Part shown: piece by piece, positions 1-51,163 of the stretch
Position numbering within the stretch: the first letter of the stretch is position 1
How the letters are laid out: every line of letters begins with the position of its first letter
Source of the DNA: Synergistaceae bacterium
GTDB taxonomy: Bacteria > Synergistota > Synergistia > Synergistales > Synergistaceae
NCBI GenBank assembly: GCA_031269245.1
Contig: JAISZL010000081.1
Coordinates: 1-51,163, forward strand
Length of the DNA stretch: 51,163 nucleotides
Reading direction: 5' to 3'
Notes under the pieces: generated by a model
Database searches by the model: none
Seen by the model: the letters and a program-made list of their open reading frames with translations, nothing else
Told to the model about the DNA's origin: nothing
Program-made: the position numbers and the translations under genes

Positions 1-588
1 GCCCACTCCGGCAAGCTGATTGAGAGCGGCATAAAGGCGGCGGCGGGGGTCAGGCTGCACAACATCATATCGGACGGCATAGCGCTGGACATAGACAGCG
101 ACATAGGGCTTCTGCACTCATTCTACAACGAAATGACGGGGACGTTCGACTCCGATATAGAAAAACAGATTTCCCAGTACGTCCACCTCGCCGACAACGC
201 CGCCGCGCTCCATATAGGGGCCAACGAGGGCGAGAACATGCTGCTGACCCTCGGCGCTCTCACCGCGGACGCGCTGGATATAAACGACCTGGACGTCCGC
301 ACGAGGGAGGAAGCCTCCCGGAGCATCACGAGGCTCGACAACGCCATAAGGCACGTATCGGCCCAGCGCGCCATCGTAGGGGCTCAGATCAGCCGCCTCG
401 GCAGCACGATATCGAACCTCGGCACGGCGTCGCTCAACCTGACGAATTCCAGGTCCCGCATAGCCGACGCGGATATCGCGAAGGAGATGATGGAGTTCAC
501 GAAACTCAACATAATTTCCAAGGCGGCGAACTCCATGCTGGCGCAGGCCAACCAGATCAACACGGGCGTGCTCACGCTTCTTGGCTGA
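1..588 (+). CDS. fliC: flagellin, 3' part (truncated by window edge)
   Basis: The reading frame is open from the first base, so only the last 195 residues are seen. Flagellin is the secreted subunit of the flagellar filament. The identification rests on the C-terminal D0 helix: residues near the end read SRIADADIAKEMMEFTK and then SMLAQANQINTGVLTLLG, the standard flagellin C-terminus that packs in the filament core. The helix just before it (RAIVGAQISRLGSTISNL) fits the D1 coiled-coil. No other flagellar gene is in the window, although a chemotaxis receptor lies at 45.4-47.5 kb, so the organism is probably motile. The family is certain. Which flagellin paralogue this is cannot be told. Confidence 0.95.
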   Translation, partial: AHSGKLIESGIKAAAGVRLHNIISDGIALDIDSDIGLLHSFYNEMTGTFDSDIEKQISQYVHLADNAAALHIGANEGENMLLTLGALTADALDINDLDVRTREEASRSITRLDNAIRHVSAQRAIVGAQISRLGSTISNLGTASLNLTNSRSRIADADIAKEMMEFTKLNIISKAANSMLAQANQINTGVLTLLG

Positions 589-803
589 TTCGCGGGCCGG
601 TGAAGGACTCGCGGCGCCACGCGCGGTCAACAGGCAGGACCTCGGGACTCCGCCCCGAACCCCGCTAAGGGACCAGTCCCCTTGATCCCGTTAGAGCCCG
701 CCTAATATCTTTTAATAGCAAAGACACAAACGCCAGTTTAACCATATTCAGCGATGTTTCAATAGAGACGTTCGCGGTTTTTCCTACGATCAGACTCGAC
801 AAT

Positions 804-985
804 GCGACAATTTGCCCAAATGTCGCATATAAACGGACCGCCTCAAGGGCAAGGAGGAGGTGGAAGTTGATCTGACTAGGATAATCGGATGTTGAACATT
901 ATGGGAAATCATTCACCCTATTCACAATACCGAGTGTTTATGTTATATTGCGTAACGCAAATGCGACATTTGGGCAAATTGTCGC
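804..985. repeat. 25-bp perfect inverted repeat pair flanking a promoter (dual operator candidate)
   Basis: Positions 804-828 and 961-985 are exact reverse complements over 25 bases. Each arm is also nearly self-complementary: outer hexamers GCGACA and TGTCGC enclose ATTTGCCCAAA, where TTTG pairs with CAAA after one bulged A. Their centres are 157 bp apart, close to 15 turns of B-DNA. The right arm starts a few bases after the predicted transcription start of the amidohydrolase gene and the left arm lies about 105 bp upstream of its -35 box. A 13-bp palindrome (TTGCGT-A-ACGCAA, 948-960) sits between the -10 box and the right arm. This looks like a two-site operator used for looping. The binding protein is unknown. 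Confidence 0.75.
921..949 (+). promoter_or_regulatory. sigma-70-type promoter for the amidohydrolase gene
   Basis: TTCACA (921-926), a 17-bp spacer and TATATT (944-949). The predicted start of transcription is near 956, inside or next to the 13-bp palindrome at 948-960 and just before the right operator-like arm at 961-985. The leader to the start codon would be about 135 nt. This is the only good promoter I see in the 500-bp gap behind the flagellin gene. Confidence 0.6.
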
Positions 986-1025
986 GTTTTGGGTAAGCGT
1001 TGGATATAGCTGTTCTTGTTCGTTT

Positions 1026-1044
1026 TAAATCAGCGCTTCCTTAA
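1026..1044 (-). repeat. solo end of the dispersed repeat family
   Basis: On the minus strand this reads TTAAGGAAGCGCTGATTTA. That is nearly the same as the left end of the complete element at 19172-19289 (TTAAGGAAACGCTGATTAA). No body of an element follows it. It lies in the leader of the amidohydrolase gene. Confidence 0.45.
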
Positions 1045-1090
1045 TTAATATAGATAATTCAGTTATAAAAAAACAAAAGGAGGTTGCGTA

Positions 1091-3025
1091 ATGAGGAGGA
1101 AGGATTGGATTCTGGGAGCGGGTATGGCGCTGATGATTTTCGTATTGATGGCCGGCGGCTGCGTCGTCGGCGGATCGGACGATTTGACGATCGCGGACAC
1201 GATTTATGTCAATGGAAACATCTATACCGTGGACGATGAATTTTCCAAAGCCACGGCGATCGCGGTGCGCGGAGGCAGACTTCTGTACGTAGGGGACACG
1301 GATACGGCGTCCCGCGACTACCGCGGAGCGGACACCACGGTAGTCGACCTGGAGGGAAAGACGGTCATACCGGGCATTATCGAAAATCACCTGCATTTTC
1401 AGAGCACTGGCATGATGGACCCTGACATTACGATCGATACTAACTGGCAGCTTAAGGCGACGATTCTGAAGAATGTAGGGGACAAAGCCGGGGAGCTTGG
1501 TCCAGGCGATGACAAATGGATCTATTCTTTTGGCTGGAACGAGGAATCGCCATATTGGGGTTTGGATCCGTTCACATTCGAACCGTTGGATGAACCGCCG
1601 TCACCGCCGACGAAGTCGGACCTTGACGACGTTGCTCCGGATAACCCCGTGTTCCTCGAGCGGACAGACGGGCACTCGGCGTGGTTGAACTCTAAGGCGC
1701 TTGAGTTATGCGAGATAACTAAGGATACGCCGGACCCGACGACGGATCCTAGTACTCCGTGGATCGTAAAAGACGCGCGGGGCGAATTAACGGGCATAAT
1801 CAAGGAAGCGGTCATGGCCAGCGCGCGCACGTATGTTCCTCTCTTCGGAACCGAAGAGGGAAAGATGACGATGTACAAGAAGGCGGAGGAGAAATTCTTG
1901 TCGCTCGGGCTCACCACCGTTGTGGATGCGGGGATCGGATACGCCGACGTCAAGATCTTGGATGATGCCTATAGGGATGGAACGCTCAAGGTGAGGGCGT
2001 ATGAGATGCTCTCGGCGGGCGATGAAGCGGAATTTATAGGCGACTACGGCAAACCCGTGAAGGATTTGTACGGCGGCAGATTCTCGGTCAACGCGGTAAA
2101 GATATACGCGGACGGCTCGCTCGGCTCCAGAACGGCCTGGCTTCTGGAGGATTACAGCGATGACCAAGGCAATACCGGCGCCGGGATATACACCTCGGAT
2201 CAGTTAAAAGCCGTGGTGAAAACGGCGAGCGATTACGGTTTTCAGGTCGGGACGCACGCAATAGGCGACAGGGCTGTGCGGGAGGTCATCGACGCGTATG
2301 AGGACGCTGTCGCCGTCGAAAAACTGCCTGAACGCAGGTTCAGAATCGAGCACTATTCCGTGGTGCAGCCGGACGATCTCGAAAGGGTTATCGAGCGGGG
2401 CATCATACCTTCGATTCAAGGCTACTTCGCGCCATCCGATCACACTATGGCGCCGGCTAGGCTTGGCGAGCGCGCTGCGCTGGCGTATACCTGGCGCACG
2501 ATGATCGATGAAGGCGCCAAAATAGCCAATGGTTCGGATTCACCGGTCGAAAACGTAAGCCCGTTCAGGGGCATTTACGCGGCGGTGACGAGACAGACCG
2601 CCGTGGACACGCTCCCGCCTAATGACCCGGAGGGGGGATGGTACCCCGACGAGAAGATCACGAGAGAGGAAGCCCTCAGGTCGTACACGAGCTGGGGCGC
2701 TCTCGCGATCTTCGCCGAGGATGACAGAGGCTCGCTGGAGGCGGGAAAGTACGCCGATTTTGTGGTCATCGACAGGGATTACATGGAATTCGAGGATGAT
2801 GCCGAACTACAAGATATAACGGTCCTTCAGACGTACCTCGGAGGAGAATTGGTCTATAATCGTCCTGACGACAGTATCGTGTCTGACGGTATCGCCGGCA
2901 GCGGGTTTTCGGCCGGGAAGCGGATCGGCCATCCGTTCCAGATCAGAGGCGATTGCCCGGATTGCGTGAGGGCGGCGAGGTCAGCGAGGTTGGCGAATTT
3001 GGTGAGTTCGGCAAAGGCTCAGTAA
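1091..3025 (+). CDS. amidohydrolase family 3 (YtcJ-like), probable lipoprotein
   Basis: A 644-residue metal-dependent hydrolase of the amidohydrolase superfamily (PF07969 type). The TIM-barrel metal ligands are visible: HLH at residues 100-102, the lysine in KIYADGSLGSR (K337), H389 in THAIGDRA, H421 in RIEHYSVV and D483 in NGSDSPVEN. The N-terminus is a signal sequence with a hydrophobic stretch (residues 8-23) ending in MAGGC, a plausible lipobox with Cys24, so the enzyme is probably exported and lipid-anchored. YtcJ-type enzymes are usually cytosolic. The substrate cannot be told; family members cleave N-formyl, N-acyl and cyclic amide compounds. AAAGGAGG lies 8 bases before the ATG. Codon use looks somewhat less GC-biased than in the neighbours, which may mean transfer. 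It is transcribed alone, convergent with the XRE gene. Confidence 0.9.
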   Translation: MRRKDWILGAGMALMIFVLMAGGCVVGGSDDLTIADTIYVNGNIYTVDDEFSKATAIAVRGGRLLYVGDTDTASRDYRGADTTVVDLEGKTVIPGIIENHLHFQSTGMMDPDITIDTNWQLKATILKNVGDKAGELGPGDDKWIYSFGWNEESPYWGLDPFTFEPLDEPPSPPTKSDLDDVAPDNPVFLERTDGHSAWLNSKALELCEITKDTPDPTTDPSTPWIVKDARGELTGIIKEAVMASARTYVPLFGTEEGKMTMYKKAEEKFLSLGLTTVVDAGIGYADVKILDDAYRDGTLKVRAYEMLSAGDEAEFIGDYGKPVKDLYGGRFSVNAVKIYADGSLGSRTAWLLEDYSDDQGNTGAGIYTSDQLKAVVKTASDYGFQVGTHAIGDRAVREVIDAYEDAVAVEKLPERRFRIEHYSVVQPDDLERVIERGIIPSIQGYFAPSDHTMAPARLGERAALAYTWRTMIDEGAKIANGSDSPVENVSPFRGIYAAVTRQTAVDTLPPNDPEGGWYPDEKITREEALRSYTSWGALAIFAEDDRGSLEAGKYADFVVIDRDYMEFEDDAELQDITVLQTYLGGELVYNRPDDSIVSDGIAGSGFSAGKRIGHPFQIRGDCPDCVRAARSARLANLVSSAKAQ

Positions 3026-3070
3026 AGCTGAATCTCGCAAGCCGCGGAAATGTACGAAGGCGCGCGGGGA

Positions 3071-3135
3071 GGTCTCTCTCGATTAAACCTCAGACCACGG
3101 GATCAAGACCGCGGTTCGAGGTTTAATGAGAGGCC
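3071..3135. terminator. large hairpin between convergent genes
   Basis: The arms ATTAAACCTC (3082-3091) and GAGGTTTAAT (3118-3127) match perfectly. An outer extension pairs GGTCTCTC (3071-3078) with GAGAGGCC (3128-3135), with one G-T pair. It lies 45 bp after the amidohydrolase stop and about 155 bp past the stop of the opposing XRE gene, so it could end transcription from both sides. There is no clean T run on either strand, so intrinsic termination is not certain. Confidence 0.5.
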
Positions 3136-3227
3136 TTCCTGTCGCGCCGTCAGTTCCAGAAGAGGTTGAAGTACGAGCCGCTGTCCCGGGGCGGACGAAG
3201 GCCCATTCCCGTCAGGAAGGGTTTGCC

Positions 3228-3270
3228 TTGAAGGTCTTTTAACTCCAGGCCCCTGATCGCTAATTTGTAT
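3228..3270. repeat. dispersed repeat, short form
   Basis: This 43-bp stretch lines up with 4140-4182: TTGAAGGTCTTTTAACTCC... against TTGAAATCTTTTAACCTC..., both ending in a version of GATTACGAATTGGTAT. The two short copies flank the XRE gene in the same orientation, one just past its stop and one in its 5' leader. Confidence 0.55.
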
Positions 3271-3289
3271 AACCCGCCCGGCGCCGCGT

Positions 3290-3994
3290 CTATGGATCCA
3301 GCAGCAGCATGTTGAGCTTTTTCATCGTCTTCAGCTCGACGTTGGTGAAGGAAAGCGCCTCGGGGGTTATCCTGCCCGGCGGCATGGGCGTCTCGGACAA
3401 CAGGAACTTCAGCGCGAACGGCGTGATCGGCCTGTACGAGATGCCGAACATGTAGCCCCATTTCAGCGCGTTGTAATGAAATTGGTTCAATACGCAGAAA
3501 TTCATCCTCTCCATGGAGTTCGCCTGGTTCACCATCGAGATGTACGTGACGAGATCGAACGCGTTCATCTCCCCCACGTAATAGAACTGGCATTTTTCGT
3601 GATCGTCGAATGACGGTATATCCATGTAGAACTCGCTTTCGAAGACGTTCCTCATGTCGTTGAACGAGAGCGTGAGAAGCGACAGCACGACGGATTTCTT
3701 GCGGCCGTCGTAGTAATAGACGTACAGTTCGTTGTGTGTCCCGAAGGGGTTGAGCGAAAATTTCGACTGAGCCGGAGGCCTGCAACGGTAGTTGACGAGC
3801 TGATTTATCTCGACGTCAAGCGTCATGGCTAAATCGCACAGAGTGGCTATGTCGATGGAGATGTTGCCGTTTTCGTACTTTGACAGGGTTGATTTGCTCT
3901 TGTGGATCATTTGGGAAAGCTGCTCCAGCGACAGATTTTTCTGTTTGCGGAAAAAGTTTATTTTTTTGCCTACGTGAACAGAAATAGAGTCCAT
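3290..3994 (-). CDS. XRE-family transcriptional regulator with an unrecognised C-terminal domain
   Basis: A 234-residue protein. Residues 5-63 form a Cro/C1-type helix-turn-helix (VGKKINFFRKQKNLSLEQL, then SKSTLSKYENGN). The remaining 170 residues, rich in aromatic residues and methionine, match no domain I recognise. They may form a sensing or dimerisation domain. AAAGGA lies upstream of the ATG. The gene has its own near-consensus promoter (4272-4300) and a leader of about 270 nt. It is on the same strand as the corrinoid-methyltransferase module upstream but is separated from it by 350 bp, so it need not be in that operon. It could regulate that module, the amidohydrolase behind its paired operator sites, or itself. 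The targets are inference. Confidence 0.8.
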   Translation of the reverse strand: MDSISVHVGKKINFFRKQKNLSLEQLSQMIHKSKSTLSKYENGNISIDIATLCDLAMTLDVEINQLVNYRCRPPAQSKFSLNPFGTHNELYVYYYDGRKKSVVLSLLTLSFNDMRNVFESEFYMDIPSFDDHEKCQFYYVGEMNAFDLVTYISMVNQANSMERMNFCVLNQFHYNALKWGYMFGISYRPITPFALKFLLSETPMPPGRITPEALSFTNVELKTMKKLNMLLLDP

Positions 3995-4139
3995 GCCCGC
4001 ATCCTTTCAGAAAGAGCCGCACCTAGCACAAAACGCGGGCGCGGCTTGATATCGGCATAAACGAGTCAAGTATGTGATAACATCAGTTCGATTTCAATCG
4101 GGCGTTAATAAGGCGCCTGGCGGCGCATAAATACCCCCC

Positions 4140-4182
4140 TTGAAATCTTTTAACCTCAGGCACCTGATTACGAATTGGTATA
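4140..4182. repeat. dispersed repeat, short form
   Basis: TTGAAATCTTTTAACCTCAG followed by GCACCTGATTACGAATTGGTAT. The right part is the reverse complement of the left edge (ATACCAATTCG) of the longer copies at 9375 and 38751. The left part resembles the interior block of the copies at 19172, 22894 and 36035. It lies in the 5' leader of the XRE gene. Confidence 0.6.
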
Positions 4183-4271
4183 AAAAGGCTTGCGGGTTTG
4201 CTGTCCGCGACGCGGGAACGACACTTCACCGCAACGATGCGGCATAGCGTCACGCCAGTTAACTTGAAAAG

Positions 4272-4300
4272 ATTATAGTGGGCTTTTTTGTAAAAATCAA
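4272..4300 (-). promoter_or_regulatory. sigma-70-type promoter for the XRE gene
   Basis: On the minus strand: TTGATT, a 17-bp spacer, then a perfect TATAAT (4272-4277 as read on the plus strand). Transcription would start near 4265 and give a leader of about 270 nt before the start codon at 3994, with the short dispersed repeat inside it. Confidence 0.65.
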
Positions 4301-4344
4301 TTAAAACATTCGGTCTTCGACTAAATTTAAACTCAGCCCCCTCG

Positions 4345-5094
4345 CTATTCGGCGGTTATGATGCGGCCAGAGTAGTCGGCCGCGATCTTCTGTCCAGGGC
4401 GCGTCACCAGGAACCTCTCATCGTCCCACCTGCCGTCTATGAAATCCCTGAGCATACCGCTGTCCCCCCTGACCACGTCGAAGGCCGCCCCCAGGTAGGC
4501 CGCCGCGTCCTTCGTGTACTTCTCGTACTGAGGGAAGTCCATCTCGTCCCACTTTATGTACGCGCAGTGCTCGTAGCTGTCCGGCCACTCCTGCTCGATG
4601 AGGTATTGCGCCCCCTCCTCCCCGTAGCGCTCCGTGTATATGGCGCGGAGCGCGTTTTCGGATTCCTCCGACGGCATGAATGACGAGTTCTCTATCCACG
4701 ACGCGTTGTACCAGTACGTGCCGCGGTGCGAGTCGAAGTAATCCTGATAGGCCTCGTGGGAGCCGAGAAAGAGAGCTATGCAGTCGTGAGCCCTGGGGGT
4801 CACGACTGGGTACTTTTTCGAGCAGAGCCCCACCAGACTGTTTGAGCACAGCCCGTAGCCGAGGAGTATGGCGTCGAAATCGCGTTCCTTGTAATCGTAC
4901 CGCGACTTGTAAGTGTACAAGTCGTTTCCCGAGTCTATCCGCTCCAGCTCGCCCTGAAGCGCTTTTCGGAGCAGATCCGGGGTGCTGTGCAGCCCCTGCC
5001 GGATATAAGTGACGTCCAGATAGTTTTCGCAGGTGGCCGCGATCAGCGATATTTCCCTGAATAACACCTTACATGCGAGCATCTTCAATCTCAT
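4345..5094 (-). CDS. DUF1638 family protein
   Basis: A 249-residue cytosolic protein. The start MRLKMLACKVLFREIS, the segment FDAILLGYGLCSNSLVGL and the later PRAHDCIALFLGS match my memory of the DUF1638 family. These proteins are often encoded beside corrinoid-dependent methyltransferases in anaerobes. The conserved Cys/His-bearing motifs suggest a ligand or metal site, but no activity is known to me. I chose the ATG at 5094 over a TTG at 5133 because it gives the family N-terminus and has GAGAGGA upstream. It is the last gene of the module, 42 bp after the hydantoinase-type gene, and shares its operon with the methyltransferase. Confidence 0.75.
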   Translation of the reverse strand: MRLKMLACKVLFREISLIAATCENYLDVTYIRQGLHSTPDLLRKALQGELERIDSGNDLYTYKSRYDYKERDFDAILLGYGLCSNSLVGLCSKKYPVVTPRAHDCIALFLGSHEAYQDYFDSHRGTYWYNASWIENSSFMPSEESENALRAIYTERYGEEGAQYLIEQEWPDSYEHCAYIKWDEMDFPQYEKYTKDAAAYLGAAFDVVRGDSGMLRDFIDGRWDDERFLVTRPGQKIAADYSGRIITAE

Positions 5095-5136
5095 TCGCGC
5101 ACCCCATCCTCTCAAGTCCGAAAGAACAGACAATCC

Positions 5137-7146
5137 TCAGCCCGCGAGCGGCGAAAGATCGAGGGCTCCCGTGGCCGTGGCCGTCACTTTGTAGCCTATG
5201 TACACCCGGCCGAAATCGGTGTCTGCCGCGCTCTCGCGAGTCTCAACGGCGACGCTCACGTCCCTCTTTGACCCGCGCCTGACGGCCTCCTCGCGCGCCT
5301 TCGCGTCGGCCATCCGCTCCGCCTCGGCCTTCGCATCGTCCAATTTTTTGAAAACCAGCCTCTCCCCGCCGCCGTAGACTACGTATTTGTTCTGAGCCTG
5401 GTCGTAGACGACCTCTATCGTGACTGCCGCGAAAACCTTCGCCACTATCGCCCCGAGGGCGTTAGCTACCTTAGAGTATTCCGAAATGACGACTTTCGTC
5501 CCGAGAAACCGCCCTACGTCCTTGAGGAAAATGTGGGTCGGCGCCCCGACCCCAACCAGCGTCGCCGGTGTCGAGAACAAGCAGCTCAGGTATGAGCCGC
5601 CGCCGTTCTTGGCCTGCTCGTAGCTCCTGTATATCAGCTCCCGCGTCTGCTCGCTCAGGCCTTTTTCCCTCATATCTGGATACGCGTCTTCGATTAGTAC
5701 GCGAACAATATTATAATATAATTTTTTTTTCACTTCGTCATAGATTTTTTCGCAGAGCTCACGCGGGCTTGTTTTCAGCCGGCGCGCCATGATACCGACC
5801 CCCAGCTCCGAGGCTCGCGCGCTGTACCTGGCGAAGTCCCCGCGTATGTGCATGATGTCCGTCGGGGTCAGGCCGCAGCGCATTATGATGCCCTCGCGTA
5901 TCAATCGCTCCAGATGGGACTTCAGCACGATGTCCCCGAGCCTGCCGCTCAGTGCTCGCAAGCTCTGCGGACAATCGAGCAGCGCCGCGGCAGCGATTTT
6001 TTCGTTTTCATTGTACCTGCCTAAGAGGCTTATGTCCTTTATGCCGAGGTAAATATCCTTTTGAGGGCTTGCCGCGTACTCCAAGAGATCCTCTTCCTTC
6101 TCCAGGAGGGTGAGCAGCCCGGGGAAGCGGTGTGCCGCCATGCACAGCGGCATGACGCGTTCCTCGCCGATGACGGCGTCCCCGTCGGCTATGACTATCC
6201 CGCTGTCCCCTCCGAGGCCGAAGGTGTCCACGAAAAGCCCCTTTACGAATGTGTTCCATCCGCCTATCCTGACGCCGCTTTTGACCCTCTGCGGAACTCC
6301 GTCCCTCACGAAGGCGATGTCCGTGGTGGTCCCTCCCATGTCCACTATGACGCAGTTCCGCTCGTCGGTCAGCTCCATTGCCCCCATGACGCTCGCGACC
6401 GGGCCGCAGAGCAGCGTCTCGACGGGGCGGGTGGAGGTGAATCTTTCGGACATGAGGCTGCCGTCGCTTCTCACTATCACGAACGGCGCCTTGATGCCGC
6501 GGTCGCTCAGCGCTTTTTTCACCGCATCCAGAAAACCGGCGATCACCGTGATCAATTGAGCGTTCAAAAGCGCGCTGGCGCCGCGCTTCATGATGTTGTT
6601 CTCGGAGAAGAGCTCGTGAGCGCACACCACTGGGATTGGCGTCTCGCTTTCTATCATTTCGCGAGCCCGCTTCTCCAGCGTTCCGCCCGACTTCCTGGCG
6701 AACATCTCGACCAACCCGACCGCGTCGCACTCCTTGAGCTTGTCGTCGAGCAGCCTCCTGAATTTGTCCCAGTCCGGCGCCTGGACTACGACGCCCGTAG
6801 GCTTCGTCCTGCTCTCCACGTAGCAGAGAGCGTCGTCCCTGTTCAGGCCGTAGTCCGCGCCGACCCGTCTGACTGTGCCCTGGTCGATGCCGAACATGAC
6901 CAGCCGGGCCCTTCCCCCCTTGTTTTCCACGCACGCGTTAGTGGCCAGGGTGGTGGAGAGCGCTATCGCCTCGGCGCTCTCCACCAATTCCCTCGGCAGC
7001 TTGTCGAGGGCGCGCCCGATACCGCGCGACAGGTCGTCCTTCGTCGTGCCGGTCTTGGAGAACGCGGCTATCTTTCTCCTCTCGAAGTCGTAGACGACGG
7101 CGTCGGTGCAGGTGCCCCCCGTGTCAATTCCTATCCCTATCTTCAC
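5137..7146 (-). CDS. hydantoinase/oxoprolinase-family ATPase in a methyltransferase operon
   Basis: A 669-residue protein of the HyuA/oxoprolinase family. The ASKHA-fold nucleotide-binding motifs are visible: GIDTGGTCTDAVV (residues 6-18), VDMGGTTTDIAFV in the middle, and the later VGVGAPTHIF and SKVANALGAIVAK. N-terminal (Hydant_A_N) and central (Hydantoinase_A) domains are present. The C-terminal 100 residues are charged and not recognised. There is no HyuB partner gene, which true hydantoinases and oxoprolinases of this type usually need. Its place between mttB and DUF1638 genes suggests a role in corrinoid methyl transfer, possibly ATP-driven reactivation of oxidised corrinoid. That role is inference. 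The start is GTG with a weak ribosome site, so translational coupling to mttB upstream is likely. Confidence 0.8.
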   Translation of the reverse strand: MKIGIGIDTGGTCTDAVVYDFERRKIAAFSKTGTTKDDLSRGIGRALDKLPRELVESAEAIALSTTLATNACVENKGGRARLVMFGIDQGTVRRVGADYGLNRDDALCYVESRTKPTGVVVQAPDWDKFRRLLDDKLKECDAVGLVEMFARKSGGTLEKRAREMIESETPIPVVCAHELFSENNIMKRGASALLNAQLITVIAGFLDAVKKALSDRGIKAPFVIVRSDGSLMSERFTSTRPVETLLCGPVASVMGAMELTDERNCVIVDMGGTTTDIAFVRDGVPQRVKSGVRIGGWNTFVKGLFVDTFGLGGDSGIVIADGDAVIGEERVMPLCMAAHRFPGLLTLLEKEEDLLEYAASPQKDIYLGIKDISLLGRYNENEKIAAAALLDCPQSLRALSGRLGDIVLKSHLERLIREGIIMRCGLTPTDIMHIRGDFARYSARASELGVGIMARRLKTSPRELCEKIYDEVKKKLYYNIVRVLIEDAYPDMREKGLSEQTRELIYRSYEQAKNGGGSYLSCLFSTPATLVGVGAPTHIFLKDVGRFLGTKVVISEYSKVANALGAIVAKVFAAVTIEVVYDQAQNKYVVYGGGERLVFKKLDDAKAEAERMADAKAREEAVRRGSKRDVSVAVETRESAADTDFGRVYIGYKVTATATGALDLSPLAG

Positions 7147-7196
7147 CTCGGATCGCCACTCATTCCTGTTTGTCGAAGATCAAAAACCCCGGCGGT

Positions 7197-8657
7197 TTAT
7201 TTTTTCTCGGCCGCCGCGTCGGCCAGCCTCAGTATCTCATCCACAGCCGCGTCCTGTTCGGGTGTGAGCGGTTTTGGTTTGTAGTTCTCGATTATGTCGA
7301 TGGCGCGAGCCTTCACCCTCTGCTCGAACGTGGTGCGCCCGTCCCTCTCCCATTTTTCGAGGTCAGCCCTGTCCGTCAGATCGGGGAGCCACATCTCGGC
7401 GTTGTACTCCAGCGTGTGCTCCTCGCTAAGGTAATGCCCCTTCGGGCCGACCTTTTTGATTATGTCTATGGCCATGTGGCTCCTGTCGAAGACCACCCCG
7501 TCGAAGACCCTTCTCATCTGGGATATGGTCTCGTTGGCGGCGACGAGCATCTCGTAGGAGAAGGTGAGCCCGTAATTCATGAAGCCGACGTCGTGGTTCA
7601 AGTTGACGCCGCCGAAGCCGACGGCGAACACGTACTGAGCGGACTCGTTCATGGCCTGCGCGTCGAACACCTTACCGCCGGAACAGCCCGTGAAGCCCCA
7701 CGTCGGCACGTGGTACAGGTCCCGCCCGATCTGCGCCAGAGCGATGTTGTTCACTATGGACTCCGGGGAGCAATATGTGGGTTGCATGCACTTCAGGTCC
7801 ATGTTGTACATGGCGCCCCCGAACACTATCGGGGCGCCCGGGCGTGCCAGCTGGTGGATCACGAGGCCGGCGAGGCACTCGGCATCGGCCTGGATCAGGC
7901 CGCCCGCGTTGGTTATGGGGCCCGTCGCCCCGGTCATCATGCACGGCGAGTAGTTCGTCGGCAATTGGTTCTCCGCGCAGTATATCAATTTGTCAACCGC
8001 GTCGAAGGTGTGGTTGAGAGGGGACGTAGGTTCGTTGTACATGATGAAAAGCGGCCTTTTGGAGAGTTCTTCGAGGCTGCCGCGCACCGCTATGGCCATC
8101 TTCGTGATATTGCTTATGGATTCGCGGTTGGCCGCCGTGACCACCTGTGGCTTCGTCGAGTTGCGGAGCATGACGGCGTACTGATGCTCGTAAGACGTGA
8201 CGGGGTAGTCGTACATCAGGCCGCAGCACATCAGAAAGTCGAGCTGCGGGAGAGCGTCGGTTATCTTGGCCCCGTCCTCCATGTCCTTGTACGTGAATGG
8301 CCTGTGCTCGCCCGTGTACACGTCCAGTATCGTCGGGCAATCCGACCCGGTGCCGTAGTACACGTTCCTGCCGCCGAGGTCCATGGCGATATTCCCGTCC
8401 CTGTCATAGACGTGGATGTGGGACGGCGCCTGCCTGGCCGCCCATTCGACCAAGCCCTCCGGCATGAACACCCTCTTTCCCTTTACGCCGCAGCCGACCT
8501 TCCGCAGCATCTCCCGCGCCCCCTCGTGCTGGATGTCGCTGCCGACCTCCCTTAGCACCTGGAGCGCTCCGCTGTGAACCAGCTCCATCTCCTCCCGCGT
8601 CAGAAACAGCAGCGGCGAGCCGCACTTCTGCACGTTGTTGAAATCCGATCTATCCAT
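7197..8657 (-). CDS. MttB-family (trimethylamine methyltransferase-like) corrinoid methyltransferase, no pyrrolysine
   Basis: A 486-residue TIM-barrel methyltransferase of the MttB superfamily, which moves a methyl group from a quaternary or tertiary amine to a corrinoid protein. Recognisable segments are GSDCPTILDVYTGE, MTGATGPITNAGGL, FGGAMYNMDLK, VPTWGFTGCSGGK and GGVNLNHDVGFMNYG. True trimethylamine MttB reads an in-frame amber codon as pyrrolysine; this frame has none and runs to full length. It therefore belongs with the non-pyrrolysine MttB homologues, such as the glycine betaine enzyme MtgB. Likely substrates are betaine-type compounds, but which one cannot be told. AAGGAGAG precedes the ATG. 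It follows the corrinoid protein gene by 37 bp in the same operon, the usual pairing. Confidence 0.9.
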   Translation of the reverse strand: MDRSDFNNVQKCGSPLLFLTREEMELVHSGALQVLREVGSDIQHEGAREMLRKVGCGVKGKRVFMPEGLVEWAARQAPSHIHVYDRDGNIAMDLGGRNVYYGTGSDCPTILDVYTGEHRPFTYKDMEDGAKITDALPQLDFLMCCGLMYDYPVTSYEHQYAVMLRNSTKPQVVTAANRESISNITKMAIAVRGSLEELSKRPLFIMYNEPTSPLNHTFDAVDKLIYCAENQLPTNYSPCMMTGATGPITNAGGLIQADAECLAGLVIHQLARPGAPIVFGGAMYNMDLKCMQPTYCSPESIVNNIALAQIGRDLYHVPTWGFTGCSGGKVFDAQAMNESAQYVFAVGFGGVNLNHDVGFMNYGLTFSYEMLVAANETISQMRRVFDGVVFDRSHMAIDIIKKVGPKGHYLSEEHTLEYNAEMWLPDLTDRADLEKWERDGRTTFEQRVKARAIDIIENYKPKPLTPEQDAAVDEILRLADAAAEKK

Positions 8658-8694
8658 GTTCTCTCTCCTTGTCAGTCCCTGAAACTCGAACGCC

Positions 8695-9339
8695 TCAGCC
8701 GGATACGCCGACTAATTTTTTGGCGAGATCCACCGCGGAGGTCGCGTTGGTCGCGTAGCCGTCGGCGCCTATCTGGTCCGCGAACTTCTGATTGACCGGC
8801 GCGCCGCCCACCATGACCTTGACCCTGTCCCTCAGCCCCGCTTCCTCCAAAGCCTCGATCGTGTCCTTCATCGAGTACATGGTCGTCGTGAGCAGGGCGG
8901 AGAGGCCGATGATCTTCGTGTCGGGGTTTTCCCGCAGGGCCTCCACCACAGCCTCGGGCTCCACGTCCATCCCTATGTCCACCACCTCGAAGCCGGCGCT
9001 CCCCATGAGGAGGGCGACGAGGTTTTTGCCTATGTCGTGCATGTCTCCCGCCACCGTGGCGCATATGGCCCTGCCCAGCGATTTCACGTCGCCCCCGGAC
9101 AGCATCGGCCTGACCTTCTCCACGCCCGTCTTCATGCATCGGGAGGCGATCAGAAGCTCGGGGACGAATATCTCCCCAAGCCTGAACTTTTCGCCGAGCA
9201 CGTTGATGGGGTCGACTAAACCGACGTTCAGCACGTCAATAGGCGCATTCCCCTCGTCCAGCGCGGCCGCGACCGCCGCCTCGACCTCGCGGAGCTTGCC
9301 GTACTCGACTATCACGGCAAGTTCTGACAATTTCGACAT
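8695..9339 (-). CDS. corrinoid (cobalamin-binding) methyl-carrier protein, MttC/MtbC-like
   Basis: A 214-residue methyl carrier. Residues 1-85 are the helical cap (B12-binding 2 type) and the rest is the Rossmann-like cobalamin domain. The cobalt-ligand motif D-x-H-x-x-G is GDMHDIGKN with His101. The later GLSALLTTTMYSMKDTIEAL and VMVGGAPVNQKFADQIGADGY are typical of MtbC/MttC/MtmC proteins. The ATG at 9339, with AAGGAGGGGG upstream, is preferred to an upstream start at 9381, which would add 14 unconserved residues. It is the first gene of the minus-strand module and should carry the methyl group accepted from the MttB-family enzyme. The next acceptor, presumably tetrahydrofolate via a second methyltransferase, is not encoded here. 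Confidence 0.93.
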   Translation of the reverse strand: MSKLSELAVIVEYGKLREVEAAVAAALDEGNAPIDVLNVGLVDPINVLGEKFRLGEIFVPELLIASRCMKTGVEKVRPMLSGGDVKSLGRAICATVAGDMHDIGKNLVALLMGSAGFEVVDIGMDVEPEAVVEALRENPDTKIIGLSALLTTTMYSMKDTIEALEEAGLRDRVKVMVGGAPVNQKFADQIGADGYATNATSAVDLAKKLVGVSG

Positions 9340-9374
9340 TAAAATACTCCCCCTCCTTCGATTTTTTGCGGCTA

Positions 9375-9470
9375 ATACCAATTCGCGATCATCAGGCTGT
9401 TTTTGATGCGGCTGAAGCGCTTGTTCAAACCTGTTTTAACGCTTCACCCTAGCATAAGTGTTAGCTCGAC
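9375..9470 (+). repeat. dispersed repeat, ATACCAATTCG-edged form
   Basis: Begins ATACCAATTCGCGATCATCA, followed by GGCTGTTTTTGATGCGGCTGAA and, after a variable stretch, TTTTAACGCTTCACCCT. It lines up with 38751-38859 and with the reverse complement of 43743-43839. It lies in the 5' leader of the corrinoid protein gene, so it is transcribed on that mRNA in antisense orientation. Confidence 0.7.
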
Positions 9471-9474
9471 ATGC

Positions 9475-9502
9475 ATATTATCAACAGAATTAATTTAGTC
9501 AA
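9475..9502 (-). promoter_or_regulatory. probable promoter of the corrinoid methyltransferase operon
   Basis: On the minus strand: TTGACT, a 16-bp spacer, then TAATAT. Transcription would start near 9468 and run through the dispersed repeat before reaching the start codon at 9339. I saw no other good promoter for this four-gene module in the gap. Confidence 0.5.
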
Positions 9503-9805
9503 ATACATCTCCGTTACTCCACGATGGACAAATAAGGCGCTTAATTGAGCTAGAGGAAAAATGGGATGGAAAAATCGGTGTTTCCCCCGCAATGGGCGGC
9601 ACATGACGGCGGGCGGAGGCTATTGTCGTATTTTAGGGAAACTCCATACCGCAAAGGGTTCGGGCTGTTTCTTTCAAATGTCAGAAATGTGCGGTTATGA
9701 CGAAAGTCGATGTTGTTATAAAAAAATTACATAAAATCCTGGGATATTTCTACTATAAAGAAAATTGATCAGGGTTTTTTCCACATTTAGGAAAACGACA
9801 TTCAT
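9503..9805. other. intergenic region between divergent one-carbon operons
   Basis: About 300 bp between the two divergent promoters. It has a GC-rich patch near 9590-9620 and AT-rich sequence after 9715. I looked for glycine and cobalamin riboswitch cores on both strands and found neither. There is no convincing open reading frame. Confidence 0.5.
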
Positions 9806-9835
9806 TTGACATCGTCACCATGCGGTCATTATTAT
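9806..9835 (+). promoter_or_regulatory. possible promoter of the glycine cleavage operon
   Basis: A perfect TTGACA (9806-9811), an 18-bp spacer and TATTAT (9830-9835). It would give a leader of about 160 nt before gcvT. The -10 box is imperfect. A second candidate (TTACAT, then TACTAT) lies about 75 bp upstream. Confidence 0.45.
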
Positions 9836-10002
9836 CTATGCTATATTTTACTTTATTTTCATATCCTGGTAATTTTTGCGAGGTTTGATATAGTTTTTTC
9901 TCTATACTTGGATGGAGGGGCCAAGACGCTTAAATGAGAGGAGCGGTTGAATTGGAGGAGCCAGGCAGTGAAGCGAAACACCAAGGCGCGGAGGGGAAGA
10001 TT

Positions 10003-11079
10003 TTGAAGACGCCCCTCTACGACGCGCACGTGAGGTGCGGCGGCAGGATCGTGCCGTTCGCCGGGTATCTCCTTCCGGTCCAGTACCGCGGGGTGATAGC
10101 GGAGCACATGGCGGTTCGCGAGGCGTGCGGCCTGTTCGACGTCTCACACATGGGCGAGGTCGTCTACGAGGGGCCGGACGCGCTGGCCAACCTGCAGCGG
10201 ACGATGACCAACGATTTTTCGGGGATGGCGCCCGGCAGGGTGCGCTACAGCCTCATGTGCAACGAGGACGGGGGAGCGGTCGACGATCTCGTCGTCTGCA
10301 AACACGGCGAAGAAAAGTATCTCGTCGTCGTGAACGCGGCCAACAGATCGAAGGACGTCGAGTGGATGAGGCGGCACGCTTTCGGGGACGTGACGATCAG
10401 GGACATATCCGACGACGTGGCTCAGGTGGCGCTTCAAGGGCCGAGGTCGCGCGCCGTCCTGTCGCGCGTCGTCCCGCCGGAGGGCATTCCTGAGAGGTAT
10501 TACACGTTCGTTGACGGCGCGGAGATACGCGGCGCGAGGTGCCTCGTCTCGCGGACCGGATACACTGGGGAGCTTGGATACGAGATATACATGGGCAACG
10601 GCGACGCCATGCGCGTGTGGGAGGCTCTGATGGAGGCGGGAGCCGATCTCGGGCTGGTCCCAGCGGGGCTTGGCGCGAGGGACACGCTGAGGCTGGAGGC
10701 TGGGATGCCCCTCTACGGGCACGAGATGGACGAGGGCGTGACGCCGTTCGAGGCCGGCCTGGGCTTCGGGGTCAGCATGGAGAAGGGCGGCTTCGTCGGC
10801 CGCGCCGCGCTTGAAAAGGGCGCTCCTGAGCGCCTGCGAGTCGGCCTGAGGATCACCGGGCGCGGGATAGCCCGCGGCGGGGAGGCCGTGTATTTGGGCG
10901 GGGATGTCGTGGGGCGCGTCACCTCGGGGACGCACTGCCCGTATCTCGGACGCCCGGCGGCGATGGCAATGCTCGCGTCCGCTCACACGGCGGAGGGCAC
11001 GGAGCTCGAGGTGGACGTGAGGGGCCGCCGGGTGTCGGCCGAGGTCTGCGCGCTGCCGTTCTACAAGAGGCAGAGGTAG
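10003..11079 (+). CDS. gcvT: glycine cleavage system T protein (aminomethyltransferase)
   Basis: A 358-residue, tetrahydrofolate-dependent enzyme that takes the aminomethyl group from the lipoyl arm of GcvH, releasing ammonia and forming methylene-THF. The family start (L/M)KTPLYDAHVRCGGRIVPFAGY is clear, followed by LFDVSHMGEV, VDDLVVCKH, ALQGPRSR and SRTGYTGELGYEIY. The C-terminal barrel has VGRVTSGTHCPYLGR. I prefer the TTG at 10003: GGAGGGG lies 6 bases upstream and the length then fits the family. An ATG at 9934 in the same frame would add 23 unconserved residues and has a poorly spaced ribosome site. It is the first gene of the gcv operon. Confidence 0.92.
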   Translation: MKTPLYDAHVRCGGRIVPFAGYLLPVQYRGVIAEHMAVREACGLFDVSHMGEVVYEGPDALANLQRTMTNDFSGMAPGRVRYSLMCNEDGGAVDDLVVCKHGEEKYLVVVNAANRSKDVEWMRRHAFGDVTIRDISDDVAQVALQGPRSRAVLSRVVPPEGIPERYYTFVDGAEIRGARCLVSRTGYTGELGYEIYMGNGDAMRVWEALMEAGADLGLVPAGLGARDTLRLEAGMPLYGHEMDEGVTPFEAGLGFGVSMEKGGFVGRAALEKGAPERLRVGLRITGRGIARGGEAVYLGGDVVGRVTSGTHCPYLGRPAAMAMLASAHTAEGTELEVDVRGRRVSAEVCALPFYKRQR

Positions 11080-11150
11080 CGGCGTCTTTTTTGGGGTCTT
11101 GTGACGTTCGGCGCATTTGTCAACTAAAATTACGAAAGGTGTGGGGTATT

Positions 11151-11531
11151 ATGTATTTCCCAAAGGATGTGAGTTACTCCAGGACTCATGAGTGGGTGAG
11201 GATGGCGGACGGCAATACCGCGCGCGTCGGCATAACGGACTATGCGCAGCACGAGCTGGGGGACCTGGTATTCGTCAACCTGCCGGAGGTCGGCGACGAG
11301 GCTATAATGGGAGAGCGCATAGCGGACGTGGAGTCGGTCAAAGCCGTGTCCGACATATTCAGCCCCCTCTCGGGGAGGATATCCGCCGTGAACGGCGCGA
11401 TTTTGGACGCCCCGGAGCTGCTCAACTCCGACCCATACGGGGCGTGGCTCTTTGAGGTCAGAGGTGTGACGGAGCACGAGGATCTCATGGGCGCGGAGGA
11501 CTATGAGAGGTTCTGCGAGAAGGGGGAATGA
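11151..11531 (+). CDS. gcvH: glycine cleavage system H protein (lipoyl carrier)
   Basis: A 127-residue lipoyl-domain protein that shuttles the aminomethyl intermediate between the P, T and L proteins. The lipoylation site is Lys64 in ADVESVKAVSDIFSP, and the start MYFPKDVSYSRTHEWV is typical. The ATG at 11151, behind GAAAGG, is chosen because 20 further upstream residues of the open frame have no resemblance to the family. It lies 71 bp after gcvT and 3 bp before gcvPA, within the operon. Confidence 0.96.
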   Translation: MYFPKDVSYSRTHEWVRMADGNTARVGITDYAQHELGDLVFVNLPEVGDEAIMGERIADVESVKAVSDIFSPLSGRISAVNGAILDAPELLNSDPYGAWLFEVRGVTEHEDLMGAEDYERFCEKGE

Positions 11532-11534
11532 TAC

Positions 11535-12851
11535 ATGGCGTATTACGCTCCGTCCACCGAGGATGAGCAGCTCGAGATGATGCGAGAGGTCGGCGTGTCG
11601 TCGTGGGATGGCCTCTATGCCGATTTGCCGGAGGAACTTCTGCTGGACGGCCTGGCGATACCGGACGGCGCGTCGGAGTTCGGGGCTCAAGCCGTCATGG
11701 AGAGGCTCGCGTCGAAGAATGCCGCGTTCCAGACCATCTTCCGGGGCGCTGGCGCATATAACCACTACATACCGTCGCTCGTAAAGCAGATAACGTCCAA
11801 GGAGGAGTTCGTCACCAGCTACACGCCGTATCAGGCCGAGATAAGCCAGGGAACCCTCCAGTCCATATTCGAGTTCCAGACCATGATGTGTGAGCTGACG
11901 GGGCTAGACGCCTCCAACGCCTCCGTCTACGACGGAGCGGCGGCCGCGGCTGAGGCCGCCGCGATGTGCCGCTCACGCGACCGTCGGGCTGTTCTCGTGT
12001 CCGAGGCCGCTAAGCCGAATGTAATATCGGTCGTTGAAACGTACTGCTACGCGGCGGGCGCCGAGTTGCGGAGAGTGCCGACCAGGGGAGGGCTCACCGA
12101 CGGGGACGCCCTCGCCGCGATGCTCGACGGCTCGTCCGCGTGCGTCTACATCGAACAGCCGAATTTCTTCGGCCTCATCGAGGACGCCTCCGCTCTTGGC
12201 CGCATCGCTCACGGCGGGGGGGCGAAGTTCGTGATGGGGGTGAACCCCATAGCCGCCGCGCTGCTCAAGACTCCAGGGGAGTGCGGCGCGGACGTGGCGG
12301 TAGGCGAGGGTCAGCCCCTCGGGATGCCCCTCTCGTTCGGCGGCCCGTACCTCGGGTTCATGACGGCCGCGGAGGATATGGCCCGTAAACTGCCGGGAAG
12401 GATAGTGGGCGAGACGGTGGACGCCGACGGCAAGCGCGCCTTCGTCCTGACGCTTCAGGCGCGCGAGCAGCACATACGCAGGGAGAAGGCATCGTCGAAC
12501 ATATGCTCGAACCAGGCGCTCTGCGCGCTCTCCGCGGCGGTCTACATGACGGTCATGGGGCCTCGCGGCCTGCGCCAGGCGGCGGAGAGCTGCTTCTCGA
12601 AGGCGCACTACGCCGAGAGGAAAATCTCCTCCGTCAGGGGTTTCGAGCCGGTGTACGAGGGTGAGTTCTTCCACGAGTTCGTGACGGCGTGCCCGGTTGG
12701 GACCGAGTCCCTGATGCGCCGCCTGGAGTCGCGCGGCATACTGGGCGGTATGCCGGTCGATGACGGCATACTCTGGTGCGTGACGGAGATGAACTCGCGG
12801 GCTGAGATAGACGATCTGGTTTCGATTCTGAAGGAGGTGGCGGAGGGATGA
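11535..12851 (+). CDS. gcvPA: glycine dehydrogenase (decarboxylating) subunit 1
   Basis: A 438-residue N-terminal half of the two-subunit P protein, which decarboxylates glycine with pyridoxal phosphate. Motifs include FRGAGAYNHYIPSLV, TSYTPYQAEISQGTLQ, FEFQTMMCELTGLDASNAS and VGEGQPLGMPLSFGGPYLG, followed by RREKASSNICSNQALCALS. The split PA/PB form is typical of Firmicutes-like and many anaerobic lineages; E. coli has one fused P protein. It starts 3 bp after gcvH and overlaps gcvPB by 4 bp. Confidence 0.96.
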   Translation: MAYYAPSTEDEQLEMMREVGVSSWDGLYADLPEELLLDGLAIPDGASEFGAQAVMERLASKNAAFQTIFRGAGAYNHYIPSLVKQITSKEEFVTSYTPYQAEISQGTLQSIFEFQTMMCELTGLDASNASVYDGAAAAAEAAAMCRSRDRRAVLVSEAAKPNVISVVETYCYAAGAELRRVPTRGGLTDGDALAAMLDGSSACVYIEQPNFFGLIEDASALGRIAHGGGAKFVMGVNPIAAALLKTPGECGADVAVGEGQPLGMPLSFGGPYLGFMTAAEDMARKLPGRIVGETVDADGKRAFVLTLQAREQHIRREKASSNICSNQALCALSAAVYMTVMGPRGLRQAAESCFSKAHYAERKISSVRGFEPVYEGEFFHEFVTACPVGTESLMRRLESRGILGGMPVDDGILWCVTEMNSRAEIDDLVSILKEVAEG

Positions 12852-14281
12852 AGCTGAGTTTCGAGAAGAGCAGGCCGGGCAGGTTCTTCCCGGTGATGCC
12901 CGAGCTGGACGTGCCGGAGGAGAAGGTTCCGCCCGAGCTGGCGAGGGCCGCGCTCCCCAGGCTGCCCGAGATGTCGCCGCCCGATATATCGCGGCACTAC
13001 AGCGAACTGGCACGCCGCACCCACGGGGTGAACGACGGGTTCTACCCCTTGGGCTCCTGCACGATGAAGTACAACCCCAAGATAAACGACGAGATGGCGA
13101 ACCTGCCGGGCTTCACCCGGATACATCCGCTCCAGCCGGAGCACACGGTCCAGGGGTGCCTAGAGGCGATGGTCAGGGCCGGTGAGATGCTGTGCGAGAT
13201 AACCGGCATGGACGCCATGACGTTTCAGCCCGCCGCCGGCGCGCACGGGGAGTTCACCGGGGTCCTGCTGATCAAGGCGTATCACGCTTCGAGGGGGGAC
13301 GGCGCTCGAACGAAGATAATAGTCCCGGACTCGGCGCACGGCACGAACCCGGCGACCGTGTCCATGACCGGGTTCCAGGCGGTGAACGTACCGTCGGACT
13401 CGTCGGGTTGCGTGGACCTGGACGCGCTGCGCGCGGCGGCGGGCCCCGACACGGCGGGGCTGATGCTGACCAACCCTAACACGCTCGGACTCTTCGACAG
13501 GAACATACTCGAGATAACGAGGGTAATCCACGACGCCGGAGGGCTCTGTTACTACGACGGGGCCAACCTCAACGCGATAATGGGCATAGCCAGGCCGGGT
13601 GACATGGGCTTCGACGTGGTGCACCTCAACCTCCACAAGACGTTCTCGACGCCTCACGGCGGCGGCGGCCCCGGCTCGGGGGCGGTCGGGTGCAAGAGCC
13701 TCTTGGCGGAGTTCATGCCCGCGCCTCTCGCGGCGCGGCGCGGCGGCGGATACGCGTTTGAGTCGCCGCCCCAGAGCGTTGGGAGGGTCTCCGCTTTTTA
13801 CGGCAACTTCCTGGTGATGGCGCGGGCGCTGACTTACATCATAACCATCGGCGGCGACGGATTGCGCGACGCCGCGAGGAACGCCGTTTTGAACGCGAAC
13901 TACATGATGAGGCGCATGTCCGGCGCCTACGACGCGGCGTATCCCGGCACGTGCATGCACGAGTTCGTCCTGTCGCTCGACGGGCTCAAGCGCGAGGCCG
14001 GCGTCTCCGCGATGGACGTGGCGAAGTCACTGCTCGACCGCAGGATGCACCCTCCTACGATGTACTTTCCCATGATAGTCAAGGAGGCTCTGATGATCGA
14101 GCCGACCGAGACGGAGTCGAGGGAGACGCTGGACTACGCCGCGGACGCGTTTCTGGACATCCGCCTCCAGGCTGAGCGCGACCCGGAGGCTCTGCGCGCC
14201 GCGCCGGTGAGCACCCCGGTCCGAAGGCTCGACGAGGTGAATGCCGCCAGACATCCAAAACTGAGGTATAATTTCGGCTAG
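12848..14281 (+). CDS. gcvPB: glycine dehydrogenase (decarboxylating) subunit 2
   Basis: A 477-residue subunit that carries the pyridoxal-phosphate lysine: Lys264 in HLNLHKTFSTPHGGGGPGSG. Other landmarks are NDGFYPLGSCTMKYNPKIN, QPAAGAHGEFTG, DSAHGTNPATVSM and MLTNPNTLGLFD. The ATG overlaps the gcvPA stop by 4 bases, so the two are probably translated in step and at equal amounts. With GcvPA, GcvT, GcvH and the lipoamide dehydrogenase downstream, the full glycine cleavage/synthase complex is encoded here. Confidence 0.97.
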   Translation: MKLSFEKSRPGRFFPVMPELDVPEEKVPPELARAALPRLPEMSPPDISRHYSELARRTHGVNDGFYPLGSCTMKYNPKINDEMANLPGFTRIHPLQPEHTVQGCLEAMVRAGEMLCEITGMDAMTFQPAAGAHGEFTGVLLIKAYHASRGDGARTKIIVPDSAHGTNPATVSMTGFQAVNVPSDSSGCVDLDALRAAAGPDTAGLMLTNPNTLGLFDRNILEITRVIHDAGGLCYYDGANLNAIMGIARPGDMGFDVVHLNLHKTFSTPHGGGGPGSGAVGCKSLLAEFMPAPLAARRGGGYAFESPPQSVGRVSAFYGNFLVMARALTYIITIGGDGLRDAARNAVLNANYMMRRMSGAYDAAYPGTCMHEFVLSLDGLKREAGVSAMDVAKSLLDRRMHPPTMYFPMIVKEALMIEPTETESRETLDYAADAFLDIRLQAERDPEALRAAPVSTPVRRLDEVNAARHPKLRYNFG

Positions 14282-14311
14282 GGCGCCGCGTTGGGCACGG
14301 GCTGGCGGCGT

Positions 14312-14362
14312 GGTTTGAATCCTCAGCCTTCAGGCCCTCGACAATAAATCTAGTGTTTTCTT
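14312..14362 (+). repeat. dispersed repeat, right-hand part
   Basis: GGTTTGAATCCTCAGCCTTC followed by AGGCCCTCGACAATAAATC. It lines up with the right halves of the copies at 19172-19289 and 36035-36147 and lies between gcvPB and lpdA in the same operon. Confidence 0.5.
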
Positions 14363-14396
14363 GAAAGAAAGATTAAGGAGTTGGATCGAATAGAGG

Positions 14397-15803
14397 ATGT
14401 CAGATTATGAATTGGTAGTTGTAGGCGCGGGCCCCGGCGGTTACGTCGCGGCGATAAGGGCCGCGCAGCTTGGGATGAGGACAGCGATCGCGGAGCGCGC
14501 GGAGGTGGGGGGGACATGCCTCAATAGAGGCTGCATACCCACGAAGACGCTGATGCACGCCGCGCACCTCATGGGTGAGATCAGGAACGCCCGCAGGATA
14601 GGCATTTCGCTGGGCGCGGTCGATATTGACATCGAGCGGGTGTATGAACACAAGAACGAGGTGGTGAGCCAGCTGCGCGCCGGCGTGGAGGACTTGCTCT
14701 CGGGCAACGGGGTTCGCCTGATGCGCGGGCGCGCCGTCATAGAGAGGGCGGACGGTGGTGTGTATCGCGTGCGGGTCGGGGACTCAGCCGTGACGGCCGA
14801 GAGGGTTCTGATAGCCACCGGCGGGATGCCGGTCAGGCTCTCCATACCGGGCGCGGATCTCCCTGGAGTGCTGACCAGCGACGACGTGCTAGGCAAGCCC
14901 GGCGGCCTCCGCAGGAGGCTGACAATAATAGGGGGCGGCGTGATCGGCGTCGAGTTCGCCGGCATCTTCAATATGTTCGGCGCGGACGTGACCATAATCG
15001 AGGCCATGGACCGCCTGATTCCGTCCATGGACAGGGAGATATCGCAGAACCTCCAGATGATCTTGAAGCGCGGATCCGTCCGCATCCACACCTCCGCCGC
15101 GGTCAAGGGCATCGAGCGCGCCGACGGAGGGCTCAGGTGCGTGTTCGAGAAGAAGGGCGCGCCCGAGAGCGCTCTCGGCGACGCCATATTGGTATCGATC
15201 GGGAGGAGGGCTGACACCGACGGGCTCTTCTCCGACGGGACCGACATCGGGCTGGATCGCGGCATGATACCGGTGGACGAGAACTTCGAGACGAAGGTGA
15301 AGGGCATATACGCCGTGGGCGACGTCGTCAAGGGCGGGGCGCAGCTCGCGCACGCCGCGTCCGCCCAGGGAATACGCGCGGTCTCGCTGATGGCGTCGGA
15401 GCCGGCGCCGGTCGACTTGAGCGTGATTCCGTACTGCGTCTACACGGACCCCGAGATCGCGTCGGTGGGCATCGACGCGGACGGCGCGAAGCGCGCCGGC
15501 ATACCGTGCAAGACCGGGAAGTTCGTCATGTCCGCCAACGGCAAGAACGTGATCGAGATGGCCGAGAGGGGATTCGTCAAGGTCGTCTTCCACGCGGAGA
15601 GCGAGGTCATCCTCGGGGCGCAGATGATGTGCCCGAGAGCCACCGACATGATAGGCGAGTTCGCCTCCGCGCTGGCGAACCGCCTGACCAGGGAGCAGAT
15701 GTCGAAGGCCATGCACGCGCACCCGACGTTCGCCGAGGCGATAGGCGAGGCCGTGGAGGACACGAGGTCGCTCGCCATACACATAATGCCGAGGAAGAGA
15801 TAG
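14397..15803 (+). CDS. lpdA: dihydrolipoyl dehydrogenase (L protein)
   Basis: A 468-residue FAD-dependent oxidoreductase that reoxidises the dihydrolipoyl arm of GcvH with NAD. The FAD motif is VVVGAGPGGYVAA (residues 7-19), the redox disulfide is Cys41/Cys46 in GGTCLNRGCIPTK, the NAD motif is IIGGGVIGVEFAGIF, and the catalytic His-Glu pair lies in HAHPTFAEAIGE (H442, E447). It is 115 bp after gcvPB, with a dispersed-repeat fragment in the gap, and 15 bp before folP. It probably serves the gcv system, as no pyruvate dehydrogenase genes are nearby. Confidence 0.96.
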   Translation: MSDYELVVVGAGPGGYVAAIRAAQLGMRTAIAERAEVGGTCLNRGCIPTKTLMHAAHLMGEIRNARRIGISLGAVDIDIERVYEHKNEVVSQLRAGVEDLLSGNGVRLMRGRAVIERADGGVYRVRVGDSAVTAERVLIATGGMPVRLSIPGADLPGVLTSDDVLGKPGGLRRRLTIIGGGVIGVEFAGIFNMFGADVTIIEAMDRLIPSMDREISQNLQMILKRGSVRIHTSAAVKGIERADGGLRCVFEKKGAPESALGDAILVSIGRRADTDGLFSDGTDIGLDRGMIPVDENFETKVKGIYAVGDVVKGGAQLAHAASAQGIRAVSLMASEPAPVDLSVIPYCVYTDPEIASVGIDADGAKRAGIPCKTGKFVMSANGKNVIEMAERGFVKVVFHAESEVILGAQMMCPRATDMIGEFASALANRLTREQMSKAMHAHPTFAEAIGEAVEDTRSLAIHIMPRKR

Positions 15804-15818
15804 TTGACGCGGGGGAAA

Positions 15819-16685
15819 ATGAACCTCTTCGGAGGGAGATCCCTGGATTTCGGCGGGACGCTCGTGATGGGCATACTGAACGTCACCCGCGACTCGTTCT
15901 ATCGTGAGAGCAGGGCGTCCGGCCCGGGCGACGCCGTGAGCCGCGCCCTGCGGATGGCTGGTGACGGCGCGGACATCATAGACATCGGAGCGGAGTCAAC
16001 GCGCCCCGGCTCGGCCGGAGTCAGCGAGGAGGCCGAGATGGAGGCGCTCATCCCGGTCGTGGAGGCGGTGCGCCGCGAGCTGCGCCGTATGCCGATATCC
16101 GCCGACACGAGGAAGGCGTCTGTGGCCCGCGCGTCCATAGACGCGGGCGCCGACATCGTGAACGACGTATCCGCCTTGAGACTTCCGGATGAGGCGGAGG
16201 GGATGATGGAGACCGTGGCGTCGTCCGGCGCGGCATATATTTTGACGCACACCGCCGGAACCCCTGACGTCATGCAGGAGCTGGCCCGGTACTCGGACCT
16301 CCTGCCGGAGCTCATGGAGTTCTTCGAGTCGTCCGTGGCGAGGCTCGAGCGCGCCGGAGTCGAGCGCGGACGGATAATAATAGACCCCGGCCTGGGGTTC
16401 GGCAAGAGCGCGTCCGACAACCTCTCGATACTCGCCAACCTCGACGTCTTTTCCAAGCTTGACCTGCCGATATTGATCGGCGCGTCTAGAAAGGGCTTCA
16501 TAGGGACGGCGCAGGGGAAAGAGGCATTGGACTCGCCGTCGGAGCGGCTGGAGGGAACGCTCGCCGTGTCGGCCCTGTCCGTGCTTGGAGGTGCCGGCAT
16601 AGTCAGGGTTCATGATGTCAAGGCCAACAGGAGGGCCGTCGGCGTGGCGCTCGCCGTGAAAGCCGCGAGGGTGCGCGCGGCATGA
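15819..16685 (+). CDS. folP: dihydropteroate synthase
   Basis: A 288-residue TIM-barrel enzyme that joins p-aminobenzoate to the pterin pyrophosphate in folate synthesis. Motifs are MGILNVTRDSFYRESR, the signature DIIDIGAESTRPGS, ISADTRKASVA, INDVS-like VNDVSAL, DPGLGFGKSASDN and GASRKGFIG. The usual NVTPDSF reads NVTRDSF here. I chose the ATG at 15819 with CGGGGG upstream over a TTG at 15804 that directly abuts the lpdA stop. It overlaps folK by 4 bp. Folate made here feeds the tetrahydrofolate-dependent GcvT upstream. Confidence 0.95.
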   Translation: MNLFGGRSLDFGGTLVMGILNVTRDSFYRESRASGPGDAVSRALRMAGDGADIIDIGAESTRPGSAGVSEEAEMEALIPVVEAVRRELRRMPISADTRKASVARASIDAGADIVNDVSALRLPDEAEGMMETVASSGAAYILTHTAGTPDVMQELARYSDLLPELMEFFESSVARLERAGVERGRIIIDPGLGFGKSASDNLSILANLDVFSKLDLPILIGASRKGFIGTAQGKEALDSPSERLEGTLAVSALSVLGGAGIVRVHDVKANRRAVGVALAVKAARVRAA

Positions 16686-17167
16686 CCGAGTCGGCGCTTT
16701 CGCTCGGCTCGAACGTCGGGGACAGGCTCCGAAACATCAGGCGCGCGGTCGAACTGATCGCTCTTAGGGTCGGGGACGTGACGAGGAGGAGTTGCGTCTA
16801 CGAGACGCCCCCGTGGGGAGTAACGTCCCAGCCTGGGTTTTTGAACGCGTGCGTCCTGGTGGACACGGAGCTGCGCCCCGCGGAGCTTTTGAGCGAGCTT
16901 AAAAGGATAGAGTCCGAGGTGGGGCGGGTGCCGCGCGAGCGCTGGGGTCCCCGCGAGATAGACATAGACATACTGACCTGCGGCGGAGAACTGCTCTCCA
17001 GCGGCGAGCTCGAGATACCACACCCCAGGATGGCGGAGAGGGCGTTCGTCCTGGTCCCCCTGCGCGACGCGGCGCCCGGTTGGAGGCACCCGGAGAGCGG
17101 CCTGTCGATCGACGGAATGCTGAGAGGTGTGGACACAAGCGGTATCGCGCGCGTGGCGCGGTTGTAA
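16682..17167 (+). CDS. folK: 2-amino-4-hydroxy-6-hydroxymethyldihydropteridine diphosphokinase
   Basis: A 161-residue pyrophosphokinase that activates the pterin for FolP. The start SALSLGSNVGDRLRNI, then VYETPPWGVTSQPGFLNAC, the GPREIDIDIL metal-binding motif and IPHPRMAERAFVLVPL are diagnostic. The ATGA overlap with folP indicates a coupled pair. FolB and FolE are not in the window. Confidence 0.96.
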   Translation: MTESALSLGSNVGDRLRNIRRAVELIALRVGDVTRRSCVYETPPWGVTSQPGFLNACVLVDTELRPAELLSELKRIESEVGRVPRERWGPREIDIDILTCGGELLSSGELEIPHPRMAERAFVLVPLRDAAPGWRHPESGLSIDGMLRGVDTSGIARVARL

Positions 17168-17181
17168 TGGAATAAACGGTC

Positions 17182-19029
17182 ATGTGGAAAAATTACGCGC
17201 GCGGTGCGAAACGCGCCGCGCGAGAGGACTCCGCGGGATGCCCTCAATTTCTCCCCATATCGAGGGAGGATATGGACGCGCACGGGTGGGACGAGCTCGA
17301 TTTTCTGTGCGTCGTCGGCGACGCTTACGTCGATCACCCGTCCTTCGGCCACGCCATAGTGAGCCGCCTCATCGAGTCGATCGGTTACAGGGTCGGCATA
17401 GTCGCTCAGCCGGATTGGCGCGGCACGGAGGACTTCGCGCGAATGGGGCGCCCCCGCTTCGGCGCGTTCGTCTCCGCCGGAAACCTCGACTCCATGCTCT
17501 CCAACTACTCGGCCCCCGGCCGCAGGCGGAGGAGCGACGCGTACTCGCCGGGCGCCGCCGCGGGCCGCAGGCCGGATCGAGCCACTGTCGTGTACTGCAA
17601 CAGGATAAGGGAGCTGTGGGGCGGCGTGCCCCTCGTGATCGGCGGCATAGAGGCAAGTCTGCGGAGGCTTGCCCACTATGATTATTGGTCCGGCGAGGTG
17701 CGCAGGTCCATCCTGGCGGACAGCAGGGCCGACCTCCTGATATACGGCATGGCCGAGCCGCAGGTCGAGCGGATAGCGCGCCTCCTGTCGTCCGGCGTCA
17801 AGGCCGGCGAAATAAACGACGTCCCCGGAACCTGCTGGAAGACCCACGACGCGTGTTTGGCCCGCGACGGCGGTTCGGTGACGCTGCCGTCGTTCGAGGA
17901 CGTGAGGCGCGGCAAGGAGCTTTTCGCCGACGCGTACCGCATGTCCTCGAACGAGCTGAATTTCGCGAGCGGCAGAAGGGTGGTTCAGGATCAGGGCGCG
18001 TGGATCGTGGCGCAGAATCCTCCGCCCCCGCCGCTGCCTAGCCGGGAGCTGGACAAGATCTACTCGTTCCCGTACGCCAGGCGTCCCCATCCCGTGTACG
18101 GTGACGCGCCCGTTCCCGCGCTCGCCGAGGTCGAGTTCAGCATAACGAGCCACCGCGGCTGCTTCGGAGGGTGCGCGTTCTGCGCGATATCGTCTCATCA
18201 GGGGCGCGTCATTCAGCCGAGGGGCAAGGAGAGCATCGTGAGGGAGGCGTTTCTGCTGACGCGCCTGCCGGGCTTCAAGGGCTATATAAGCGACCTTGGC
18301 GGTCCTACCGCGAACTTCAGGGTCCCGTCGTGCGCGAAGAGCCTGACCGGCGGCGCGTGCGGGGACAAATCGTGCCTCTACCCCGGCGTCTGCCGCGCCA
18401 TGAGGCCGTCTCACGCGGAGTATCTGGATCTGCTGCGGAGCGTGGCGGCGCTCGACGGGGTCAAAAAGGTGTTCGTCCGCTCGGGTTTGAGGTACGACTA
18501 CATACTGGCCGCCCCCGACGGCATGGATTTTTTGAAGGAGCTCTGCGGGAATCACGTGAGCGGACAACTGAAGATAGCGCCCGAGCACGTCTCTGGCGCC
18601 GTGCTTGGGCGCATGAGGAAGCCCCCCGCCGAGACGACGGAGAGGTTTGTCCGCGCATACAGGGAGATCAACGCCAAGCTAGGGAAAAAACAGTTCCTCG
18701 TGCCCTACTTCATGTCATCCCACCCCGGCAGCGGTCTCAAGGAGTCGCTGGAGCTGGCGGAGTTCATGCGCGACGAGGGCCTGAGGCCCGAGCAGGCGCA
18801 GGAGTTCACCCCGACCCCCGGCACTCTGGCGACGTGCATGTACCACACTGGACTGGACCCCTTCACCGGCGAGCGCGTCCATGTCGCGCGCGGCGCAAAG
18901 GAGAGGGCGATGCAGAGGGCGATGCTCCAGTACTGGATGCCCGGCAACCGCAAGCTGGTTGAGGAGGCTCTCCGCATACTGAACCGGACGGACCTTATCG
19001 GAACGTCGAAAAAGTGCCTGATAAGATAA
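17182..19029 (+). CDS. YgiQ-family radical SAM protein
   Basis: A 615-residue protein of the YgiQ family. The N-terminal part (WDELDFLCVVGDAYVDHPSFGH and the IVAQPDWRG segment) resembles a B12-binding-like fold. The radical-SAM core has the cluster motif HRGCFGGCAFCAISSHQGR. Later segments QLKIAPEHVSG, YFMSSHPGSG and QEFTPTPGTLATCMYHTGLDP are typical. No reaction is established for the family to my knowledge. It starts 14 bp after folK and is probably the last gene of the gcv-fol transcript. The ribosome site is weak, so coupling to folK is likely. Confidence 0.92.
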   Translation: MWKNYARGAKRAAREDSAGCPQFLPISREDMDAHGWDELDFLCVVGDAYVDHPSFGHAIVSRLIESIGYRVGIVAQPDWRGTEDFARMGRPRFGAFVSAGNLDSMLSNYSAPGRRRRSDAYSPGAAAGRRPDRATVVYCNRIRELWGGVPLVIGGIEASLRRLAHYDYWSGEVRRSILADSRADLLIYGMAEPQVERIARLLSSGVKAGEINDVPGTCWKTHDACLARDGGSVTLPSFEDVRRGKELFADAYRMSSNELNFASGRRVVQDQGAWIVAQNPPPPPLPSRELDKIYSFPYARRPHPVYGDAPVPALAEVEFSITSHRGCFGGCAFCAISSHQGRVIQPRGKESIVREAFLLTRLPGFKGYISDLGGPTANFRVPSCAKSLTGGACGDKSCLYPGVCRAMRPSHAEYLDLLRSVAALDGVKKVFVRSGLRYDYILAAPDGMDFLKELCGNHVSGQLKIAPEHVSGAVLGRMRKPPAETTERFVRAYREINAKLGKKQFLVPYFMSSHPGSGLKESLELAEFMRDEGLRPEQAQEFTPTPGTLATCMYHTGLDPFTGERVHVARGAKERAMQRAMLQYWMPGNRKLVEEALRILNRTDLIGTSKKCLIR

Positions 19030-19171
19030 TAATCGATAAAAAATGCCTGAAAATGGCTAAGTTTCGTTGTAGTGATTAGTTTTCAAACACGCCCTAGCTT
19101 ATTATGGAATATCTCCTGAACGCCTAGACAACATGCGTTTAAGGGGGTAAAATTTTATTGTGTCGATTATG

Positions 19172-19289
19172 TTAAGGAAACGCTGATTAAATAGTAAAAA
19201 TGACGTCCAACTGTGGGAGAGGGGCAGGATCTGTTAGGGTTTAAATCTTTACCCTTTAGGCATCTAACAATAAATCGGCCTTTCCTTAA
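19172..19289 (+). repeat. dispersed repeat, complete copy with terminal inverted repeats
   Basis: 118 bp. The left end is TTAAGGAAACGCTGATTAAA and the right end, read in reverse complement, is TTAAGGAAAGGCCGATTTA: nine identical outer bases, then partial matches. The interior block TTTAAATCTTTACCCTTTAG plus GCATCTAACAATAAATC recurs at 14312, 22894 and 36035. With no coding capacity and short inverted ends it looks like a MITE-type non-autonomous element, or a transcribed intergenic repeat. It lies between ygiQ and ompH. Confidence 0.65.
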
Positions 19290-19349
19290 TAAAGACGCAA
19301 TATTGTTGTGAGGCATATTTGCGTTTAGTTTTTTCAAGGGGGAGATATT

Positions 19350-19784
19350 TTGTTTTTAAAGAAAGTGGGAACGGGTGTCGTTCTGACGGCCTTATTGTTG
19401 AATTTGGCTGCGGTATCTCTTCAAGCCGCGCAGGACAAGATAGGGTTCATAGACACGCAGCGGGTTTTGATGTCGCATCCGAAATACGAAGCATCGCAAA
19501 AACAACTCGACTCATTCGTCAAGAAAAAAACGGAAGAGGCGAGGACCGCGGCGGAGAAGGAGCAGTCCCCGGACAAGAGGATGGAGATCATAGGCGCGGC
19601 ACGGCGAGAGAGCGGGGAAGAGGAGATGAGGGTGATGAACCCCATCACCAGCGAGATCAACAAGGTCATAGAACGCGTGGCGAAGGCCAAGGGGGTTACC
19701 GTCGTCTTGAACAGGGTCCTGATTTACTTCGGCGGTGTGGATATAACTGAGGATGTCGTCAAGGGCGTCAAAGAGCTGAAATAG
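19350..19784 (+). CDS. OmpH/Skp-family periplasmic chaperone, copy 1
   Basis: A 144-residue secreted protein. Residues 1-28 form a signal peptide (VVLTALLLNLAAVSLQA|A). The mature part begins KIGFIDTQRVLMSHPKYEAS, the usual OmpH/Skp strand-plus-helix start, continues as a charged helix (residues 50-90), and ends with VTVVLNRVLIYFGGVDITED. These chaperones hold unfolded outer-membrane proteins in the periplasm, which argues for a diderm cell. The start codon is TTG with AAGGGGGA upstream. A diverged paralogue follows 140 bp later. Confidence 0.88.
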   Translation: MFLKKVGTGVVLTALLLNLAAVSLQAAQDKIGFIDTQRVLMSHPKYEASQKQLDSFVKKKTEEARTAAEKEQSPDKRMEIIGAARRESGEEEMRVMNPITSEINKVIERVAKAKGVTVVLNRVLIYFGGVDITEDVVKGVKELK

Positions 19785-19924
19785 CGCGCGGCTGAAGAGG
19801 GCGTTTCTGGCGCTGGGTGCCGGTTTTCTTGAAATGAGCGGAGTGGGGCGCTGTGTGTAAAATTAAATGCTGGTGAGATATCACGCCGGCGGGTCAGGGA
19901 ATTCTTGAAGGAGGTTTTGGAAGT

Positions 19925-20377
19925 ATGCGCTCGATGAAGAAATCCGGAGGCATCGTATGCATCGCTCTAGTTTTGGGTCTGCTGGTTTGCGGGGTTGCCG
20001 TTGCCGCTGACGAGGAGAGGGTCGGGGGGATCGATCCGCAGAAGCTCTTGTTTCAGCACCCCAAATACGAGCAGACGATGAAGCAGATAAGCAATATCGC
20101 GGACCAGAAGCAGAGCGAGGCGAAGACCGCGATCGACAAGGAGACCGACAACAACAAAAAAGCCGAGATATTCCAAAGTATGCGCAGGGTGGTGGCGGAG
20201 GAGGAACAAAAACTCATGAGACCGATCTTCAACGACATCGACAACGCGATCAGGACCGTGGCCATCGCGAAAAAGATCACGGTCGTGGTGGACAAGGCGG
20301 CTCTTTTTTACGGAGGCATCGACATCACCGACGACGTGGTGCAGGAACTCAGGAAGAAGAACGCGAGCGGCGGGTAA
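19925..20377 (+). CDS. OmpH/Skp-family periplasmic chaperone, copy 2
   Basis: 150 residues: a signal peptide (cleavage near GVAVAA|DE, residue 28), then RVGGIDPQKLLFQHPKYEQT, a charged helix and the C-terminal ITVVVDKAALFYGGIDITDD. It is clearly a paralogue of the gene just upstream, sharing the HPKYE and GG(V/I)DIT motifs and the same layout. AAGGAGGTTTTGGAAGT precedes the ATG, a strong ribosome site. The two may form mixed trimers. A hairpin terminator follows at 20444-20472. Confidence 0.9.
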   Translation: MRSMKKSGGIVCIALVLGLLVCGVAVAADEERVGGIDPQKLLFQHPKYEQTMKQISNIADQKQSEAKTAIDKETDNNKKAEIFQSMRRVVAEEEQKLMRPIFNDIDNAIRTVAIAKKITVVVDKAALFYGGIDITDDVVQELRKKNASGG

Positions 20378-20443
20378 TCGAGGTTTTTTCGCGGCCTCCG
20401 CGGGTTATGGTGATGCGGCATATTGCGTATTGACTGATTTCCA

Positions 20444-20472
20444 AACCTCGACTTTCCAATCGGGGTTTTTTT
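20444..20472 (+). terminator. intrinsic terminator after the ompH pair
   Basis: The stem AACCTCGA (20444-20451) pairs with TCGGGGTT (20460-20467) with one G-U pair, and is followed by a run of seven T. It separates the ompH genes from the adenosine-specific kinase gene. Confidence 0.75.
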
Positions 20473-20536
20473 GTGCTAGGATGGTGGCGATTCGCGATGA
20501 GCGGCAAATATCGTATTTCATGGAGGTGCGCGCTGG

Positions 20537-21031
20537 ATGTCTGATTTGAAGTTGAGTTATGAGGCCGTGGAAATCCCTGAGGGGTGCAACGTCATCGTCG
20601 GGCAGAGTCATTTTATAAAGACTGTGGAGGACATATTCGAGGCTCTCGTCACGTCGTCGCCCTCGCTGCTCTTCGGCATCGCGTTCTGCGAGGCGTCGAT
20701 AGAGTGCCTCGTGAGGCGCGACGGCAACGACCAGGAGCTGGTGTCGTGCGCGGTGAGGAACGCGCTTAAGATAGGCGCCGGGCACTCCTTCGTGGTGGTC
20801 ATAAAGAACGGCTACCCAATCAACGTCCTCGGGCGCGTCAAGGCCGTTCAGGAGGTGTGCGGGATCTTCGCGGCCACCGCTAACCCGCTCCAAGTCATAG
20901 TCGCGGAGAGCGGCCAGGGCAGAGGGATCATAGGCGTCATAGACGGCGGCTCGCCGGTTGGCGTCGAGGACGAATCTGGCGAGAAGTGGAGGAAGAACCT
21001 GCTCCGCGAGGTGATAGGCTACAAGAGATAG
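20537..21031 (+). CDS. adenosine-specific kinase family protein (PF04008 type)
   Basis: A 164-residue cytosolic protein. It matches my memory of the small family called adenosine-specific kinase, best known from archaea: GIAFCEAS (near residue 50), [58 protein letters not shown] and [14 protein letters not shown]. The structure-based role, phosphorylation of adenosine, has weak support even for archaeal members. GGAGGTG lies 8 bases before the ATG. It is 38 bp upstream of the RNase J gene and probably cotranscribed with it. Confidence 0.85.
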
Positions 21032-21069
21032 GCGGCGGCAATTAAAAAAAAGGGGGATGGTCGCTTAAT

Positions 21070-22908
21070 ATGACGACAACCAGAAGAGGGCGGACCGTGA
21101 GGGCTCCGCACGCCGGTGCTAAAAAAACCGGTTTGAGAATAATCCCGCTCGGGGGTCTGGGTGAGATAGGCAAGAATATAACCGTGATAGAGTACGGCCA
21201 AGACATCATCGTTATCGACTGCGGGCTTAAATTCCCGGAGGAGGAGATGCTGGGCATAGACTTCGTGATACCCGACGTTCAGTATCTGATCGACAACAAG
21301 GAGAGGATAAGGGGGCTGTTCCTCACCCACGGGCACGAGGACCACATAGGGGCGATACCGCTTGTCCTGCCGCGCATCGACGTGCCCATATACGGCTCGC
21401 CTCTGTCGATGGCGTTGGTTGAGAACAAGATGCTCGACGCCCGCTCGATGTACAAGCCGACGTACAACAGCGTGCAGGCGGGGCAGGTCGTGCAGGCCGG
21501 GTGCTTCTCGGTCGGGTTCATAAGGGTCGCCCACTCCATACCCGACAGCTTCGCGATATACGTTCGGACACCGGTGGGGATCATACTGCACAGCGGCGAC
21601 TTCAAACTCGACATGACGCCAATAAGCGGGGACGAGACCGATCTGGCGGCTCTGGCTGAGCTGGGCAGGGAGGGGGTGACGCTTCTGCTGTCGGACTCCA
21701 CCAACAGCGAGCGCCCCGGGTTCACCCCGTCGGAGTCGGTCGTCGGGAGGACTTTCGAGGAAATTTTCCGCCACCATAAGGACCGCAGGATCGTGATAGC
21801 CGCGTTCGCCAGCAATCTGTACAGGGCGGCTCAGGTGTTCGCCACGGCGGCCCGCTTCAACAGGAAGGTCGTGCTCGTGGGCCGCAGCATGATCTCCTAC
21901 GCGGAGCTCGCGAAAAAACTGGGGTACATAGACATCCCCGACGACCTCGTCATAACGTCCGCGGACGCCGACCGTCTGTCTCCGAACCGCACAGTCGTGC
22001 TCACCACGGGCAGCCAGGGGGAGCCGTTCTCGGGCCTGGTCCTGATGAGCAAGGGGGAGCACAAGCAGATAAGGCTCGGCGACAAGGACTTGGTGGTGAT
22101 CTCCGCCACTCCGATACCGGGCAACGAAAAACTCGTTAGCAACACCGTCAACAGGCTCTTTGCCTGCGGTTGCGAGGTCATCTACGATCGAGGCAGCGCC
22201 ATTCACGCGTCCGGTCACGCTTCGAGGGAGGAGCAGAAGATAATCTTCAGCCTGGTCAAGCCGAAGTACTTCGCCCCCGTCCACGGGGAGTGCCGCCACC
22301 TCGTGCGCCACGCGCAGCTCGCCAGGGAGATGGGGGTTCCGGCTAAGAACATATTCGTCATGCAGAACGGAGACGTCCTGGAGTTCGACAACGGGCGCGT
22401 GTCGGTCGGGGCCAAGGTCAACTCCGGGGCCATACTGGTGGACGGGGTGATGCTCGGCGAGTTCGAGGGGAGCCTCCTGAGGGAGCGCAAGGAGCTCTCC
22501 GAGAGCGGGATCATAGCCATATCCCTCGCGTTGAACGATGAGTTCAGGCTGCTGGCCGAGCCTCAGATAGACAGCCGGGGCAGCATATACGGGCTGGACA
22601 GGGAGCACATGCGCCCTGACGTGGAGCTTGCCGTGGAGCGCGCGCTGGAGAGCGTTCGCTCGGGCGCTGTCGAGAGCGCGTCGCTGCAGAGCGAGATAAG
22701 GAGGCGGATACGCGATGCGCTGGGCCGCAATTTCCGCGCGTATCCGGGGATAATCCCGCTCATAAGTTTCATCGGCGCGGCGCGCGGCGATGAGCACTTC
22801 CCTGACCAGGCGAAGAAGCGGGGCAGGCCGAGGGGCTCCAGGGGCGCCAAAAACACCAGGAATTTGGGAAAAACGAAGGCGGACCAGGGACGCGGAAGCG
22901 CTGATTAA
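21070..22908 (+). CDS. rnj: ribonuclease J
   Basis: A 612-residue metallo-beta-lactamase/beta-CASP ribonuclease used in mRNA decay and RNA maturation. The zinc site is HGHEDH (residues 87-92), with further ligands in ILHSGDFKLD and the HASGHASREEQK and PKYFAPVHGECRHL segments. IIPLGGLGEIGKN starts the fold. Residues 575-612 form an extra basic tail (KKRGRPRGSRGAK...), possibly RNA-binding. The last residues GSAD and the stop codon (GGAAGCGCTGATTAA) coincide with the left end of a dispersed repeat copy. RNase J instead of RNase E as the main mRNA nuclease is common outside Proteobacteria. Confidence 0.95.
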   Translation: MTTTRRGRTVRAPHAGAKKTGLRIIPLGGLGEIGKNITVIEYGQDIIVIDCGLKFPEEEMLGIDFVIPDVQYLIDNKERIRGLFLTHGHEDHIGAIPLVLPRIDVPIYGSPLSMALVENKMLDARSMYKPTYNSVQAGQVVQAGCFSVGFIRVAHSIPDSFAIYVRTPVGIILHSGDFKLDMTPISGDETDLAALAELGREGVTLLLSDSTNSERPGFTPSESVVGRTFEEIFRHHKDRRIVIAAFASNLYRAAQVFATAARFNRKVVLVGRSMISYAELAKKLGYIDIPDDLVITSADADRLSPNRTVVLTTGSQGEPFSGLVLMSKGEHKQIRLGDKDLVVISATPIPGNEKLVSNTVNRLFACGCEVIYDRGSAIHASGHASREEQKIIFSLVKPKYFAPVHGECRHLVRHAQLAREMGVPAKNIFVMQNGDVLEFDNGRVSVGAKVNSGAILVDGVMLGEFEGSLLRERKELSESGIIAISLALNDEFRLLAEPQIDSRGSIYGLDREHMRPDVELAVERALESVRSGAVESASLQSEIRRRIRDALGRNFRAYPGIIPLISFIGAARGDEHFPDQAKKRGRPRGSRGAKNTRNLGKTKADQGRGSAD

Positions 22909-22985
22909 ATGATCGATAACAACATGTAAGCATCTTGGACCGCTGGTTGCGGAGGGGTTTGAACCCTTACCCTGTTTCCCTAAAT
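22894..22985 (+). repeat. dispersed repeat overlapping the rnj stop codon
   Basis: The left end GGAAGCGCTGATTAAAT matches the start of the copies at 19172 and 36035. The interior GGGTTTGAACCCTTACCC matches their internal block. The first 15 bases are the last five codons of rnj, including the stop. Confidence 0.55.
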
Positions 22986-23031
22986 GGCGTGATGGCACCA
23001 GTATGACTACTCTTGCAGAGGGTGACTAACC

Positions 23032-24669
23032 GTGTCTATTCAGGATGTATTGAAGCTGCTAGGCGGCGTGGCGCTGCTCATATACGGGATAAAGACCATG
23101 GGGGACGCGATACAGGACCTCGTTGGCGACAACATGCGCCGGTTGTTGGCGTTTCTCACGGGGAACAGGTTCAAGGGCGTCATGGTGGGGGCGCTTGTCA
23201 CAGTGATAATCCAAAGCAGCAGCGCAACCACGGTCATGGTGGTCAGCTTTGTCCACGCCGGGCTCATGAACCTTGCGCAGGCGTTCGGCGTGGTAATGGG
23301 CGCCAATATCGGGACGACCATAACAGCCCAGCTGATCGCCTTCAACATTCAGGAGTACTCGGTGATAGCCGCCATAGCGGGCGCGCTTCTGGCGATATTC
23401 GGGAAGAGCTCCAGGCAGAGACAGGCCGGGGCCGGGCTTGTCGGCTTCTCTCTCCTATTCATAGGCATGGACATGATGCAGCACGCCATGCTTTTTCTCC
23501 GGGACAGCCAGCACCTGTTCGAGAAGGTCAACCACTATCCCTGGCTGGGCCTCATGATGGGCGCGGGGGTGACCATGCTCGTCCAGGCCAGCTCCGCGAC
23601 GGTCGGGCTCACGATGGTCATGGCCTCTCAGGGGCTCCTGTCCCTGGACACGTCCATCGCGATCATCCTGGGCGACAACATAGGCACCACCATCACGGCC
23701 GTGCTGGCGTCCATCGGCGGCAACAGGGCGGCCAAGCAGGCCGCCGCGGCCCACGTCATGTTCAACATCATTGGGGCCGTGATAATGATGGTCTTCCTGC
23801 GCCAATTCGCCGCCATGGTCTCCTTCACCTCTTCTGATGCGGCGAGACGGGTCGCCAACTCGCACAGCATGTTCAACATAATGAACACGATGATTTTTTT
23901 GCCATTCGTGGCGCCGTACACGGCCATGATAAGGAGGATCCTGCCGGACGGCAGGGGCGCGGTCACGTCCATGGCGACGCGGGGCGCGCGGTTCCTGGAC
24001 CCGAATCTGATCGAGGTCTCCCCGGCCGCGGCCGTTGACGCGATTCGAAAGGAGATGGTCAGGCTCGGCGAGATAGCCCTTGGGATGCTGAAGGACTGCC
24101 ACAGGATAATACTGGAGAGGGACAGCAAGGCCATTCAGGACGTTTTTTTGACTGAAAAGACCATAAACCACCTGACGCACGAGATCGTCAAGTACGCGAC
24201 GGAGGTGGGGCAGAACGTGCACTCCGACGACCTGTCGGTGCTGCTGAATTCTTGCGTGAGCGGCGTCAGTGATTTGGAGCGCATAGGAGATCACGGGGAG
24301 AACCTGGTCGAGATGGCTCAGACGTTGCACGAGAAGAAGCATAAATTCTCGAACAAGGCCATGGGCGAGTGCAGGGAGATGTTCGACCTCGTGATAGAGG
24401 CGGTGGAGAAGAGCGTCAAGGCGATAGAGACCGAAAACCCGACGATGGCGGACGAGGTTCTGGCGCTCGAGCCGAAGATAGATCAGATGGAGCGAGTGCT
24501 CCGCGCCCGCCACATAGAGCGGCTCAACAGCGGGAAGTGCCAGCCGGACGTGGGGGTGGCCTTCATCGACGTGCTGAGCAATCTCGAGCGTGTGGGCGAC
24601 CACGCCCACAACATAGCTTATATCGTAAAGGACATAAATAAGATTCATACCAAGCAGGCGGTGAAATGA
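23032..24669 (+). CDS. Na+/phosphate cotransporter with C-terminal PhoU domain
   Basis: A 545-residue membrane protein of the NptA/PNaS family. Two inverted-repeat cores carry the QSSSATT (residues 61-67) and QASSATVGL (from residue 185) signatures, each followed by a GxNIGTT motif. Eight or so membrane segments fill residues 5-300. Residues 345-540 form a helical PhoU-like domain with the two repeats RIGDHGENLVEMA and RVGDHAHNIAYIV. It imports phosphate with sodium and may be self-regulated by the PhoU part. The GTG start lies behind GAGGG. The stop touches uppP (TGAATG). Confidence 0.93.
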   Translation: MSIQDVLKLLGGVALLIYGIKTMGDAIQDLVGDNMRRLLAFLTGNRFKGVMVGALVTVIIQSSSATTVMVVSFVHAGLMNLAQAFGVVMGANIGTTITAQLIAFNIQEYSVIAAIAGALLAIFGKSSRQRQAGAGLVGFSLLFIGMDMMQHAMLFLRDSQHLFEKVNHYPWLGLMMGAGVTMLVQASSATVGLTMVMASQGLLSLDTSIAIILGDNIGTTITAVLASIGGNRAAKQAAAAHVMFNIIGAVIMMVFLRQFAAMVSFTSSDAARRVANSHSMFNIMNTMIFLPFVAPYTAMIRRILPDGRGAVTSMATRGARFLDPNLIEVSPAAAVDAIRKEMVRLGEIALGMLKDCHRIILERDSKAIQDVFLTEKTINHLTHEIVKYATEVGQNVHSDDLSVLLNSCVSGVSDLERIGDHGENLVEMAQTLHEKKHKFSNKAMGECREMFDLVIEAVEKSVKAIETENPTMADEVLALEPKIDQMERVLRARHIERLNSGKCQPDVGVAFIDVLSNLERVGDHAHNIAYIVKDINKIHTKQAVK

Positions 24670-25476
24670 ATGGATCCTGAGGTATTGTCGCTGGGTTTGC
24701 TGCAGGGCCTGACGGAGTTCCTTCCCGTCAGCAGCTCCGGCCACCTGGCTTTGGCGAAGGCTTTGACAGGGGCCGGAGATTTGAGCCTCGCCTTCGACTT
24801 GGTTTTGCACGTCTCCACGCTCTTGGCGGTGCTGATATATTTTTCCCGGGATATATCCTCCCTGTTGCTCGAATGGCTGTACGGCATGGCGAACGCCAAC
24901 GCCAGACGGTGGATCGGCTGGAGGTTCGGATGGGCCGTGATAGCGGGCTCGTTCATGACGGTACCCACCGCGGTGTTTTTGAAACCGCTCATCGAGGACG
25001 TGTCGGGCAACATGCTGCTCTTGGGCGGCAACTTCTGGATCACGGCGTTGATACTGCTGTCGGCTAAATTTTTGAAGACGGGGGACCGGATGGTCCGCGC
25101 GCGCGACGGCGCGTTCGTCGGATTGATCCAGGGGATCGCCGTGCTGCCGGGCATCTCGCGCTCCTGCGCCACGATATGGGCGGGCCTAGTTTCGGGGCTG
25201 TCCAGGGACGAGGCGTTCCGGTTCTCGTTCCTGCTCTCTGTGCCAGTGGTGTTGGGCGCAGCCCTGTACGAGGCGAGGGAGCTGGGGGGCTATGAGGAGT
25301 TCTTGGACGCGCTTCCGCGGGGATGGCCCGTCGCCTCGATAATCGCCTTCGTGTCCGGCTTCGTCTCGCTCGCCCTGCTGAAGAGGCTCGTCACCAGCGA
25401 CAAGTGGTGGCTGTTTTCCCTGTATTGCGCGGTTCTCGGAGGAGCTGCCGCGGTTTATTCGATCATTGGGGTGTGA
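24670..25476 (+). CDS. uppP: undecaprenyl-diphosphatase (BacA/UppP)
   Basis: A 268-residue membrane phosphatase that recycles the undecaprenyl lipid carrier for wall and polymer synthesis. The family motifs are LQGLTEFLPVSSSGHL (residues 11-26, with Glu16 and Ser22) and GLIQGIAVLPGISRSCAT in the second half. It begins 0 bp after the phosphate transporter and its stop overlaps the next start (TGATG), so it sits in a tight operon with wall-related genes. Confidence 0.97.
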   Translation: MDPEVLSLGLLQGLTEFLPVSSSGHLALAKALTGAGDLSLAFDLVLHVSTLLAVLIYFSRDISSLLLEWLYGMANANARRWIGWRFGWAVIAGSFMTVPTAVFLKPLIEDVSGNMLLLGGNFWITALILLSAKFLKTGDRMVRARDGAFVGLIQGIAVLPGISRSCATIWAGLVSGLSRDEAFRFSFLLSVPVVLGAALYEARELGGYEEFLDALPRGWPVASIIAFVSGFVSLALLKRLVTSDKWWLFSLYCAVLGGAAAVYSIIGV

Positions 25477-25730
25477 TGGCTGTGTCGATTGCTAAGATTT
25501 CCGCGCATAAGTGGCTGATCTTCATCGCGTGCGTGATATTCGGCACGCTGCTGGGTATTTTTTTCCAACATTTCGAGACTACGGTCCCGATATTCAAGGA
25601 CATAGCGAATTTTCGCATAGCGGTGCGGAAGGTGGACCTTTTGGCACTGTCATTCGGTTTTGACTTCGCGCTTCGAATGAACCTCGGAACGTTCGTGGGC
25701 GGTGTAGTGGGGCTGCTCTTCATACGATGA
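25476..25730 (+). CDS. DUF4321 small membrane protein
   Basis: 84 residues with two membrane segments (about 10-28 and 62-83) around a short amphipathic part; VDLLALSFGFDFALRMNLGTF is the typical DUF4321 pattern. The start ATG shares one base with the uppP stop and the stop overlaps maf by 4 bp. DUF4321 genes commonly sit next to maf in anaerobic lineages, as I recall. Its function is unknown. It is small and easily missed, but the overlaps on both sides support it. Confidence 0.8.
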   Translation: MAVSIAKISAHKWLIFIACVIFGTLLGIFFQHFETTVPIFKDIANFRIAVRKVDLLALSFGFDFALRMNLGTFVGGVVGLLFIR

Positions 25731-26341
25731 CGGAGCGGCTCATACTCGCGTCGAACAGTCCGCGCAGACGGGAGATATTGAGTTCCATCGGACTGCGCTT
25801 CGACGCCGTGGGTCCTGACGTCGAGGAACTCCGGATTCCGGGCGAGACGCCGGGCCAGATGGCCCGGCGTCTCGCGGGCGACAAGGCGCTCTGTGTGTCG
25901 AATGGCAATCCGGGCCGCGTCGTCCTGGGCGCGGACACCGTTGTGGACTTGGACGGAGAGGTATTCGGCAAGCCGTCGGACCGGGATGACGCGCTGCGGA
26001 TGTTGCGCGCGCTGAATGGCAGAACGCACATGGTCCACACGGGAGTGGCTCTCGCCTTGTCGGGGGAGATATTGGAGAGCGGGGTCGAGACGACGAGGGT
26101 TGTCTTCGGGGATCTGCCGGACGACGAGATAAATAGGTTCGCGGCATTGGGACTCGGGGATGACAAGGCTGGCGCGTATGCCATTCAGGGCAGGGGTGCC
26201 CTGATGGTCGAGAGAATAGAAGGGTGTTACTATAACGTGGTGGGTCTGCCTGTTTTCAGGCTGAAGAGGATGTTGGGAAGGCATATGCCCGATTTGTTGT
26301 CGAGGGGAGGCGAGTCGGATTATGGCGAAAGTGTTCGATGA
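25727..26341 (+). CDS. maf: Maf-family nucleoside triphosphate pyrophosphatase
   Basis: A 204-residue house-cleaning pyrophosphatase that removes non-canonical nucleotides (dTTP/UTP type). It has the N-terminal ASNSPRRREILSSIG motif (residues 8-22), VVLGADTVVDLDGEVFGKP, RTHMVHTGVAL, GDDKAGAYAIQGRGALMVE and GCYYNVVGLPV. It overlaps the preceding gene by 4 bp and the following one by 20 bp. Confidence 0.96.
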   Translation: MTERLILASNSPRRREILSSIGLRFDAVGPDVEELRIPGETPGQMARRLAGDKALCVSNGNPGRVVLGADTVVDLDGEVFGKPSDRDDALRMLRALNGRTHMVHTGVALALSGEILESGVETTRVVFGDLPDDEINRFAALGLGDDKAGAYAIQGRGALMVERIEGCYYNVVGLPVFRLKRMLGRHMPDLLSRGGESDYGESVR

Positions 26342-28379
26342 CGCGGGAAAAACATTCAATGACGCCGGCGAGAATGCCGCCAAGAGGCGCGGAAGGAGCG
26401 AGGACAGGGGCGGTTTGGGCCGCCACTCGGCGGACAGGCGCCGCGCGGCGGGCGAGCCCAGGCACGCGCTCTGTTCCGCCGAAAAATTTTTTTGGGCGAT
26501 GTTGCTTATAGCGACGCTGCTCTCGAGCCGGGATATCATGCGGCGGCTGGGCATAGAGTGGAGGCACAGGACCGTCGCCGTCATCGTGGAGTACAGGGAC
26601 GTGGTGCTTCTTTCAAGGCAGGCGGGGGAGTCTCCGGAGATCACCTACGCGAAGATGCGCGAGCGCGGGGCAGTCGGGATAACCGCGGCCGAGCTGACGG
26701 GAAAGGATTTGGCCTCCGGCATGCTGCCGCTGACCTATGGCTCTCTCGCGTCACTTCCGTACTTCGCGCGGAGCGGCCTGAACGAACCACTCGATCATGC
26801 CGCTCTCCTGGTGGACAATGCCGATCCCAACCTTCAAAACATCGTCGATTTTTTGCGTTTGCGGATGAAGGGCCTGGTCATAAACCCCTCGGTCTCCAAT
26901 ACGCTGATAGTGCTTCCCAATTCCCCGGACGAGCTGGCTGACGCCGGGGTGCTTCCTGATTTCGGAGCGCTCTCCTTCGCGGAGAGGGAGGGGATCGTGT
27001 CCCTGTACCGTCCGGCGCCATCTCCGGGCGTGAGCGGAACCGTAGCCTCGGACACCATAAGGTGGCTTGATGGCAGGTATCCGGCCATCTCGGGCGTCGT
27101 CCCGGCGGGGCAGATCATCGTCGGCTTCCCCGACGTAGCGCCGTTCGCGCAAGCGCTGAAAGAGCTCGATATACCGGTCGCTCAGGCCGAGTTCATCAGG
27201 CAGATAGGCATATCGGAGCTGCTGTCCCTGGTGCGGCCGTCCATACTCCCGCTGCACAGCCTGGTCAGGGACGAGCTGATATCGCGCAGGATGACGCGAA
27301 ACCAGATAATCGAAAGAATGGTCAGGGCGGTGCACGAGCGATCGATAAGGATATTGCTCCTGCGGCCTTACGAACTCTACAGCGTGGGAAAACTCGATCC
27401 GTTCCTGGACGACTTGCGGAGCATAAAGGACTCGCTGAACAGGAAGGGCTACGCCGTGGGCTGGCCGGAGGCGATCCCGATGTTCGGCTCGTCGCTGCCG
27501 GCGGCCGTTGGCTTGGCCGCGGTCTTTCTGGTCACGCTATGGTCCTACGCACTCAGGTATTCGGGCGCCTTGGAGTTCGAGGTGACCTTCGGGGGCGCGG
27601 TTGTGATGTGCCTGTCCTCGCTGGCGCTTGGCTTCGCCGCCTGGAAGATATACATGGTATCCCGGCCGCTAGGCGGATTTTGTTCCGCGCTCGTGGCCAC
27701 GGAGGCCGCGCTTTGGGCGATGGATCGCTACGAGAAGCTCTTTGCCGGCATGATAGCGGGGCTGCTGATCGTCCTGGCCGGAGGGCTGTCGATAGCCGCG
27801 TTTTACGGAACCACGGACGCGATGCTGCGCCTCGCGCCATTCTCGGGCGTGAAGCTCACCCTGCTGCTGCCGCCGCTTCTGCTGATGGCATACGACCTGA
27901 AGGGGCGGATCCATCCGGAGTCCCTGGCTGAAATTGTCTCGCGCCCTCCGCTTTGGGGGGAGCTGGCGCTGATGGCTCTGATGCTGCTGGGGGCGGCCGT
28001 GATGACGGTGCGAAGCGGTAACGTTTCGTTCGTGCCCGGATGGGAGGCGCGCTTCAGGGACATTCTGGAGAGGGTGATGTGGATAAGGCCGAGGACTAAG
28101 GAGTTTCTCGTCGGCTACCCCTGCCTTTTCATCTACTACGCGTTCAAAAACAGGGGATGGGCGCCGAATTACAGGGAGGTCCTGAGAATAGGAGCGTCTC
28201 TCGCCTATTCGTCGGCCATCAACACCTTCACTCACTTTCACACGCTTCTGCCGTTGACCGTAGTCAGAGTCGTCAACGGCTGGTGGCTGGGGGTGGTTGT
28301 CGGTTTAGCGGTCCTGGTGCTGATAGACTATCTCTGCGTTCCGATCTGGAGGATGGGCGGCAGGGAGCTCTTCGACTGA
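26322..28379 (+). CDS. DUF5693 family multi-pass membrane protein
   Basis: A 685-residue protein. A charged N-terminus (residues 1-48) precedes a membrane segment near 50-68. An extracytoplasmic part of about 310 residues (69-385: VAVIVEYRDVVLLSRQAG, ITAAELTGKD, PFAQALKELDIPVAQAEFIRQIG) is followed by about eight membrane segments to the C-terminus. I recall DUF5693 proteins being encoded directly upstream of csaB, as here; start and stop overlap both neighbours. A role in exporting or modifying a wall polymer is a guess from that context. The repeated start MAKVFDDAGKTFNDAGENA is unusual but its ATG is the only one fitting the overlap. Confidence 0.75.
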   Translation: MAKVFDDAGKTFNDAGENAAKRRGRSEDRGGLGRHSADRRRAAGEPRHALCSAEKFFWAMLLIATLLSSRDIMRRLGIEWRHRTVAVIVEYRDVVLLSRQAGESPEITYAKMRERGAVGITAAELTGKDLASGMLPLTYGSLASLPYFARSGLNEPLDHAALLVDNADPNLQNIVDFLRLRMKGLVINPSVSNTLIVLPNSPDELADAGVLPDFGALSFAEREGIVSLYRPAPSPGVSGTVASDTIRWLDGRYPAISGVVPAGQIIVGFPDVAPFAQALKELDIPVAQAEFIRQIGISELLSLVRPSILPLHSLVRDELISRRMTRNQIIERMVRAVHERSIRILLLRPYELYSVGKLDPFLDDLRSIKDSLNRKGYAVGWPEAIPMFGSSLPAAVGLAAVFLVTLWSYALRYSGALEFEVTFGGAVVMCLSSLALGFAAWKIYMVSRPLGGFCSALVATEAALWAMDRYEKLFAGMIAGLLIVLAGGLSIAAFYGTTDAMLRLAPFSGVKLTLLLPPLLLMAYDLKGRIHPESLAEIVSRPPLWGELALMALMLLGAAVMTVRSGNVSFVPGWEARFRDILERVMWIRPRTKEFLVGYPCLFIYYAFKNRGWAPNYREVLRIGASLAYSSAINTFTHFHTLLPLTVVRVVNGWWLGVVVGLAVLVLIDYLCVPIWRMGGRELFD

Positions 28380-29431
28380 TGGGGAGGGGCTTCGGCGGGG
28401 CCTCGTTCGACGTCCTGCTGGCCGGCTATTTCGGCTTCGGCAACCTCGGCGATGAGCTGCTCGCTCGCTCCGCGGTCGAGCGCCTTTCGGACATGGGCAT
28501 ATCTCCCGGCAGGGTCGCCATGTTGTCCGGCGACCCTGGGGCCTCGGAGGCGAGCTTCGGAGTGCGGGCGTTTGACAGGTGGGGCGCGCGGTCCGTATCG
28601 GAGGCGCTTGATATGTCCAGGTCCCTTCTCCTCGCGGGGGGAGGTCTGTTTCAAGATTCGACCAGCGTGCGCTCGTGCGTCTATTATTGGGGCCTGGCGC
28701 GGATGGCGGGCTGGAAGTCCAGGCCCGTATGGGCGTTGGGCCAGTCAGTGGGCCCCCTCTCCAGCCGTTTGTCGAGATATTTGGCGCGCGACGCCCTGTC
28801 GCGGTGCGAGTACCTGGCTGTGAGGGATGCGGCCTCGAGCGGGGCACTCGATGTCATGGGCGTGCCGCACGAGATCATGCCGGACATGGTGCTCGCGCTG
28901 CCGGTCCCGGAGGTGTCCGCCCCCAACTCCAACGTTGTGTTGGTCAACATTCGGCCCTGCGCCGGCGGCGCGGAGAGCGGGCTCTCCGTTGCTAAGGCGG
29001 CTTGCGCGTGCCGGGCGGCCGGGATGGAGCTCGCGTATGTCGCCATGTCGCGCGAGGACGAGCTGGAGATGAAAAAATTTCAGGGGGCCGGCGATCTCCC
29101 TGGAGGAGATGTAACGGCGGTCGGCAGTTTGGACGAGTTCGTCTCCGAGGCGAGACGCGCGCGGGCGGCGATAGGCATGAGACTGCACTTTGGAATTTTG
29201 TCGGTGTTGGCGGGCCTCGCGGTCGCGCTGTCGCCCTACGACCCAAAGGTGGCGTGTTTCGCGCGAGACTGGGGCGTCAAACTCCTGAATTCGGACGATG
29301 CCCGCGAGCGCTTCGACGTGACGCGGTTATTGACAAACTCGCATTTTCAGGATAAAAGGAAACGTGAAAGCGCCGCCGCACTGGTTGCCAGCCACTTTGA
29401 CGCCGGAGCGCGATGCGTTCTGGGGGAATAG
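28379..29431 (+). CDS. csaB: polysaccharide pyruvyl transferase CsaB
   Basis: A 350-residue transferase that adds pyruvate ketals to secondary cell-wall polysaccharide, the ligand of SLH domains. The start VLLAGYFGFGNLGDELLARS, then LLLAGGGLFQDSTSVRSCVYYWGL, VWALGQSVGPLSS, LAVRDAASSGAL and the late AAIGMRLHFGILSVLAGL are family hallmarks. The ATG shares one base with the upstream stop (TGATG); an upstream start at 28157 in the same frame would overlap DUF5693 by 220 bp and is rejected. In diderms with SLH-bearing outer-membrane proteins, CsaB helps tether the outer membrane to the wall. Confidence 0.93.
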   Translation: MGRGFGGASFDVLLAGYFGFGNLGDELLARSAVERLSDMGISPGRVAMLSGDPGASEASFGVRAFDRWGARSVSEALDMSRSLLLAGGGLFQDSTSVRSCVYYWGLARMAGWKSRPVWALGQSVGPLSSRLSRYLARDALSRCEYLAVRDAASSGALDVMGVPHEIMPDMVLALPVPEVSAPNSNVVLVNIRPCAGGAESGLSVAKAACACRAAGMELAYVAMSREDELEMKKFQGAGDLPGGDVTAVGSLDEFVSEARRARAAIGMRLHFGILSVLAGLAVALSPYDPKVACFARDWGVKLLNSDDARERFDVTRLLTNSHFQDKRKRESAAALVASHFDAGARCVLGE

Positions 29432-29666
29432 CAAGGAATTTTCTAGGAGAGGCGAGCTCGGGGGGATAGCGCTCGCGGTTCGCGAGGACATTGCTCGGAT
29501 GGCCGGAGTGGCTTGTGCGCGCGGACTCTGCTTGGCGTCGGGAGGGTACGGGGTTTTTATAGCTTCGCCTCTCAATCCGTTGTTGATTGTCGGCGGATAT
29601 GAGCAAATTCGTTCTTCGGTTGTTATTCCTAATTTAAAAATAGTGTTATCATTAGTGCAAGAGTAG
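29364..29666 (+). CDS. small hypothetical protein overlapping the csaB end
   Basis: A possible 100-residue protein that starts at a GTG 68 bp before the csaB stop, in another frame, with AAAGGA just upstream. The middle (GELGGIALAVREDIARMAGV, then LCLASGGYGVFIASPLNPLL) looks protein-like and keeps GC-rich third positions. The last 15 codons are AT-rich. I recognise no family. It may also be a chance open frame in the csaB-ftsE gap. The candidate ftsE promoter lies inside it. Confidence 0.4.
   Translation: MKAPPHWLPATLTPERDAFWGNSKEFSRRGELGGIALAVREDIARMAGVACARGLCLASGGYGVFIASPLNPLLIVGGYEQIRSSVVIPNLKIVLSLVQE
29621..29650 (+). promoter_or_regulatory. possible promoter for the ftsEX operon
   Basis: TTGTTA (29621-29626), an 18-bp spacer and TGTTAT (29645-29650) in the only AT-rich stretch before ftsE. 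Both boxes are imperfect. Confidence 0.35.
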
Positions 29667-29717
29667 AGAGATAGTGCACAATGTCGTTCAGGTATGGGCC
29701 ATGCGCAGGAGGTAAAT

Positions 29718-30413
29718 ATGGATATTCGCTTTTCCGGGGTAAGCAAGATCTTCTACCCTGACATAACAGCCCTCGAGGATGTGTATCTTGAGATACCGAA
29801 GGGCGAGTTCGTGTATCTCGTGGGCCCCACCGGTTCCGGGAAGACCACGTTGTTGCGTTGCATAACGAGGGAGGTCGCGCCCACAAGGGGGCAGATCACG
29901 GTCGGGTCGTTTTCGCTTCGCAAGATAAGCAGGGTGGACCTGTCCGTGTTCAGACGGGACATCGGAATAATCTTTCAGGACTTCTGCCTTCTTCCCCACT
30001 TAAACGTATTTGAAAACGTGGCCTTCGTGCTGGAGGTCCTTGGCGCGCCGTCCAGGGAGGTCAAGGAGCGTACTGGGGAGATATTGGACCAGGTCAACCT
30101 CTGGCGCAGGCGCTTCCTCTATCCCCCTCAGCTCTCCGGCGGCGAGCAGCAGCGCGTCGCGGTGGCCCGCGCGATAGTGAACTCGCCATCCGTCCTGCTG
30201 GCCGACGAGCCGACGGGAAACCTGGATCTTCACACCGCGGAGGAGATAATGCAGCTCATCGTGTCCATAAACGCGCTCGGCACGACGGTGATAATGGCCA
30301 CGCACAATCAGTACCTGGTGGACGCCTACAGGCAGCGCGTGGTGGGCATCAAGGCCGGGCGCGTGGTGCGGGACGAGAAGAGAGGGAGGTACAACCTCGA
30401 TGGGGAGCTTTAA
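29718..30413 (+). CDS. ftsE: cell-division ATP-binding protein FtsE
   Basis: A 231-residue ABC ATPase that pairs with FtsX to control wall hydrolysis at division or elongation. It has Walker A GPTGSGKT (residues 36-43), the Q-loop in [18 protein letters not shown], signature LSGGEQQR, Walker [13 protein letters not shown] and the H-loop MATHN. The ATG at 29718 follows AGGAGGT and gives the family N-terminus [10 protein letters not shown]; eight further upstream residues are rejected. It overlaps ftsX by 14 bp. Confidence 0.95.
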
Positions 30414-31284
30414 GTACGCCTTGCGCGACGGCACCCGCCTGATACTGAGGCACTGGGGGCTCGCATTCCTCACCGTGCTGACGTCGATGGCGGTCTTCTA
30501 CATCATAGGGGCGAGCGTGCTCCTGGTGCTGAACACGAGGCACATCGTCAACGTCCTGGAGGGGGAGCTCTCCATACAGGCGTACCTGGCGCCCAACGCC
30601 AGCTATGAGGAGGCGGCGCAGCTGGTGGCGAAGATAGACCACGTCACGAAGGTGATGATAATAACGCAGGATATGGCGATGGAGCGACTGAAGGCGCGCA
30701 TACCGGACTGGGCGGACGTATTGACCCTCTTGGGTGACAACCCGCTCCCCTCCAGCCTCGAGGTATGGGTCGACAGGGCCGACAGCGTCGAGTCGGTGGT
30801 CATGGGCCTGACGGCGATCACTCAGATAAAGGACATCGTCTACGCCGGCAGCCTCGCGGAGAAGCTCGCCAAGTTCTCCAGGTTCGCCGGGCACTTCTCG
30901 CTGGCGATGCTGGTGGTGGCCATAACGGCAAGCGCGGTGGTGCTCTTCAACACGATACGGATCGCCGTGTACTCCAAGGAGGAGGAAATAGGGATAATGC
31001 TGATGGTGGGCGCTACCCCGGCCTTCGTGGCGATGCCGTTCGTCCTCCAGGGCGTCATACTCGGAGGCGCGGGCTCGCTGGGGGCGAGCGTCCTCCTGAC
31101 CTTCAGCTACAACGGCATAATAGCGCGCCTGCGCGAGCTCATGCCCTTTCTGCCGTTTTTGGAGAGGAGCAGCGTCGTCCTCCATCTCGGCCTGATATTG
31201 GTGGGCGCGGGCGCCACCGTCAGCCTGATAGCTAGCCTGGTGGCCGTGGAGACGTTCACGAGGAGAGCGATGAAGCCGCTCTAA
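30400..31284 (+). CDS. ftsX: cell-division protein FtsX
   Basis: A 294-residue permease-like partner of FtsE: a membrane segment near 22-46, an extracytoplasmic domain of about 120 residues (SIQAYLAPNASYEEAAQLV... PLPSSLEVWV), and three C-terminal membrane segments with the typical VLFNTIRIAVYSKEEEIGIMLMVGAT loop. The extracytoplasmic domain is the docking site for the peptidoglycan hydrolase or its activator, here very probably the LytM protein encoded 21 bp downstream. Confidence 0.95.
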   Translation: MGSFKYALRDGTRLILRHWGLAFLTVLTSMAVFYIIGASVLLVLNTRHIVNVLEGELSIQAYLAPNASYEEAAQLVAKIDHVTKVMIITQDMAMERLKARIPDWADVLTLLGDNPLPSSLEVWVDRADSVESVVMGLTAITQIKDIVYAGSLAEKLAKFSRFAGHFSLAMLVVAITASAVVLFNTIRIAVYSKEEEIGIMLMVGATPAFVAMPFVLQGVILGGAGSLGASVLLTFSYNGIIARLRELMPFLPFLERSSVVLHLGLILVGAGATVSLIASLVAVETFTRRAMKPL

Positions 31285-31305
31285 TTTAAGAAAGGGGACA
31301 TTGTC

Positions 31306-32517
31306 ATGAGTGGTGACGGATCGATAGCGAAATTATTAAGGGCGGCGTGCGCGTTTGCGGTTGCGTTGACACTGTTCTCCGCGACCCCGGCGCTTTGCGC
31401 TGAACCTCAATCGCAGAAGGATATCGAGAAGGAGCTGGCAAATCAGGAAAAACAACTCCAGAAGATGGCGGCCCAGATTAAAAACAAAGAAAAACAGATA
31501 AAAGAAGCCAAGAAAAAAGAAGAAAAATTTATTAACGACCTCTCCAAGCTCAGCAATCAACTGGCTGAGGCAGAGCAGAGGCTCAACGTGACGGAGCTGA
31601 GGCGCAATCAGGTGGCGAACAGGCTGTCCGACACCGCCGCCAAAATCCTTGACATCGAAAGGCGCATAGAAAGGGCGAAAGAGCTCTTGAGCGGGCGCAT
31701 GGTGGCGGTGTACAAGTACGGAGGCGCCGCGGAGTTCAGCCTGTTCATGTCCGCGTCCGGCACGCAGGATGCGCTCTCGACGTCCTATTTGCTCTCCCGC
31801 ATAGCGGAGCAGGACAAGTCGCTGATATCCGAGATGACGACTCAGAAACAGGCGCTGAACAGCGCCAAAGCCGATTTGGAGAAGCAGAAGGAGGATCTCG
31901 AGGTCAGGAACAAGGACCTGGAGAAGCAGAAGACGACCCTTCAGCGCACCTCGCAGGAGAGGAACAAGCTCCTGCAGCAGGCGCGGAAGGACAAAGCGCT
32001 CTATCAGGCGCAGCAGGACGAGCTGCTGAAGGCGTCGACCGAGCTGAAGAGCAAGGTGAACGACCTGCTGGCCGAGAAGAAGCGTGTGCGGCGCGCCGCC
32101 AACGGCGCGTCGACGCCGATATATTATAAGGGGGGGAAGCTCGCGTGGCCTCTCAGGGGGGACATCACGAGCAACTATGGGTCCCGGGTCCATCCCGTGT
32201 TCAAGACGAAGACCACGCACACGGGGATAGACATTGACGGCAACAGGGGCGACCCCGTCCGCGCCGCCGCTGACGGAGAGGTGCTTTACACCGGATGGCT
32301 CAGGGGATACGGGCAGGTGATCATCCTCGACCACGGGGGTGACCTGACCACCGTGTACGCGCACCTGTCGGGAATAGACACGGTCGAGAACGCGAAGATA
32401 AAGGCCGGAGACAGGATAGGGCGTGTCGGCTCGACGGGCGTCGCTACCGGGAATCACCTGCACTTCGAGGTCAGGGTGAATGGGAATACCGTTAACCCGA
32501 TGAGCTACCTGCGCTAA
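31306..32517 (+). CDS. FtsEX-linked murein hydrolase: coiled coil plus LytM (M23) peptidase, EnvC-like
   Basis: A 403-residue secreted protein: signal peptide 1-32 (cleavage near ALCA|EP), long coiled coil (about 35-260, many Lys/Glu/Gln), and a C-terminal LytM domain (277-403). The zinc and catalytic residues of an active M23 peptidase appear intact: His305 and Asp309 in HTGIDID, His353 in YAHLS and His384/His386 in GNHLHFEV. E. coli EnvC has a degenerate LytM site and only activates amidases, so this protein may itself cut peptidoglycan under FtsEX control, more like Firmicutes PcsB or CwlO. AAAGGGG precedes the ATG. It lies directly after ftsX. Confidence 0.93.
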   Translation: MSGDGSIAKLLRAACAFAVALTLFSATPALCAEPQSQKDIEKELANQEKQLQKMAAQIKNKEKQIKEAKKKEEKFINDLSKLSNQLAEAEQRLNVTELRRNQVANRLSDTAAKILDIERRIERAKELLSGRMVAVYKYGGAAEFSLFMSASGTQDALSTSYLLSRIAEQDKSLISEMTTQKQALNSAKADLEKQKEDLEVRNKDLEKQKTTLQRTSQERNKLLQQARKDKALYQAQQDELLKASTELKSKVNDLLAEKKRVRRAANGASTPIYYKGGKLAWPLRGDITSNYGSRVHPVFKTKTTHTGIDIDGNRGDPVRAAADGEVLYTGWLRGYGQVIILDHGGDLTTVYAHLSGIDTVENAKIKAGDRIGRVGSTGVATGNHLHFEVRVNGNTVNPMSYLR

Positions 32518-32554
32518 ACTGGGGCATAATAAAAACAAAGGTCGGCGATGTCGC

Positions 32555-33757
32555 GTGTTTAAAAAATTTAGAGATATGCTGCTGGGTATATTCATAGGCG
32601 GGTTTATGGTGACCGCCATAATAGCCTCGGGCGCCTCCGATGGGGTGAGCGAGTGGGCCAGGCTTCTGCCGTTCTCCCAGCACAATTTGATGGTGATGAA
32701 GCAGGCCAGGGCCAGCTTGGAGTTGTTCCACGTCGACGACGAGAACGTCCCTGACGAGAGGAAGTTCTTCTTCGGGGCGATGAAGGGGATGGTGTCGGCG
32801 GTCGACGATCCCTACACCAGGTTCGTCGACCCCGACCAGTTGGCCGAGGAGGGCCTGGAGATGGAGGGCGAGTACGGCGGCCTCGGGATGTACATCGGAC
32901 AGCGCGAGGGGAAGGTGCTCGTGATAAGCCCGATAGAGGGCACGCCGGCGGAGAGGGTCGGGGTTAAACCGATGGACGAGATCGTCAAGATCGACGAACA
33001 GGTCGTGATCGGCATGGACCAGAACGAAGTGGTGAAGATACTCAGGGGTGAGCCGAACACATCCGTCACCGTGTGGATGAGGCGCTCCGGCGAGGAGGCG
33101 CTGAAGTCGTTCGACATGACCCGCGAGGTGATAAACATCAAGACCGTGCGAGCCGAGATGATGGATTCGATAGGGTACATAAGGCTCAATAATTTTCACC
33201 AGAGGACCGCGGAGGAGCTGACGGACGCGATACGCGAGGTCACGGGCAAGAGCGCGGAGGGCATCGTGCTGGACATGAGGAACAATCCGGGCGGCCTGCT
33301 CAACGTGGCGCTGGACGTGGCCTCGCAGTTTCTCGACGGCGGGCTGGTGGTGAGCATGAAGGGGCGCGTAAGACGCTATGACGAATCGCTCTACGCCGAG
33401 CGCGGGCGTGCCACGGATTTGCCGCTGGTTGTCCTGATCAACGAGGGCAGCGCCAGCGCGTCGGAGATAGTGGCCGGCGCCATTCAGGATCACAAGCGCG
33501 GCCCGCTCGTCGGCACGAAGAGCTACGGCAAGGGGCTGGTTCAGTCCCTCTTCCCTCTTCCGGACGACGCCGGGATGTACATAACGATAGCGCGGTATAC
33601 GACGCCGTCGGGGAGGATCATAGATCACAAGGGGTTGCTGCCCGATTACGTGATTGAGGGCGGCCCGACGACCGCCGTGTCCGAGGACAAACAGCTTCAG
33701 AAGGCGATCGGCGTGATGAAAAACGTTCTGCTCCCCGACCGGGAAAAGAGCATTTGA
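32555..33757 (+). CDS. carboxy-terminal processing protease, S41 family
   Basis: A 400-residue exported serine protease anchored by an N-terminal membrane segment (residues 7-26). A PDZ domain occupies about 100-190 (YGGLGMYIGQREGKVLVISP). The S41 catalytic core follows, with Ser301 in NEGSASASEIVAGA and Lys326 in KSYGKGLVQ, the usual Ser-Lys dyad 25 residues apart. IVLDMRNNPGGLLNVALDV is the typical oxyanion strand. The GTG start has only AAAG-rich upstream sequence. Placement after the LytM hydrolase suggests it may trim or degrade wall hydrolases. Confidence 0.94.
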   Translation: MFKKFRDMLLGIFIGGFMVTAIIASGASDGVSEWARLLPFSQHNLMVMKQARASLELFHVDDENVPDERKFFFGAMKGMVSAVDDPYTRFVDPDQLAEEGLEMEGEYGGLGMYIGQREGKVLVISPIEGTPAERVGVKPMDEIVKIDEQVVIGMDQNEVVKILRGEPNTSVTVWMRRSGEEALKSFDMTREVINIKTVRAEMMDSIGYIRLNNFHQRTAEELTDAIREVTGKSAEGIVLDMRNNPGGLLNVALDVASQFLDGGLVVSMKGRVRRYDESLYAERGRATDLPLVVLINEGSASASEIVAGAIQDHKRGPLVGTKSYGKGLVQSLFPLPDDAGMYITIARYTTPSGRIIDHKGLLPDYVIEGGPTTAVSEDKQLQKAIGVMKNVLLPDREKSI

Positions 33758-33779
33758 GTGCCCAAGGGGAAGGGCCGTA

Positions 33780-36028
<2,249 letters not shown>

Positions 36029-36034
36029 TTTTTG

Positions 36035-36147
36035 GGAGACGCTGATTGAATGGCTGAAACGACATTTAAGCGTTTTGGGGCGCGGGTTCTGACTGGGTTT
36101 GAATCCTTGTCCTTTAGGCTCTTGACGATAAATCCTCGTTTTCTTCG
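36035..36147 (+). repeat. dispersed repeat, long form
   Basis: Left end GGAGACGCTGATTGAAT, interior GGGTTTGAATCCTTGTCCTT followed by TAGGCTCTTGACGATAAATC, then a decayed right end. It matches 19172-19289 in order and spacing. It fills the whole gap between purA and rimI and must carry or lie beside the rimI translation signals. Confidence 0.6.
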
Positions 36148-36160
36148 GTGATTGGCGGTC

Positions 36161-36673
36161 ATGCAGATCGCCGACATTGATTTTTGCGGCCCCGGGGACC
36201 TGGCGTCGCTCATCGCGATAGAGTCCGCCTGTTTCAAGACTCCGTGGGCTACGCCCATGATCGAATACGACCTGAACAATCCCGGCCCCGCCATATACAT
36301 GAAAGCGGTCATGAAGGGCGTGACGGTCGGCTATGGGGTTTTGAGCATGTCGGAGACGGCAAGCCACCTCATGAACCTGGCGGTGCTGCCGGAGTTCCGG
36401 ATGCGCTGCGTCGCGCTTCAACTGATGTCGGCCTTCGACGAGCTCTCGCGCTTGCGGGGCTGCGACCGTATGCGCTTAGAGGTTCGCTCGTCGAACGTCG
36501 TCGCGCGAAAATTCTACGCCTCCCTCGGATTCGTCTATTCGTGCAGGGAGAAGGCCTACTACGCGGACGGCGAGGACGGGATCGTGCTCGTCTCTCGCCT
36601 CCCGCTCAAGATCGAGTATCGGATGCGCCCCGACGACTTTGACAAACATATCCAAACTCCTAGCCGCGGATAA
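36161..36673 (+). CDS. rimI: RimI-like GNAT N-acetyltransferase
   Basis: A 170-residue GNAT-fold enzyme; RimI acetylates the N-terminus of ribosomal protein S18. Evidence is the order IADIDFCGPGDLASLIAIE, FKTPWATPMIEYDL, a central beta strand (GYGVLSMSETASHLMNLAVLP), and the late RMRLEVRSSNVVARKFYASLGF with the YGFxxxxxRxxYY-like end. The usual acetyl-CoA loop RxxGxA reads FRMRCVALQLM here, so the P-loop is altered and substrate or activity may differ. The ATG at 36161 is used; a TTG three codons upstream is possible. It overlaps the radical-SAM gene by 35 bp. Confidence 0.8.
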   Translation: MQIADIDFCGPGDLASLIAIESACFKTPWATPMIEYDLNNPGPAIYMKAVMKGVTVGYGVLSMSETASHLMNLAVLPEFRMRCVALQLMSAFDELSRLRGCDRMRLEVRSSNVVARKFYASLGFVYSCREKAYYADGEDGIVLVSRLPLKIEYRMRPDDFDKHIQTPSRG

Positions 36674-37733
36674 AATCTCGTTCCCCGGCGACGCACTGCG
36701 CTACGGAGAGGGCGGGACGTTCTCCGCCCCTGTCGTGGTCTGGCATATGACGAGCCGCTGCAATCTGGCGTGCCGCCACTGCTACGCCGCTCACCCCGGC
36801 ACGGAGCCGTTCGACATGGATCGCGGCGAGGCGTCCGCGTTTTTGGGCGCGCTCGGCCGGTTGCGCGTCCCGGCGCTTCTGATGTCGGGCGGCGAACCGA
36901 TGGCGCACCCGGAGTTTTTTTCGTGCGTTTCAATGGCCCGCGACAGAGGGCTGCGGGTTACGCTCTCCACGAATGGCACGATGATAGACCGCGACGCCGC
37001 GCGGCGGATGTCCGGCGCGGTGGGGTACGTCGGCGTCAGCGTGGACGGCCCCACCGCCGTGAACGACGCGTTTCGCGGCATGGACGGGGCGTTCCGCGCC
37101 TCTACTGAGGCAATGGGATTCCTCGCCGCAAGCGGCGTCAGGGTCGGGCTGCGGGTCACGCTGGCCCGTCCCGTGCTGCGCCGCCTGCCCGATATATTTC
37201 GCTTGGCGGAGGACCTCCCCGTGTCCCGGATATGCTTCTACCATTTCGTGCCCTCCGGCCGAGGGGCGCTTGACGCCTCGCTTGCCCCCTCTGAGGCCGA
37301 GCGAGCCCGCGCGGTCGGAGCGATAATCGAGTGGGCGGACTCGGCGCCCCGCGGCGCCTCTCTTGAGATACTCACGGTCGGCGACGCCTCCGACGGCGTC
37401 AGGGTGCGTGAGTATCTGAGGGAGACCGACGAGGGCCGCCTCGCCGGAGCAGAGGCTCTGTTTGGGCGCGCCGCATCCGGCGTGTCGCCCGGGCTGCTCT
37501 CGGTGAGGTGGGACGGCGTGGTGTTCCCCAACCAATTCGCCTGGGACCGCCCGCTCGGGACGTGGCGCGAGCTGGAGAGGATCATGGGGGACGCCCGTCG
37601 CGGCGGGACGGCCCCCGAGTGCCTGACGTGTGCCTGGTCCGCCCGAGGGATATGCCCTGGCCGCCTCGAGATTCTGAGCGAGCGCCTGGGCGAACCGTGC
37701 CCCCTGCATGAGCGTGGTCATGGAAGAGCGTAG
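36639..37733 (+). CDS. AhbC/NirJ-like radical SAM protein (heme-pathway type)
   Basis: A 364-residue radical-SAM enzyme. The opening ISKLLAADKISFPGDALRYG matches the AhbC/NirJ start (ISKLL...GDALRYG). The SAM cluster is Cys41, Cys45 and Cys48 in CNLACRHCYA, followed by LLMSGGEPMAHP. A second iron-sulfur site of twitch/SPASM type is suggested by Cys328, Cys331, Cys339 and Cys354. AhbC removes two acetate side chains from didecarboxysiroheme in the siroheme route to heme; NirJ does the related step for heme d1. The next gene encodes the decarboxylase that would make its substrate. The start is TTG, chosen from family fit. It overlaps rimI by 35 bp and the next gene by 26 bp. Confidence 0.8.
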   Translation: MTNISKLLAADKISFPGDALRYGEGGTFSAPVVVWHMTSRCNLACRHCYAAHPGTEPFDMDRGEASAFLGALGRLRVPALLMSGGEPMAHPEFFSCVSMARDRGLRVTLSTNGTMIDRDAARRMSGAVGYVGVSVDGPTAVNDAFRGMDGAFRASTEAMGFLAASGVRVGLRVTLARPVLRRLPDIFRLAEDLPVSRICFYHFVPSGRGALDASLAPSEAERARAVGAIIEWADSAPRGASLEILTVGDASDGVRVREYLRETDEGRLAGAEALFGRAASGVSPGLLSVRWDGVVFPNQFAWDRPLGTWRELERIMGDARRGGTAPECLTCAWSARGICPGRLEILSERLGEPCPLHERGHGRA

Positions 37734-38751
37734 CGCGCCCGGCGTCTGGCGCGGCGGCGGGGATTGCGCCGCTGTGGCCTCGTCGCTGGAGGCGGGGCTC
37801 AAAATAGTGCCGGAGCCGTTTCTCGAGGTCGCGCGCGAGACGGGCGTGCCGGAGGGGAGGGTGCTAGAGATAGCGCGCGGCATGGTTGCCTCGGGCTTCA
37901 TCCGGCGCTTTGGGGCGTTCTTCGACTTCAGGAGCTTTGGGCTGAAGGGTTACCTCTTCGGCGCCGAGCTGCCCGGCGACGGGGCGGGCGGCGTGATCTC
38001 GTCCGTCTGCCGCATGGGTTGCGTGACGCACTGCTACGCGAGGCGCCACGCGCTGGGCCTCTGGTTCACCGCCATCCTGGGCGGCGACGGGGACGCCCGC
38101 GCGATCGGCGGCGCGCTTCGGCGGCGCGGCCTTGCGTTCGTCGCCCTGGACGTGAGGGAGAGGATAAAGCTGTGCCCGTCCTTTGCTCCGCCGGGGGCCG
38201 AGCATGAGCCCCGAGATGTCCGTTGCGGCGAGGTTCAACCGGCGCGGCTGGGAGCGCGGGGGATGGCGATAGCGCGGGCGCTTCAGGACCGGTTCGGGAT
38301 CTCGAATCGCCCGTATGCCGAGGTCGCGGACGCCCTGGGCATGGGCGCGCGAGGCGAGGGCGTCGTCATGGATGAGGCTGCCCGCCTCCTCGAAGAGGGC
38401 GTTCTGAGGAGGATCGGCGCGTCGCTGAACCACAACCGCGCCGGCTGGATGTACAACAGCCTGACCGCGTGGGACGTCTCCCATCTGAGCGAGTCGGACG
38501 CCCTGTCCGCCGCGCGCTCCGCCGTACACGGCCGCCGGTGGGCGAGTCACTGCTACCTGAGGAGGGTGATCCGCTCCAATTTGCCTTGCGCGTGGCCGTA
38601 TAATTTATATATAATGATACACGCTAGGACCGAGGGCGAGATGGAGGAGAGGGAGCGCGTTCTGTCCCTCGATTTGGCGCGCGGGCAAACGGGGAATTTC
38701 GTCTCCATGCGCACAGAGGCCGAGCACAAGAAAATTTCCTTTATGATTTAA
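37708..38751 (+). CDS. fused siroheme decarboxylase (AhbA-AhbB in one chain)
   Basis: 347 residues made of two AsnC/Lrp-like halves. Residues 24-160 resemble AhbA (FLEVARETGV... FIRRFGAFFDFRSFGLKG, then VTHCYARRHALGLWFT). Residues 185-330 resemble AhbB (YAEVADALGM... VLRRIGASLNHNRAGWMYN, then WASHCYLRR and WPYNLYIMIHA). AhbA and AhbB are normally separate proteins that form a heterodimer and remove two carboxyl groups from siroheme. Here a linker of about 25 residues joins them. It overlaps the AhbC-like gene by 26 bp, so the two are probably made together. An AhbD gene and the siroheme genes are not in the window. Confidence 0.83.
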   Translation: MSVVMEERSAPGVWRGGGDCAAVASSLEAGLKIVPEPFLEVARETGVPEGRVLEIARGMVASGFIRRFGAFFDFRSFGLKGYLFGAELPGDGAGGVISSVCRMGCVTHCYARRHALGLWFTAILGGDGDARAIGGALRRRGLAFVALDVRERIKLCPSFAPPGAEHEPRDVRCGEVQPARLGARGMAIARALQDRFGISNRPYAEVADALGMGARGEGVVMDEAARLLEEGVLRRIGASLNHNRAGWMYNSLTAWDVSHLSESDALSAARSAVHGRRWASHCYLRRVIRSNLPCAWPYNLYIMIHARTEGEMEERERVLSLDLARGQTGNFVSMRTEAEHKKISFMI

Positions 38752-38859
38752 TACCAATTCGCGGTCAACAGGCTGTTTTTGGCAAGGCTGAATGGTTGAT
38801 CAAATCTGTTTTTTAACGTTTCACCTTGGGTTCCTAACTATAAATCAGCCTTTCCTTAA
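38751..38859 (+). repeat. dispersed repeat, ATACCAATTCG-edged long form
   Basis: Left edge ATACCAATTCGCGGTCAACA, then GGCTGTTTTTGGCAAGGCTGAA; right end TAAATCAGCCTTTCCTTAA, which is the right inverted-repeat end of the element at 19172-19289. So this copy joins one family's left edge to the other's right end. Its first base is the last base of the stop codon of the fused decarboxylase gene. Confidence 0.7.
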
Positions 38860-38908
38860 ATAATATATTTATATCGGGGTGATTCGCGTGTCGCTGGCGG
38901 AGAGAAAG

Positions 38909-39388
38909 ATGCGGAGGACGGACAAGGAAGTGAGGGACAGGGCGTGGATGGATGACGTGCTCGGGAGGGGGCAGTTCATCTCCGTCGCGCTCTCCACGCT
39001 GGACGGCGAGCCGTATGTCGTTCCAATGGGGTACGGGTACGAGGGGGGCGTCATTTACCTTCACGGCGCAAAGAGCGGCCTGAAGAACGATTTGATGGCG
39101 GAGAACCCGAGGGTGTCGTTCAACGTCTGCGTTGACGTGGAGGTGTTCCGCCACGAGACGACGGGCTCCAAATTCAGCGTGAAGTACAGGAGCGTGACCG
39201 GCTTCGGCACGATTTCGGAGGTCAACGGCCTAGCCCTCAAGAACCGCGCGCTGGCCGCGATAATGAGGCAGTACGACGGCCCGCATGACGACCTGACGGA
39301 GAGGAACGAGGACCGCGTGTGGATCGGCAGGATAGACATCCTAGGCATGAAGGGTAAGGAGAGCGGTCACAGGCACGCGGCGGATTGA
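38909..39388 (+). CDS. pyridoxamine 5'-phosphate oxidase-family flavin protein (NimA-like)
   Basis: A 159-residue FMN-binding split-barrel protein. It starts MRRTDKEVRDRAWMDDVLGRGQFISVALSTLDGEP-like and continues with VVPMGYGYEGGVIYLHGAKSG, the usual FMN-contact strand pair, and SVTGFGTISEV. This fits the PF12900 group that includes nitroimidazole reductase NimA. The ATG at 38909 with GGAGAG upstream gives the family start; a GTG at 38888 is also possible. It follows the ahb-type genes across a repeat, so cotranscription is uncertain. The substrate is unknown; FMN or heme binding is known in the wider fold. Confidence 0.8.
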   Translation: MRRTDKEVRDRAWMDDVLGRGQFISVALSTLDGEPYVVPMGYGYEGGVIYLHGAKSGLKNDLMAENPRVSFNVCVDVEVFRHETTGSKFSVKYRSVTGFGTISEVNGLALKNRALAAIMRQYDGPHDDLTERNEDRVWIGRIDILGMKGKESGHRHAAD

Positions 39389-39395
39389 TGCCGAA

Positions 39396-39443
39396 AAATC
39401 TCAATCAACGCGATAGGCATCCTGATATATTTTTTTGGTATTA
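39396..39443. repeat. dispersed repeat, degenerate short form
   Basis: AAATCTCAATCAACGCGATA followed by GGCATCCTGATATATTTTTTTGGTAT. It resembles the short form at 4140-4182 (AAATCTTTTAACCTCAGGCA, CCTGAT, GGTAT edge). It fills the gap between two convergent genes, and its T run may help end transcription of the flavin-protein gene. Confidence 0.35.
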
Positions 39444-40724
39444 GCTCCGCCCGGTATAACGACGGTGTGTCGATTGAAATCGGTTCGGCCTCGAGGTCTC
39501 GCCTGGCGGCGCGAACATGCGGTATTCATCGATCCGGCGCCGCCTTATCCACTCGCCCAGCGCCGCCCCCTCCATTCCCGGAGGAGCGGCGGAGCGCGTC
39601 ACGCGATCCAAGACCTCGCAATACCCCTGAAAATTCTCCAAAAACTCCGGCAGCGCGCCGCTGTCCGCCAGCACTATCGCCGAAAACCCGTCGGGTCCTA
39701 TCGGGTGCCCGCGCAAGCGGTTCAGCAGATCGACGATCTTTCCGGGCCTGGTTATCGACCACGCCCTCATGTGCTCCTCTATGGCGAACTTAGCGCAGAG
39801 CGTCCACCTCCTCGGCAGGGTCATCAGTCGGTTCCACTCGCTCAGGGCGTCGAGCCCCAGGCGCTCGTGCCCGTAATAATGGGGCCGCTCGTCAATAGGG
39901 GTAAGCGCTTTGCCGAGGTCGTGGGCCAGCGCGGCGAAGCGGACCTCCGCCCTGCCCGTCATCCGCGCCACGTCGTCCAGCACCCTCATGGAATGTTCGA
40001 ACGCGTCGCCCTCCGGGTGGTGTTCAGGGAGATGAGGCAGGCCCTTGAGCGCGTATACCTGCGGATACACCGCGTCCAGTATCCCGGCATCGAGCAGCGC
40101 GCGAAAGAAAATAGACGGGCGTCCGCAGGACATCGCGCGCTTGAGCTCGCCCGCGATGCGCTCGCCGGGTTCGCCCATTATCTCGCCGCGGAGGCTCCCC
40201 ATCATCCCGATCGTGGCGCGCTCGATGGAAAAATCGAACTGAGCCGCCTGGCGAGCGGCTCTGAGAGCCCTGACCGGATCGTCCGCGAAGCGGCTCGACG
40301 CGGCGCGTATGATCCTGTTCCCTATGTCGGCGACCCCGCCGAACGGATCTATTATCTCCCCCGTCTCGACGTCCAGCGCGATGCTGTTCATCGTGGTGTC
40401 GCGTCTTTCGAGATCCTCCTCTATGGTCGTATGCGGCGAGCTCGCCGCCTCGAACCCGCGATATCCCAGTCCCGTCTTCCTCTCACCGCGAGCCAGGGCC
40501 ACGTCGCATAGCTCGCCGCCGATCTCGGCGCGATAGACCGGGAAACTAGCCCCGATCCGCCTGGCGCCCGACAGAGAGCGGAAGGTATCCTCCGCCAGGC
40601 CGGCCACGACGTAATCCTTGTCGTGCGGGGCCGCGCCGCGAATCCTGTCCCGCACCCAGCCGCCCGCTATGTAAAGCCTGCCGCCCGCGTCCTTTATCAT
40701 CCCAGCGAACTCGGACTCATCCAC
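39441..40724 (-). CDS. cca: CCA tRNA nucleotidyltransferase / poly(A)-polymerase family, with HD domain
   Basis: A 427-residue class II nucleotidyltransferase that builds or repairs the CCA end of tRNAs. It has the G-G-x-x-R-D motif IAGGWVRDRI (residues 19-28), the metal acidic pair in PHDKDYVV, RRDTTMNSIALDVETGEIIDP and RFADDPVRALRAARQAAQF. An HD domain follows (FEHSMRVLDD... FAALAHDLGK), which may give phosphatase or phosphodiesterase activity. GTG start with GGGAGGGG upstream. It lies 99 bp after alanine dehydrogenase on the same strand. If the genome holds two such enzymes, this could be the A-adding partner. Confidence 0.92.
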   Translation of the reverse strand: MDESEFAGMIKDAGGRLYIAGGWVRDRIRGAAPHDKDYVVAGLAEDTFRSLSGARRIGASFPVYRAEIGGELCDVALARGERKTGLGYRGFEAASSPHTTIEEDLERRDTTMNSIALDVETGEIIDPFGGVADIGNRIIRAASSRFADDPVRALRAARQAAQFDFSIERATIGMMGSLRGEIMGEPGERIAGELKRAMSCGRPSIFFRALLDAGILDAVYPQVYALKGLPHLPEHHPEGDAFEHSMRVLDDVARMTGRAEVRFAALAHDLGKALTPIDERPHYYGHERLGLDALSEWNRLMTLPRRWTLCAKFAIEEHMRAWSITRPGKIVDLLNRLRGHPIGPDGFSAIVLADSGALPEFLENFQGYCEVLDRVTRSAAPPGMEGAALGEWIRRRRIDEYRMFAPPGETSRPNRFQSTHRRYTGRS

Positions 40725-40823
40725 CTGATGCCCCTCCCGGAGAGGAATTTGGGAAACACCGATCTATGCCGATTCGATCTCAGCCGTGCGTTGACGCGCA
40801 CGGGGCGCCGCGCTCCCCTTGGG

Positions 40824-41945
40824 CTAGCCCAGTATGGCCTCGGCGTCGGCGTACACGCTCCACATGTCGAACGCCTCGGCGACGGCCGCCACCGTCAGCT
40901 TCCCGCAGTACACCGATAGCCCGCGCGCCAGCGCCGCGCTGTTCTGGCACGCGCGAAGAGCTCCTTTGTCGGCCAGTGCTATGCCGTAGCGCGCCGTCGC
41001 GTTGGAGAGGGCCGTCGTCGATGTTCTGGCGTAAGCCCCAGGCATGTTCGCCACGCAATAGTGCACGACGCCCTCCTCGACGAACACGGGCTCGTCGTGA
41101 GTGGTCGGGCGGGACGTCTCCGCCACTCCCCCCTGGTCTATCGCCACGTCCACGAACACCGACCCCGGAGTCATGGAGCGCAGGTGCTCCCTGGTGATCA
41201 GTTTCGGAGCGGCGGCGCCCCTCGGAAGCAGCACGGCCCCGACGACTATGTCGGAGTCCCCGATCTCGCGGGCGATGGTGTGCGGATCGCTGTATATCGG
41301 CACGCAGTTGGCGGGCATGATCTCCGACAGATACTCGAGCCGCCTGTGGCTGACGTCGGCTATGACGACCCTGGCCCCGAGGCCGGCCGCCATCTTGGCC
41401 GCGTTAGTGCCGACCACCCCGCCGCCCAGAACGAACACCTTCGCCGGCGGGACGCCGGGTACGCCCATGGGCAGAACTCCGCTGCCGCCGAACGCCTTCC
41501 CGAGGTAGAATGAGCCCATGATCACTGACATCCTCCCCGCGACCTCGCTCATCGGCTGAAGCAGGGGCAGCCCCCACGGCTCCGATACCAGCTCGTAGGC
41601 CACGCATATCGCCTTGGATTCGAGGCACGCCTCAGTCAGCGGTCTGTTCGCCGCGAAGTGGAAGTACGTGTACAACAACTGTGACTCCCTCATCAGGGGA
41701 TACTCCTCCGGCAGAGGTTCCTTGACCTTGACTATCATGTCGCAGCTCTTCCATACGCTCCTGGCGTCGCCGAGTATCATGGCGCCGGCTGCGGCGTACT
41801 CATCGTCCGCGAACCCGGACTGGAGCCCGGCGCCATGCTCGACTGACACCGAGTGTCCAGCCCTGACATACGACAGAGTGGACGCAGGGGTGAGCCCGAC
41901 GCGATACTCTCTGTTTTTTATCTCTTTAGGGCATCCAATCTTCAC
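40824..41945 (-). CDS. ald: alanine dehydrogenase
   Basis: A 373-residue NAD-dependent enzyme that interconverts alanine with pyruvate and ammonia. It starts KIGCPKEIKNREYRVGLTP and has QLLYTYFHFAA, QPMSEVAGRMSVIMGSFYL, the NAD-binding VFVLGGGVVGTNAAKMAAGLGA, VDVAIDQGGVAETSRPTTHDEP and the closing NMPGAYARTSTTALSNA. The GTG start follows AAGGAGGG at good spacing. It fits an amino-acid-fermenting anaerobe and, with glycine cleavage, links amino-acid breakdown to pyruvate. The 240-bp gap upstream holds no gene that I see. Confidence 0.97.
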   Translation of the reverse strand: MKIGCPKEIKNREYRVGLTPASTLSYVRAGHSVSVEHGAGLQSGFADDEYAAAGAMILGDARSVWKSCDMIVKVKEPLPEEYPLMRESQLLYTYFHFAANRPLTEACLESKAICVAYELVSEPWGLPLLQPMSEVAGRMSVIMGSFYLGKAFGGSGVLPMGVPGVPPAKVFVLGGGVVGTNAAKMAAGLGARVVIADVSHRRLEYLSEIMPANCVPIYSDPHTIAREIGDSDIVVGAVLLPRGAAAPKLITREHLRSMTPGSVFVDVAIDQGGVAETSRPTTHDEPVFVEEGVVHYCVANMPGAYARTSTTALSNATARYGIALADKGALRACQNSAALARGLSVYCGKLTVAAVAEAFDMWSVYADAEAILG

Positions 41946-42187
41946 AATAAAACCCTCCTTGATAATTTTAAAATTACTTATTACATCAAACGAACGAACA
42001 CTGTTCCTCTCCCGCCATCACTGGCAAAATTCAGCCGAACAGGCATCCCCCGCTTCTATTGTAATGGCGCAAGGGTATTATGCGCAATATTGCCCATGCC
42101 TTATTTGGTATAAACAGGTTGCGATAATGGGTCATCAATATGATATCGGAGGAGTGGGGGAGGGTGTGCCGCCCCGTGTCAGCGTTT

Positions 42188-42853
42188 CTACAGCCCCCTT
42201 ATCACGGGGGAGAGCCTCTTGTAGAGCGGGAACGTCAGGAGCGCCGCGATGGACGCCTTCAAGAGGTTGAAGGGGAGCACCGTCGTCAGCACGATCTTAG
42301 GCATCGTGGCGGCGTAGGGGTTGACGGCCTGATACATGCCGATCAGCGTGTCGATCGGGATGATGCGGCTGTAGAGCGGTATCAGCACGAAATAATTGGC
42401 CAGAACGGCCGCCAGAGACGTCGCGAATATGCCTGCGGCCAGGGAGAGCAGGGCGCCTCGGATGGTCTTCCTCCTCCTGTATATTAGGCCTGCCGGCACG
42501 ACATACGCCGCGCCTATCGTAAAGCTCGCCATCTCCCCTATCCCACCCGTCGAGGTGTGGGTGACGTTTACGGCGTTCTTGATCAGCTCGACGAGCACGC
42601 CGGACCACGGGCCTATGGCGAACGAGGAGATGAGCGCCGGCACGTTCGAGATGTCCATCTTCATGAACGGCGGGAATATCGGGAGGGCGAAGTCGAGGAA
42701 CATCAGGACCGACGCTATGGCGGACATGATAGCCGTGGTTGTTACCTCTCTCGCTGTGAAGGAAGTTTTCGCTGGCGCCGGCAATATCCAAAACCTCCGC
42801 AAAATGCGCGCATTTATCGTTACCACCATATCATATGCATATCCCGGTTTCAT
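42188..42853 (-). CDS. ECF transporter S component, riboflavin (RibU)-like
   Basis: A 221-residue membrane protein with about six hydrophobic segments. The segment MDISNVPALISSFAIGPWSG followed by VLVELIKNAVN matches RibU-type S components, which bind a vitamin and dock on the shared EcfAAT energising module. NVTHTSTGGIGEMASFTIG is also characteristic. Riboflavin is the likely substrate, but related S components bind other vitamins. No ECF ATPase genes are nearby and I found no FMN riboswitch in the 300 bp upstream. Start uncertain: ATG 42853 is used, ATG 42829 is possible. It is divergent from rubrerythrin. Confidence 0.82.
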   Translation of the reverse strand: MKPGYAYDMVVTINARILRRFWILPAPAKTSFTAREVTTTAIMSAIASVLMFLDFALPIFPPFMKMDISNVPALISSFAIGPWSGVLVELIKNAVNVTHTSTGGIGEMASFTIGAAYVVPAGLIYRRRKTIRGALLSLAAGIFATSLAAVLANYFVLIPLYSRIIPIDTLIGMYQAVNPYAATMPKIVLTTVLPFNLLKASIAALLTFPLYKRLSPVIRGL

Positions 42854-42950
42854 GTCAAATTTCCAATCAAAATATCACGGCTGCCGCGCCCGCTGCGCGT
42901 GGAGCGGTGCGAAATAGGCAAAAAAGTGATGATTTTTGGAGCGAAGCGTA

Positions 42951-43159
42951 TATAATTGCACATATGACTTGATCCCAAAGAGACGAAGGACAATTTGCGG
43001 AGCCATAGCGGAGAGCAAACCACCGGTCTCCCGGCACGCCGGCGCGGGGGAATTTGGAGGATGCCCGATGGAATCGGAACCTGCGGTTCAAAACGTTTAG
43101 ATGTCGTTTTGGCCATTTAATCGGTGCTTCAACAACTCATATCAGGGAGGTATGTGCAA
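42951..43159 (+). promoter_or_regulatory. -10 box and about 200-nt structured leader of rubrerythrin
   Basis: A perfect TATAAT at 42951-42956 has no good -35 box, which suggests an activator or other factor. The leader after it holds a GC-rich patch (CCGG-CACG-CCGG near 43031-43042) and two consecutive perfect hairpins: GAACC-TGC-GGTTC (43077-43089) and AAAACG...CGTTTT (43090-43110). I could not match it to a riboswitch class that I know. Confidence 0.4.
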
Positions 43160-43738
43160 ATGAAAAGCGTCAAGGGAACGAGGACGGAGGTAAACCTGAT
43201 GAAGGCGTTTGCCGGGGAGTCGCAGGCGCGCAATCGTTACACGTATTACGCCTCTGCGGCGAAGAACGAGGGCTACAAGCAGATAGAATTTATCTTCTCC
43301 GAGACGGCGGATCAGGAGAAGGAGCACGCGAAGCGCCTGTTTCGCTTCATGGACGGCCCGGGGGAGATAGAGATCACCGCGTCATACCCCGCCGGCCCGG
43401 AGCGCGACACCCTGAGTAACCTCAGGGACGCCGCCGCTGGAGAGAACCACGAGCACACCCACATGTACCCGGAGTTCGCCAAAGTAGCGGAGGAGGAGGG
43501 GTTCCCGGAGATCGCCGCCGTCATGAGGGCAATCGCCGTCGCGGAGAAATTCCACGAGGAGCGCTATCTGGGCCTGGCTAAAAACATCGCCGAGGGGAAG
43601 GTGTTCAAGAAGGACACCAAGATCAAGTGGCGCTGCCGGAACTGCGGCTGCGTCGTCGAGTCCGCCGAGGCCCCGGCGAAGTGCCCGGCCTGCGACCATC
43701 CCCAGGCCCACTTCGAGATGCTTGGCGTCAACTGGTAG
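43160..43738 (+). CDS. rbr: rubrerythrin
   Basis: A 192-residue non-heme iron protein that reduces hydrogen peroxide in anaerobes. The N-terminal ferritin-like part carries the di-iron ligands in [50 protein letters not shown] and [15 protein letters not shown]. The C-terminal rubredoxin-like part has the CxxC pairs CRNCG and [15 protein letters not shown] precedes the ATG at 43160; 12 upstream residues of the open frame are rejected. It is transcribed alone, from a region divergent to the ECF gene. Confidence 0.97.
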
Positions 43739-43742
43739 TACC

Positions 43743-43839
43743 GATTTGAAATCAAAGGCCTGAGGGGTGGAGCGTTAAAACCAGTTTGGAGGACCGCGAG
43801 AGCCGCATCAAAAACAGCCTGTTGATCGCGAATTGGTAT
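43743..43839 (-). repeat. dispersed repeat, ATACCAATTCG-edged form, inverted
   Basis: On the minus strand it reads ATACCAATTCGCGATCAACA, GGCTGTTTTTGATGCGGCT, a variable stretch and TTTTAACGCTCCACCCCTCA. This is the same order as the copy at 9375-9470 but in the opposite orientation. It starts just after the rubrerythrin stop. Confidence 0.7.
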
Positions 43840-43900
43840 AAGCGCCGCGGCCTCTCCCGTTTCGGCCTGATCCGCGCGTATTCGCCGGGGGATAAAATAA

Positions 43901-43937
43901 GGGGTTTCGAGGGTAATGGTACCTCGGAGCCCCTTTT
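43901..43937 (+). terminator. hairpin with T run downstream of rubrerythrin
   Basis: GGGGTTTCGAGGG (43901-43913) pairs with TACCTCGGAGCCCC (43920-43933) through a 13-bp stem with G-U pairs, followed by TTTT. It is the likely end of the rubrerythrin transcript. Confidence 0.55.
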
Positions 43938-43969
43938 CGATGATCCGAGGGGATGGGTCAAATTATTAT

Positions 43970-43999
43970 ATGTCCCGGCAATGACCGGGGCATTTTTTT
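43970..43999 (+). terminator. strong intrinsic terminator
   Basis: The stem ATGTCCCGG (43970-43978) pairs with CCGGGGCAT (43985-43993) with one G-U pair, followed by seven T. It is the second of two hairpins after rubrerythrin, so it either backs up the first or ends a separate short transcript. Confidence 0.75.
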
Positions 44000-44425
44000 G
44001 CTCAATGCTTGGGTTTTTTATTATCGTTATAAATCAGAATCTGCTGGATCACGTTGTAAATCATTCCGACTTCGTTCTCCGAACGCCCTTGCAGCTTTAC
44101 GTCATAGGTGCCCATGTAATTGATTGAGACGTGTAACCTCATTAGCGATGAAGGCATGAAGAACGGGACGTTTGTTTTTCCAATGGTGCCCCGTCTTTTG
44201 TTTTATATCGTACCTACCGTTTGCCTCTGCCTAAAAAGTATGGGTATCATTGAATTTCTTGATGGTTTTATATGGCATGTATCTTTCAGGCACATCATGA
44301 CATCCTATTATTAATTGACACTCTTGGTATTATAAAATATTATTTGATATGGTGATAATGTTTCGAAATTTGTCAGCAGTCCGGGCGCGTTGCGGACGCG
44401 CCTCTGTAATGTGAGGAGCAGATTG
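44000..44425. other. AT-rich intergenic region without a recognisable gene
   Basis: About 420 bp, clearly more AT-rich than its surroundings. Short open frames such as 44120-44314 (64 codons) lack a good ribosome site and codon pattern. No repeat copy or RNA gene is recognised. It should contain the promoter of the zinc-ribbon protein gene; several AT-rich hexamers exist but none stands out. Confidence 0.4.
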
Positions 44426-45364
44426 ATGAGCGGACAATTCTGTCACAGCTGCGGAGCTTCCATTGGCGACGACGACGTGTTCTGCCGCAGGTGCGGTACG
44501 AAGAGGAAGACCGATATCTTGGATGTCCCCTCCGATGCCGCGCCGGAGATGGAGGAGTCGCGGTTCTGCTTCAACTGCGGAGCTCGCCTTGTCGCGGGCG
44601 GGCGATTCTGCCATAACTGCGGAGTTTCCCAGACCGATCCGGCACAGAAGAGCTTCGGGAACCCTTTGGCGCATTCTCGCTCACAGTACCGCCGGGAGTA
44701 TAGACCGGGATTGCCCGCGAAGAAGAGGAGCGTTTTTCGAGTGCTTGTGTCATTCCTCCTGTTTCTGGCGGTCGTCGTCGGCGCGTGTTTTGCCGCGTAC
44801 ATGTATTTTCTCCGCGACATACCGTGGAGGGATGTGGTTGCGCTCATCACCGGACGCGGGAGCGAGTCCGCCAGGGAGGAGAGCGTGGTGCCTCTTACGC
44901 CGGAGGAGAGGGAGCTCGCCGGGATTTCGATGGACATGGGTGCTACCGCGTCCGCGGATGCCGAGGTCTCTGAGGACGCATCTCGGGAGGCCGGATCTCC
45001 CGCGCCGGGTGAAATCCCGTCCGCCGATCATACTACCTTGCCTCCCGCGATGCTTCGCTACGCCTGGTCCCAGCCGGATGAGAGCGGTTTCAGCCAGCCC
45101 GTGGTCATAGATCAGTCGGGGGATTTCGTGCGGGATGCGACGTTCACGGGCGTGGTCATGGGCAATCGCGTACGTATGCGCGCTGAGCCGAACACCACGT
45201 GCGACACGATGAGGCACTTCAGCAGGGATGCCCTTCTGGACGTCGTAGGGCGCTATTCGTCCGCCAACGACAGGCATTTCTGGTTCAACGTCCGCTCCGA
45301 CGGGAAGATTGGGTGGATATACGGCGAATTCCTGCGCGTAATAGAGTCCCCGAAGGCGCCATAA
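44426..45364 (+). CDS. zinc-ribbon membrane protein with SH3-like C-terminal domain
   Basis: A 312-residue protein. It has two N-terminal zinc ribbons, Cys6/Cys9/Cys20/Cys23 (FCHSCG...FCRRCG) and Cys48/Cys51/Cys62/Cys65 (FCFNCG...FCHNCG). A basic stretch and one membrane segment (103-127) follow. Then come an acidic, Ala/Ser/Glu-rich linker (145-215) and a bacterial SH3-type domain (about 230-305: GVVMGNRVRMRAEPNTTC, LLDVVGRYS, WFNVRSDGKIGWIYGEFL). The ribbons should face the cytosol and the SH3 domain the wall. Function is unknown; wall binding or sensing is inferred. ATG 44426 with GAGGAG upstream is preferred to a start 12 codons earlier. Confidence 0.82.
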   Translation: MSGQFCHSCGASIGDDDVFCRRCGTKRKTDILDVPSDAAPEMEESRFCFNCGARLVAGGRFCHNCGVSQTDPAQKSFGNPLAHSRSQYRREYRPGLPAKKRSVFRVLVSFLLFLAVVVGACFAAYMYFLRDIPWRDVVALITGRGSESAREESVVPLTPEERELAGISMDMGATASADAEVSEDASREAGSPAPGEIPSADHTTLPPAMLRYAWSQPDESGFSQPVVIDQSGDFVRDATFTGVVMGNRVRMRAEPNTTCDTMRHFSRDALLDVVGRYSSANDRHFWFNVRSDGKIGWIYGEFLRVIESPKAP

Positions 45365-45445
45365 AGCCCCTCTGACTCGCGAATTGGCGGAACAGCAGCC
45401 GGGGAGGACGCCAGTCCGCCAAGCGCCTTCGGCACCGTCCCGGCG

Positions 45446-47473
45446 TCAATAAGCCTCATCAAGGGCCGGCTGCGAGCCCATCTTGAAGTGGGAGAGGCGC
45501 TTCTTCATCTCCTCGACTGAGCCGGACATGTTCTCCGCGGATACGGAGACCGAGTCACCTATGGATGAAGCCCGTTCGCTCAGGCCATGCAAGTCCGACA
45601 TCTTCCGCGATATCTGCTCCGTGCTTCTGTTTATCGCCTCCATAGCGTTCGTTATCTCGGCGCTCGACGCCGCCTGTTCCTGCGCGATGGCAGCGATCCC
45701 CTGGATGGATTCGTTCGTGCTGGTTATCTCCGCCAGCGCTGAGTTCAGCCCCGTGACAGCGACGTTCGCCGTGGACATGATTTGCTTCACGATCTCGACG
45801 GAATCCTCCGTCGCCGATATCGCGTCTCCCGCGTTGTGGCTGAGGGCCGACACGAGGGCCTCCACGCTCTTTGACGCGTTGCGTGACTCTTCGGCGAGCT
45901 TGCGGACCTCATCCGCGACGACGGCAAAACCCCTTCCCGCCTCCCCTGCCCTGGCAGCCTCAATTGCCGCGTTCAAGGCGAGGAGATTCGTCTGGTCCGC
46001 GATAGACGCGATGACGTCCATGAAGTTGGATATTTCGGAGACCGAGCCGGACAATTCTCGGATTTTCCTCTGGTTCTCGAGCGTTCTCTCATCTACTATA
46101 CTGATGTGGCTGACGAGGTCGTTTACGGTTAGGACCGCTTCTTTCGAGATTTTCGTGGTCTTGGCGAGCGAGTCCGCGCCGTCTATGGACATCTTTGCCA
46201 CGGAATTTGCCCCGTGCGCCATCTCCAATATGTTCCGGCTGCCCCTCTCGACCGCCTCGGCGTTGGCGTCGCACAGGCGTGAGACCTCGTCGATGAGCGA
46301 CTTGGTCTGGATCATCGCGTCGCTGTTGTCCCGCGAGAGAGCGGTCAGCATACCCGTGTTCTCGGTGATCGAGTCAGACGTGTTCACCACTTGCCAAAGG
46401 GAACCCCTCTGGGAGGAGATCATGCTGGACAGCGACATGACGAGCGATCCCAGCTCGTTTCTTCCCTCGTAGTCAAAGTCCTCCGATGTGATCGTGAGGT
46501 CGCCGCCCCTGCCTCTCTCAGTGAGATGGACTATCCTCTCCAGCGGCTTCGATATCCTCCCAGCGAGCCAGAAGGAGACGGCTGACGCAAACGCCAGCAC
46601 CGCCAGCGAAATCGATCCCACCGCCTTCATCGAGGATGTTATCGCCTGATACATGCTGCTCAGGGATTTTCCCGTGAAGAGCATTCCCACGATCTTGCCC
46701 GACCCCGGATCCTTGATGGGGGAATAGTGGGCCAAGTACGGAATGCCGAATATCTCCAACGTGTCGGAATAATCTTCACCCTTTTGCAGGACCTTATCGA
46801 CCACGGATTGAGACGCGTCCGTGCCCACGACTCTCCGGCCGTTTTCCCGCAACGTCGTGTTGATCCTTGTTTTATCGGCGAACACGGTGGCCTCGGTTCC
46901 GAAAAGAGCCTTCACCTTATCGACCAGATCCTGATTCTCCAGAGACATCGCGGTTCTGAGCATCCCGACGATTTCACCGTTATACCTGACAGGAGTGCCG
47001 CAGTAGTAACCGAGTTTTGTGGACGTCGCGGTCATGAACATCTCATAGGCATTGCCCCGAAACGCGTTTTTCACGTCCGCGTCGTTACCGATGTTGTCGC
47101 CGATCCTCTCCTTGTCGTGGGGGCGCGCGAGAACTAGGCCGTCAGCGGCGGCTATTACCAGGATATCTGTGCCGCTCGCGTCCATCAGCGGCTTCGTCAA
47201 ATTATAAATGCCCTTTGAGTTCCTTTCGCTCATAAGCAGGGCAAGTTCGGTCATTTCAGCCAGCTTGTCCCTGAACGCGCGAGTCTGGATCATCTTGTCC
47301 GACAGTGTCCTCTCAAAGCCGTCAGCGGCGCGAACTGTCTCCTCGTAGGCGCTCGCCCGCATGTAGCCGTTGAAATAGCGCATCGCGGCGATTGACGTGC
47401 AGACTACGGATACCAGGACCAGAAGGAAGGAGACTATGATAATCTGCGTTCCAATTTTCAAGTTCTTAAACAA
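45446..47473 (-). CDS. methyl-accepting chemotaxis protein with periplasmic Cache-like sensor
   Basis: A 675-residue receptor. There is a membrane segment near 10-31, a periplasmic sensor of about 250 residues ([20 protein letters not shown]... [20 protein letters not shown]... [15 protein letters not shown], single-Cache type), and a second membrane segment near 288-309. A HAMP-like linker and a long signalling coiled coil follow, with the hairpin tip [19 protein letters not shown] and [16 protein letters not shown]. It reports a small ligand to CheA/CheW, which are not in the window. The start is TTG behind GGGAGGT. With the flagellin at the left end it supports motility. The ligand is unknown. 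Confidence 0.94.
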
Positions 47474-47618
47474 GTATACGACCTCCCTAATTCACTGTTG
47501 GAACGAATTAGCCGCGCTGAAGCTATGTTCGGCGAGGTATGACAGACAAAACGAAGCACTCCACCCGCGCAAATCGCCGTAGAACGCCATTTAGCCGACC
47601 CCAGCCCTAGTGTTTGCT

Positions 47619-47647
47619 ATATTAACATTTTATAAATTTTTTAACAA
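47619..47647 (-). promoter_or_regulatory. promoter of the chemotaxis receptor gene
   Basis: On the minus strand: TTGTTA, a 17-bp spacer, then TAATAT, within an AT-rich stretch about 145 bp before the TTG start. I looked for a sigma-28 (flagellar) promoter and saw only a mis-spaced partial match. Confidence 0.5.
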
Positions 47648-47786
47648 GTAAGTCTCTATGCGCCTACAGATTTGTACAAATTTTACGCTTAAATCAAACA
47701 TATGAGTGATAGCAATGCTTTAGCGTCTGCCCACTGTACTGTAACCTGACATTATCACCGTCCGGTGACAGGCTTCAAAAGATATC

Positions 47787-47815
47787 TTGACATAGCTGGG
47801 GAGGCCTGATATGAT
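47787..47815 (+). promoter_or_regulatory. near-consensus sigma-70 promoter of the str operon
   Basis: A perfect TTGACA (47787-47792), a 17-bp spacer and TATGAT (47810-47815). Transcription would start near 47822 and give a leader of about 140 nt before rpsL. This is the strongest promoter in the window, as expected for ribosomal-protein and elongation-factor genes. Confidence 0.8.
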
Positions 47816-47959
47816 TTCCCTCACTTCTGCTCAGCGGGCAGTGTTGTGTCCGTGCGTGTGTTTATGCGGGGGAGTTGGATTTGAAAATTCCATTTTTATA
47901 TTATGGATGCGAATGTCGAAGATAAAACTTCGGACAACTTAATGGAAGGAGGAGACAAT

Positions 47960-48334
47960 TTGCCAAGTATTGCGCAGCTTATCAGGCATGGCCGCAAGGA
48001 CAAGAGGACGAGGTCGACCGCTCCTGCGCTTCAGGAGAACCCGCAGCGCAGGGGGGTGTGCACTCGCGTCTACACGGTCACCCCAAAAAAGCCAAACTCG
48101 GCTCTTCGCAAGGTCGCTCGTGTGCGTCTGACGAACGGCATAGAGATTACGGCTTACATTCCGGGAATCGGGCACAATCTTCAGGAGCACTCCGTCGTTC
48201 TGGTGCGCGGAGGCCGCGTGAAGGACCTGCCGGGTGTTCGCTATCACATTGTTCGCGGTACGCTGGACTGCGGCGGGGTCGAAAACCGTAAGCAGAGCCG
48301 TTCGAAGTACGGCGCGCGTACGCCTAAAAAATAG
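47960..48334 (+). CDS. rpsL: 30S ribosomal protein S12
   Basis: 124 residues; S12 lies at the decoding centre. The family sequence is clear: [63 protein letters not shown] and [12 protein letters not shown]. The lysines at the classic streptomycin positions (TPKKPNS and GRVKDLPG) are wild type. The start must be the TTG at 47960: AAGGAGGAG lies just upstream and the family N-terminus begins there. An ATG at 47903 in the same frame lacks a ribosome site and would add 19 unconserved residues. Confidence 0.97.
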
Positions 48335-48350
48335 GAGAGGAGCATTATAT

Positions 48351-48821
48351 ATGCCGCGTAAAGGGCATGTCAGGCCGAGGGTTACACCGCCGGATTCGGT
48401 GTTTTCCAACGCCTCAATAGCTAAATTCGTAAATTGTCTCATGCTGGACGGGAAGAAGAGCACCGCCGAGCGCATACTTTATGGGGCTCTCGACATCGCC
48501 TCCTCTCGGCTCAGCATCGAGCCCGTTGAGGTGTACGAAAAGGCCATGAACAACGTCAGGCCGCAGATAGAGGTCCGTCCGCGGCGCGTTGGCGGCGCCA
48601 CGTACCAGGTTCCGGTCGAGATCCGCCCGGACAGGGCTCAGGCGCTCGCGATCAGGTGGATTATCCAGTACTCGCGCGCGAGGAAGGGCATCCCCATGGT
48701 GGAGCGCCTCGCCAGGGAGTTGGCCGACGCGTGCAAGGGGGAGGGCGGCTCCGTCAAAAAACGCGAGGACACGCACCGCATGGCCGAGGCGAACAGGGCT
48801 TTTGCGCACTACCGCTGGTAG
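48351..48821 (+). CDS. rpsG: 30S ribosomal protein S7
   Basis: 156 residues, the usual length. S7 nucleates assembly of the 30S head. Typical segments are [62 protein letters not shown] and the C-terminal [30 protein letters not shown] precedes the ATG, 16 bp after rpsL. The order rpsL-rpsG-fusA-tuf is the classic str operon. Confidence 0.98.
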
Positions 48822-48884
48822 CGCCAGGTCTTGCTGGTAGCGATGGACGCACGCATTATGAAGTTTACGGTGTAAAAATACCAT

Positions 48885-50951
<2,067 letters not shown>

Positions 50952-50996
50952 GGCATAATTTAATTTTACACAAAATTTACAGGAGGCTTGAGAGAG

Positions 50997-51163
50997 ATGG
51001 CAAAGGCGAAGTTTGAGAGGAACAAGCCGCATTTGAACATAGGGACGATAGGGCATATCGACCACGGCAAGACGACGCTGACAGCGGCGATAACGAAGAC
51101 GCTCGCGCGCCGTGGATTTGCGGATTTCACGCCGTTCGACATGATCGACAAGGCGCCGGAGGA
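50997..51163 (+). CDS. tuf: elongation factor Tu, 5' end (cut by window edge)
   Basis: The first 55 complete codons of EF-Tu, the GTPase that brings aminoacyl-tRNA to the ribosome. [20 protein letters not shown] followed by [10 protein letters not shown] contains the G1 loop; the usual GHVDHGKT reads GHIDHGKT. The insert [20 protein letters not shown] has the length expected before the switch I region. AGGAGG lies 10 bp before the ATG. It is the last gene of the str operon seen here. Confidence 0.97.

Follow-up and report, generated by a model that had tools for sequence, protein, structure and literature searches.

A predicted fused AhbA-AhbB siroheme decarboxylase and its divergent AhbC/NirJ1-lineage radical-SAM partner in Synergistaceae

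Fusion of AhbA and AhbB into a single protein is encountered in almost all heme-making archaea except the methanogens (PMC3004389, PMC3942049, PMC11237513), and such a fusion has also been described in Dehalobacter (PMC4751268). A further fused AhbA-AhbB gene lies on the Paenibacillus polymyxa plasmid pSb31l, next to genes for NirJ1 and NirJ2 (NirJ1-NirJ2-fused AhbAB operon; L067:4744-7951). This operon is annotated as an AsnC regulator and two generic radical-SAM proteins, an example of how easily AhbAB and NirJ-type proteins are misnamed. Structures are available for NirDL (4ch7 and 4czc), the siroheme decarboxylase of Hydrogenobacter thermophilus. The view from which the original prediction started, namely that siroheme decarboxylase is normally a heterodimer of separate subunits, does not hold in general, since fused forms occur in archaea, Hydrogenobacter, Dehalobacter and on the Paenibacillus plasmid; the AhbA-AhbB fusion itself is already known and not unusual. 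For Synergistota, a literature search for siroheme decarboxylase returned nothing specific.

Here we analysed a stretch of 51,163 nucleotides (the window), which is an entire contig (C80) of a draft Synergistaceae genome of 2.34 Mb that is 97% complete. We propose, with a probability of roughly 0.6, that this window encodes a reduced and diverged siroheme-modifying (Ahb) pathway that leads no further than iron-coproporphyrin III or some related tetrapyrrole. The locus is of moderate interest, mainly because the last step is missing and the auxiliary cluster of the radical-SAM protein is altered.

Domains, fold and catalytic motifs of the fused protein

The position and length of the fused open reading frame and its overlap with the radical-SAM open reading frame were as first described (Table 1). 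Likewise, both quoted sets of motifs were found in the protein, with VTHCYARRHALGLWFT at residues 106-121 and WASHCYLRR and WPYNLYIMIHA within residues 278-306. The first ~18 residues of the fused protein displayed no conservation among 15 carriers and were modelled with low confidence, so that the start of the gene is unsure; translation may begin at another position, which would also change the length of the overlap. By eye, no strong ribosome-binding site was seen upstream of the ATG. The TTG start of the radical-SAM gene is backed by relatives that begin at the same place.

Table 1. Positions of the gene pair, its motifs and its flanking genes in the window
Feature	Coordinates	Strand	Details
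PurA, upstream flank	34727..36028	+	Conserved synteny only
RimI N-acetyltransferase, upstream flank	36152..36673	+	Conserved synteny only
Divergent AhbC/NirJ1-lineage radical-SAM gene	36639..37733	+	364 aa, TTG start
Radical-SAM cluster motif CX3CX2C (C41, C45, C48)	36759..36782	+	Intact
Shortened auxiliary Fe-S motif CX2CX7CX14C (C328, C331, C339, C354)	37620..37700	+	
Overlap of radical-SAM and fused open reading frames	37708..37733	+	26 bp
Predicted fused AhbA-AhbB (NirDL-type) siroheme decarboxylase	37708..38751	+	347 aa, ATG start
AhbA-like N-half			Residues ~20-160 of fused protein
HXYXR motif of AhbA half, H108-C-Y-A-R112	38029..38043	+	Alignment to 4czd_A
AhbB-like C-half			Residues ~183-347 of fused protein
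HXYXR motif of AhbB half, H281-C-Y-L-R285	38548..38562	+	Alignment to 4czd_B
PNPOx / Nim-like split-barrel flavoprotein	38879..39388	+	169 aa; relatives begin near M11, position 38909

In Pfam, the fused protein matched PF17805 (1.8e-17) and PF22451 (8.1e-16) with two copies each, so that each half contains a NirDL-type HTH and an AsnC-like ligand domain. Among PDB sequences it matched 4ch7, a 'NirD-like protein', over residues 25-327 (2.6e-26), and orthologues with 29-62% identity were present in 14 other genomes. Because of the Pfam scores, the 4ch7 match and these orthologues, a chance resemblance is excluded. A scan of named genomes for the family yielded five loci only, all of this same family, and the named relatives that carry it are Synergistaceae metagenome bins.

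The halves were also compared with the NCBIfam models. The whole chain reached 143 bits with the AhbB model (cut-off 125; E-value 5e-42), a score that sums both halves, and 89.6 bits with the AhbA model (cut-off 140), a score that adds two stretches. When the halves were scored singly, the N-half was best matched by AhbA (60.5 bits; cut-off 140) and the C-half by AhbB (96.6 bits; cut-off 125); the best models thus followed in the expected order, AhbA and then AhbB, though each remained below its cut-off. When halves and subunits were entered separately into a tree, the N-halves grouped with AhbA, NirD and NirG, and the C-halves with AhbB, NirL and NirH, with support of 100/99 each. The domains and the half-by-half tree are in agreement with the idea that the two halves are separately AhbA-like and AhbB-like; the scores of the single halves, below their cut-offs, count against our proposal.

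The predicted structure had a mean pLDDT of 89.2. When this model was used in a fold search, ranks 1-6 were occupied by 4ch7, 4czc and 4czd, with 4ch7 and 4czc first (E 1.4e-22). Sequence comparison and structure prediction, the latter proposed earlier as a check, both gave the siroheme decarboxylase NirDL (4ch7) as the best full-length match.

In the AhbA of Desulfovibrio desulfuricans, His115 is an iron ligand, and Arg102 of its AhbB is catalytic (PMC4145669). A gapless alignment to 4czd_A placed H108 and R112 of the fused protein at His115A and Arg119A of AhbA. In the other half, alignment to 4czd_B placed H281, Y283 and R285 at His98, Tyr100 and Arg102 of AhbB, a numbering that presumes a 20-residue tag offset in 4czd_B. 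Residues H108, Y110 and R112, as well as H281, Y283 and R285, were invariant in 15 of 15 carriers.

Conceivably, the fused protein could be no enzyme at all but a regulator of the Lrp/AsnC type or a tetrapyrrole sensor, as its fold is common to Lrp/AsnC proteins, Lrp structures come next in the fold list, and AhbA/B of D. vulgaris and M. barkeri bind heme (PMC4145669). We consider this very improbable. In the fold search the Lrp/AsnC structures ranked far behind the three decarboxylase entries, and the regulator models gave only 14.9 bits (PF13404; cut-off 27) and 12.5 bits (LrpA; cut-off 250). The E-value of 0.099 for LrpA is near background, as against 5e-42 for AhbB, which shows that the halves score as siroheme decarboxylase and not as the ordinary regulators whose better scores would have spoken against the prediction. 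Furthermore, the catalytic residues are invariant in the 15 carriers, and the only broken motifs that we found come from genomes without the radical-SAM partner, as detailed below.

Lineage and auxiliary cluster of the radical-SAM protein

The names in this protein family call for care. In archaeal papers 'NirJ1' denotes AhbD (PMC3942049). The NCBIfam NirJ1 model is AhbC-like: the Paenibacillus NirJ1 scores 519 bits with AhbC and 235 with AhbD, and the Paenibacillus NirJ2 324 bits with AhbD and 194 with AhbC. The radical-SAM protein of the window was matched by the NirJ1 (210 bits), AhbC (191), NirJ (178) and AhbD (122) models, all far below the cut-offs of ~500-650; specifically, neither the cut-off of 650 for NirJ1 nor that of 650 for AhbC (TIGR04546) was reached. 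The NirJ1 and AhbC models were matched by all 12 radical-SAM members. In a tree computed without archaeal or Desulfovibrio AhbC, the protein was placed with the NirJ1 (AhbC-type) lineage (85/94). Its closest relative outside the fused cassettes was the NirJ1 of another genome (G069; 100/100), which stems from an intact NirJ1-NirJ2-AhbA-AhbB operon. The models and this tree placement bear out the description of the neighbouring gene as AhbC-like.

The tree also bears on the product. Since the closest solved structure is the Hydrogenobacter NirDL with its identical domain order, the two proteins of the window might correspond in function to NirDL and NirJ, respectively, and make heme d1 or a d1-like cofactor, one of the products that the original prediction had considered. 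However, NirJ forms a clade of its own (100/99), and the protein of the window branches outside it, within the AhbC/NirJ1 lineage, so that a heme d1-like product is disfavoured. In addition, the cassette has no neighbour with a cytochrome-d1 domain or resembling NirS, unlike nir operons. We consider this reading very improbable.

An auxiliary [4Fe-4S] cluster is bound in both NirJ and AhbC by the motif CX2CX5CX20-21C (PMC12505453). We found this canonical motif in NirJ, in NirJ1, in the haloarchaeal TIGR04347 protein, in G001 and in five carriers of the neighbouring family. In the clade of the window the motif takes the form CX2-3CX5-7CX7-14C (11 of 11 full-length members), and the segment NxRxRA...EDP, which separates auxiliary cysteines three and four elsewhere, has been lost. 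The motif is missing altogether from the orthologue in G034 (L035:7121-8092), which ends before the auxiliary cluster, either through a frameshift or as a genuine truncation. Because the protein of the window scores far below the cut-offs and has lost the canonical spacing, the AhbC reaction cannot be assumed for it.

Conservation of the pair, pathway context and proposed product

Of 188 Synergistota genomes, 31 encode the decarboxylase, in fused form in 22 and as split subunits in 9. The radical-SAM protein is likewise encoded in 31, and 29 genomes have both. In two of the four exceptions (G028 and G037), the radical-SAM gene is located at a contig end. The fused decarboxylase gene is kept without a radical-SAM partner in G148 (L109:8338-9381) and G145 (L110:7712-8758). 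Here the HXYXR motifs have decayed: G148 has HNDLR and RCYIR, both broken, and G145 has RGDLR in one half and an intact HCYIR in the other. The radical-SAM gene and the motifs are both intact in the close relatives G146 and G147. G145 and G148 represent a natural experiment on what the decarboxylase protein does once the pathway is gone. G032 lacks both cassette genes: at the corresponding site, with rimI on one side and the gene for PNPOx on the other, an unrelated stretch is found instead (L126:8563-9262); by eye, the short gene at this site encodes a macro-domain protein. The two genes are thus kept and lost together across Synergistota, and from their co-occurrence, the decay in G145 and G148 and the joint absence in G032 we conclude that the pair is the core unit. 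Among the loci inspected, split operons have NirJ1 and NirJ2, and fused cassettes only the NirJ1-like gene.

A third gene, for a PNPOx protein, had been missing from the original prediction. Each of the 15 carriers in the window's family has it next to the pair; in G001 it lies upstream, in the other 14 downstream. We rejected the idea that the pathway depends on this protein, since the gene was detected in 100 of the 188 Synergistota genomes, G032 has it although the pair is gone, and in several carriers it is not linked to the pair. As most of these 100 genomes lack the pair, the protein is not dedicated to heme formation; it is a possible accessory to the pathway. Elsewhere in the window (4345-9381), genes for an MttB-type methyltransferase, a corrinoid protein, a hydantoinase-like/activase-like protein and a DUF1638 protein stand in a row and form a corrinoid-dependent methyltransferase system.

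A genome devoid of siroheme synthesis genes would have spoken against a siroheme substrate. The genome was found to encode HemA, HemL, HemB, HemC, HemD, SUMT, a precorrin-2 dehydrogenase domain, CbiK and a cobalamin cluster, so that the genes of the route are present. On contig C11 of this genome two of the functions are fused to others, a precorrin-2-dehydrogenase-like domain to HemC (L064:10054-11673) and SUMT to HemD (L064:8582-10057). CbiK-type enzymes are able to insert iron, and CbiK would be the candidate for iron insertion into siroheme. The CbiK chelatase on C11 (L065:1178-2104) has an apparent N-terminal signal peptide and might work outside the cytoplasm; with the cobaltochelatase model it reaches 200 of 400 bits. 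An AsrC-like siroheme protein with the CX5C/CX3C motif is also encoded. The genome makes precorrin-2 and, judged from its gene content, probably siroheme; the precursor genes together with the AsrC-like protein make a siroheme pool plausible.

As the host runs a B12 pathway and the contig with the precorrin-2 genes also has the cobalamin cluster with CbiK, the pair could instead act on another substrate, such as a corrinoid precursor or metal-free sirohydrochlorin. We regard this as improbable, for H108, the equivalent of the AhbA iron ligand, is invariant, a siroheme protein is present, and many relatives have HemB and SUMT without the pair. Siroheme remains the likely substrate, as first proposed.

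In line with the absence of AhbD from the window, no AhbD match above the cut-off was detected in the genome itself or in 12 other carriers (13 in total). The only long AhbD-like protein of this genome, C43 (L038:6315-8117), was set aside as AhbD: this radical-SAM/SPASM protein scores 116 bits with both AhbD (cut-off 500) and TIGR04053, and it lies beside small nif11-like ORFs (recognised by eye) and fatty-acid-synthesis-type genes. Its low AhbD score and the nif11-like ORFs make it more likely a peptide maturase, and its locus is likely a ribosomal-peptide cassette. Neither HemH (ferrochelatase) nor, as a heme user, cytochrome bd was detected in 34 genomes. These results weigh against an ordinary heme b route whose last step would fall to an enzyme not yet recognised in this role, for which ChdC, a further radical-SAM protein and the linked PNPOx protein are candidates. 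Such a route would fit the grouping of the lineage with operons that have the full NirJ1-NirJ2-AhbA-AhbB set, and the PNPOx gene is linked in every carrier of the family, but that gene is widespread and mostly occurs without the pair. We consider a heme b route unlikely.

For the proposed reduced Ahb pathway, we infer the substrate, both reactions and the product of the pair as follows. The fused AhbA-AhbB protein would fold as a single-chain pseudo-heterodimer and likely converts siroheme to 12,18-didecarboxysiroheme by decarboxylation of the acetate groups at C12 and C18. The radical-SAM enzyme would then take off further side chains, the C2 and C7 acetates if it is AhbC-like, and its product would be iron-coproporphyrin III or a close relative; this AhbC-like step is possible and, because of the altered auxiliary-cluster loop, uncertain. 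Since AhbD/NirJ2 and ferrochelatase are absent, the pathway would stop there, and the end product could be a cofactor in its own right, be handed on, or undergo completion by some unrecognised enzyme. Points against the proposal are that no protein using coproheme or heme came to light and that the genome is a draft of 97% completeness. There is precedent for a pathway that ends before heme, as coproheme is the natural cofactor in two ferritin-like proteins, the only two reported to use it in this way apart from heme synthesis (PMC13168243). That the radical-SAM enzyme of this clade, with its rebuilt auxiliary-cluster loop and no AhbD partner, makes an end product different from heme b and heme d1, either coproheme as the final cofactor or an undescribed modified tetrapyrrole, is a tentative idea with somewhat less than an even chance. 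If the pathway does end before heme b, these bacteria would use the siroheme route to supply a cofactor that is neither heme b nor heme d1 nor siroheme itself.

Comparison with known siroheme decarboxylases and their radical-SAM partners

The most economical history would start from a NirJ1-NirJ2-AhbA-AhbB operon, in which the decarboxylase genes became fused while the operon lost NirJ2 and its NirJ1 diverged; the auxiliary-cluster loop would have been rebuilt later, in the clade of the window. Present-day genomes provide a natural series, from the intact operon through the reduced pair with the canonical motif and the reduced pair with the altered motif to the lone decarboxylase with a decayed motif, which is suited to testing which AhbC-type residues decide the reaction. 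In the half-by-half tree, the fused form of Synergistota constitutes a separate branch, supported by 100/99 in the N-half and by 88/89 in the C-half; the Paenibacillus fusion lies outside it and clusters with the split subunits of other Synergistales.

With NirDL (4ch7, 4czc), the protein of the window shares the single chain, the two halves of HTH and AsnC-like domains, the D-L order and the whole-length fold; it differs in sequence (22% identity) and in having a radical-SAM protein of the AhbC/NirJ1 lineage as its genomic partner. The archaeal, Dehalobacter and P. polymyxa plasmid systems have the same AhbA-AhbB fusion and NirJ-type radical-SAM genes in the same pathway but, unlike the pair described here, are accompanied by both AhbC/NirJ1 and AhbD/NirJ2. 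The split NirJ1-NirJ2-AhbA-AhbB operons of other Synergistales (L111-L119) belong to the same phylum and encode a homologous decarboxylase and NirJ1, whereas they differ in their separate subunits, two radical-SAM genes and canonical auxiliary motif. Finally, the radical-SAM protein has in common with AhbC/NirJ1 (TIGR04546/TIGR04054) the N-terminus INISKLL...GD.LRY, the CX3CX2C motif, its closest models and its position in the tree, and it is set apart by a shorter C-terminus and by CX2CX7CX14C in place of CX2CX5CX20-21C.
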